From Bacillota bacterium (lineage in GTDB: Bacteria; Bacillota; Bacilli; Alicyclobacillales; SLC66): a DNA stretch of 39,834 nt. The notes beneath the pieces were generated by a model, which saw only the letters and a list, made by a program, of their open reading frames with translations, was not told the DNA's origin and did no database searches. Where the stretch lies: the NCBI GenBank assembly GCA_021793015.1, contig JAJYTO010000008.1, positions 1-39,834 of the forward strand, read 5' to 3'. Below, piece by piece: positions 1 to 39,834 of this stretch. The stretch's first letter is position 1. Each line of letters begins with the position of its first letter. A program made the position numbers and the translations under genes.

Positions 1-314
1 CTTGCCATCGCAAATTTGCAAGAGTCAAGTTATTATCAGAATCTATAGACAAGGAATATTTTTCGCATCCTCCAAATGGTTATAGGATTGTTGATGGCAT
101 AGATGTTGCTGACGAAAAAGCCTGTCCTCGTTGTTGTCATTATTGGGGACTCCATTTGGAATATGTCGCATACACGGAACTGCACGTCGGTCAATCATGG
201 TTCGGGAGCATGTGTATGCTCCACGATCTGGTGTTTGGCGCGCGGGCTTCTTACAATCCCCCTCAAAAGAAATTTGGACGTGAGTGTCCCCAAATCGCTT
301 CCCAATGCGTCTAA
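1..314 (+). CDS. Partial Cys-rich hypothetical protein (3' end of a gene)
   Basis: An open frame (phase starting at base 3) enters from the left edge and stays open for 103 codons to a TAA at 312-314. The visible C-terminal part carries CPRCCHYWG around residue 40 of the fragment, then FGSMCMLHDL and a terminal FGRECPQIASQC, so seven cysteines and several histidines lie in about 65 residues, suggestive of a metal-binding fold. I do not recognise the family. Base composition is clearly lower in GC than the genes after 2300, like the sigma-factor pair that follows. A shorter frame on the opposite strand (43-369) overlaps it but has no recognisable content. It is probably real because it is long, open and protein-like, but the start lies outside the window. 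Confidence 0.5.
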   Translation, partial: CHRKFARVKLLSESIDKEYFSHPPNGYRIVDGIDVADEKACPRCCHYWGLHLEYVAYTELHVGQSWFGSMCMLHDLVFGARASYNPPQKKFGRECPQIASQCV

Positions 315-346
315 TCCATGCAAGGAGATGAGGTGGTGAATTTCGG

Positions 347-874
347 GTGAGAGCCGACGCCAATGCCAAGGAAGCGATACGTTCGTTATATGAGCTATAT
401 GCTGATGATGTCTACCGATTCGCTCGACTCACCCTTGGCGATTCGACGGCTGCAAGCGATGTTGTTCAGGAAGTGTTCCTGCGCGCCTTTCAGTCATGGG
501 GGATATTTCGGAAAAATTCGAGTCCGCGCACTTGGTTGATGAGTATCGCCAGAAATTACATGTACAGTGAATTCAGGAAGAAACGGACTGAACGGAAATG
601 GCTGGCTCAGAACCGAGTGACTGAATCAGTCGATGACTCGTCCGACAAAGTTGAAAGCATGATGATGTGGCAAGACGCGCTTTCCAAAGTCCCGGAGTCT
701 TATCGACAAGTATTTGTTCTTCGTCACTTGCAGAATTATTCCGTTCAAGAAATGGTTGAAATTCTGGGTTGGTCAGAAAGCAAAGTGAAAAAAACCGACC
801 AAAGAGCGATGACTAAGTTGCGTGAGATATTCAACTCGAATTACAGGGAGGCGATCCCCCTTGACGCGCGATAG
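347..874 (+). CDS. ECF-family RNA polymerase sigma factor
   Basis: A 175-residue sigma-70 family protein of the extracytoplasmic function type, which directs RNA polymerase to a small regulon. Region 2 is visible at residues 13-80 (YADDVYRFARLTLGD, then DVVQEVFLRAFQSW and the RTWLMSIARNYMYSEFR segment that melts the -10). Region 4 lies near residues 108-165 (VPESYRQVFVLRHLQNYS, then the recognition helix around WSESKVKKTDQRAM). The start is the GTG at 347, preceded by GAGGTGG at 329-335. The next gene begins 14 bases before its stop codon, so the two are translationally coupled as a sigma/anti-sigma pair. GC content is lower than in the later genes, which may indicate transfer. I could not find a convincing autoregulatory ECF promoter upstream. 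Confidence 0.88.
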   Translation: MRADANAKEAIRSLYELYADDVYRFARLTLGDSTAASDVVQEVFLRAFQSWGIFRKNSSPRTWLMSIARNYMYSEFRKKRTERKWLAQNRVTESVDDSSDKVESMMMWQDALSKVPESYRQVFVLRHLQNYSVQEMVEILGWSESKVKKTDQRAMTKLREIFNSNYREAIPLDAR

Positions 875-1964
875 AGATCATTTCGAGGATTATCCAATCC
901 TATCCGAAATTAAACTGCCTCCAAATGAGCGTGCGGATATTTGGCACAGCATTGAACAAGCCATGGAACATACTCGTATTCAGAAAACGAAAAGGGGAAT
1001 GACAATGATCAAGACATCTGCGGCTGTAGTCTCGGTGTTAGTGTTTTTTGGCAGTTATGTCGGGTATGAAGTGCATCACACGCGCTTCGGTACTAAACCA
1101 GGAGTCGCAGTCGCATCACATTCTCATTACACCAGTGAAATCGCGTGGATCAAAAACAAGGGCTACTCGGTGAATGGGACAACTCCGAATGCGACTGTGA
1201 AAACCGCCTCGGGTAGTATATTGACGGCGTGGATTGCGGTGGCTGCACAGTCGCAGAATGGCTACAATCAACGTGTATTCTTCTTTCTCAATGGCAGATA
1301 TTTAGGGACCGACACAGCCAAACCAAGCTTGGAGATCACAAGTGCCAAAGCTGCCGGAAAGGGCATTGCTGTTACTTATCCTGTCTACAGGAAGAGTGAT
1401 TCTTTTGCCAATCCAACTGGAACGCCGGTTACAATTACCTATACTTGGAATGGCTCGAGGTTGGTTCCTGACAAACCTTATCCAAAGCAATTCCAAGCCA
1501 GCAGCGCGGCAAGTCAAGGTAACAACTTGATTTCCACGAAGTCCTATCCCACCGCCGCCGAAGCAGCGAATCGGATTGCAAGTATTCAAGGGGGAAACGG
1601 GGTAGGTCCGGGTAGTCCGATGGTGAACTTGGGGAATGGCATTACCGCCAGAGAAAGCGCGGGCATGGGTCATGCAAGATATGTGTGGCACGAGGGAAAT
1701 TGGACGATTCAAATTCGTTATTACACCATGAACCCGAACGCTCAGGTGAAGCAGGTTGCAGAAAACATCGTTTCTTATCTTCACACGCATATGCTGCCAG
1801 CTCCAAACAAACATGGCGTCATTGTCGTTAACAGCACAGATGCCAATGCAACAAGCTTTAGCCCACAGACCATCATGGCTTGGCAAGAAGGGACGCAGGT
1901 CAACCAACTGCGGCAAACAGGGAACCCCGTTCAAGCACTGCAAACCGTAGTCAAGCATAAGTGA
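861..1964 (+). CDS. Membrane-anchored anti-sigma-like protein with LppP/LprE-like outer domain
   Basis: A 367-residue protein starting at a TTG (861) that follows AGGGAGGC at 844-851 and overlaps the sigma gene. It has a short cytoplasmic part (residues 1-48, with charged helix ERADIWHSIEQAMEH), one membrane helix (about 50-70, TSAAVVSVLVFFGSYVGYEV) and a large outer domain. Around residues 155-210 the outer domain reads IAVTYPVYRKSDSFANPTG followed by TITYTWNGSRLVPD. This resembles the LppP/LprE lipoprotein family of actinobacteria, which is inference from memory of the family pattern. The HxxxCxxC zinc motif of classical anti-sigma factors is absent from the cytoplasmic part. Position and topology argue for the cognate regulator of the sigma factor at 347-874; the ligand is unknown. 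Confidence 0.65.
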   Translation: MTRDRDHFEDYPILSEIKLPPNERADIWHSIEQAMEHTRIQKTKRGMTMIKTSAAVVSVLVFFGSYVGYEVHHTRFGTKPGVAVASHSHYTSEIAWIKNKGYSVNGTTPNATVKTASGSILTAWIAVAAQSQNGYNQRVFFFLNGRYLGTDTAKPSLEITSAKAAGKGIAVTYPVYRKSDSFANPTGTPVTITYTWNGSRLVPDKPYPKQFQASSAASQGNNLISTKSYPTAAEAANRIASIQGGNGVGPGSPMVNLGNGITARESAGMGHARYVWHEGNWTIQIRYYTMNPNAQVKQVAENIVSYLHTHMLPAPNKHGVIVVNSTDANATSFSPQTIMAWQEGTQVNQLRQTGNPVQALQTVVKHK

Positions 1965-2357
1965 CAGAGGATGTGGGGCGATTCGCCTTAAGATTTGCCG
2001 TGGGAATGGGGCGCCTCGGTATGTCTGGCTGGTTACCATGCGGGGACAAAACCCAAAGGACGCTTGTCGGCCTGCTCCATGGGCAACAGTTCCGCGTTCG
2101 GTATGGGCGCGGATGGGTTGTGGCGGCGGCTGGCCGCCGTGTGCCGGAGGGTTGCCGAACGGCATGAGCGTCAAGCAAACGGTTCAATGTTTTCAGACGA
2201 TCCGGAAGAAGCAAAGGATGGATGACTGACGGGTGTGAAAGGAAGGGTTGCGGGTGGATTGAGGGTGGACTACGACGGCCTGCGGGTGGCATGAGTTGTC
2301 CGATCTCTGAATAGGGTGTACAAACTGGTCACTTCAGTTCAGAGAGGCGGGTCGGCA
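1965..2357 (+). other. Intergenic stretch without a convincing gene
   Basis: About 390 bases between the anti-sigma gene and the permease. Frames on both strands are open for up to about 110 codons, but their translations are rich in Arg, Pro and Gly and resemble no protein, as expected for GC-rich non-coding DNA. I see no transcription terminator with a T-run and no convincing promoter. Confidence 0.5.
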
Positions 2358-3356
2358 TTGACTCACGGCGCTGTGGTAGGAGCAAAACTCAGGACGATAA
2401 CGTTAGCCGGTCTGATCGTCCTCTGCATCCTTGCGATCGGACTCTATGAGTCATCCCATGTGCAGTACGCTTCACACGTCCAAATGGTCAAGACGCTGTT
2501 CCAGAGCATTGTGTGGGAGGCATTTCCTTTTATCGTGATTGGAGTCGCCCTGTCGGCGCTGATCGATTCATTTGTAGGCGCAAACGGGTTGTCCGCGTTT
2601 CTGTCGGATTCGCTGGGCGGCCGGGTGACAGCCGGCGTCCTCGGATTATTTCTGCCTGTCTGCGACTGTGGAACGATTCCGGTGGCCCGCACCATGCGCC
2701 GCAAAGGCGTGGGCGAGTCTGTTGCATTTACGTTTGCGCTCGGCACGCCCACCGTCAACGTGATTGCTTTGCTCTCCACATTTGCGGCGTTTCATCAACA
2801 GTGGTCATGGGTGTTGTGGAGAGCGGGGGGCGCGTTCGTCATCGCGATTGCCGCTGGCTTCGTGGTCCGATTTGGGGAGGGAACTCTCACCGAAAAATGG
2901 GAGGCCGACTCCCATGCGAAGCCAAGAAGGCATGGTTTCGCGGCCTGGAGGCACGCCGCCGACCACTCGGCGGGCGAACTGTTTGCGGTTGGCCCCTTTT
3001 TTGTAGCCAGCGCCCTGCTGGCGGCTGTGGCGCAAGGCTTATGGCCGATGAGCGCGGTCACCGGATTCACGCAGCACTCTGTGTGGTCTATTCTGTTGCT
3101 GATGGGGCTTGGCAGTGTACTGTCCCTCTGCTCTGAAGCCGACGCGTTCGTGGCGGCCAGCCTGACCACGCTGTTTTCGCCCGGCGCGGTTCTGGCGTTC
3201 ATGCTGGCGGGCCAATTGACCGATTTGCGCAACCTGCTCCTGATGCCTCAGGTGTTTTCCAAACGGACGGTGGCGGTCGGGCTGATGACTGCATTCCTGC
3301 TTGTTTTCGTGTGCGCCTTGCTTCTCAACCGATTTTCGACTGGGGGGTGGAGATGA
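2358..3356 (+). CDS. DUF318/UPF0718 family permease (YcgR/YraQ/ArsP-like)
   Basis: A polytopic membrane protein of about 332 residues with roughly eight hydrophobic segments. The family hallmark PVCDCGTIPVARTMRRKG is present in the first half, followed by FALGTPTVNVIALL, and a second half-repeat carries LSLCSEADAFVAASL. Members of this family export metal or metalloid compounds (ArsP exports organoarsenicals) or have unknown substrates; the substrate here cannot be told. The TTG at 2358 is chosen because AGAGAGGCGG (2341-2350) lies seven bases before it; an in-frame GTG at 2316 lacks such a site. The stop overlaps the next start in ATGA, so the two genes form an operon. In Bacillus subtilis the homologous pair is ycgR-ycgQ. 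Confidence 0.82.
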   Translation: MTHGAVVGAKLRTITLAGLIVLCILAIGLYESSHVQYASHVQMVKTLFQSIVWEAFPFIVIGVALSALIDSFVGANGLSAFLSDSLGGRVTAGVLGLFLPVCDCGTIPVARTMRRKGVGESVAFTFALGTPTVNVIALLSTFAAFHQQWSWVLWRAGGAFVIAIAAGFVVRFGEGTLTEKWEADSHAKPRRHGFAAWRHAADHSAGELFAVGPFFVASALLAAVAQGLWPMSAVTGFTQHSVWSILLLMGLGSVLSLCSEADAFVAASLTTLFSPGAVLAFMLAGQLTDLRNLLLMPQVFSKRTVAVGLMTAFLLVFVCALLLNRFSTGGWR

Positions 3357-3727
3357 TGCTCTCGGAACGTGTGCTGCGTCTGACGATTCTGGCCGCCTAT
3401 GGCTTCAGTCTGCTGAACATGTGGTGGACGGGCGCGATGTATCGGTTTGTGGGCGCTGGGTTGGCGCCGCTGGAACTGGCGGGCGGCGTTCTGGTATGGC
3501 TGATCGCTGTGGGAAGCGTGTTTGCCGAAGATGACGGCGCTGCCTCGGACAGGACTCCCGAACGGAATCCGGGCGGGATCAGGAAGCGGGTTGGAGATGG
3601 ACTCGCAGACGGGGAGCGGGGTCAGACTGAGGAGACGGCGGGCGCGATGTGGTTGCGCGGCATCCTCTACGCCCTATTTGCCCTGCCGCCCGCGATTTAT
3701 CTGTTGACGATGTATGCGGGATGGTAG
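3353..3727 (+). CDS. Short membrane protein resembling the N-terminal half of YcgQ (TIGR03943 family)
   Basis: A 124-residue protein starting at ATG 3353 (overlapping the permease stop) or ATG 3356, after GGGGGGTGGAG. Two hydrophobic segments at about residues 8-28 and 36-56 (LRLTILAAYGFSLLNMWWTG, APLELAGGVLVWLIAVGSVF) resemble the N-terminal membrane part of the YcgQ/TIGR03943 partner of DUF318 permeases. A hydrophilic acidic and arginine-rich linker and a third helix near the C-terminus follow. The usual C-terminal soluble DUF1980 domain is missing, so it is about half the normal length. The assignment rests mainly on gene order and the N-terminal pattern. It probably assists the permease. 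Confidence 0.6.
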   Translation: MMLSERVLRLTILAAYGFSLLNMWWTGAMYRFVGAGLAPLELAGGVLVWLIAVGSVFAEDDGAASDRTPERNPGGIRKRVGDGLADGERGQTEETAGAMWLRGILYALFALPPAIYLLTMYAGW

Positions 3728-3810
3728 CCTTCGCTATACCTTTGGCGTAAAACATAGTAATCTAAAGCTTGACGAACGATTTGATTCATCGGGAAGGTGG
3801 CTCATACGCG

Positions 3811-5091
3811 TTGAGTGAGCATACAACGACACGGACACAGGCCATAGGGCATTCGCGCATCCGCGATTATGAGCTTCATCCGCAGGGTTTGCGCAAGATC
3901 GCGTGGGTGCGGGAGCGCATGCCGCTTCTGCGCAGTCTTGAAGAACAGTTTGCGCGTGAGCGGCCGTTCGCCGGAAAGCGCGTGGTGATCTGCCTGCATC
4001 TGGAGGCGAAAACGGCGTACTTGGCGAAGGTTGTCCAGGCAGGCGGTGCGGAGGTTGCGGTTGTCGCATCAAATCCGCTGTCCACGCAGGACGATGTCGT
4101 GGCCGGGCTGGTGCATGACGGCGTCGTCGCCTACGCTTGGCATGGCGCCACTGCGGAGGAATATGCGAGTCATATTCAGGCTGCGCTGGATTTTCATCCG
4201 CAGCTTGTGATCGATGACGGCGGAGATCTCGTATCGACGCTCCACCGCGATCGCAAGGGCCAACTCGCTGAAATTACAGGCGGCTGCGAAGAAACGACGA
4301 CGGGCATATTGCGACTGCGCGCCATGGCTCAGCAGGGCGTCCTGCAATTTCCCATGATCGCAGTCAACGACGCATACTCCAAGTATCTCTTTGACAACCG
4401 TTATGGAACGGGCCAATCCGTGTGGGACGGGATCATGCGCACGACCAATCTCCTGGTCGCAGGCACGACGGTGGTTGTCATCGGCTACGGGTGGTGCGGG
4501 AAAGGCGTTGCCCTCAGGGCCCGTGGGCTCGGCGCCAAGGTGGTCGTCTGCGAAATAGACCCCATTAAAGCGGTCGAAGCGATCATGGACGGTCATTCTG
4601 TGATGCCGATCGCAGAGGCTGCTTGCATCGGCGACTTCTTCATAACCGTGACCGGCAACAGGGATTGCATCACCGGGCCGCATTTCGATGCGATGAAATC
4701 GGGGGCGATACTGGCGAACGCCGGCCATTTTGACGTGGAGATCAGCATTCCCGACTTGCGGACCCGCGCGCAGCAGGTGAATGCGGTGCGGCCCAACGTG
4801 GAGGAGTTTGTATTTGCGGATGGGCGCAGAGTGTATCTGCTGGCACAGGGAAGACTCGTCAACCTTGCCGCTGGAGACGGTCATCCCGCGGAGGTCATGG
4901 ACATGACGTTCGCGCTGCAGGCATTGGCTTTGGACTATGTGATGAAGGAGCATTTGCCGGCGGGTGTGCATGAGCTGCCCCGTGACATCGACGAGGAAGT
5001 CGCGCGCAGGCGCTTGCTGGCGGTGGGAGTCGCGATTGATGAATTGACGCAGGAACAGAAACGGTATCTGGCCAGTTGGGGCCATGAGTGA
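3811..5091 (+). CDS. ahcY: Adenosylhomocysteinase (S-adenosyl-L-homocysteine hydrolase)
   Basis: Splits S-adenosylhomocysteine, the product of methyltransferases, into adenosine and homocysteine with bound NAD, in the cytoplasm. About 426 residues, a usual length for the short bacterial form. Recognisable blocks in order are CLHLEAKTAYL, VIDDGGDL, GGCEETTTGILRLR, the catalytic-region string FPMIAVNDAYSKYLFDNRYG, the Rossmann motif VVVIGYGWCGKGVALRARGLG, and LANAGHFDVEI. The TTG at 3811 is preferred because GGGAAGGTGG (3791-3800) lies ten bases upstream; another in-frame TTG at 3769 has no ribosome site. No SAM or SAH riboswitch is evident in the 80 bases before it. It appears to be a single-gene unit. 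Confidence 0.95.
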   Translation: MSEHTTTRTQAIGHSRIRDYELHPQGLRKIAWVRERMPLLRSLEEQFARERPFAGKRVVICLHLEAKTAYLAKVVQAGGAEVAVVASNPLSTQDDVVAGLVHDGVVAYAWHGATAEEYASHIQAALDFHPQLVIDDGGDLVSTLHRDRKGQLAEITGGCEETTTGILRLRAMAQQGVLQFPMIAVNDAYSKYLFDNRYGTGQSVWDGIMRTTNLLVAGTTVVVIGYGWCGKGVALRARGLGAKVVVCEIDPIKAVEAIMDGHSVMPIAEAACIGDFFITVTGNRDCITGPHFDAMKSGAILANAGHFDVEISIPDLRTRAQQVNAVRPNVEEFVFADGRRVYLLAQGRLVNLAAGDGHPAEVMDMTFALQALALDYVMKEHLPAGVHELPRDIDEEVARRRLLAVGVAIDELTQEQKRYLASWGHE

Positions 5092-5102
5092 CAGAGGCAT
5101 GA

Positions 5103-5273
5103 TGTGCGATGCGGCAACTGATGTGCGATGCGGCAACTGATGTGCGATTGTGGCAACTGGTGTGCGATGCTGCAGCATGCGGGCGGCGCGGCGGCTGGTA
5201 TGCATTTGTGGAGACGGGTGTGCGCAACGGCAACTGGCGTGTGGTGCGGCAACAGTTGTCGGTTGCGGCAATA
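5103..5273 (+). repeat. Degenerate tandem repeat, 19-20 bp unit
   Basis: Directly after ahcY the unit TGTGCGATGCGGCAACTGA occurs at 5103-5121 and again, identical, at 5122-5140. A 20-base variant (TGTGCGATTGTGGCAACTGG) follows at 5141-5160 and a partial one at 5161-5170. Further decayed units lie at 5219-5237 (TGTGCGCAACGGCAACTGG) and up to about 5273. There are no spacers, so this is not a CRISPR array. It fills almost the whole gap before the next gene. Confidence 0.8.
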
Positions 5274-5289
5274 GGAGAGGAGATCGGTC

Positions 5290-6018
5290 GTGCGTCCGTT
5301 GATTGGCGTTACAGTATACCACTATCTAAGAAATAATCTTCCGGGTCTCTTTGTCGGCCAAGACTATACAGAGGGGATCTATGAGGCCGGCGGACTGCCG
5401 ATGGCGTTGCCGCTGACCGCTTCCCAGGAGGCTGTCGACGACATGGCGGCGCAACTGGATGGACTTCTGCTCACAGGCGGTGAGGATATCGCGCCGCAGA
5501 TGTTCGGAGAAGAACCGCGCCTGGGACTCGGCGAGGTGTCTCCTGTCCGGGACCGGATGGAGCAGTTGCTGTTGGAGCGCATGCTGCAGCTTGACAAGCC
5601 TGTATTTGCGATCTGCAGAGGGCTGCAGGTTCTGAACGCGGTGATGGGGGGAACTCTCTATCAGGACCTGTTGCGCGAATGGGACAGCGACATGCAGCAT
5701 GCCCAGAATGCTCCGCGCAATCACTTGGCGCACATTGTCGATATCGTGCCTGGCACGCTTTTGCAGAGAGTCTGCGGAGAAAGGGAGTTGGCGACCAATA
5801 CGTTCCATCATCAGGCGGCGCGCGACGTCGCACCGGGGTATGTCGTCTCTGCCCGAAGCCGTGACGGGTTGATCGAAGCGCTTGAAGATCCGGCGCGGGC
5901 GTTTGTCCTCGCCGTGCAGTGGCATCCCGAAAATCTCTGGCGCGAGAATCCGGCGCACAGGCGCCTATTCACCGCCTTCGTGGATGCGGCGCGTGTGCGG
6001 CAGCAGGCGTCTGACTAG
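5290..6018 (+). CDS. Class I glutamine amidotransferase-like hydrolase (peptidase C26, PuuD-type)
   Basis: A 242-residue member of the gamma-glutamyl-gamma-aminobutyrate hydrolase family, which cleaves gamma-glutamyl amides such as those of polyamine breakdown. The triad is visible: nucleophile Cys109 in FAICRGLQVLN, and His212 with Glu214 in VQWHPE. The LLTGGEDIAPQMFG block (about 59-72) is typical of the family. The GTG at 5290 follows AGGAGAGGAG. The substrate is not certain because family members also act on other gamma-glutamyl compounds, and no other polyamine genes are nearby. The 3' end overlaps the convergent flippase gene by 54 bases. Confidence 0.85.
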   Translation: MRPLIGVTVYHYLRNNLPGLFVGQDYTEGIYEAGGLPMALPLTASQEAVDDMAAQLDGLLLTGGEDIAPQMFGEEPRLGLGEVSPVRDRMEQLLLERMLQLDKPVFAICRGLQVLNAVMGGTLYQDLLREWDSDMQHAQNAPRNHLAHIVDIVPGTLLQRVCGERELATNTFHHQAARDVAPGYVVSARSRDGLIEALEDPARAFVLAVQWHPENLWRENPAHRRLFTAFVDAARVRQQASD

Positions 6019-7296
6019 GTCGCGATCCATGCGGGTCACCGCAAAGAGAGCGCTGAGCGGCTGTTTGGTCTGTTGCTTGAAGTAGATGATGCATAGCGTC
6101 AGGCTCACGAAGTAAGCCGTTGAAGACGCGAGCGCGCCGCCCATGATCCCGATGCGGGGAATCAGCAAAAAGCAGATGAGCGCATTGGCGGCGATGCTCG
6201 CCGCCTGCATGTAGAGAGGAAACTTCACCTTTCCGAGTTGATCGGTGAAAAACTGCGAGAACAGGGCGGTCGCGCCGTAAGCGATGGTGCCGGGCAACAG
6301 GACTTCGAACACCGGAATGGAACGGTCATAGCGACCGCTCAGCGCATAATGGATGAGCGGAGGAAAGACGACCAGCATGAACGCGGCGGATACGATCAGC
6401 AGCGCCAGCGTGAAGCGGAATGTGCGTTCAACGAGGGCGATCGAGCCGCTGCGTTCCTCTGCCGCAACGCGGGCGTAGATGAGCAGCGAGATGCTGGAAG
6501 ATATGTGCCACAGCACTTCGGAAGCGGTGACCGCCATCCCGTACAGACTCGCCGCCGTGGCGCCCGCCAAAATGCCGACAAGGATCAGGTCTCCGCGCAG
6601 ATTGAATTGGGTCAGCAGCTGCTGTAGGGATGTCTTGCGTCCATAGGCAAACACCTGCGGGCGCAGTTCCGGATGTTTGGAGGGGATGAGCCGCACTCCG
6701 GACAGACGCGCGGCCACCATGTACGCGGTCACCGCTGCGATCAAATAGGAGAGAAACCAGCCGCCCAGAGTCAAGGTCAGCAGATGCGGCGCCACGGACG
6801 CGTCGAAATGACGGGCTGCCATGATCGCAACGGCAAACACGACAAAACACAGAACCTGGATCGTGTTGAGCCGGTTCAGCCAGTCAATCTCGTTCAGAGC
6901 CTGCACCAGTTTCGTCGTGTACCCGAACAGAACGGCGAGCGGCACCGTTCCGACGGCGAATACGACGTAGCCAAACATAGGGCGCCCCGGCGCCAGCAGC
7001 AGGCAGACGACCGCGAGCACAGCGGCCGCCAGCGCCACATAGGCGTAGAGACGCATGATGACGCCAACCAAGGCTTCGCGGGGAAGCTTCCGGCGATTGA
7101 GGCCGAAGTTAAAAAAATTGCCGTATCCGGCGAGATAAGTCGCGCACAACTGTGCATAGACGAGTATAAGTTTATAGATGCCGTTGTCAGCCACTGTCAA
7201 ATATCGTGGGACCAGGAACAGGCCGGATACCATGGCCAGACCAGCCACCCCAAATTTGTACAGGATCGTTCTTAAAGTCCGCGCGACCGCGTTCAT
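5965..7296 (-). CDS. Polysaccharide flippase-like membrane protein (MOP/Wzx superfamily)
   Basis: A 443-residue integral membrane protein with about 12-14 hydrophobic segments, starting with the N-terminal pattern TILYKFGVAGLAMVSGLFLV typical of O-antigen and teichuronic-acid flippases. Central segments such as GRKTSLQQLLTQFNLRGDLI and the C-terminal IGIMGGALASSTAYFVSL also match that superfamily. It should move lipid-linked saccharides across the cytoplasmic membrane. The ATG at 7296 is chosen because GGGAGG lies seven bases upstream; the frame stays open for 45 more codons but without a ribosome site. No glycosyltransferase genes lie next to it, so it looks like an orphan. Its end overlaps the convergent gene at 5290-6018. 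Confidence 0.8.
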   Translation of the reverse strand: MNAVARTLRTILYKFGVAGLAMVSGLFLVPRYLTVADNGIYKLILVYAQLCATYLAGYGNFFNFGLNRRKLPREALVGVIMRLYAYVALAAAVLAVVCLLLAPGRPMFGYVVFAVGTVPLAVLFGYTTKLVQALNEIDWLNRLNTIQVLCFVVFAVAIMAARHFDASVAPHLLTLTLGGWFLSYLIAAVTAYMVAARLSGVRLIPSKHPELRPQVFAYGRKTSLQQLLTQFNLRGDLILVGILAGATAASLYGMAVTASEVLWHISSSISLLIYARVAAEERSGSIALVERTFRFTLALLIVSAAFMLVVFPPLIHYALSGRYDRSIPVFEVLLPGTIAYGATALFSQFFTDQLGKVKFPLYMQAASIAANALICFLLIPRIGIMGGALASSTAYFVSLTLCIIYFKQQTKQPLSALFAVTRMDRDLVRRLLPHTRRIHEGGE

Positions 7297-7515
7297 GCGG
7301 GTCCTCCCGACACTCATGATAACGTTGTATGACTCATGCGCGACCGGACAGCGCCGCGTGCTCCTGCGGCGGCGTGAGCCCCCTCCAGGATATTTTACGC
7401 GTCTGTCACCCGCTTTGCAGAGCTTGCGCACTCTCTTTTCCGCATGGGGGTCAAGGCGCTCCGGTTGCCGGCAACCGCGAACCTATGGCCTCTGGCAAAG
7501 GGAGGAGCTGGGGAA

Positions 7516-7839
7516 ATGGTCGTGAATCCGCTTGACCGTCATTTGCTCGTGCAGTTGCAGGTTGGTCAGAGTGCGGCGGGAAAACCGAAGCTGCACAATC
7601 GGGTGTATCCACACGTCGATGTCCAGGCGTCGGACGCCGCCATCAATGATGTGCTCCAGGCGATCGCGCCGTTGTTTGGCGACCCGGTCTACGCCATGGG
7701 ACGCGTGGACACGGTTCAGATTCAGGACAGTACAACGACGACGTCCGCCGGCGGCAGTTCGTCCGGGACGGTTTCGGGCGGCGGCGCGAGCGCAGGTTCC
7801 GGCACAGGCGGAGCGGCTGCGGGCGCCACATCGGCGTGA
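7516..7839 (+). CDS. DUF1659 family protein with Ser/Gly/Thr/Ala-rich tail
   Basis: A 107-residue protein. Residues 1-70 match the DUF1659 pattern of Bacilli (LLVQLQVGQSAAGKPKLHNR, then INDVLQAIAPLFGDPVYAMG and RVDTVQIQD). Function is unknown. Unlike typical members of about 70-75 residues, it continues with a roughly 35-residue low-complexity tail of Ser, Gly, Thr and Ala. The ATG at 7516 is supported by GGGAGGAG around 7500-7507. A DUF2922 gene follows 45 bases later; these two small families are commonly found side by side in Bacilli, and the pair is likely co-transcribed. Confidence 0.75.
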   Translation: MVVNPLDRHLLVQLQVGQSAAGKPKLHNRVYPHVDVQASDAAINDVLQAIAPLFGDPVYAMGRVDTVQIQDSTTTTSAGGSSSGTVSGGGASAGSGTGGAAAGATSA

Positions 7840-7884
7840 GGGAAACGAGCAACACATCCTGAATTGTCTGGAGGAAACAAGGCC

Positions 7885-8103
7885 ATGAAAGAATCACTCG
7901 AACTTTCGTTTTTGACCAGTCTGAACAAAACCGTGCATCTGCAGATTCCCAATCCGAAGACGCCCGTTGCGGCTGCTGTCGTCGACGCGGCGATGGACGC
8001 CATCGTGGCGGCGGACATCTTTGTCTTTCCGAACGGTCGCATCGTGAAAAAGGTACAGGCAAAACTGGCGACGGCGGACGCCTCCATCATTCCGCTGGCG
8101 TAA
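7885..8103 (+). CDS. DUF2922 family protein
   Basis: A 72-residue protein with the DUF2922 pattern: LELSFLTSLNKTVHLQIPNP, then VVDAAMDAIVAADIFVF and a C-terminal VKKVQAKLATADASIIPL. Function is unknown in the family. The ATG at 7885 follows GGAGG (7870-7874) by ten bases. It is the second gene of the DUF1659-DUF2922 pair. The stop overlaps the end of the convergent DUF1450 frame by 17 bases. Confidence 0.8.
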   Translation: MKESLELSFLTSLNKTVHLQIPNPKTPVAAAVVDAAMDAIVAADIFVFPNGRIVKKVQAKLATADASIIPLA

Positions 8104-8425
8104 CGGTGCAGTGTGCTGCAGGGGCGGCCGCAGTGACGGTTGCCCCTGCAGACCCCGGGGGTGCACCATGCGCTTCCCGTGTCGGGTCGGCGTCGGTCCC
8201 GGAGATGTGAATCGAAACTTTCGCGATTAACTCTTGAACACTGTCCGCCTCGATGGGGTAGTATTCGTCGACAAGAAGGAAAGGCGCGCGAAAGCAGCGA
8301 TGGCAGTTGCCCAGACAGCCCCATTCCTTTGTCTGTACATGCGGATGCCGACTGATCAGCTCGGCTAAAGCATCCGCCGAACCGAGCTCGGCGTTGGCGC
8401 TGCAGATCTCCAGTTTTCGGGTCAC
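8087..8425 (-). CDS. DUF1450 family protein (YuzB-like) with C-terminal extension
   Basis: The core reads LEICSANAELGSADALAELI, then EWGCLGNCHRCFRAPFLLVD and DSVQELIAKVSIHI. This matches the DUF1450/UPF0349 pattern, whose three cysteines (here in CSAN, GCLGNC and RCF contexts) suggest a thioredoxin-like or metal-binding fold; function unknown. The GTG at 8425 is proposed because GAGGCGG lies about five bases before it; ATG codons at 8449 and 8461 are in frame but lack a ribosome site. After residue ~75 an Ala/Thr/Pro/Gly-rich tail of about 37 residues runs through a strong DNA hairpin (8116-8151) and into the DUF2922 gene, so the natural stop may have been lost. Confidence is good for the family and moderate for both ends. 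Confidence 0.7.
   Translation of the reverse strand: MTRKLEICSANAELGSADALAELISRHPHVQTKEWGCLGNCHRCFRAPFLLVDEYYPIEADSVQELIAKVSIHISGTDADPTREAHGAPPGSAGATVTAAAPAAHCTVTPAE
8116..8151 (+). terminator. GC-rich hairpin between convergent genes
   Basis: Perfect 10-bp inverted repeat CTGCAGGGGC (8116-8125) and GCCCCTGCAG (8142-8151) around a 16-base loop, 13 bases after the DUF2922 stop. There is no T-run, so intrinsic termination is uncertain; it may stabilise the 3' end of the DUF1659-DUF2922 transcript. It also lies inside the tail of the opposite DUF1450 frame. Confidence 0.4.
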
Positions 8426-8559
8426 TCTCGCCGCCTCTGCTTGTGACATGCTGCTTTGCATTGTAACATAAGGTCTGTGCAGGGACGTAAACACTGACCC
8501 AGCGACGAATAAATGTAACCGAAATGAAATGTTTAAGTGGGAATCTATGAGAGATATCA

Positions 8560-8586
8560 TGTAACCTGAAGGTATTCTAGCGCGTC
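8560..8586 (+). promoter_or_regulatory. ECF-type promoter for the second sigma factor
   Basis: TGTAAC at 8560-8565 followed, after exactly 17 bases, by CGTC at 8583-8586. This matches the Bacillus sigma-X/sigma-M type of ECF promoter (TGwAAC-N17-CGTC) and lies 30 bases before the sigma-factor start, which suggests autoregulation. Further TGTAAC hexamers at 8514 and 8462 lack a correctly spaced -10 on this strand. Confidence 0.75.
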
Positions 8587-8615
8587 TATAGGGATAGTCG
8601 CATTGAGGTGGGACT

Positions 8616-9158
8616 GTGGCGTCGGCGCAGAGTGATGAGAAACGCTTTGAATTGTTGCGTGAACTTATGGGGGCGTACAGTCGCGACGTATTTCGGGTCG
8701 TGTACGGATATGTCCATAATAAGCACACGGCTGAAGACATCAGTCAGGATGTCTTTTTGAAAGTATACGACCACATGGAGTCTTTTCGCCAGGAGAGCAG
8801 TTACAAAACCTGGATTTTGCGCATCGCGGCGAATTGCGCCAAGGATTTTCTGCGCGCCAGCGCCCGCAAGACAGTGATCATGGATGATATGTCTCACCTG
8901 CAAAGCGACGGATCGGTAGAACAGACGGTTGTCGCAACGGCTCAGGGCAACGCGCTTTGGCAGGCTGTTCAGGGGTTGCCCGATACCTATCGTGAGGTGA
9001 TCTGGTTATATTACGCTCAGGATTTGTCTGTGGAAGAAATTGCGCAGGTGACCGAACTGAGTCAGTCTGCGATCAAAACCCGTCTGTTTCGTGGCCGAGA
9101 ACTGCTGCGGGCGGTGTGGGAAGGAAGCGGTGAACGTGAATCGACAGGACGATCATGA
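8616..9158 (+). CDS. ECF-family RNA polymerase sigma factor
   Basis: A 180-residue ECF sigma factor. Region 2 spans about residues 10-80: LMGAYSRDVFRVVYGYVHNK, then TAEDISQDVFLKVYDHMESF and YKTWILRIAANCAKDFLR. Region 4 spans about 115-170: LPDTYREVIWLYYAQDLSVE with the helix LSQSAIKTRLFRGRELL. The GTG at 8616 follows GAGGTGGG. It is preceded by a canonical ECF promoter (8560-8586), so it is probably positively autoregulated. The next gene overlaps its end by 23 bases and encodes a single-pass membrane protein in the position of an anti-sigma factor. Confidence 0.92.
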   Translation: MASAQSDEKRFELLRELMGAYSRDVFRVVYGYVHNKHTAEDISQDVFLKVYDHMESFRQESSYKTWILRIAANCAKDFLRASARKTVIMDDMSHLQSDGSVEQTVVATAQGNALWQAVQGLPDTYREVIWLYYAQDLSVEEIAQVTELSQSAIKTRLFRGRELLRAVWEGSGERESTGRS

Positions 9159-10317
9159 GTTTGAAAGAACGTTGAGGGAATCGCTCCGTGCTCAAACCGA
9201 TCAACTGTTCGCACCGGAGCCTTTTCAGGAGAGAGTGCTGACCGAACTGCGCATGCGGCGGCAAACGAACACCTCGCGCAGTGTGTGGAAACGGTTGTGG
9301 GCAGAGGGTGCGCGCAGGCGTACGCTGTGGGTGTCGGCGGTTTCTGGCGTCGCGGCGGCGATGGCGGTTGTCGTCGTGTTTGCGCAGAGCTACATGCATG
9401 GCGCAGTCAAAGGAGCGTACCAGACGCGGACATTGGCGCAGGAACTTGCGGCGGCCCAACCCTCGGAGAGCGCCTTGCAGACGCTGAATGTAACGCTTGC
9501 GCCGATCTCTTCGCAGAATGTGACGGTGACGGCGCAAACAGCAATGAGCGCCAACGCGGCCACTCACGCAAGCGCCTCGCATGGTGTGACCAAAGAGGCG
9601 GGCTCTGCGGCGGGCACCCGTTCCGGAACAGCGGCAGGCGGCGCTCATGGATTCATTGCACTCACCCCGAACGTGCTGACGTTCCATGCGCGCCTGTACA
9701 ATACAAGCGCATCGCCCGTTTCGGGTCGGCAGCTTCAGGGAATGCTGTTTGTGTTGCACCGGGCGGGCGGATTGTCGCCCATGCAGGCGAGCGACTGGGA
9801 ATATTTCGTGAATGGTCCGAACGTAGTGATCCCGCCGCACAGTTCGGCGGCGTGGTCATTTACACTCAATCCGACGCCGTCGTTCACACACTTGAACAAT
9901 CGTTATATCCATTTGGTGTGGATGCTGCGCAAACAAAGTGCGCGCCTTCCCTCACTGAGCATGGGGCTGATGCCGATTCACGTTTCGCAGGTGCATGTCC
10001 GCGTGACCGGGACGGGGGGAGTCGGCGACCAGTTTCTGACGATCACCGCCCGCGTCAGGAACGGGGGGCGGCAACCGTGGATTCCGCATACGGCGCTCGG
10101 CATGCTGTTTTTTGAGCGCTATCCGGGAGCGGAACTCCTCAGCAGGGGCACCTACAAATATTTTGACGATGTCGTTGTTTTGTCTGGGCCTTCGCAGAAG
10201 CTCGAACCGGGGCAGTCGGCCACGGTCGAATTTCAGATTACGGGAGTGCCGAACACCAATATGCTGAATCTGCCTCTGCGCATTTTGCTCGTGGCGCGCA
10301 GCCAGGTTGGCGCCTGA
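9136..10317 (+). CDS. Anti-sigma-like single-pass membrane protein with two outer beta domains
   Basis: A 393-residue protein starting at GTG 9136 (AAGGAAGCGG just upstream), overlapping the sigma gene. Residues 1-60 form a charged cytoplasmic segment (FERTLRESLRAQTDQLFAPE, VLTELRMRRQ) without the zinc HxxxCxxC motif. One membrane helix spans 64-84 (LWVSAVSGVAAAMAVVVVFA), and an Ala/Ser/Thr-rich linker follows. The outer part appears to hold two related beta-sandwich modules: one from LTPNVLTFHARLYNTS, one from VHVRVTGTGG through DQFLTITARVRNGGRQPW to LEPGQSATVEFQI. Each describes a 'gain versus baseline' pattern common in Ig-like extracellular domains. I infer that it restrains the sigma factor and senses a cell-surface signal. 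No named family was recognised. Confidence 0.7.
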   Translation: MNRQDDHEFERTLRESLRAQTDQLFAPEPFQERVLTELRMRRQTNTSRSVWKRLWAEGARRRTLWVSAVSGVAAAMAVVVVFAQSYMHGAVKGAYQTRTLAQELAAAQPSESALQTLNVTLAPISSQNVTVTAQTAMSANAATHASASHGVTKEAGSAAGTRSGTAAGGAHGFIALTPNVLTFHARLYNTSASPVSGRQLQGMLFVLHRAGGLSPMQASDWEYFVNGPNVVIPPHSSAAWSFTLNPTPSFTHLNNRYIHLVWMLRKQSARLPSLSMGLMPIHVSQVHVRVTGTGGVGDQFLTITARVRNGGRQPWIPHTALGMLFFERYPGAELLSRGTYKYFDDVVVLSGPSQKLEPGQSATVEFQITGVPNTNMLNLPLRILLVARSQVGA

Positions 10318-10325
10318 TCGTTGCT

Positions 10326-10344
10326 CCCCCCTTTTTGAACAGGG
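10326..10344 (+). repeat. Right-end remnant of the MITE-like element
   Basis: CCCCCTTTTTGAACAGG followed by one base and TATAATG. It is the same right terminus seen at the end of the full copy at 10352-10504, but without the rest of an element to its left. It abuts the full copy, sharing the TATAATG sequence as the junction. Confidence 0.7.
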
Positions 10345-10351
10345 TATAATG

Positions 10352-10504
10352 GAGGTTGTTCAAAAAGGGGTCAGAACTCCCCGGCGCATTGCCGCGTCAG
10401 CGCCAAGAATGCTCTCTCACGTACCAAGAACGTACGCTCGGTCCGCATTCTTGGCTCGCTTCCTTGCACTGCGCGGGTCTTACCTGCCCCCTTTTTGAAC
10501 AGGT
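10352..10504 (+). mobile_element. MITE-like element, copy A (153 bp)
   Basis: Left end GAGGTTGTTCAAAAAGGGG, right end CCCCCTTTTTGAACAGG plus one base, giving imperfect terminal inverted repeats. TATAATG directly precedes (10345-10351) and follows (10505-10511) the element, as expected for a 7-bp target duplication. Inside are GTCAGAACTCC near the left end, GGGTCTTACCTG near the right end, a hairpin pairing CCAAGAATGC with GCATTCTTGG, and a central CGTAC/GTACG stem. It has no coding capacity. Related copies lie at 24299-24543, 31300-31491 (reverse) and, truncated, at 38894. Confidence 0.8.
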
Positions 10505-10511
10505 TATAATG

Positions 10512-10662
10512 GAGGTAGTCCGACAAGGGTCGAGAACTCCGCGCTTTAGGGGCTCGGCTTGCACCGAACAGGCGTGATCATGTACCGCGCATGAACACTG
10601 CGTTCGCCTGTCCGGGCTCGCCAACCCCCCGCAAGCGTCTTACCTCGACCCTTTTCCGACAC
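10512..10662 (+). mobile_element. Diverged sister of the MITE-like element (copy B)
   Basis: Begins GAGGTAGTCCGACAAGGG with GTCGAGAACTCC and ends GTCTTACCTCGACCC then TTTTCCGACA. Its layout parallels copy A (GAGG-T start, GAACTCC after the left repeat, GTCTTACCT before the right repeat), but the terminal repeats have a different sequence (GTCSGA...AAGGGTCGAG). It starts directly at the right TATAATG of copy A. A target duplication at its own right end is not obvious. Confidence 0.6.
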
Positions 10663-10703
10663 GTATTGACAGCCTACAGAAGTGTGTGGGGGCGGGGAAC
10701 ACG

Positions 10704-11729
10704 ATGCTTGTCCGAGAGATCGGCGAATTTGGCCTGATCAGGCGTTTGGCAGAGCTGGTTTCGCGGCCTGACCCGCGCGTGGCCGTGGGAATCGGCGATG
10801 ACGCGGCGGTCGTATCGTATGACGGACCAGTTGTGATGACAACGGATACTTTGGTCGACGGCGTTCATTTCCGTGATGACTGGATCGACGGGATTTCTCT
10901 GGGATATAAGGCTCTGGCCGCCAGTCTGAGCGACGTGGCCGCGATGGGTGGACGCCCCCGGCACGTTCTGGTGTCGCTCGCCATACCCGCCGAAGAACGG
11001 GTGGAGCGGATCGAATCCCTGTATCGCGGCATAAGAGAGGCGTCGGACGAATTTGCGGTGACTGTCGTCGGCGGCGACATCGTAAGCACAGCAGGTCCGC
11101 TCGTCATCACAGTCGCCGCGACGGGCGTCCTGGCGGGGTCGCAACCCTTGCGCAGGAACGGCGCAAGACAGGGCGATCTTGTCTTTGTCACCGGGGATGT
11201 CGGGGGCTCCGCCGCCTTTGTGCATCTTATGCGGACGGGCTATTCCGGCGCTTTGACCCCAACTGAGCAGTGGCAGCTGCAACAACGTCACACGCGCCCC
11301 AAACCGCAAGTTCGCGCGGTTGAGGCGCTCGTTCAGTGTCAGGGCTGCACTTCGCTCAACGACATCAGCGATGGGCTGAGCTCCGAATTGGCGGACATCG
11401 CCGAGGCCAGCGGAGTGCATCTCGACATCGACGGTGAACGTATTCCGATATTGCCCGCTGTGCGGCGCTATGCCCGTCTCGCAGGGCAAGAACCGCTCGT
11501 TTTTGCACTCCATGGCGGGGAGGACTACCAACTGGTCGGTACGGTTTCATCATTGTCGTGCGGCGCATTGCTTCCGCTCATGGAGGCATATGGCGTGCGC
11601 CTCACTCTGATCGGTCGCGTCGTGGATGGCGAACCTGGAGTTGATCTGCTGTCGGGGAACGGTCGCGAAGCGCTGCCGCCGCGGGGGTATGATCATTTTG
11701 CCGCCGCTCCAGACGGAGGTGTCGGATGA
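10704..11729 (+). CDS. thiL: Thiamine-monophosphate kinase
   Basis: Phosphorylates thiamine monophosphate to thiamine diphosphate with ATP, the last step of cofactor synthesis. About 341 residues, normal for ThiL. Family blocks are the N-terminal REIGEFGLIRRL, the metal/ATP site VAVGIGDDAAVV, TTDTLVDGVHFR, the LSDVAAMGGRPRHVLVSLA segment and VVGGDIVST, then INDISDGLSSELADIA (seen as LNDISDGLSSE) and LHGGEDYQLVGTV. ATG 10704 follows GGCGGGG by six bases; an in-frame GTG at 10686 would add six residues. The stop overlaps the tsaE start in ATGA. It heads the thiL-tsaEB-rimI-tsaD operon, an arrangement common in Bacillota. Tandem repeats lie just upstream. Confidence 0.95.
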   Translation: MLVREIGEFGLIRRLAELVSRPDPRVAVGIGDDAAVVSYDGPVVMTTDTLVDGVHFRDDWIDGISLGYKALAASLSDVAAMGGRPRHVLVSLAIPAEERVERIESLYRGIREASDEFAVTVVGGDIVSTAGPLVITVAATGVLAGSQPLRRNGARQGDLVFVTGDVGGSAAFVHLMRTGYSGALTPTEQWQLQQRHTRPKPQVRAVEALVQCQGCTSLNDISDGLSSELADIAEASGVHLDIDGERIPILPAVRRYARLAGQEPLVFALHGGEDYQLVGTVSSLSCGALLPLMEAYGVRLTLIGRVVDGEPGVDLLSGNGREALPPRGYDHFAAAPDGGVG

Positions 11730-12301
11730 CCACGGACGGCGACAGGCAGTACGGGGTGACTTTGATACTGAAGGATGAGACGCAAACGCGTTTGCTGGGG
11801 GAAACCTGCGGCAGAGTCGCGACACCGGGACTGGTGATCGCTCTGCGGGGAGGACTTGGCGTCGGAAAGACGACGTTTGTGTCGGGACTTTCGCAAGGTC
11901 TTGGGTCGCCCGACCGTGCGAAAAGCCCGACTTTCACATTGATTGAGGAGCACATGGGCGGTCGGCTTCCACTGTACCATATCGATCTGTATAGATTGGG
12001 AGACGACGCGGGAAAAGAACTGGATCTGCTTGATGAATATTGGTTCGGTGAAGGCGTCTGCGCCGTGGAGTGGGCACAGTTGCTCGAAGACGCGCTGCCG
12101 GATGAAAGGATTGATTTGCATCTTATCGAGACTGCGGAGGCGGGCAGTGTTCTGGAGACTGCTGCGGAGGGCGCCGAAGCGGCGCATGATGGCGCTGATC
12201 GGCGGGAACTTGGCGAATCTGGCCGCGCGGCGATTCTGTCAGCGCGCGGCGACGCGGCTGTCCGGACTCTGCAGGAATGGATGACACTATGGCCTTGTTA
12301 G
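11726..12301 (+). CDS. tsaE: tRNA t6A biosynthesis ATPase TsaE
   Basis: A P-loop ATPase that works with TsaB and TsaD to place threonylcarbamoyl on A37 of ANN-decoding tRNAs. The Walker A motif GGLGVGKTT is at residues 42-50, followed by the family strings SPTFTLIEEH and LYHIDLYRLGD, and VCAVEWAQLLEDALP near residue 112. At 191 residues it is about 40 longer than usual, because of an Ala/Glu/Arg-rich C-terminal extension after residue 140 that ends in LQEWMTLWPC. The start overlaps thiL by four bases and the end overlaps tsaB, so translation is coupled. Confidence 0.93.
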   Translation: MTTDGDRQYGVTLILKDETQTRLLGETCGRVATPGLVIALRGGLGVGKTTFVSGLSQGLGSPDRAKSPTFTLIEEHMGGRLPLYHIDLYRLGDDAGKELDLLDEYWFGEGVCAVEWAQLLEDALPDERIDLHLIETAEAGSVLETAAEGAEAAHDGADRRELGESGRAAILSARGDAAVRTLQEWMTLWPC

Positions 12302-13104
12302 CGATCGACACAGCGACAACGACTCTCAGTCTGGCGCTCGGCGACCGCGCGGGGCATGTGCTTGCCGCATGGACCACGCGCGTGGCCAGGATGCACGCGA
12401 CTCTTTTGAATCCATTGATTGATGAGATGCTGGCCGCCCTGAATATGGATCTGTCTGATCTGGAGGGTGTGATTGCGGGTGTGGGCCCAGGCTCCTACAC
12501 TGGTGTGCGCATTGGCGTGACGGCGGCAAAGACGCTGGCGTTCGCCCTGGGGATTCCGGTGCTTCCAGTCTCATCGCTGGCCGCCGCCGCGTATTCGCTG
12601 CGGTGCTGCACAGGGTTGGTCGTCCCCGTGTGGGACGCGCGCCGCGGGGCCGTTTACACTGCGGTTTACCGTTCGCAGCACGGACATTTCTCGCAACTGG
12701 CGGCGGACGCCCGCAGGGACCTTGCGGCGTTTGGGGAAACTCTGAGCACGATCGCGGACGATGGCGAGACTGTGTATCTGCTGGGAGATTCCGCTCTCCA
12801 GGCGCAGCGGGAATGGCAGGAACAAAGCGGTTTGACGCGAATTATTGTGTATGGAGAGACCACAGAAGTGCGCGCGGAGGATCTGTTCGCGCTTGGCTGT
12901 GAAAGATTCGCACAGAGGTTACCTGGACGTGAGGAGGGCAGTCATGGCGAGAACGCGAATGCCCTGGTACCTCGTTATCTTCAACTGGCGGAGGCAGAGG
13001 CGCGCTGGCTTCAGAAGGAGCGAGGGAGTGAAGACGATGGGCCCGAGCGAACTATCATTTCGCCGGATGACCGTTCGGGACATCGATCATGTCATGCGGA
13101 TTGA
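12289..13104 (+). CDS. tsaB: tRNA t6A biosynthesis protein TsaB
   Basis: A catalytically inactive ASKHA-fold paralogue of TsaD that forms the TsaB-TsaD core for t6A synthesis. The N-terminus MALLAIDTATTTLSLAL and the motif GVGPGSYTGVRIGVTAAKTL (about residues 63-82) are diagnostic. ATG 12289 gives the conserved N-terminus; an ATG four codons earlier is possible. The protein has about 271 residues, longer than many homologues; its last ~45 residues are poorly conserved-looking and run 68 bases into rimI. The tsaE gene overlaps its start by 13 bases. Confidence 0.92.
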   Translation: MALLAIDTATTTLSLALGDRAGHVLAAWTTRVARMHATLLNPLIDEMLAALNMDLSDLEGVIAGVGPGSYTGVRIGVTAAKTLAFALGIPVLPVSSLAAAAYSLRCCTGLVVPVWDARRGAVYTAVYRSQHGHFSQLAADARRDLAAFGETLSTIADDGETVYLLGDSALQAQREWQEQSGLTRIIVYGETTEVRAEDLFALGCERFAQRLPGREEGSHGENANALVPRYLQLAEAEARWLQKERGSEDDGPERTIISPDDRSGHRSCHAD

Positions 13105-13522
13105 GCGCTCTTCTTTCACTGCTCCGTGGTCGCGCAACGCATTTTTGGGAGAACTCACTGAAAATCACTTTGCCCACTACATCGTCATGTGGCTCGGAGA
13201 AGAGATGATCGGATACGGCGGCATGTGGGTTATTATCGATGAGGCGCATGTGACCAATATCGCTGTCTATCCTACGTATCGCGGGAGGAAGTTTGGCGAG
13301 CGTCTGCTGCGCAGACTCATGGCGGAAGCGGTCGCGCAGGGAGCGGCCAAAATCACGCTGGAAGTGCGCGTCAGCAATTATCAGGCGCAGGGACTGTATC
13401 GCAAGCTTGGGTTTGCCGACGCCGGACTGCGTCGCGGCTATTATACGGACAATCAGGAGGATGCGCTGATCATGTGGGCGACATTGCCCGGCGCGGCGGA
13501 GGTTCAGGATGCGCTGGAGTGA
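13037..13522 (+). CDS. rimI: Ribosomal protein S18 alanine N-acetyltransferase family (RimI)
   Basis: A GNAT-fold acetyltransferase of 161 residues. Family blocks are FRRMTVRDIDHVMRIERSSF, FTAPWSRNAFLGEL, the acetyl-CoA binding motif VYPTYRGRKFGERLLRRLM, LEVRVSNYQAQGLYRKLGF and GLRRGYYTDNQEDALIMW. In Bacillota rimI usually sits between tsaB and tsaD, as here. ATG 13037 follows GAGGGAG; GTG 13028 is an alternative start after AAGGAG. It overlaps tsaB at the 5' end and tsaD by 14 bases at the 3' end. Confidence 0.93.
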   Translation: MGPSELSFRRMTVRDIDHVMRIERSSFTAPWSRNAFLGELTENHFAHYIVMWLGEEMIGYGGMWVIIDEAHVTNIAVYPTYRGRKFGERLLRRLMAEAVAQGAAKITLEVRVSNYQAQGLYRKLGFADAGLRRGYYTDNQEDALIMWATLPGAAEVQDALE

Positions 13523-14576
13523 GGCCATGAGGGTCCGGTACGAGCGTGACGCCAAAGCGTGTGACAGAATCGATATTTTGGCGCTGGAGTCGAGTTGCGA
13601 CGAGACGGCGGCGGCCGTGATCCGTGACGGCCGCATCGTGCTGAGTTCGGTAGTCGCCTCCCAGATCAGTTCGCATCAGCGGTTTGGCGGCGTCGTGCCG
13701 GAGGTCGCTTCGCGGGCGCATGTTGAGCAGGTCACGGTGGTGATTGAGCAGGCGCTTGCGGATGCGCAACTGACTCTTGGCGATGTGCACGCGATTGCGG
13801 TCACGCGGGGACCGGGGCTGATCGGCGCCCTGTTTGTCGGTGTGACAGCCGCCAAGACGCTCGCCCAGGCCAGCGGCCTGCCGCTCATAGGCGTTCATCA
13901 TCTGGCGGGGCATCTGTATGCGGCCGCGCTCTCACAAGATGCCGAACCGCCCTTGCTGGCGCTGGTGGTTTCCGGCGGGCACACGGAACTGCTGTACGTG
14001 AGTGCGCAGGGAACTATCGAACAGTTGGGGAAGACACGCGACGACGCCGCCGGCGAGGCGTATGACAAAGTGGCCCGCGCGCTGGGACTCGGTTATCCGG
14101 GTGGACCTGCCATTCAGGACGCGGCGGCGGGCGGCGATCCTGCCTTTATTCGTTTTCCGCGGGCCTTGCTGGAGGAAGACTCTCTGGATTTCAGTTTCAG
14201 CGGACTGAAATCTGCCGTGATGCTTCATCTCGATCGCGAGCGAAAGGCAGGTCGATCGATCCGCGTGGCTGACGTTGCGGCGAGTTTTCAGTCGGCCGTG
14301 ACGGATGTTCTCGAAAAAAAAGCGCTGCTGGCGCTTGTCAGAACGGGGCAGCAGACACTCCTGCTTGCTGGAGGCGTGGCCGCCAACGCACATCTGCGCG
14401 CGCGGCTGCAAACGGCGTGCGACGATGCGGGAGCGCGCCTGATTGTGCCTGAACTGCGCTTTTGCACGGACAACGCTGCGATGATTGGCGCGGCGGCGTA
14501 TGTCAGATATAAACAAGGGAAACTGGATGATTTGACACTGACTGCGCAGGCGTCGCTTCCCATTGATCAGTGGTGA
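13509..14576 (+). CDS. tsaD: tRNA N6-threonylcarbamoyladenosine transferase TsaD (Kae1/Gcp)
   Basis: Transfers the threonylcarbamoyl group to A37 of tRNA. Of 355 residues, the core begins ILALESSCDETAAAVI (about 23-38). The metal-binding His131 and His135 lie in GVHHLAGHLYAA, and VVSGGHTELLYV, the ATP-site block DDAAGEAYDKVARALGLGYP, and LLLAGGVAANAHLR follow, all canonical for Kae1/TsaD. ATG 13509 is favoured by GGAGG at 13498-13502 six bases upstream; ATG 13527 also fits the conserved start. It closes the thiL-tsaE-tsaB-rimI-tsaD operon. A DnaA-box inverted repeat and a hairpin follow. Confidence 0.95.
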   Translation: MRWSEAMRVRYERDAKACDRIDILALESSCDETAAAVIRDGRIVLSSVVASQISSHQRFGGVVPEVASRAHVEQVTVVIEQALADAQLTLGDVHAIAVTRGPGLIGALFVGVTAAKTLAQASGLPLIGVHHLAGHLYAAALSQDAEPPLLALVVSGGHTELLYVSAQGTIEQLGKTRDDAAGEAYDKVARALGLGYPGGPAIQDAAAGGDPAFIRFPRALLEEDSLDFSFSGLKSAVMLHLDRERKAGRSIRVADVAASFQSAVTDVLEKKALLALVRTGQQTLLLAGGVAANAHLRARLQTACDDAGARLIVPELRFCTDNAAMIGAAAYVRYKQGKLDDLTLTAQASLPIDQW

Positions 14577-14580
14577 GACG

Positions 14581-14630
14581 GGCAGTTATCCACAGATCCA
14601 GTGCATAACTGCCGCCTAACCTGTGGATAA
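14581..14630 (+). promoter_or_regulatory. Two perfect DnaA boxes inside overlapping inverted repeats
   Basis: TTATCCACA at 14586-14594 and its exact reverse TGTGGATAA at 14622-14630 are perfect consensus DnaA boxes, part of a 10-bp inverted repeat TTATCCACAG/CTGTGGATAA. A second perfect 9-bp inverted repeat, GGCAGTTAT (14581-14589) with ATAACTGCC (14605-14613), shares the left arm, so only one of the two hairpins can form at a time. It sits four bases after the tsaD stop. It might be a DnaA-binding site outside oriC or simply RNA structure at the end of the operon. Confidence 0.65.
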
Positions 14631-14637
14631 CGGCGAT

Positions 14638-14670
14638 AAACCATCGTGGGACGCGTTCACACGATGGTTT
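14638..14670 (+). terminator. Hairpin after the tsaD operon
   Basis: Perfect 11-bp stem AAACCATCGTG (14638-14648) and CACGATGGTTT (14660-14670) with an 11-base loop, 60 bases after tsaD. Only three T residues close the stem, so it is a weak intrinsic terminator or a 3'-end stabiliser. Confidence 0.5.
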
Positions 14671-14797
14671 CCGTAACCAAATTGGATTGGAAACGAAACA
14701 TCAAAATACTTCCTGCCGGAAAGACCGCTGAAAAGTCTCAGTAGGGATCAAACCGTTCGCTGAAAAACGGCGGTTGTGTGGAGGTGGGCAGGCAGCG

Positions 14798-15406
14798 ATG
14801 CACGATGATCCGGACAGTGCACCGTCATTCAATGACAAGCGGTCATTGCGCGCAGAAATGATGGCGCGGCGCACCGCCTTGGCGCAACCTGACAGACTGG
14901 CGTATGACCGACGGTTGGCGGCGATCTTTTGCGCGCAGAAGTTTTTCCGCGAGGCTGGAACCATGTTGGTCTATCTTGCTTTTCGAGGCGAGGCGGCAAC
15001 CGATTCCATCATTGAAACCGCGCTGTTGGCGGGAAAGCGTGTGGCGGCGCCGCAAGCGCGACGCACAGGAAACATCATGCAGGCTTTTCCTCTGCACAGT
15101 CTTCTGGAGGTGACGATGGGAGAGTGGGGCATGCGCGAACCGCGCGCAGCCGCAGAGGGACCGATGGCGCCAGAAGCGTTCGACCTGATTGTTGTGCCCG
15201 GACTCGCCTTCACGCTGCGGGGGGACAGGCTCGGTTACGGGGGAGGGTACTATGATCGCTATCTGTCCCTCATTCGTCCAGACGCCCTGTCTGTGGGCAT
15301 AGGATACGAGTTTCAGGTCCTTCGACGACTCCCCACAGAGCCGTTTGATCGCAGGGTGGATCGCCTCGTCACTCCTGCGGGAGTCATCGCCTGCGCCGAC
15401 AACTGA
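14798..15406 (+). CDS. 5-formyltetrahydrofolate cyclo-ligase
   Basis: Converts 5-formyl-tetrahydrofolate to 5,10-methenyl-tetrahydrofolate with ATP, a salvage step of one-carbon metabolism. About 202 residues. The N-terminal KRSLRAEMMARRTAL helix, FDLIVVPGLAFTLRGDRLGYG and the diagnostic GYGGGYYDRYL motif are all present, and VGIGYEFQVLRRLPTEPFD is the usual end. ATG 14798 follows GGAGGTGG (14780-14787). It stands alone between the tsaD operon and a convergent diguanylate cyclase. Confidence 0.93.
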   Translation: MHDDPDSAPSFNDKRSLRAEMMARRTALAQPDRLAYDRRLAAIFCAQKFFREAGTMLVYLAFRGEAATDSIIETALLAGKRVAAPQARRTGNIMQAFPLHSLLEVTMGEWGMREPRAAAEGPMAPEAFDLIVVPGLAFTLRGDRLGYGGGYYDRYLSLIRPDALSVGIGYEFQVLRRLPTEPFDRRVDRLVTPAGVIACADN

Positions 15407-15426
15407 AGATCGCGACCCAAAAATCC

Positions 15427-15452
15427 GTTTGCGGCGATGAGCGTCGCCAAAC
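15427..15452 (-). terminator. Possible terminator of the diguanylate cyclase gene
   Basis: On the minus strand GTTTGGCGA and TCGCCGCAAAC pair with a two-base bulge and are followed by GGATTTTTGGG. It lies directly after the stop of the minus-strand gene. The T-run is short and interrupted, so termination is only plausible. Confidence 0.35.
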
Positions 15453-15453
15453 C

Positions 15454-16590
15454 TCAGGCGTCTTGCAACCGTACTGAATTAGCGGCGGGCGCCGTTTCGC
15501 TGCAGACGCGATTGCGTCCCATGTCCTTGGCGGTGTACATCGCCTTGTCGGCCAGCTTCACCAATTCAAGGGCATCTTTCGCCGCTCCCGGAAAGGTCGC
15601 GACGCCTGCGCTGATTGTGACGCGCAGTGCCCCGATCGGGCCGCTCACGACAGTGTCCGAAATCTGGCGCCGCAGTTTTTCTGCAAATTCGGAGGCAGCG
15701 GCCGTTTCGGTATTTGGCATGGCAAGGACAAATTCCTCGCCGCCCAAACGCGCGGCGATGGCAGACTGGTCCGGGACCATATCCAACAGGACCTTGGCGA
15801 CAGACCTCAGCACATCGTCGCCGAGATAATGCCCGAACTGGTCATTAAACTGTTTGAAGTGGTCGATGTCGCACAGAATGAGACTGATGACTTCGTGGTT
15901 CTGCCGAGATTTTTCGACCTCAATCAGCAATCTGTGGTGAAAATACGTCTGGTTGTACAGCCCCGTCAGTTGATCGATCACGGCCCGATTTTGTACATCC
16001 ATCGTATAGTCGGTCATCTGTCTGTTAATATGCTCAAGTTCCGACACTTTCCGAAAATGCCGGGAGGATTCCTCGGTCTGAAATGCGAGTTCGCGGCGAT
16101 GACGTCTCTCCCAGTACACAGAGAAGAGAATCGGAACCGCTTCCATGTTGAAAACCAGCAGACGCGCCGACACCTGGCCAAACGTCTCTTGCTGCCCTCG
16201 AAATGGTACAATAAACAGCAGCGATATCACATCGACGGCCATGGTTACCGTGAAACCGGCTTTGCTGCGCAGTGCGAGAGCCGCCTCGATGACGCACCAG
16301 AGATAGAGTGGCCAGACATAGGTCAGGCTGGGCTGTGCGAGAGCGATCATTGCGGTAACGAGAAGTATATCCAGCGACACGAGGCCGGCCCAGCAGATAT
16401 CAGGGAGTGGACGATATTTTGCCGTGATCGATACCGTGAATGCGCAGAGGAGAAGGATACCTTCTATGACAGCATACCCAGTGGAGGCAATATGGGCTGC
16501 CGCCGCCACGCAGGGAACTATCAGGGCCAGCACCCAGCGCCCCAGATACAGCAAGTCTACAGCACGCAAGCGACGTATGTCCGTGATCAA
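15454..16590 (-). CDS. Membrane-bound diguanylate cyclase (GGDEF domain)
   Basis: Makes cyclic di-GMP from two GTP. Of 378 residues, about 10-165 form five to six membrane helices acting as an unidentified sensor. A short coiled segment (RHFRKVSELEHINRQM) leads to a GGDEF domain with DQLTGLYNQTYF, LCDIDHFKQFNDQFGHYLGD and the active site ARLGGEEFVLAMP (GGEEF about residues 283-287), ending VTISAGVATFP and LADKAMYTAKDMGRN. The RxxD inhibitory site normally five residues before GGEEF is absent, so product inhibition there is unlikely. The TTG at 16590 follows AAAGGAG by eight bases; longer starts lack a ribosome site. It is divergent from mobA. Confidence 0.92.
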   Translation of the reverse strand: MITDIRRLRAVDLLYLGRWVLALIVPCVAAAAHIASTGYAVIEGILLLCAFTVSITAKYRPLPDICWAGLVSLDILLVTAMIALAQPSLTYVWPLYLWCVIEAALALRSKAGFTVTMAVDVISLLFIVPFRGQQETFGQVSARLLVFNMEAVPILFSVYWERRHRRELAFQTEESSRHFRKVSELEHINRQMTDYTMDVQNRAVIDQLTGLYNQTYFHHRLLIEVEKSRQNHEVISLILCDIDHFKQFNDQFGHYLGDDVLRSVAKVLLDMVPDQSAIAARLGGEEFVLAMPNTETAAASEFAEKLRRQISDTVVSGPIGALRVTISAGVATFPGAAKDALELVKLADKAMYTAKDMGRNRVCSETAPAANSVRLQDA

Positions 16591-16629
16591 GGACTTGACT
16601 CCTTTCAACAAATGGGAAGTTGCTGATTC

Positions 16630-17307
16630 GTGACGGCGCCCGTCTTGCCGGCATTCAGCGCGGTCATTCTGGCGGGCGGCCACAGTCGACGCATGGGATG
16701 CGACAAGGCAACGCTGGAGATTGACACGTCGATGTTTGTCGATGTTCTGTATTCAAAAATGGCGGTAATCGTCGAAGATGTCTGGGTGGTGCGTCGCAAG
16801 GAACAGCAGTCATTGCAAATCCCCCTGGTGGCGTTCGACATGCATCCTGGGCAGGGGCCTCTCGCCGGGATTGAGAGCGGCCTGGCGCACTGCCGCCACG
16901 AGTGGACTTTTGTGATTGCTGTCGATGCGCCGCTTGTCCGCGTGGAACTCTTGTTGTATCTGGCCCGGTTGACGTTGCAGTGCGCCGACAATAATGGCGG
17001 CAAGGTCTGTCATCCCGCAATCGCAATCGTTCCAACCTTCCGAGGGCAAAAGTATCCGTTGCTTGGAGTTTATCACAAATCCCTGCAACCTGTGGTAACG
17101 AAAATGCTGACTTGCGATCGGAGAAAGGTGTCTGACCTCCTGGCGCAAGTTTGTGTGCGTTACGTTCCAGAAGAAGAATGGCATGACTACGACCCCGAGG
17201 GCGTCAGTTTCCTGATGGTCAATTCACCCGCAGAGTACGAAGCCTTGTGTCGGGTGGCCAGGGGCATGAAGGGAAGCGGTGGCAATGAAACGGGAAATCC
17301 GCGTTGA
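16630..17307 (+). CDS. mobA: Molybdenum cofactor guanylyltransferase
   Basis: Adds GMP to molybdopterin to form the guanine dinucleotide cofactor. A 225-residue nucleotidyltransferase-fold protein with the GTP-binding signature ILAGGHSRRMGCDKATLEI (residues 13-31), GPLAGIESGLAHC, the metal-site region FVIAVDAPLVR, and YPLLGVYHKSLQPVV. The canonical CDxP is AVDAP here (Asp retained). GTG 16630 has only a weak upstream GGGAAG. It overlaps the next gene by 23 bases, starting a molybdenum-cofactor group. Confidence 0.9.
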   Translation: MTAPVLPAFSAVILAGGHSRRMGCDKATLEIDTSMFVDVLYSKMAVIVEDVWVVRRKEQQSLQIPLVAFDMHPGQGPLAGIESGLAHCRHEWTFVIAVDAPLVRVELLLYLARLTLQCADNNGGKVCHPAIAIVPTFRGQKYPLLGVYHKSLQPVVTKMLTCDRRKVSDLLAQVCVRYVPEEEWHDYDPEGVSFLMVNSPAEYEALCRVARGMKGSGGNETGNPR

Positions 17308-18262
17308 GGACGCTGTGGGTATGGTTCTGGCGCACGATCTGACGAAGATCGTTCCCGGTGAGTTCAAGGGGCGGCTGTTTCAGAAGGGGCACGTCGTTGC
17401 GGAGAAGGACATCGAACAGTTGCTGGCGATCGGGAAAGAACACATCTATGTGCTCTCGCTGGAAGAGGACGAGGTGCATGAAGACGTTGCCGCTTCGCGC
17501 ATGGCTGCGGCAATCGCACACCGCAGCCTGCTGTTTTCAGAACCAAACGAAGGCAAGGTGACGGTGAAGTCTGCTCATGCGGGGCTGCTCACGATTGACG
17601 TTGAGGCGCTTTACGCCGTGAATGCGCTCGGCGATCTGGCGGTTGTAACGAAACGCGCCCATTCTGCAGTGACGGAGAACCAGACTGTCGCAGGCTTGCG
17701 CGCGATTCCCCTGATCGTTCGAGATGAGCGGTTGACGGCGTTCGAAACAATCCTGGCAAAAACCGGACCGCTCCTTGAAGTCCTTCCTTTCCGACGTGCG
17801 TCAGTCGGCGTTGTTACGACGGGCAGCGAGGTGTACAAGGGGCGGATTGAAGATCGATTTGGGCCGGTCCTGCGCGCCAAACTCCAGATCTACGGCGCGC
17901 GCTGGCTCGGACAGGAAATCGTCGATGACGCCACGGACATGATCGCGCAGGCGATTGACGGGCTGATTGAGAGAGGGGCCGACATCGTGTTGGTCACGGG
18001 CGGCATGTCGGTCGATCCGGATGACCGCAGCCCAGGCGCGATTGCGAAGGTGGCCACTGAAGTCGTATCTTATGGCGTGCCGATGTTGCCCGGGTCCATG
18101 TCCATGCTGGCCTATCGCCATGATGTCGTGCTGATGGGTCTGCCAGGCTGTGTCATCTTTGATTCCGTGACAGCGTTTGATCACCTGTTGCCCCGCGTTT
18201 TGGCGGGACAAAGATTGACAGGCGCCGACATCGCGGAACTGGGGCATGGGGGATTGCTGTGA
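17285..18262 (+). CDS. Molybdopterin-binding protein (MoaB/MogA/MoeA-type domain)
   Basis: A 325-residue protein. Its C-terminal two thirds carry the MoCF-biosynthesis domain: VGVVTTGSEVYKGRIEDRFG, VDDATDMIAQAIDGLIERGA, VLVTGGMSVDPDDRSPGAI, and GVPMLPGSMSMLAY followed by VLMGLPGCVIFD. The N-terminal part (REIRVEDAVGMVLAHDLTKI, FKGRLFQKGHVV) resembles MoeA domain I, but the protein is shorter than MoeA (about 400). It probably binds molybdopterin or its adenylate during molybdate insertion. ATG 17285 follows GGGAAG. It overlaps mobA before it, and GTGA with mobB after it. Confidence 0.8.
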   Translation: MKREIRVEDAVGMVLAHDLTKIVPGEFKGRLFQKGHVVAEKDIEQLLAIGKEHIYVLSLEEDEVHEDVAASRMAAAIAHRSLLFSEPNEGKVTVKSAHAGLLTIDVEALYAVNALGDLAVVTKRAHSAVTENQTVAGLRAIPLIVRDERLTAFETILAKTGPLLEVLPFRRASVGVVTTGSEVYKGRIEDRFGPVLRAKLQIYGARWLGQEIVDDATDMIAQAIDGLIERGADIVLVTGGMSVDPDDRSPGAIAKVATEVVSYGVPMLPGSMSMLAYRHDVVLMGLPGCVIFDSVTAFDHLLPRVLAGQRLTGADIAELGHGGLL

Positions 18263-18807
18263 AAGTGGCGCGGAAACCTGCGTTCCTCCTGTTTTCTGGA
18301 TACAAGCATACCGGCAAGACGACGCTCATTGTCCGGTTGACAGCGGAGTGCACACGGCGCGGTCTGCGTGTGGGCTGTTTGAAGCATGACGGCCATGACT
18401 TCCGGACAAGTCCGGAGGGCACGGATACGGCGCGTTATCTGGACGCTGGCGCCATCAGCGTCGGCATCGCGGACACGCTCGGCCACTATATGATCGAGCG
18501 GCGCGGCGACGGTGCGCCCTCCGTGTCCTCTCTGGTCGTCTCTCTTGGGTCGGTGGATGTGGTGTTTTTGGAAGGATACAAGACGGTCGCCATGCGCAAG
18601 ATCGTTGTGCTCGGCGCGGATTTGCGCTGCGGCGACCACTACGCGCTTCCGGATTTTCTGCAGCATGACGGCGCCATGCTGAATGTTCTTGCATTTGCGG
18701 CGCCCGAGCCGCCCTTTGTGGTTGCCGGAGCCAGTCTCCCGGTGTATCATAGGAATGATATTGATGGTTTTATGGCGATATTGGATAGGTTAATGCTGGA
18801 GGACTAG
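18259..18807 (+). CDS. mobB: Molybdopterin-guanine dinucleotide biosynthesis adaptor MobB
   Basis: A GTP-binding P-loop protein that assists MobA. Of 182 residues, the N-terminus PAFLLFSGYKHTGKTTLIVRL contains the Walker A motif (GYKHTGKTT), followed by VGCLKHDGHDF, DTARYLDAGAISVGI and DVVFLEGYKTVAMRKIVVL, as expected for MobB. The GTG at 18259 overlaps the previous stop in GTGA. It completes a mobA-moeA-like-mobB set; the earlier moa genes are not in the window. Confidence 0.9.
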   Translation: MKVARKPAFLLFSGYKHTGKTTLIVRLTAECTRRGLRVGCLKHDGHDFRTSPEGTDTARYLDAGAISVGIADTLGHYMIERRGDGAPSVSSLVVSLGSVDVVFLEGYKTVAMRKIVVLGADLRCGDHYALPDFLQHDGAMLNVLAFAAPEPPFVVAGASLPVYHRNDIDGFMAILDRLMLED

Positions 18808-18808
18808 C

Positions 18809-19435
18809 ATGGAGGTTGTTCGAGTTCCTGTCGTGACGGCGCGCCGATTGCCGATGTACTACCGCTATTTGCTGACACTGCGCAAACTCGGCAAGGAACG
18901 CGTCTCCTCGACGGAAGTCAGCGCGGCTCTGCAGATTGAGCCCGCCACTGTCCGGAGGGACTTCTCGTATCTCGGCGAACTCGGCAAACGAGGCTACGGG
19001 TACAGCGTTTCGTATTTGATAGAGTTTCTGCAGGGGTATTTGCGTCACGACGAACAGGTGGGCATCATCCTGATCGGTTCCGGAACGGCCGGGATTAATG
19101 TCTCTGGGCATGACCAGGTGGGTCAATTGCGGCTTCTCGCCGTTTTTGACGTGGATCCCGAAGCGACCCACAGACGGATTGACGGCGTCGAAGTCAGACC
19201 GCTCCGCGAGTTGCGTGAGTTTACGCTGTCGACTCCCGTGGAGATCGCCGTTCTCACGACGCCGGGGAGGTATGCGCAGGCAGTGGCTGACGCAGTGGCG
19301 GCCGCCGGGATCATCGGGATTCTCAATTTTACGTCGCAATTTGTGATCGCACCCGCAGGCACGGTTTTGCATCAGGTGGATCCGATCAGTGAATTGCAGT
19401 TTTTGATTTATTTCCTGCGGCGCTTTGATTCGTAG
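18809..19435 (+). CDS. rex: Redox-sensing transcriptional repressor Rex
   Basis: Represses fermentative and respiratory genes and leaves DNA when NADH rises. Of 208 residues, the winged-helix domain covers 10-80 (ARRLPMYYRYLLTLRKLG, SSTEVSAALQIEPATVRRDF, YLGELGKRGYGY). The Rossmann domain carries GIILIGSGTAG at about 85-95 (GxGxxG kept, although Rex usually reads GVGNLG), and ends with the FTSQFVIAPAGTVLHQVDPISELQFL block. ATG 18809 follows GGAGG (18797-18801), one base after mobB, so it may be co-transcribed with the molybdenum genes. No Rex operator was recognised in the window. Confidence 0.95.
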   Translation: MEVVRVPVVTARRLPMYYRYLLTLRKLGKERVSSTEVSAALQIEPATVRRDFSYLGELGKRGYGYSVSYLIEFLQGYLRHDEQVGIILIGSGTAGINVSGHDQVGQLRLLAVFDVDPEATHRRIDGVEVRPLRELREFTLSTPVEIAVLTTPGRYAQAVADAVAAAGIIGILNFTSQFVIAPAGTVLHQVDPISELQFLIYFLRRFDS

Positions 19436-19465
19436 GAGTCACATGATATTTGGGGAGACAAGGAC

Positions 19466-19717
19466 ATGCCGCTCGGAACTACGGGATTGTCAGGACTGAT
19501 TCTGATCTGGGTGGCGGCGCTCATCGTTTCGCTCGTGCAGATTTATTTGACCATAGCGGGGGTTGCGGCCATTGCCGTGACGACCTCTTTTTTGCTGTGG
19601 CAATTGTGGATTTTTGTAGGGCCGGATTGTCGAAGCGTCCGGGAATCGATGTGGAGGATCGGGAATAGAAGTGTGAACACAGACCGACGACCGCGCCAGA
19701 GCCTGTGGAGCAGCTAA
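19466..19717 (+). CDS. Small membrane protein of unknown function
   Basis: An 83-residue protein with two adjacent hydrophobic helices (about residues 8-28 GLILIWVAALIVSLVQIYLT and 30-52 GVAAIAVTTSFLLWQLWIFV) and a basic C-terminal tail. The ATG at 19466 is supported by GGGGAG eight bases upstream. It follows rex by 30 bases and may share its transcript. It is not TatA-like, although tatA follows rex in some Bacillota. Function is not recognised. Confidence 0.55.
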   Translation: MPLGTTGLSGLILIWVAALIVSLVQIYLTIAGVAAIAVTTSFLLWQLWIFVGPDCRSVRESMWRIGNRSVNTDRRPRQSLWSS

Positions 19718-19719
19718 GC

Positions 19720-19941
19720 TCAGGTTCCTGGTTGCTGCGCCTGTTTGATTGCACTTTCGCGGTCGGTCAACTGTTCCTGACGTTTTCTGATGCCTTCCAT
19801 GATTGTCTGGGCCGCGTTGGCCAGCTCCTGATACATCTGCTTGCTGACGGGATCAATGGTCTCAAGGGAAAATTGCGTGAGCGTTGCGTGCAAAGATTGA
19901 GCGTTGGCATACGCCGCCCCCACTTTATCGATGGTCGTCAC
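19720..19941 (-). CDS. DUF1657 family protein
   Basis: A 73-residue, mostly helical protein with the DUF1657 pattern VGAAYANAQSLHATLTQFSL followed by QMYQELANAAQTIMEGI and KRQEQLTD. Members occur in spore formers, including the spoVA2mob spore-resistance operons of bacilli; the function is unknown. The GTG at 19941 gives the usual family N-terminus and has a purine-rich AAAGGGGGG upstream; the frame is open further to 19995. It is convergent with the small membrane gene and lies downstream of trpS on the same strand, separated by 83 bases. Confidence 0.75.
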   Translation of the reverse strand: MTTIDKVGAAYANAQSLHATLTQFSLETIDPVSKQMYQELANAAQTIMEGIRKRQEQLTDRESAIKQAQQPGT

Positions 19942-20024
19942 GACTTGGCCCCCCCTTTTTGGATGTTTATGGACAATCGTTACAAGAGTGCCCATAATGG
20001 GGATCGTTCAGACAACGATACTGG

Positions 20025-21020
20025 TTAGCGGCGCCTGAACCCGCCCAGACCCACTCGTTCCCGGACTAGAGCCATGGTTTCTTCGGCCTCTTGCGCGGCT
20101 GTTGCGGCTCCTTGCCGCAGTACGTCCTCCGTCAAGCCGCTGCCACGTATCTCACGGTGCTTTTCCTGGATAGGAGTCAGGTGAGCGACGATTACATCCG
20201 CCAAGTCCTTCTTAAAGGCGCCATATCCTTTCCCTTCGTACTGCGCAACGAGCGAGTCGATCGTTACATCAGCCGTGAGCGAATAAATGACAAGCAAATT
20301 GGAGACCGCGGGCTTGGTTTGTGGAGCAAAGCGAATCTCACGGTCAGAATCCGTCACTGCGCGACTGATTTTTTTGCGAATGTCGTCGGGAGAATCGAGA
20401 ATTTCGATTCGGCTTTGAGGATTCGGATTGCTTTTGCTCATTTTCTTGGCCGGGTCGTCCAATGACATGATGCGCGCGCCTTCTTTCAACATCATGACTT
20501 CCGGGACGGCAAATGTCTCGCCAAAACGGGAATTGAATCTCAGGGCGATGTCCCGAGTCAATTCCAGATGCTGTTTCTGATCGTCGCCGACGGGAACCCG
20601 CGATGTCTGATACAGGAGAATGTCCGCCGCCATGAGCGCCGGGTAGGTGAACAGTCCTGCCGTCACAGTATCCTTTCCTTCAGCCTTCTCTTTAAATTGC
20701 GTCATTCTCGACAGTTCGCCCATGTGAACCATGCATTGAAGAATCCATCCGAGTTCACTGTGAGCGCTGACATCGGATTGGACAAACAGCGTCGACTTCT
20801 GCGGATTCAGACCGACCGCCAAGTACAGCGTCGCCAGGTCAACAATGCGCTCCCGCAAAAGGGAGGGATCCTGGGCGACCGTGATGGCGTGGAGATCGAC
20901 GACACAATAAAACGCGTCGGCATCCTGCTGAAGGGCAACGAACTGGCGCAGAGCGCCGAGGTAGTTGCCGAGGGTAATCTGGCCCGTCGGCTGAATGCCA
21001 GAGAAAACGCGGTATGACAA
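20025..21020 (-). CDS. trpS: Tryptophanyl-tRNA synthetase
   Basis: Charges tRNA-Trp with tryptophan. A class I synthetase of 331 residues, the normal length. The N-terminal SGIQPTGQITLGNYLGAL carries the HIGH-equivalent TLGN (17-20). The active-site segment YPALMAADILLYQTSRVPVG follows, then GDDQKQHLELTRDIA and the KMSKS loop at 193-197 (AKKMSKSNPN). The start is a TTG at 21020 preceded by AAGGATGAG. No T-box leader (AGGGTGGNACCGCG-type element) is visible in the 200 bases upstream. It is divergent from groES. Confidence 0.96.
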   Translation of the reverse strand: MSYRVFSGIQPTGQITLGNYLGALRQFVALQQDADAFYCVVDLHAITVAQDPSLLRERIVDLATLYLAVGLNPQKSTLFVQSDVSAHSELGWILQCMVHMGELSRMTQFKEKAEGKDTVTAGLFTYPALMAADILLYQTSRVPVGDDQKQHLELTRDIALRFNSRFGETFAVPEVMMLKEGARIMSLDDPAKKMSKSNPNPQSRIEILDSPDDIRKKISRAVTDSDREIRFAPQTKPAVSNLLVIYSLTADVTIDSLVAQYEGKGYGAFKKDLADVIVAHLTPIQEKHREIRGSGLTEDVLRQGAATAAQEAEETMALVRERVGLGGFRRR

Positions 21021-21187
21021 TGGGATCTCATCCTTGTCTCTTTATTTGGAAGTGGAGCAAACGGAACGGCAATCACGAATGTGACATGATCTTCCCACAG
21101 TCGACAGAGCACTGTCAAATGAGGATTCTGTCTTGCCGACGGGCCGTTCGGTTTTATAATTTTTTTGCAAATTATATTCGTTTGCGG

Positions 21188-21216
21188 TTGCAAAACGACT
21201 TTGAACTCGCTAATAT
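21188..21216 (+). promoter_or_regulatory. Promoter of the groESL operon
   Basis: TTGCAA (21188-21193), a 17-base spacer and TAATAT (21211-21216) form a housekeeping-type promoter immediately before the CIRCE operator. An overlapping TATAAT at 21214-21219 is an alternative -10. Confidence 0.65.
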
Positions 21217-21227
21217 AATCATTGTCG

Positions 21228-21254
21228 TTAGCACTCGATCGAAGCGAGTGCTAA
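21228..21254 (+). promoter_or_regulatory. CIRCE operator (HrcA binding site)
   Basis: Perfect CIRCE: TTAGCACTC (21228-21236), nine bases, GAGTGCTAA (21246-21254). In Bacillota this is bound by HrcA and represses groESL until heat stress. It overlaps the start of transcription, 38 bases before groES. The hrcA gene itself is not in the window. Confidence 0.97.
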
Positions 21255-21291
21255 CAAAAGTGAAATGAGCATATTTGGAGGAGGGTTTTCC

Positions 21292-21576
21292 ATGATTAAA
21301 CCACTCGGTGACCGCGTGGTGTTGCGCGCGCTCGAGCGTGAAGAAAAGACATCAAGTGGAATTGTATTGCCAGACACCGCCAAGGAAAAGCCCCAGGAAG
21401 CGGAGGTTGTGTCGGTCGGCCCCGGACGTTACGAAGACGGGAAACTCGTTGCAGTTGACGTGAAAGCCGGCGATCGGGTCATTTTCTCGAAGTACGCTGG
21501 CACAGAAGTCAAATATGATGGTGTGGAATATCTCGTCGTTCGCGAATCCGATATTCTTGCAGTGGTCGAGCGATAG
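21292..21576 (+). CDS. groES: Co-chaperonin GroES
   Basis: The 10-kDa lid of the GroEL chaperonin. 94 residues from ATG 21292 (after GGAGGAGGG): [20 protein letters not shown], the mobile loop [33 protein letters not shown] and [15 protein letters not shown] at the end. It is under CIRCE/HrcA control and precedes groEL by 80 bases. Confidence 0.98.
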
Positions 21577-21635
21577 TCAGATTTTCGGCCGATTCGGCAC
21601 AACTGGTTCTGTAGCGGTTCGCTACATAGAAATAA

Positions 21636-23288
<1,653 letters not shown>

Positions 23289-23305
23289 GTCCGGGCCTCG
23301 GATCG

Positions 23306-23351
23306 AGCGGGAAAACCCTTGTGCAGTACGGGTTTTCCCGCTTTTTCTTTT
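23306..23351 (+). terminator. Intrinsic terminator of groESL
   Basis: Stem AGCGGGAAAACCC (23306-23318) pairs perfectly with GGGTTTTCCCGCT (23330-23342) around an 11-base loop, followed by TTTTTCTTTT. It starts 18 bases after the groEL stop. Confidence 0.95.
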
Positions 23352-23787
23352 GGCCATTTCTATTCCTCGCTGCAAGAGTAAATTGGTGTGTACGTGCCGC
23401 AGATCGTGAAGACGGATGTGCGCTGCCCAAAATGGAGGAAAGCCTATCTGGAGCAGCTTCATGAAATCATGCAGGTTGAATCGATTTGGGGATGTAGCAA
23501 GGCTCAATTCTTATTTTACCGCATTCGCCTTCGTAAGCCATAACAAGTTTGCTGGGTGCGCTCAATTACGAGTTCCAGTTTACGTTACGTCAGGGATGAA
23601 AGTGAATCGTTTGACTGACTCCACTATTTTGAAAAACTGGCTGTGAACACCTAAAGAGTAGTCCCAACAAGGTCCCCAGTGAAGAAGCGGGATTTCTCAA
23701 GCGCCTGCGCCGGAAAATTTGTCGCAGAATAACTTCTCTGGATTCGCCAGGTCTGTTAGACTGTTGGCGCAGGGCTACTTTATCGCA
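23352..23787 (+). other. Intergenic stretch with one doubtful short frame
   Basis: About 430 bases between groEL and the TM2-domain gene. The GTG at 23394 opens a 50-codon frame ending at TAA (23544) whose product, VPQIVKTDVRCPKWRKAYLE then SKAQFLFYRIRLRKP, looks somewhat protein-like, but there is no clear ribosome site and no family match. An overlapping 76-codon frame (23416-23646) is less convincing. I make no gene call. Confidence 0.3.
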
Positions 23788-24213
23788 ATGGGGGCGATGT
23801 GCATGCCAATGCAGCAAAGCACTACAAAGACCACGACGACCACGACGATTACCGCGCCAAAGAGCATGGCGATCGCGTATGTGTTGTGGTTTTTCTTCGG
23901 ACAACTCGGGATTCACCGGTTTTACCTCGGTAAGACCGGATCGGCTGTGACGCAGTTGATCTTGGGCGTTGTCGGCTGGATACTCACGGTGTTCTTGGTG
24001 GGGTTCATTTTTCTTGCAGTGCTATGGATCTGGCTGATCGTCGACATCTTTCTGATTCCAGGTCTGGTACGGTCTGCGCAACCTGTTACGATGCATCAGG
24101 TCAGCCACACGGTCGTGACAGATATTCCGGGCGCTTCGGACACGGACGCGTCCATGGGCGCGCCCAAAGATAGCGCCGCGACGACCGAACTGTTGCCTCC
24201 GCGGAATGAATAG
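23788..24213 (+). CDS. TM2-domain membrane protein
   Basis: About 141 residues. A Thr/Gln-rich N-terminus (STTKTTTTTTITAP) precedes the TM2 pattern SMAIAYVLWFFFGQLGIHRF (residues 27-46), with YLGKTGSAVTQLILGVVGWI and a second helix through LAVLWIWLIVDIFLIPGLV. The C-terminus is a soluble Ala/Asp/Ser-rich tail. TM2 proteins have two helices joined by a short turn; their molecular role in bacteria is not established. ATG codons at 23788, 23797 and 23803 are all possible starts; the purine run GGGGGCG favours the last. It is a stand-alone gene. Confidence 0.75.
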   Translation: MGAMCMPMQQSTTKTTTTTTITAPKSMAIAYVLWFFFGQLGIHRFYLGKTGSAVTQLILGVVGWILTVFLVGFIFLAVLWIWLIVDIFLIPGLVRSAQPVTMHQVSHTVVTDIPGASDTDASMGAPKDSAATTELLPPRNE

Positions 24214-24298
24214 AGGTGAGGCGCCTCCACGTGGCGTTCATAATCATCCGTCATCCGTTGACGCCAATCGATTCTCACGGCTTCTACCCACACTTATA

Positions 24299-24543
24299 GA
24301 GGTTGTTCAAAAAGGGGTCAGAATTCCCCTGCGCATTGCATCGTCAGCGCCAAAGGGAACTGTGATAAACCAGATTCCTGCGGGCGTCCAGTGGGACACG
24401 TCGGATCATATCGCCTGCCCAGCGGACTTTATCACTGCTCCCCTGGAATGCTTCCTCACGTACACAAAACGTACGCTCGGTGCGCATTTTTGGCTTGCTT
24501 CCTTGCACTGCGCGGGTCTTGCCTGCCCCCTTTTTGGACAGGC
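24299..24543 (+). mobile_element. MITE-like element, copy C (245 bp)
   Basis: Left end GAGGTTGTTCAAAAAGGGG, right end CCCCCTTTTTGGACAGG plus one base. ACTTATA flanks it on both sides (24292-24298 and 24544-24550), and with one more base the flanks read CACTTATA, so a 7- or 8-bp target duplication is clear. It shares GTCAGAA, GCGCATTGC, CGTAC...GTACG and GCTTCCTTGCACTGCGCGGG with copy A, but carries about 90 extra bases in the middle that include an inverted GTGATAAA/TTTATCAC pair. It has no coding capacity. Confidence 0.85.
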
Positions 24544-24673
24544 ACTTATACCATGTCTGTCCTACAAATTCAAACCAAGAGCACGAGCGGTACGAGCAAC
24601 GCCTCAAACGCCCGGGACGTCACCAAGCGAAAGAGGTCTTGCTACTTCTTCTAATGCCTTTTTAATATGAAGG

Positions 24674-24702
24674 TTGACAGGTCGATCATGAATCAGTACT
24701 AT
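24674..24702 (+). promoter_or_regulatory. Promoter of the GntR-ABC module
   Basis: TTGACA (24674-24679), exactly 17 bases, TACTAT (24697-24702): a near-consensus housekeeping promoter. Its -10 end overlaps the palindromic operator at 24700-24728. Confidence 0.8.
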
Positions 24703-24728
24703 GTGTACTATATGATATAGTTCACATA
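24700..24728 (+). promoter_or_regulatory. Palindromic operator, probably bound by the adjacent GntR regulator
   Basis: A 29-bp palindrome centred on G24714 with a single mismatched pair. The inner 15 bases (ACTATATGATATAGT, 24707-24721) are perfect and are flanked by ATGTG and CACAT. It covers the transcription start region just after the -10, the position expected for autorepression by a YtrA-type GntR protein. Confidence 0.8.
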
Positions 24729-24754
24729 TCTTATAGCATACAGGAGGTGAGCCT

Positions 24755-25153
24755 GTGTGGATAATGGTTGATCCCCGCTCCCATACGCCGATGTACCAGC
24801 AGATTATCGACGACATCAAGACTCGCATCGCCAGGGGAGCGATGGCATCCGGCAGCAAGCTCCCTTCCATTCGCGAACTGGCCATGGATATCACGATCAA
24901 CCCCAATACGATCGCCAAGGCCTATCAAGAATTGGAACGTGAAGGAGTCATCGAAGTGATCCGGGGAAAGGGGACGTTTGTCGCATCCTCTACGCCGGCG
25001 GAAGCGCGTGACTCGGCGCGGCGAGTGGTTCGCGACATGCTGACGAAGACTCTGGTAGAAGCACACCACCTTGGCGTGGAGTTTATCGACGTGGCCAAAG
25101 AACTGGAGCGGCTGATCGCTGATTGGAACCAGGCAAAGGAGGGACAAGCGTGA
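24755..25153 (+). CDS. GntR-family regulator, YtrA subfamily
   Basis: A 132-residue repressor with the winged-helix domain at residues 8-75 (SHTPMYQQIIDDIKTRIARG, GSKLPSIRELAMDITINPNT, IAKAYQELEREGVIEVIRGK, GTFVA) and a short helical C-terminal part, the layout of the YtrA subfamily that controls neighbouring ABC transporters. The GTG at 24755 follows AGGAGG (24742-24747) by seven bases. Its stop overlaps the ATPase start. It is probably autoregulated through the operator at 24700-24728; the inducer is unknown. Confidence 0.92.
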   Translation: MWIMVDPRSHTPMYQQIIDDIKTRIARGAMASGSKLPSIRELAMDITINPNTIAKAYQELEREGVIEVIRGKGTFVASSTPAEARDSARRVVRDMLTKTLVEAHHLGVEFIDVAKELERLIADWNQAKEGQA

Positions 25154-26064
25154 ATCATTGGGCGGTAGAAACCACCTCGCTCTGCAAGCAATTCCGGAGT
25201 TTGCAGGCAGTCCACAATGTTTCCTTGAAAGTGCCGACCGGCAGCGTCTACGGCATCGTCGGGACGAACGGTGCGGGCAAGTCGACGTTTTTGAACATGC
25301 TGCTCGGTTTCATCCGCCCGTCCGCTGGCCAGGCGTTCGTGTTGGGTGCGGACGCCGGAAGTCCGGCGGGAGAACACCGACAGCGGATCGGATATGTGAC
25401 GGATCAGGATTACTTCTTCTCGGCGTTCTCCGCGGCAGAGATGCTGGAATACGGGCACCGTACATACGGCCGCTGGGACGAGACGCGCTGCCGCCATCTC
25501 GCGCAGGCGTTTGGGTTGCCCTTGCGGCAGAACATTCGCTCCATGTCGAAAGGCGTGCGCGTGCAACTCGCATTTGTCATGGCGCTCTCCATCCGTCCGG
25601 AACTGCTCATCCTGGACGAGCCGATGAGCGGCCTTGACGCGGTTGTCAAGCGGGAGATTCTGCAACTCATCATGCAGGAGGCTGCGGGTGGCGCGACGGT
25701 ATTGATGGCTACGCACCACTTGGGCGAACTGGAGCGCATCGCCGATCGCGTGGCGTTTTTCCATCAGGGCCGCGTGGTTCTGGAGGCGTCCACGGAGGAG
25801 GCTAAACGCGATGTGCGGAGGATCCAGGTTGTATTTGCGAACGGGCTTCCCGAAGAAATCCGCATGACCCCAGGCGTCTTGCGCGTCGAAGAATCCGGCC
25901 GCATGCACTCCCTGATCGTGGATCGCGAGCCTGACCGGGTGCTTGCACTCTGTCGTCGGCACCAACCCGAATATCTGGAAGAACTCGACGTAGACTTCGA
26001 GGAACTGTTTGTGCACGTCATGCACCGGGAGGGATACGCACATGAACAGGCCGTTCTTTCCTAA
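25150..26064 (+). CDS. ABC transporter ATP-binding protein
   Basis: A 304-residue ATPase. Walker A GTNGAGKST near residues 38-46, the Q-loop region GYVTDQDYFFSAFSAAEML, a signature reading SMSKGVRVQLAFVMAL (LSGGQ replaced by MSKGV, as in several YtrB-like ATPases), Walker B LLILDEPMSGLD and the switch MATHHLGELERIADR. A C-terminal domain of about 90 residues follows. It begins at GTG 25150 inside the GntR stop, after AAGGAGGGA. Its partner permease downstream is broken, so it may have no working membrane partner here. Confidence 0.92.
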   Translation: MNHWAVETTSLCKQFRSLQAVHNVSLKVPTGSVYGIVGTNGAGKSTFLNMLLGFIRPSAGQAFVLGADAGSPAGEHRQRIGYVTDQDYFFSAFSAAEMLEYGHRTYGRWDETRCRHLAQAFGLPLRQNIRSMSKGVRVQLAFVMALSIRPELLILDEPMSGLDAVVKREILQLIMQEAAGGATVLMATHHLGELERIADRVAFFHQGRVVLEASTEEAKRDVRRIQVVFANGLPEEIRMTPGVLRVEESGRMHSLIVDREPDRVLALCRRHQPEYLEELDVDFEELFVHVMHREGYAHEQAVLS

Positions 26065-26546
26065 AGGGCTGATCTACAAGGAGTGGCGTCAGCAACGCTT
26101 CGCGTTCTTCGGCTTTATGATTGCGGCGTTCCTCCAACCTGTGATCGGTTCACTCGTCGGGGAACTTGTAACGCTTGACATCAATTCCGGCAATCTATAC
26201 CCTGGCAACGATCTGGGCCATTGGGCTCACGCCGTTCTCATGTTCCAGGGAAGCAACAGCCTCTCGCTTTTCCCGTTTGGCGTCGCGATTCTCTGGGGCG
26301 CTTACATGGTGGGGGTTGAACGCAGGAGCAACAATGTGGAGGCTTTGCTGATCGGCCCTGTTCGGCGCATCCATCCATGCCAATCTTGTTGTACAGGGAT
26401 TTGTCACCCATCATCCCTGGCACGGCCCATCAGGCTGGGTGTATTTCTTCCTTTGGGCATTTGGCGCAATGGCCATAGAAACGATGCTGTTCCTGCTGCT
26501 GCGCTCCGGAGCAAGGCGGCTCATACTCCGCTTCCGGTCGGCATGA
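26042..26546 (+). pseudogene. Remnant of an ABC-2-type permease with internal deletion or frameshift
   Basis: From ATG 26042 the frame gives a normal N-terminus (LIYKEWRQQRFAFFGFMIAA, FPFGVAILWGAYMVGVERRS) up to EALLIGPV at about 26362, then becomes non-protein-like. In another phase from about 26355 the sequence again reads as membrane protein (LFGASIHANLVVQGFVTHH, GWVYFFLWAFGAMAIETMLF, LLLRSGARRLILRFRSA) to a TGA at 26544-26546. The two halves together make only about 168 residues, while such permeases usually exceed 300. A deletion that also changed the frame is therefore likely. It overlaps the ATPase gene by 23 bases. Confidence 0.8.
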
Positions 26547-26594
26547 TCCGGCATATCCGACCTGCTGTTGTCTTCGTCATAGATTCATCAGAGC

Positions 26595-26635
26595 GCAACT
26601 CCGGAGTCTTCTTTCACAGAAGACTCCGGAGTTGC
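26595..26635 (+). terminator. Perfect 18-bp hairpin between convergent genes
   Basis: GCAACTCCGGAGTCTTCT (26595-26612) and its exact complement (26618-26635) flank a five-base loop. There is no T-run on either strand. It lies between the broken permease and the convergent MFS exporter gene and may act as a bidirectional 3'-end structure. Confidence 0.5.
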
Positions 26636-26719
26636 ACCGCCGACATCGATTCCGCGTCCCCCGTTATCTGCTGGTTGGCCGAACGGGTCTGTGGGGGTTG
26701 TCCCAGCTGCCTGTGTTCG

Positions 26720-28279
26720 TTAACGCTGAGGTTGCGATTCTGCCTGGTGTGCGGCCGAATGTTTGTGCGCCTTGCCGCCGGGAATGAACAGAACGAGCGC
26801 AAACAGGACGACCGCAAAGACGAAACCGGCAAGAAACACATCGTGCAAGGCGCCGCCAAACATGCGGGTGAATGACGCGCGAATTGACGGGGCAAGCGCG
26901 GCGCGGGCTTTCGATGTCAGGAGCGACTCTGTCACGCTGCTCAGATTGACTTTCGATCCGAGACCAGAGGCGGCGACGCGGGTCGCCATCTGTTGATTCA
27001 AAATGGCTCCCATGGCGGCGACGCCGATGGAGCCGCCGATCGTCCGAAAGAACTGGTTGGACCCGGTCACCGCGCCGCGCAGATTCCAGGCGACGGCGTT
27101 TTGCGCAGCGATGAGCAGTCCAGTTAGAGTGAGCCCCATTCCCAAACCGATCAGGAGCAGCCCGGCGTCAATGTCGAGGGTGTGAGGCGATCCGGTTGCG
27201 ACCAGAAACCATGAGCCGACCGCAATCAACGTTCCTCCGGCGATGCCAACGATTCGATAGCCAATACGCATGATCAGCGGTCCCCCTACGAGCGCCGCCA
27301 AAGGCCAGCCAACCATCATCGGCGTGATCGCGCGGCCGGCAAGTGTCGGCGATCCTCCCTGAACGCCTTGCACAAAAAGGGGAATATAAGAAATGAGTCC
27401 GAACAGAATCATTCCACCCAAGAAAGTCACGAGATTGGCCACGAGGATCATGCGATGTCTGAAGATGGTAGATGGCAGAACAGGTTCTTTGGCCCGCTGT
27501 TCCCAGATTCCAAACGCCGTGAGCAGGATTCCCGCTGCAGCAAACATGGTCAGTGAGCCGGGCGCGGCGAGATGATCGCTGTGTTGGATTAACGTCAACA
27601 GCAACACGGTCACGCCCGTGGTCAGCAAGAGGGTGCCTAACCAGTCGAGCTTGTGCGCCTTGTGTGAGGCGTGCTCCTTAAACGTGAGTCCGAGGACAAT
27701 CATCACCAGAACGCCAATCGGAACGTTGATTTCAAAGACGTAGCGCCAACTGGAATACTCTACGATAAAGGCGCCGAGAAGCGGTCCGACAATGGCGGAA
27801 ATTCCCCACACCGCGGAAAAGAAGCCTTGAATTCGCGCTCGTTGTTCGAGGGTGAACACGTCGCCGACGATCGTCAGCGCGATCGGCAACACACCTGCGG
27901 CGCCAACTCCTTGCAACGCGCGAAACGCAATCAGTTCGGGCATGTTGTTGGAGACGCCGCAGAGCAGCGACCCGATGGTGAAGACCGCAGAGTTGATGAT
28001 GAACAGTTTCTTTCGGCCGTACATGTCTGACAGTTTTCCGAAGAGCGGAATGGGCACAGTCGATGTCAGCAGATAGGCGGAGAATACCCAACTATAGATG
28101 GAAACTCCGTGCAAATCGCCAATGATGCTTGGCATAGCGGTTCCTATGATCGTCATGTCGAGTGCGGCTAGGAACATGGCCAACATGACTGCGATGATCA
28201 CCCACGTTTTTGACGTACCGTGTTTTTTGGCGTGATCGTGTTCACTGTCGCGTGCGCCAGAAGATGCAGTGGAACTCAT
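26720..28279 (-). CDS. MFS drug exporter, DHA2 family (EmrB/QacA type)
   Basis: A proton-driven efflux transporter of 519 residues with about 14 membrane helices. Helix 1 motif AMFLAALDMTIIGTAMPSII, the loop motif FGKLSDMYGRKKLFI, RALQGVGAAGVLPIALTIVG and the antiporter motif VGPLLGAFIVEYSSWRYVF are all typical of DHA2 exporters. The N-terminus is His/Lys-rich and hydrophilic. The ATG at 28279 follows GGAGGAGGG. The likely promoter TATAAT (28330-28335, minus) sits within an imperfect palindrome, so control by a TetR/MarR-type repressor encoded elsewhere is possible. Confidence 0.92.
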   Translation of the reverse strand: MSSTASSGARDSEHDHAKKHGTSKTWVIIAVMLAMFLAALDMTIIGTAMPSIIGDLHGVSIYSWVFSAYLLTSTVPIPLFGKLSDMYGRKKLFIINSAVFTIGSLLCGVSNNMPELIAFRALQGVGAAGVLPIALTIVGDVFTLEQRARIQGFFSAVWGISAIVGPLLGAFIVEYSSWRYVFEINVPIGVLVMIVLGLTFKEHASHKAHKLDWLGTLLLTTGVTVLLLTLIQHSDHLAAPGSLTMFAAAGILLTAFGIWEQRAKEPVLPSTIFRHRMILVANLVTFLGGMILFGLISYIPLFVQGVQGGSPTLAGRAITPMMVGWPLAALVGGPLIMRIGYRIVGIAGGTLIAVGSWFLVATGSPHTLDIDAGLLLIGLGMGLTLTGLLIAAQNAVAWNLRGAVTGSNQFFRTIGGSIGVAAMGAILNQQMATRVAASGLGSKVNLSSVTESLLTSKARAALAPSIRASFTRMFGGALHDVFLAGFVFAVVLFALVLFIPGGKAHKHSAAHQAESQPQR

Positions 28280-28320
28280 TCAAACCCTCCTCCGGTTAGC
28301 GCGGTATTTCTTACGCGCAG

Positions 28321-28345
28321 TTAGTTGCTATTATATCGTAACCAA
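28321..28345 (-). promoter_or_regulatory. Possible promoter/operator of the MFS exporter gene
   Basis: On the minus strand a perfect TATAAT (28330-28335) lies about 50 bases before the start codon. It is framed by TTAGTTGC (28321-28328, plus strand) and GTAACCAA (28338-28345), an imperfect inverted repeat with 6 of 8 matching pairs. A good -35 was not found at 17 bases. Confidence 0.4.
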
Positions 28346-28383
28346 GGTGGGCTGCACAAACGGGCGCCGAATGTGAAAATACG

Positions 28384-28653
28384 GAATCGAGCATTCCACC
28401 TTTTGGCGGAGTGAAAACCGCTCGCAAGGGGATTGGCGATTTTACCATGCGCGTGCAGAGCATCCCCGCACACGCCGGTGTTGCGCCGCTGGAGGGAGTG
28501 AGCGCCATCGAGGAACTGGTGGCGGAATTGGCCGAGCCCCTGCAACACGGAGTTTCCAACCCTTTTATACGGCAACTTGCCTGCCGCTTCCGGGAAGCTG
28601 CCATAGCTGGCGGTGGCCGTCAGGCCATGTTGGTTTTGAACAGGCTTTTATAG
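28384..28653 (+). pseudogene. Fragment of an M20-family peptidase
   Basis: The frame reads [40 protein letters not shown] and AIEELVAEL. This matches the start of the dimerisation domain of M20 peptidases (glutamate carboxypeptidase type, EPS...GGVKTARKG...AHAGV.PE.GVSAI.EL). The N-terminal catalytic domain and the rest of the protein are missing; the frame runs on to a stop at 28653 with unrelated-looking sequence. The fragment is about 50 recognisable residues of a protein of about 380-400. Confidence 0.75.
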
Positions 28654-28713
28654 AATAGTCGGAACGGCATAGCGGCGGGGTGGATAGTATGGGGCGGTGG
28701 CAATCGGCGCTCC

Positions 28714-29939
28714 ATGTGGCATTTGATGGCACATATCTTGGCCGGATGCAGTACACAGGCCGCCGGCGCGCCGAAGGCTGTCAGCCAGGCGGCTCAGGGC
28801 GCACAACCGGTATACGGCGGCACCCTGACACTGGATCTTTCCAGTCAGTTCCCGCACCTTGATCCTGCCAAAGCATACGATGCGATATCGTATGAAGCTT
28901 TATATCAGTTCTATGATCAACTTGTAACCTACAAGGGTGCGGCCAATACCCTGGTGCCCGATCTGGCGTCCTGGAGTATTTCGGGATGGCGATGCCGTTT
29001 TTCTCGGCGGTTGATCCGGCGTACGTGAACTCGCATTCGGAAGCCTACATCGACACGCATCCGATGGGCAGCGGTCCTTTCATGCTGCAATCGTACATAG
29101 CCGGACGGGACTATGTCCTGGTGCGCAACCCGCACTACTTCAAAAAGGGAATTCCTTATCTCAACAAAATCGTCTTCTACATCAATAATTCTCCGACTGC
29201 GGTGCTCTTTCACTTTGAACAGGGCAAGACGGGCATGATCTCGGCGAACCAGGGCGGCATCCCGGCGCTGGAGTATGCGATCAACAAGCAAGCCATCGTT
29301 CGTATTATGTCCGGTCTTGCGATTCCCGCGAATCAGATCATCCCGCCCAGTGAGCCTGCCGGGTATGAAAAAGTGCTGCCGAAGAACGCGCAGTATGCCT
29401 ACAATCCTGCGCTGGCGAAGAAACTGCTGGCCAAAGCCGGGTATCCGCATGGATTCTCGACCACCATCTACACCGACAACAGCACTCCGACCGACCTGAA
29501 GATCGCAGAAGCGGCCCAACAGATGTTTGCGCAGATCGGTGTTCATGCGAAGGTGAACCAGACATCGTGGAACACCTTCCTGACCAACAACGCGACTGGA
29601 AAGCAGAACATCTATGTTCTCGAGTGGCTGGCGGACTTCCCGGATCCGTCTGACCTCCTCAATACGATGTTCAACAGTAATGAAGCGCCGCAGAATGACT
29701 CGACGAACTACAGCAACCCGCAGGTCGACGCGTTGCTGAACAAAGGCGCGCTGATGCCCGCCGGTCCCGCTCGCGACAGTGTGTATAAGCAGGCGCAAAA
29801 CATCATTATGTCGCAGGCGCCGTGGATTCCACTTGTATTTCCGATGTACGCTGCTGCATTCCAGCCATGGGTGAAGGGGGACTACCTCAACCCGAACCTC
29901 GAGGATTCGCTGCAACACATGTGGATTGCCAAGCACTGA
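28714..29939 (+). pseudogene. Family 5 peptide/nickel-binding protein gene with internal deletions
   Basis: The N-terminal part shows a lipobox-like ILAGCSTQ and YGGTLTLDLSSQFPHLDPAK, EALYQFYDQLVTYKG and LVPDLAS (frame of 28714). At about 28970 the reading changes phase and continues LEYFGMAMPFFSAVDPAYV, MGSGPFMLQSYIAGRDYVLV, and on to WIPLVFPMYAAAFQPWVKG at the C-terminus (stop 29937-29939). The roughly 100 residues normally between these parts are gone. A second gap lies at SANQGGIPALEYAINKQAI, where about 90 residues seem to be missing. The remaining product is near 410 residues instead of about 540-600. An internal ATG at 28986 could still express a 317-residue piece, but it lacks a signal sequence. 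Confidence 0.85.
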
Positions 29940-30172
29940 TGCAGTTGTTCGGGGGGCTCTGGGGACGGTCTCTGCAACACAGATCCTCGCCGCTGTCATG
30001 ACCGCCGCTTTGACGCCCAAGTGGTTATCCGCCATGACGTCGTCGGGTCAATGGATGCAAGCGGTCAATCAGTCGCAGGGCATTCAAACCGCGAACCGCG
30101 TCAATGTCCTATTTGATGCTGGATCGAAACGGGTGCAGACCAAGCCTCGATGTCCTTTTGGCGCACGTATTA

Positions 30173-30535
30173 TCAGCGTCGAAGCGCATACTGGACTTCC
30201 TCAAGCACTTTCGACAGTTGAAACGGCTTGACGACGAATCCCACGGCGCCGGATTGCAATGCCTCCGCCAGCAGAGATTGTTGGCCCATCGCCGTGACCA
30301 TGATGATCTTCGCTGACGCGTGAAGTGCGGTGATGGCCTTCACCGCCTGCAATCCGTCCATGACGGGCATGGTGATGTCCATGGTGACCAGACCGGGCTT
30401 GAGGACAGCATATTTTTCCACGGCTTCGGCGCCGTTGGTTGCTTCATGAAGATCGGAAAACCCAGCTTCGCTCAGAATCTGCTTCAGTATCGTGCGCATA
30501 AAGTAGGAGTCGTCGACTATCAGTACGCTTGGCAA
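30173..30535 (-). CDS. CheY-type single-domain response regulator
   Basis: A 120-residue receiver domain: acidic pair in SVLIVDDSYFMRTILK, phosphoacceptor Asp in LVTMDITMPVMDGLQAVKAI, conserved Thr in IIMVTAMGQ and Lys in GFVVKPFQLSKVLEEV. The TTG at 30535 gives the usual CheY length and follows CCGGAGG with about seven bases spacing; the frame is open to 30628 without a ribosome site. No histidine kinase or other chemotaxis gene adjoins it; the nearest is the receptor-like gene at 36117. It may act in motility or as a stand-alone signal acceptor. Confidence 0.9.
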   Translation of the reverse strand: MPSVLIVDDSYFMRTILKQILSEAGFSDLHEATNGAEAVEKYAVLKPGLVTMDITMPVMDGLQAVKAITALHASAKIIMVTAMGQQSLLAEALQSGAVGFVVKPFQLSKVLEEVQYALRR

Positions 30536-30736
30536 GCGATGACCTCCGGTTCGTTTGACATTTTGGCGCGGGTCGCTCGTGTTGTCCGTGATGACGGAGC
30601 CAGAGGACTTTGTCGAGGTTCGCGCCAATGATCCATCCCCAGCACTTCCGTAGACCTATCCCGAAACCAACATGGCCTGACGGCCACCGCAACCATGGCA
30701 ACATCCCAGACGCGCCTGGCAAGTTGCCGTATAAAA

Positions 30737-31110
30737 AATCGCCGCAGGCGAATTTTCTTCCCGGTTGTTGGTGGCGCGAAGCGCCATGAATGTCTATCCT
30801 GGAAATACGGTGGTCCCTGCCTGTCAGGACGGATCATGCATGCCGCTGCCGCTCAGACAGCCGCGGCCTAAAGGCCGCTAATACTCGCTGCAGCGGCATG
30901 CATGATCCGTCCTGGCGAGAGTCCCCTGCTTGTCGCTAAACTCGCGACGAGCGCAATATATGTCTCCTCCCCGAGCGGGCCTTGCGTCCGTGAAAAACCT
31001 TGCGGCGCCTTTTTTCATTCTCTGATGGTGGCGCGCAGGCGCCATGGAGGTCTATCCCGGGAAATCGCCGCAGGTGTATTTTTCATCCCGGTTTTTGGTG
31101 CGCAACAGTG
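30737..31110 (+). repeat. Degenerate tandem repeat modules
   Basis: Two modules recur. Q (AAATCGCCGCAGG, then ATTTT.C.TCCCGGTT.TTGGTG) occurs at 30737-30773 and 31062-31100. P (TGGTGGCGCG, AGGCGCCATG, then GTCTATCC and GGAAAT) occurs at about 30769-30806 and 31026-31065. The order is Q1-P1, then about 220 bases, a weak Q-like stretch before P2, then P2-Q2 and a truncated P. This looks like a unit of roughly 70 bases repeated two to three times and interrupted by the long inverted repeat at 30825-30914. No gene is seen in 30536-31778. Confidence 0.7.
30825..30914 (+). repeat. Long perfect inverted repeat (24-bp arms)
   Basis: Arms at 30825-30848 and 30891-30914 are perfectly complementary over 24 bases (starting CAGGACGGATCATG and ending CATGATCCGTCCTG). 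The 42-base interior holds its own small hairpin, GCGGCCT-AA-AGGCCGC (30863-30878). As DNA it could form a cruciform, as RNA a long stem with an inner stem-loop. It has no T-run. Confidence 0.85.
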
Positions 31111-31299
31111 ACGTCTGATCAAAAAAACGGATTCCGAAGACACGGAACCCGTTGCAGCGATCTTTGCAACCCGGCGATCATCGACATGCGTCTTTAGACC
31201 CGTGGCTTTGCGTCCGTACCTTTCGGCACGTTTGCCTATTATGTGTTTGTTGAATTGACTATATCACAATTTGATGAGAATCTGCATAGTTATACAAGA

Positions 31300-31491
31300 G
31301 CCTGTTCAAAAAGGGGGCTCCTCGCGCAGTGCAAGGAAGCGAGCCAAGAATGCGGACCGAGCATATGTTTTTGGACCGTGAGAGAGGATTCCGGGGGAGC
31401 AGTGATAAAGTCCTTGATGCAGGCGCAGTGATTTCAGTGGTGCTGACGCGGCAATGCGCCGGGGAGTTCTGACCCCTTTTTGAACAACCTC
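31300..31491 (-). mobile_element. MITE-like element, copy D (192 bp, reverse orientation)
   Basis: On the minus strand it starts GAGGTTGTTCAAAAAGGGG, with GTCAGAACTCCCCGGCGCATT as in copy A except it must be read in pieces, and ends CCCCCTTTTTGAACAGG plus one base. TACAAGA lies on both sides (31293-31299 and 31492-31498), a clean 7-bp target duplication. It shares the central TTTATCACTGCTCCCC segment with copy C but is about 50 bases shorter there. Confidence 0.85.
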
Positions 31492-31633
31492 TACAAGATC
31501 TCCGTGACGTGCGGTCGGCGCCGTTGCCCACGCTGCCGCTCAGAGCAGTCCGCGCTGCACCCAGACAAGGGATACAGTTGACGGTCCGCGAAGAGAAGGC
31601 TACCATTATAGGAAATAGCTTTCCTTTGCCATG

Positions 31634-31654
31634 GATTAGACTGGTAATCTAATC
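31634..31654 (+). promoter_or_regulatory. Inverted repeat upstream of the DsrE-like gene
   Basis: GATTAGA (31634-31640) and TCTAATC (31648-31654) with a seven-base centre, 125 bases before the DsrE-like start. It could be an operator or the leader hairpin; no T-run follows. Confidence 0.35.
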
Positions 31655-31778
31655 ATTCAAGAAGGCTGAGAAGTGCCCTTATTCGTGAGAGTGTCTCGAC
31701 AATCGATCCCATGTTTCGCCAAGATTCCGCGGCGGGATTTTTGCAACAGTCAAGCAATAACAGGAGGGAGAGGACAAT

Positions 31779-32111
31779 ATGGATCAGAAAGTTTTGATTG
31801 TCATATCGACATCGGAAAAGGAAAAAGCGCTTACAGGTGTGTTGTATGCTACAAATGTACTTAAAAATGAGTGGTTGAATGATGTGAGGCTGTGCTTTTT
31901 CGGACCTTTTGAAGCATTGCTGGCTGAGGACAAAGAAGTCCAGCAGTGGGTTGCACAGCTTGTCGAGTATCAGGTTCCCGTAGCTTGTAAGTTTATCTCG
32001 GACAGTCACGGTGTATCAGAAAAACTTTCGCAACTGGGTATTGAAGTTGAATATGTCGGGAAAATAATCTCAGATTATATCAAAGAAGGCTACATACCAA
32101 TGGTATTCTAG
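31779..32111 (+). CDS. DsrE-like small protein
   Basis: A 110-residue protein: KVLIVISTSEKEKALTGVLY, VRLCFFGPFEALLAEDKEV, VACKFISDSHGVSEKLSQLG and a C-terminal YVGKIISDYIKEGYIPMVF. The alternating strands and helices and the FFGPxE...LLAED pattern fit the DsrE/DsrF-like fold, members of which act in sulfur transfer or as small regulatory subunits. One cysteine (in VACKF, about residue 70) is near the position used for persulfide in some members. ATG 31779 follows AGGAGGGAGAGG. GC content is visibly lower than in neighbouring genes, which may mean recent transfer. Confidence 0.65.
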   Translation: MDQKVLIVISTSEKEKALTGVLYATNVLKNEWLNDVRLCFFGPFEALLAEDKEVQQWVAQLVEYQVPVACKFISDSHGVSEKLSQLGIEVEYVGKIISDYIKEGYIPMVF

Positions 32112-32164
32112 TCCAATGTCATGCATTACGAGTACGATCATCACAGGCACTCCCACACAAGGTG

Positions 32165-32419
32165 CCCAATGACCGTCGTCACTGTGCGCCACCGACGGTT
32201 CAGTGAGCAGACGCGACAGGTCCGGCGGGCGTGATGTGCTCGACACCCATGTCGACACGCCGCCTGGCCGACGGGCAAGTCACAAACGTCTTCCCTACGC
32301 CGGTGGGATCCGGGAGAATCACGTTTTGTCTCCGCTGCATCCAGCTGCATCCAGATGCACTCAAACAGCGTTTTGACCACACTAAGCGCACGCCCTCTTG
32401 GCGTATGACAGTTCACCAT
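32165..32419 (-). pseudogene. Degenerate IS21-family istB (helper ATPase) fragment
   Basis: Reading the minus strand in several phases gives QNVILPDPTGVGKTF (the IstB Walker A region NVxLLGPxGVGKTH), then in another phase LPVGQAACRHGC (usually ALGxxACRxGY), then VEHITPADL-like text and DLSRLLTEPSVAHSDDGHW (usually ADLLRxLxxARADGS). At least two frameshifts separate these pieces. The istA gene and element ends are not visible. It is a dead remnant inside the 720-base gap before the sugar transporter. Confidence 0.65.
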
Positions 32420-32570
32420 GTCCTCGGGACTCGTCGGCGGCCTCAGTCGGACCTCACGAAGAAGCTGGCAATCCGCATATTTTGATGAGCAAGGTGCTCG
32501 GCGCCCACCAATGGCCCGAGTCCTTCGTCAAAACTGAAAGTCTCTTTGGGGTCTTGCATAAAAACCAGAC

Positions 32571-32591
32571 ATAGTTTATGATACAAACTAT
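32571..32591 (+). promoter_or_regulatory. XylR-like palindrome upstream of the sugar transporter
   Basis: ATAGTTT (32571-32577), seven bases, AAACTAT (32585-32591). It resembles the AGTTTG-N-CAAACT type operators bound by XylR-type ROK repressors, and a ROK gene lies downstream at 37685. The pairing is inferred from sequence resemblance only. Confidence 0.5.
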
Positions 32592-32607
32592 AAGGCGTTA
32601 CATATTA

Positions 32608-32626
32608 CGATTCGTGTAACGAATCG
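32608..32626 (+). promoter_or_regulatory. 19-bp perfect palindrome
   Basis: CGATTCGT (32608-32615), GTA, ACGAATCG (32619-32626): perfect 8-bp arms. It lies 17 bases after the ATAGTTT palindrome, about 205 bases before the binding-protein gene. It may be a second operator for the transporter operon; which regulator binds is unknown. Confidence 0.5.
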
Positions 32627-32831
32627 GCTGCTTTTCGGGACGTTTCGCGTGTGTTAATTGTCTTGATAAACTTACTGGAGAACTTGTGTGAATTACGACA
32701 GTCAGCATACGGCCAGTATGTTCAAGAGGAGCTTAACACATTTGGGGCGCTGTAGTCTTGAAAGCGTTGTCGGAAACGTGCGCGAATTTAAGTAGGTTGC
32801 AAAAAAAAGACATCAAAAGGAGGAACGACAC

Positions 32832-34100
32832 ATGAAATTTGGAAACACATTGAAAACGGCTTCAGCGCTGGTGGTGGCGCTTAGCCTCACGGCCAGTCCG
32901 CTCGCATTTGCCGCTCAGCAAAAGGGCGATCTGCAAATCTTCAGTTGGTGGACAGGGGTTGCCAGCAGCAAGGCTCTCAAGGGAATGATAGGCGTCTTCA
33001 ACCAGCATTATCCCGGCATCAAGGTGACCAACGAGGCCGTCGCCGGCGGGGCCGGATCCAACGCGAAGGCCGTTCTGGCGAGCCGCATGGAAGCTGGCAA
33101 CCCTCCCGGCACATTCCAGGTGCACGCGGGCGGCGGATCGCTGCTGTCATGGGTTCAGGCGGGCGACATGCAGCCTCTGAACTCACTCTATAAATCCCAG
33201 GGCTGGTATAAGGTCTTTCCAAAGTCCCTGCTGAATCTTCTCACCATCAACGGCAAGATCTACGCGGTTCCCGTCGACATGCAACGCGGGAACGTGACGT
33301 GGTACAACCCGGGCGTCTTCAAGAAATACCACCTTGCGCTCCCGACCACCTTTCCGGCGTTCTTCAAGGATGCGGCCATTCTCAAGAGCCACGGCGTCAC
33401 GCCATTGGCACTGGCCAATCACGGCAACTGGGAAGCCACGCTGCTGTTCAGCGACGTCCTGCTGGGCACCGTGGGACCGGTCAAATACGACCAGTTGTTA
33501 ACCGGGAAAGCTTCATGGAACATGTACGGCGTCAAGGAAGCGGCGAACATCTTCAATCGGATGATGTCGTACACCAACACCGATTACTCCGCGCTGCACT
33601 GGCAGCAGGCGGACCAGCTTGTCGCACAGGGCAAGGCGGCCATGAATGTCATGGGGGACTGGGCGCAGGGCTACTTCACCACCGCGCTGCACCTGAAACC
33701 GGGCGTCGGGTTCGGATGGGCGGCCACTCCAGGTACGCACGGGGTATTCGGGGCTGTGTCGGATGTCTTTGGACTTCCGGCGAAGCTGAAAAACCCGACT
33801 CCCACGCTCGATTTCCTCAAGGTGCTGGGATCCAAGCAGGGCCAGGATGTGTTCAATCCGCTCAAGGGAACGTTCTCGCCGCGGCTTGACGCCAATCCGA
33901 AGCTGTACGACGCGTATTCCCGCGCCGCCATGCAGTCCTACAAACGGGACAAACTCGTGCTGGTCATCGGCCAAGGCGCCGTGAACCCTGGATTCACCAA
34001 CTCGTTCAACAACGCCATGGAGATCTTCGTGACGAATCACAACGTAAAGCAATTTGTATCGGCTGTCGCCAGCGCCGCCCAGTCAAATCCGCTGAGCTGA
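32832..34100 (+). CDS. Sugar ABC transporter substrate-binding protein (glucose/mannose type, family 1)
   Basis: A 422-residue secreted binding protein. Residues 1-27 are a classical signal peptide (basic KFGNTLK, hydrophobic core, cleavage after LAFA). It has no lipobox cysteine, unlike most Gram-positive binding proteins. The mature part starts QIFSWWTGVASSKALKGMIG, VFNQHYPGIKVTNEAVAGGA and GSNAKAVLASRMEAGNPPGTFQVHAG, very like the glucose-binding proteins of Thermus and Pseudomonas (GtsA type). The substrate is probably a monosaccharide such as glucose or mannose. ATG 32832 follows AAAGGAGG. It starts an operon with two permeases; two palindromes upstream suggest repression. Confidence 0.9.
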   Translation: MKFGNTLKTASALVVALSLTASPLAFAAQQKGDLQIFSWWTGVASSKALKGMIGVFNQHYPGIKVTNEAVAGGAGSNAKAVLASRMEAGNPPGTFQVHAGGGSLLSWVQAGDMQPLNSLYKSQGWYKVFPKSLLNLLTINGKIYAVPVDMQRGNVTWYNPGVFKKYHLALPTTFPAFFKDAAILKSHGVTPLALANHGNWEATLLFSDVLLGTVGPVKYDQLLTGKASWNMYGVKEAANIFNRMMSYTNTDYSALHWQQADQLVAQGKAAMNVMGDWAQGYFTTALHLKPGVGFGWAATPGTHGVFGAVSDVFGLPAKLKNPTPTLDFLKVLGSKQGQDVFNPLKGTFSPRLDANPKLYDAYSRAAMQSYKRDKLVLVIGQGAVNPGFTNSFNNAMEIFVTNHNVKQFVSAVASAAQSNPLS

Positions 34101-34115
34101 CCACGCGGCTCCACC

Positions 34116-34154
34116 CATTGCGCGCAAGGTTGCCGGGCGGCCTTGCGCGCAATG
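34116..34154 (+). other. Intercistronic hairpin between binding protein and permease genes
   Basis: CATTGCGCGCAAGG (34116-34129) and CCTTGCGCGCAATG (34141-34154) form a perfect 14-bp stem with an 11-base loop and no T-run. Such hairpins between binding-protein and permease genes commonly protect the upstream message and lower downstream expression, giving an excess of binding protein. Confidence 0.75.
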
Positions 34155-34191
34155 CCATAACATCGCCGGGATTGACTCGAGGGGGACGATT

Positions 34192-35160
34192 ATGAAGGGC
34201 TGGACGACTGCGGCGCAGGGAGCACGCGCGCCGGTGCGGCGGAGATTTTCGTGGGATCGGTTTTCTGCCGTTGCTACACTGATTCCCTCGCTCATCCTGT
34301 TGGGTGTGTTTGTTTATGGGTTTATTGCATGGACCGGCTATGTGTCGCTCACGAACTGGAACAGTTTCATTCCCAATTTTTCGTTTGCCGGGCTGCAAAA
34401 CTACATTAATGTGTTCGGCACCTTTCGCTTTCAGTCTGATTTGCGAAATATAGTCGTATTTACCGCCTTATTTATCTTGGGTTGCCTGATCGTGGGGATG
34501 GGTCTCGCTTTGCTCGTCGATCAGCGGATTCGCGCCGAGGGATTGTTTCGCAGCATATTCATCTTTCCCATGGCCATATCCTTTGTCGTCACGGGTGTCA
34601 TCTGGTCCTGGATCTTAAATCCGCAGACCGGAGTCAATCTGATCCTGAAGGCGTTCGGATGGAAAACAGTGCCCGCCTGGTTTCTGAGCACGACGATCGT
34701 GCCAAACATCACACTCGGGCAGATTCAGGTGGGGATTCCGCTTGCGCTCCTTGCCGTGCTGATCGCCGCCGTTTGGCAGATGTCCGGGTTTGCCATGGCC
34801 GTTTACCTGGCGGAACTCCGGGGCATACCCGACGATATGAAAGAAGCGGCCCGCATCGACGGCGCAGGCGCATGGCGAATGTTCTGGTCGATCATTCTGC
34901 CCCAACTGAGGTCCACGACGACCACGATCGTGATCATTCTCAGCGCGGCCTCCCTGAAGGTGTTCGGACTGATTTACGCCATGACGGGTCCCGGTCAAGA
35001 GTTTGTGACCGACATGCCCAGTCTCAACATGTTTCAGACGACGTTTCAGGGTGACCAGTTCGCCCAAGGCGCTGCGATCGCGATTGTCATTTTGTTGTTG
35101 CTTGCGGTATTTATCATTCCATACCTGATCTCGACCCTGCGGCAGGGGACTCCGTCATGA
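34192..35160 (+). CDS. Sugar ABC transporter permease, MalF-type
   Basis: A 322-residue inner-membrane subunit with six helices. The N-terminal cytoplasmic stretch is basic (RAPVRRRFSWDRF), helix 1 is ATLIPSLILLGVFVYGFIAW, and the ATPase-docking EAA loop reads EAARIDGAGAWRMFWSIILP near residues 222-241. It forms the channel with the second permease. ATG 34192 follows GAGGGGGA. It lies after the intercistronic hairpin and 79 bases before the next permease. Confidence 0.92.
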   Translation: MKGWTTAAQGARAPVRRRFSWDRFSAVATLIPSLILLGVFVYGFIAWTGYVSLTNWNSFIPNFSFAGLQNYINVFGTFRFQSDLRNIVVFTALFILGCLIVGMGLALLVDQRIRAEGLFRSIFIFPMAISFVVTGVIWSWILNPQTGVNLILKAFGWKTVPAWFLSTTIVPNITLGQIQVGIPLALLAVLIAAVWQMSGFAMAVYLAELRGIPDDMKEAARIDGAGAWRMFWSIILPQLRSTTTTIVIILSAASLKVFGLIYAMTGPGQEFVTDMPSLNMFQTTFQGDQFAQGAAIAIVILLLLAVFIIPYLISTLRQGTPS

Positions 35161-35239
35161 GGACTGCGAATCCGGCGTTCGGAATAAAGATCAGCGCCGC
35201 CGCGGCTCAACAACAGGCACGAAGGAGGGGAACAGGAGC

Positions 35240-36064
35240 ATGACGGCGCTGCGGCGAATCAATCGATCCTTGTTGTATGTGGTGTTGGTCATACTGGCCT
35301 GCTTATATCTGGTTCCGGTCTATGTGGTTGTCGTAACCAGCATGAAGGCGAACTCGGCGATCAGCCTGGCTCAGATGTGGGATCTGCCGTCAAGCCTCAG
35401 TCTATCCAGCATGGCGGCGGCGTGGGCACAGTTGGGTCCCAATTTTATGAACAGTTTTGAGCTGGCTGTTCCGGCCACCCTTCTGTCCGCATTGATGGGA
35501 GCGCTCAACGGATACGCCCTGTCGAAGTGGCGGTTCAAAGGCTCGAACGTAGTTTTCTTTCTCATTTTGTTTGGGATGTTCATTCCTTATCAGAGTGTGT
35601 TGATCCCGCTTTTGAGGGTGCTGGACGCGATTGGCCTGTACAACACCATTGCTGGACTGATACTCGTGCATACCGTGTATGGGATTCCAATCACAACGTT
35701 GATTTTTCGGAACTTTTATGTGGCCATCCCGGATGAGGTTATCGAGTCCGGGAAAATCGACGGGTCGGGGTACTGGGGCATCTTTCGCCATATCGTCCTG
35801 CCGCTGTCGATCCCCGGGTTTGTGGTGGCCGGCATCTGGCAGTTCACGCAGGTCTGGAATAACTTCCTGTTTGCCGTGGCATTGACCAACCCTCCCTATC
35901 AGCCGGTCACAGTGGCGCTCGTCAACATCGCGGGGAGTCAGACGGTGCAGTGGAACGTACAGATGGCCAGCGCTTTGCTGGTGTCGCTGCCGACTCTCAT
36001 TGTATATATCTTTCTTGGAAAATATTTTGTGCGCGGCTTGCTCGCCGGTTCTGTCAAAGGATAG
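35240..36064 (+). CDS. Sugar ABC transporter permease, MalG-type
   Basis: A 274-residue inner-membrane subunit with six helices: LLYVVLVILACLYLVPVYVV at the N-terminus, NSFELAVPATLLSALMGALN and YALSKWRFKG typical of MalG, and an EAA loop reading ESGKIDGSGYWGIFRHIVLP. ATG 35240 follows AGGAGGGGAACAGGAG. No ATPase gene follows; the operon ends here and the next gene is convergent. The transporter must borrow an MsmX/MalK-type ATPase encoded elsewhere. Confidence 0.92.
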   Translation: MTALRRINRSLLYVVLVILACLYLVPVYVVVVTSMKANSAISLAQMWDLPSSLSLSSMAAAWAQLGPNFMNSFELAVPATLLSALMGALNGYALSKWRFKGSNVVFFLILFGMFIPYQSVLIPLLRVLDAIGLYNTIAGLILVHTVYGIPITTLIFRNFYVAIPDEVIESGKIDGSGYWGIFRHIVLPLSIPGFVVAGIWQFTQVWNNFLFAVALTNPPYQPVTVALVNIAGSQTVQWNVQMASALLVSLPTLIVYIFLGKYFVRGLLAGSVKG

Positions 36065-36116
36065 AGGACGCGCGGGAATGGCGCCGCATTGTCCCTATCT
36101 GTATCAGACCTCCGTC

Positions 36117-37481
36117 TCAGGCCTCTTCATCAGGTCGAAGAGTGAAAACCAGTTCCCGCAACTCCATGGCCATCTGGCTCAGTTGCGTGGCCGATCGGTT
36201 GACCTCCTGAATCGAGCCCAACTGTCCTTCCACTGTTGCTGCGATGTTGCGCAGGTCGATGCCGGAGTCTCTGGCCACCTCTTCCACGCGCTCCATCTCC
36301 GCCAGCACGCGATACGATTCATCGGCGACTTGCCGTATCATCTCCGAAATGCCCTGCATGTCACCTGCGACCCGCTGCGTCATGGGTTCCGCATCGTTCA
36401 ACAAGTGCCATGCCTTTTGATAGGCGTCAACCCGTTCTTCGCGGTCAATGCCAGTTTCCGACGCGCGTTCTTTGAGCGATTCTATTTCCGCCGCAGTTCT
36501 GCGGAGTGCAACCATGCCTTCGCGCACGCGCTCCGCCACTCCGTACGCTGACTCTGAAGCCTCTGCCGATGTGGCTGCAACGCTGCCTACGGCGGCCGCC
36601 ACATCTTCCATAGAATGTGTAGCGGTGGTGGAATGCTGCGCCTGCAACGCCGTTTTGTGGGCGATGTGGTTCATGACGTCCGATACGTGCAGGGCGCCTC
36701 GGGAGGCATGGTCGGCGCTGGCCACCAGCTCTTTGAAGGCCTGGTTCAGTTGATCGGACGCCTGGGATATGCCGGAAATGAGTTCCCGGAGATTCTCGGC
36801 CATTTTGTCAAAACTGCGGGCAAGAACGCCGATCTCGTCTTTTCTGGGTGATTGTTTGCTGAGATCGATCGTCAGGTTGCCGACGGCGATATCGTTGGCG
36901 GCTTCGACGATGGTCAGAAGCGGTCGCGAGAGGAGTTGCCGGGCAAACAGCCAAGTGGCGATCACCGCGCAGCATAAAGCGATCAGGCCGACGGTCAACA
37001 CTTTGAATAACAGTTGGCGCGTGACGGCCAGATCATGGGAGATGGAGAACCCCACACTGGCCACGTATACGGGTTTGCCATTCACGTGAATGGGGGCCAC
37101 AATTTGCAGGACGTTGCCCTTCATCGACGTGATGACAGTGTTTTTCTGTACGGCCAGTGCGCCGTCGGAACTGGCTTGAGTACCGATGTTCCGGGGATTG
37201 GTGGAAGCGATATCGTACAGATATCCGGTCAGTTTGTAGATGTCAAACGACGTGATCTGGGGTTCCTGACGCTTGAGGTGCAGGAGAATCGCCTCAAACT
37301 GAAAATCCGGGATTCCGCTGTCGAGGGCCGAATCGATCGTGCTGATGATCGACACGGCATTCTGCTTCGCCTGCTGCACCATGATGGACTGGCTCGCCAC
37401 GTATACGATGGCCAGGGTCGACGACAGAATGACCAGGATGATCAATCCGACCAGCGTAACAAGCTTTCTATGTAGCGACAC
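36117..37481 (-). CDS. Methyl-accepting-chemotaxis-like transmembrane receptor lacking the signalling tip
   Basis: A 454-residue receptor. Membrane helix 1 is at about 8-30 and helix 2 at about 158-182. Between them is an outer sensor of about 125 residues (FEAILLHLKRQEPQITSFDI, APIHVNGKPVYVASVGFSIS, single-Cache-like). A HAMP domain lies at about 183-235 (LLTIVEAANDIAVGNLTIDL), followed by a long coiled coil. The coil contains typical receptor stretches (MEDVAAAVGSVAATSAEASE near 291-310, IAATVEGQLGSIQEVNRSAT near 413-432). The near-universal hairpin tip (IAxQTNLLALNAAIEAARAGE...GFAVVA.EVR) that binds CheA and CheW is absent; about 345-372 reads DREERVDAYQKAWHLLNDAE and PMTQRVAGD instead. 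GTG 37481 follows AGGAGG. It is convergent with the sugar transporter operon. Confidence 0.88.
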   Translation of the reverse strand: MSLHRKLVTLVGLIILVILSSTLAIVYVASQSIMVQQAKQNAVSIISTIDSALDSGIPDFQFEAILLHLKRQEPQITSFDIYKLTGYLYDIASTNPRNIGTQASSDGALAVQKNTVITSMKGNVLQIVAPIHVNGKPVYVASVGFSISHDLAVTRQLLFKVLTVGLIALCCAVIATWLFARQLLSRPLLTIVEAANDIAVGNLTIDLSKQSPRKDEIGVLARSFDKMAENLRELISGISQASDQLNQAFKELVASADHASRGALHVSDVMNHIAHKTALQAQHSTTATHSMEDVAAAVGSVAATSAEASESAYGVAERVREGMVALRRTAAEIESLKERASETGIDREERVDAYQKAWHLLNDAEPMTQRVAGDMQGISEMIRQVADESYRVLAEMERVEEVARDSGIDLRNIAATVEGQLGSIQEVNRSATQLSQMAMELRELVFTLRPDEEA

Positions 37482-37584
37482 TGCTCATTCCTCCTACATC
37501 TGATCGGCCGCGAATGTAGTTCATGATGCGGATCTGGAATTGTTCTGGCGGGTGCGCAGGCCCTTCACATACAGCACTCCGCTT

Positions 37585-37625
37585 AATTCGACTGAATTGA
37601 CCAAAATTTAATTATATAGTAAAGT
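37585..37625 (+). promoter_or_regulatory. Probable promoter and palindrome upstream of the ROK gene
   Basis: TTGACC (37597-37602), 17 bases, TAAAGT (37620-37625) form a modest promoter. The palindrome AATTC-GACT-GAATT (37585-37598) overlaps its -35, a possible autoregulatory site. Confidence 0.4.
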
Positions 37626-37684
37626 ACCGCTGTGAGGTTTGCAATACAGAATAACTTCCGTTCCTCGCTACGGAGATGACCGTC

Positions 37685-38890
37685 ATGACCATAAATGTCG
37701 ACGCAGCCGAAATGCGCAGGATCAATCTGGCGACAGTGCTGGGCGTTATTCGCGGTAAACGGACCACATCCCGTATTGATATTTCCCAGATCACTGGTCT
37801 CAATAAGGCGACGGTGTCCTATCTGGTTGATGAACTCATCCAGGAACAATTGGTTCAGGAGATCGGCTACGGCTCGTCGAGCGGCGGACGCAAGCCCGTA
37901 TTGCTAAAATTCAACGCCAATGCCGCGTATGCTATCGGAATCGACATTCAGATAACGCATATGACAACAGTGGTGTCAAACACACGCGGCGAGGTTTTAT
38001 ACAGACAGACGAAACCGCTCGCTCTGGATGGGCGGACAAGCCTGTACCAGGAGAGGCTTGTCGATCTGATCCTGGTCGAAGTTGCCGCGGCAATGAAGGC
38101 CACGCCTCCGAGTCCGCATGGTCTGGCGGGCATCGGCGTTGCCCTGCCCGGCATCGTCAATTTCTCTGCGGGCACCGTGTACTACTTGCCCAATGCGAGT
38201 GTATCAGACTGGAATCTGCAGGCAGCGCTCGGACAGCATTTTGAAGTTCCCGTTTTCATCGACAACGACGCAAATTGCGGGGCATGGTGCGAATTTCAGC
38301 ACCGTAATTCGCGCGTGCAGAATCTGGTCCACATCAACGCGGGGGTTGGCGTCGGGGCGGGTGTCATTGTAAACGGACAACTGTACCGCGGCAAGGACGG
38401 GTTGGCCGGCGAGTTCGGGCACATGACCATTGCAGCGCTTGGTCGGGAATGCTCATGCGGCAACTACGGATGTTGGGAAGAATACGCTTCGGAACGGAGT
38501 CTGTTGCGGTATATCAGAGAATCCGGAGGTGAAAAACCCGGAACCGCATCTGAATGGAGTATCGTGGAACAGATCCTCTATGAGGCGCAACATGACAACC
38601 GGGCTTATATACGCGCTTTTCACACGCTGGGTGAATATTTGGGAGTGGGAATCGCCAATATACTTAATGGGTTGAATCCAGAGCAGGTGACGATCGGAGG
38701 CATGCTGTCCAGGGCGGCTACCTTTATCCTTCCGGAAATCGAACGCGTTTTGCAGCACCGGGCGATTCTGCTCAATAAAAGCACATCTCTGTCGATCGCC
38801 AACGCGAATGCCGTCGCCATCGGGGCTGCGGAAATTGTGATTGACCAGACTCTATTTTCCTATCCAAAACAGGGGTCGTTCGATTCATAA
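37685..38890 (+). CDS. ROK-family transcriptional repressor (XylR/NagC type)
   Basis: About 401 residues. The N-terminal winged helix (LATVLGVIRGKRTTSRIDIS, QITGLNKATVSYLVDELIQE) binds DNA. The ROK sugar-kinase-like domain shows GIDIQITHMTTVVSNTRGEV, GIGVALPGIVNF, VFIDNDANCGAWCEF, GLAGEFGHMTI and the zinc motif CSCGNYGCWEEYAS. It probably represses the sugar ABC operon at 32832-36064 and is relieved by a sugar. ATG 37685 is nine bases after GGAG (37672-37675); ATG 37676 has no room for a ribosome site. A truncated MITE lies immediately after its stop. Confidence 0.93.
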   Translation: MTINVDAAEMRRINLATVLGVIRGKRTTSRIDISQITGLNKATVSYLVDELIQEQLVQEIGYGSSSGGRKPVLLKFNANAAYAIGIDIQITHMTTVVSNTRGEVLYRQTKPLALDGRTSLYQERLVDLILVEVAAAMKATPPSPHGLAGIGVALPGIVNFSAGTVYYLPNASVSDWNLQAALGQHFEVPVFIDNDANCGAWCEFQHRNSRVQNLVHINAGVGVGAGVIVNGQLYRGKDGLAGEFGHMTIAALGRECSCGNYGCWEEYASERSLLRYIRESGGEKPGTASEWSIVEQILYEAQHDNRAYIRAFHTLGEYLGVGIANILNGLNPEQVTIGGMLSRAATFILPEIERVLQHRAILLNKSTSLSIANANAVAIGAAEIVIDQTLFSYPKQGSFDS

Positions 38891-38893
38891 AGT

Positions 38894-38925
38894 GCCTGTT
38901 CAAAAAGGGGTCAGGTAAGCCCCGC
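38894..38925 (-). mobile_element. Truncated MITE-like element, copy E
   Basis: GCCTGTTCAAAAAGGGG followed by CAGGTAAG and CCCGCGC is the reverse complement of the right end of copy A. The homology fades after about 32 bases and no opposite end is found before 39023. It starts three bases after the ROK stop codon. Confidence 0.7.
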
Positions 38926-39022
38926 GCTTTCCCATCTGTCGACGCCGCGCGGCAGCATGGGCGTTCAGGCGTCCAGTGGGTTATGATGGAGCCATTCATT
39001 CCACGGTCGAGGTGGCGACGGC

Positions 39023-39834
39023 GTGTTACAAAACGGCTTTCTAAAAAATATAGACACGCTTCCCGGTGTCTTGCGCAGGTTTCTTGATGACGGGCTCGTG
39101 ATCAGTCCCTGGCTGGCGGGTGTAAACGGCAATGGCCGCTTTGACGCGGCGGTTTTCAAGTTTCTGGACTCGGAAGCCCGGGAATTGGCGGATACACAGT
39201 GGACGGAGCAGGAGCAGTTGAAAGCGTTTGGCGCCTTGGCGGTGCCGGAGCGGCTTGCGCGAACGGCCATCTATGAAATCGCCGCTTCGACGGCCGTCTC
39301 CCTCGCTCACGAGGAGAGCGGATCGCCATGGGTGGAGGAGGAGTCAGCCCGCGTCGCTGTCCATATGGTCCGGGAATTCTGTGCGGAATTCGGCGCCGCG
39401 ACTCTGGTGCAGTTGTATTCCGTCGCAACCGGTTATGAGAATCTGCAGGCGGTCGCTTACTATGGACAGATGCCCGAACGCGATTTCGTCCTGGGTCGCT
39501 GGCATCGCCCTTGGGTGGATTATTCGCTCGGCGACGAACTGTTGCTGGGTGTGGTGATTGGCAATTATCGCATCGGCATCGTGGACGGCCGGCGCATGGT
39601 GTCTCTGACGGACCAGGGAGTCGAGACGTACCGCAAGGTGGAGCAGATTCTTGACGAAGCCGGGTACCTGTCGCATCGGGTGCGCCAACTGCATGTCTCC
39701 CGATTTAATTTATTGGATAATTTCGATCAATTGTCCAGAGAGATTTCGCCTGATTGGATGCCTCAACGCCGTGCTTTTCTGGATTGGGTGGGCGTCAGAC
39801 CTGGCATGCGTGTTCTGGAACTGGGGTGCGCCAG
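39023..39834 (+). CDS. Partial SAM-dependent methyltransferase with long unrecognised N-terminal region
   Basis: The GTG at 39023 follows GAGGTGG (39009-39015) and opens a frame of 270 codons that runs off the right edge. Residues 1-250 are not recognised: they include the helical stretches LKNIDTLPGVLRRFLDDGLV, VFKFLDSEARELADTQWTEQ and ARVAVHMVREFCAEFGAATL, and a wing-like MVSLTDQGVETYRKVEQILD segment that may be a helix-turn-helix. At the very end the class I methyltransferase motif I appears, VRPGMRVLELGCA, so the catalytic domain lies beyond the window. It could be a methyltransferase fused to a sensory or DNA-binding domain. Confidence 0.75.
   Translation, partial: MLQNGFLKNIDTLPGVLRRFLDDGLVISPWLAGVNGNGRFDAAVFKFLDSEARELADTQWTEQEQLKAFGALAVPERLARTAIYEIAASTAVSLAHEESGSPWVEEESARVAVHMVREFCAEFGAATLVQLYSVATGYENLQAVAYYGQMPERDFVLGRWHRPWVDYSLGDELLLGVVIGNYRIGIVDGRRMVSLTDQGVETYRKVEQILDEAGYLSHRVRQLHVSRFNLLDNFDQLSREISPDWMPQRRAFLDWVGVRPGMRVLELGCA

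Follow-up and report, generated by a model that had tools for sequence, protein, structure and literature searches.

Two elements joined end to end upstream of thiL

In the 39,834-nt stretch of a Bacillota genome that we analysed (the window), two repeats of equal length stand one behind the other just upstream of thiL, with the heptamer TATAATG at each junction. The locus raises the question of what these repeats are, what moved them, and what became of the thiL promoter when they arrived. The first-pass annotation had described elements A and B as joined end to end in a common layout, and reading the sequence confirmed both the junctions and the layout: each element starts with GAGG and carries AGAACTCC inside its left end and GTCTTACCT inside its right one. 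Facing ends are separated by exactly 5 bp, and a 60-nt direct repeat (83%) spans the two junctions of the A/B region. Mean identity between the A-core and B-core clusters is 55%. The features are as follows.

10347..10351, unstranded: TAATG, left target duplication of A, read from the sequence
10352..10506, + strand: MITE A (A-core, TTCA ends), 155 bp, from own-genome copies and duplications
10507..10511, unstranded: TAATG, right target duplication of A, at the junction with B and overlapping the second TATAAT (10505-10510)
10512..10666, + strand: MITE B (B-core, worn TCCG-type ends), 155 bp, from own-genome copies
10667..10671, unstranded: TGACA, probable decayed right duplication of B (TAATG would be expected), suggested by comparison with the empty site in G002
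24299..24545, + strand: further A-core copy with an extra central palindrome, TTATA on either flank
31298..31491, - strand: further A-core copy, diverged, TACAA on either flank

Both elements are abundant in their own genome (G000). We found at least 49 matches to A and at least 43 to B, counts that are lower bounds because each search scored 40 candidates; near-full-length copies make up about 20 of each, and the remainder are longer, split or diverged copies. The idea that B might be absent elsewhere, and hence unrelated sequence, is thus dismissed. We counted the 13-bp end pattern 136 times in the genome (0 for the reversed control), and 15 times in the window at up to 2 mismatches, where 2.7 are expected. 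Two substitutions within the 13-bp end core (TGTTCAAAAAGGG, TGTCCGAAAAGGG) separate intact B ends from those of A. The B copy in the window is itself worn, reading AGTCCGACAAGGG on the left and TGTCGGAAAAGGG on the right. A and B belong to two genuine MITE families, with about 20 near-full copies apiece in the draft genome. Elsewhere in the window, a lone A-type end, which runs into the first part of a core and looks truncated, lies at 38897-38909, and a c-di-GMP-I riboswitch (31162-31246, - strand) lies near the A-core copy at 31298-31491.

Target duplications and nesting

We examined 155 distinct element places given by a pair finder within the labelled loci L001-L280, a set in which neighbouring ends may be cross-paired in a few cases. 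Setting the boundary 5 bp outside TGTYC gave exact 5-bp flank duplications at 84 of them, against a mean of 5.6 with right flanks shuffled; displacing the boundary by 1-4 bp left 0 or 1 identical flanks. The exact duplications therefore fix the boundaries of the elements. Their consensus is TWWWA (first T in 71/84, last A in 76/84), mostly with G or C immediately outside. The other 71 places lack an exact duplication. Most elements (100/155) measure 150-162 bp, and 16/155 are minimal forms of 47-48 bp, in which two ends enclose almost nothing (L065, L066, L075, L081, L166, L188, L192 and L196). Since 10 of these 16 have exact 5-bp duplications, minimal elements seem to be mobile as such.

The arrangement at thiL recurs. 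Across all loci examined there are 13 pairs of outward-facing ends less than 80 bp apart, six of them with a gap of exactly 5 bp, two with 6 bp and five with other values. Five of the six 5-bp cases belong to the own genome, two of them in the window; the sixth (L096, in G014) has no TWWWA site. Insertion would recreate a good target on both sides of an element, because the ends begin with GAG and the target is C-TWWWA-G. Nesting of another kind is seen in long A copies (window 24354-24445; L026, L028-L030, L032 and L033), which hold an extra palindromic insert at one point of the core, in most of them starting with GGGGAGCAGTGATAA. A similar sequence, GGACATGTGATAAAGTCC, occurs in the B copies L055, L056, L058 and L061. 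The end of this insert is found in 25 distinct contexts at up to 2 mismatches in the loci examined, and the insert is probably a third, nested MITE family.

The empty site and the promoter of the operon

The gene downstream is the first of the thiL-tsaE-tsaB operon, and the upstream region contains a candidate promoter.

10321..10326, + strand: TTGCTC, candidate -35 of the thiL promoter, 18 nt before TATAAT; the hexamer is identical in G001 and G002
10327..10344, + strand: promoter spacer of 18 nt, of which 10328-10341 is a perfect inverted match to the left end of A
10345..10350, + strand: TATAAT, native -10 of the thiL operon as judged by conservation
10704..11729, + strand: thiL, thiamine-phosphate kinase (TIGR01379, 298 bits, cut-off 184)

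Two genomes of the same genus, G001 and G002, have an empty site at this position. In G002 the same TATAATG is followed by TCCTACAG, and the G002 sequence GGGTATAATGTCCTACAG corresponds in the window to GGGTATAATG-A-TAATG-B-TGACA-GCCTACAG. Because the empty site carries TATAATG, this heptamer belongs to the host, and the repeats at the junctions arose from it by duplication. The existence of empty sites in relatives also supports past insertion.

The first-pass annotation had read the sequence left of A as a right-end remnant, which would make it what is left of an earlier, third element mostly lost to deletion. The match is perfect over 14 nt and sits 5 bp from A, as a neighbouring copy would, and isolated ends do exist elsewhere. 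Host sequence, however, lies on either side of it (GTTGCTCC and GGGTATAAT), and G001 and G002 hold host sequence of equal length here (TTGCTC, 18 nt, TATAAT), so that only 10328-10341 matches A and a deletion would need to restore exactly the 18-nt spacing. The window spacer is identical to each of these two genomes at 10/18 positions, and they share 16/18 with each other: 14 nt to the left of A are unlike the relatives and perfectly like the end of A, with length unchanged. A remnant thus seems unlikely to us, although it is the alternative to which we give most weight. A change of the spacer by conversion or template switching would fit better, in a comparison where G001 and G002 are other species.

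Conservation points to the left-junction TATAAT as the operon's own -10. Among same-family relatives examined, a TATAAT lies within 115 bp of thiL in 10/12 and the full TTGCyS-N18-TATAAT motif is found in 8/12; the -35/-10 pair is missing in the other four, two of which have no TATAAT altogether. None of the seven other-family relatives shown has TATAAT at thiL; for an eighth there was no locus. TTGC at the -35 place accompanies 14 of the 550 TATAAT across all loci examined, thiL relatives included. The hexamer TTGCTC matches TTGACA at 3/6 positions, and a generic promoter scan called no promoter at the thiL site.

It had been proposed that the TATAAT of each junction could serve thiL, and this reading is supported for the left junction, where the box is conserved together with its -35. 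The right junction does recreate TATAAT (10505-10510), which would make it conceivable that the elements brought in a new promoter and that this second box drives thiL. Yet the 18-nt upstream position has no -35 (1/6 matches), the promoter scan was negative, and the conserved -35 stays with the left box; we regard a new promoter as quite improbable. As for the wider set of insertions, a general preference of these MITEs for -10 boxes was not supported as a rule. At 83 rejoined sites there were 105 TATAAT-like hexamers where shuffles gave 85.3 (in the two bins at the site, 13 and 25 against 8.1 and 19.8). Requiring a -35 left 11 against 13.9, and exact TATAAT numbered 13 against 12.5.

A likely mobiliser of the IS1182-like group

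Candidate transposases were taken as PF01609 loci from six genomes (30 of the 31 matches yielded a locus), and we scanned the flanking sequence for the MITE ends. In G005, L297/L311 is flanked by a TATTA duplication and has the paired ends GAGCGTGTCCGGAAAGC; a search with its protein gave matches in 22/41 genomes at E <= 0.001, many of them distant. In G044 the IS is present in 16 copies of 1636 bp with ends GAGGTTGTCCGAAAAGC and GAGCGTGTCCGAAAAGC and an open frame of 465 aa. Exact 5-bp duplications flank 14 of these 16 copies, or 15/17 when L311 is included. The 16 copies (L341-L360) are near-identical, apparently reflecting recent activity, and the left end of the MITEs has no exact match in G044. 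The IS sequence GAGGTTGTCCGAAAAG is the left end of intact B copies, and GAGGTTGTTCAAAAAG of L333 is the left end of A; about 16 bp of end is all that MITE and IS have in common.

The transposase matches NF033551 and the Pfam domains DDE_Tnp_1 and DUF772. Its scores of 109 and 109.7 bits lie below the curated IS1182 family cut-off of 270, which is why we call it IS1182-like only. Two transposases with TTCA-type ends (L312 and L333, each with a single end seen, and with a truncated frame in L333) are 90% identical to one another and 48-63% identical to eight transposases with TCCG-type ends, several of which are decayed or partial; L315 showed no end. The two transposase clades correspond to the two end types; this is a single end-type difference, and so amounts to few events.

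Since ends and duplications are common to both, this IS1182-like group is the likely mobiliser of A and B, which would move in trans. The MITE end occurs in 14/59 genomes and the IS (at 1e-30) in 8/59, with both in four (G005, G029, G032 and G037), counts in which single end matches may be chance. Protein search found no transposase of this group in G001, G002 or the own genome, a draft that is 92% complete in 321 contigs. Nor was a transposase seen between distant inverted pairs in the stretches scanned around unpaired ends of G000, G005 and other relatives and in at least 98 further stretches, whose open reading frames were inspected in part. Two candidates for an autonomous partner led nowhere, namely an 1165-bp pair of ends in L255 and an open reading frame in L143 that proved to be DUF2971. 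Plasmid and phage collections gave no match.

End types change on retained cores

The difference between the end types of A and B had been attributed to different transposases or to terminal-repeat swapping. One hundred full-length elements cluster into two cores, 41 A and 59 B, with identities of 0.87 and 0.88 within and 0.55 between them; the B copy of the window falls outside this set, its worn ends exceeding the mismatch limit. Cores were assigned by this clustering and cross-tabulated with end types over the 100 rows, copies being taken as fetched, in a sample that is not random. Records were merged with genome handles through matching contigs (WH4.bin32 is G005, JA1.bin52 is G001, I2511 is G032 and WH4.bin35 is G008), and clean1249 is probably G058, given identical match positions.

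In the own genome, ends track cores: all 18 A-core copies are TTCA/TTCA, and 18 of the 21 B-core copies are TCCG/TCCG, the other three being TCCG/TTCG, TTCA/TCCG and TCCA/TCCA. A-core copies are also TTCA/TTCA in G012 (4/4), G016 (1/1) and G001 (2/3). In three other genomes, all A-core copies have TCCG or TCCA left ends (3/3 in G020, 7/7 in G032 and 5/5 in clean1249, 15/15 in total), with TTCG right ends in 2/15. Conversely, B-core copies are TTCA/TTCA in G005 (35/37) and G001 (1/1); their left ends are TTCA in 38/38, and two right ends are unclassified. Among the genomes tabulated, B-cores with TCCG ends are found in the own genome only. Left and right end types agree in 90/100 elements, and the end types differ by two transitions per end within the 13-bp core. 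TCCA is a possible intermediate between TTCA and TCCG.

Because each core bears either end type across genomes, ends have changed while the core was retained. Both earlier suggestions thus survive in part: the end types do match two transposase clades, but cores carry other ends elsewhere, and changed ends are seen across genomes, while core and ends remain linked in the own genome. Two separate MITE lineages, each bound to a transposase of its own and with no end change on any core, would account for the linkage in the own genome, full for A and 18/21 for B. Unless cores were wrongly assigned, this is contradicted by the 15 A-core and 38 B-core copies with other left ends, and we hold it to be very improbable.

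Structure of the cores

The region 10352-10703 folds strongly (z -5.2), as expected of inverted repeats, and some stem pairs of the cores are changed on both sides. In the A core, cells changed on both sides numbered 21 against 8.5 in shuffles (0/500) and the covariation score was 0.175 against 0.089 (0/500), values that related sequences can drive above such shuffles; pairs with changes on both sides (5 against 4.1; 145/500) and pair types (13 against 13.1; 360/500) were not significant. These changes could come from selection on DNA or RNA hairpins, or from palindrome correction. The strong fold and the compensatory changes might suggest that we are dealing with conserved genes for regulatory RNA, or with attenuators, and not with transposons. 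This is scarcely credible in view of the empty site, the ends in common with the IS, the lack of any Rfam match at the elements, and the target duplications, which contradict it as a full account.

A proposed history of the locus

The window copy of A is 0.948 identical to 17 own-genome copies, which are 0.952 identical among themselves; for B these figures are 0.854 and 0.91 (21 copies). As B is further from its own family and its right duplication has decayed, we infer that B is the older insertion. The history that we propose is as follows. An IS1182-like DDE transposase group would move the non-autonomous A and B in trans, making 5-bp TWWWA duplications. B would have inserted first, and A afterwards, into the same TAATG within the TATAAT -10 of thiL-tsaE-tsaB, the site of B being deduced. 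Each insertion would copy 5 bp, leaving upstream a complete -10 that still stands at the old distance from its own -35. We therefore predict that the promoter survives and that the elements (about 315 bp) become a structured 5' leader. After the arrival of A, 14 nt of spacer would have been rewritten to the end of A, probably by template switching in a near-palindrome or by conversion from the other end of A. With the relatives that lack the -35/-10 pair and the single ends seen for the TTCA transposases taken into account, we consider this account as a whole to be probable.

A bolder and more tentative generalization, which we would rather doubt than accept in full, combines two claims. These MITEs would be modular, keeping a hairpin-forming core while both ends are re-tuned together to whichever of the two transposase clades works; and, at thiL, an element targeting TWWWA would have hit the -10 of the tsaE/tsaB operon, survived through the duplicated box and then rewritten the promoter spacer with its own end.

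The value of the system lies in its definition: cores, ends, target, likely mobiliser group and empty site make it a well-bounded MITE system in Alicyclobacillus-related Bacillota. It illustrates how an insertion into a -10 box can be survived when 5 bp are duplicated, here in an operon serving vitamin and tRNA metabolism, and it offers natural material for testing how MITE ends follow a changing transposase.

Comparison with known systems

We found no description of the A/B family in the open-licence literature (searched by end sequence, MITE with Alicyclobacillus, and IS1182 with MITE). A and B are new members of a kind already known, ordinary MITEs.

The transposase resembles the IS1182 family, e.g. 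IS1272 (PMC5678879), in its domains and in inverted ends of about 16 bp. According to that source, IS1272 reportedly makes no duplications and replaces inverted repeats, and the family is called heterogeneous. The IS described here differs in making 5-bp TWWWA duplications, exact in 15 of 17 copies, and in scoring 109 against a cut-off of 270; in a heterogeneous family, absence of duplications may not be a defining trait.

Correia elements of Neisseria, as described in PMC10969869, are likewise MITEs beside promoters, one lying just downstream of that of mtrCDE. Whereas they carry promoters or an IHF site, here the duplication copies the host's own -10. According to the same source, bacterial MITEs are short and non-coding, with inverted-repeat ends, target duplications, many copies and no transposase. 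A and B likewise are short non-coding elements with terminal inverted repeats, target duplications (84/155 exact) and multiple dispersed copies, and share 16 bp of end with an autonomous element, the IS1182-like IS of relatives. What sets them apart is that two cores of the same layout and length each occur with either end type.
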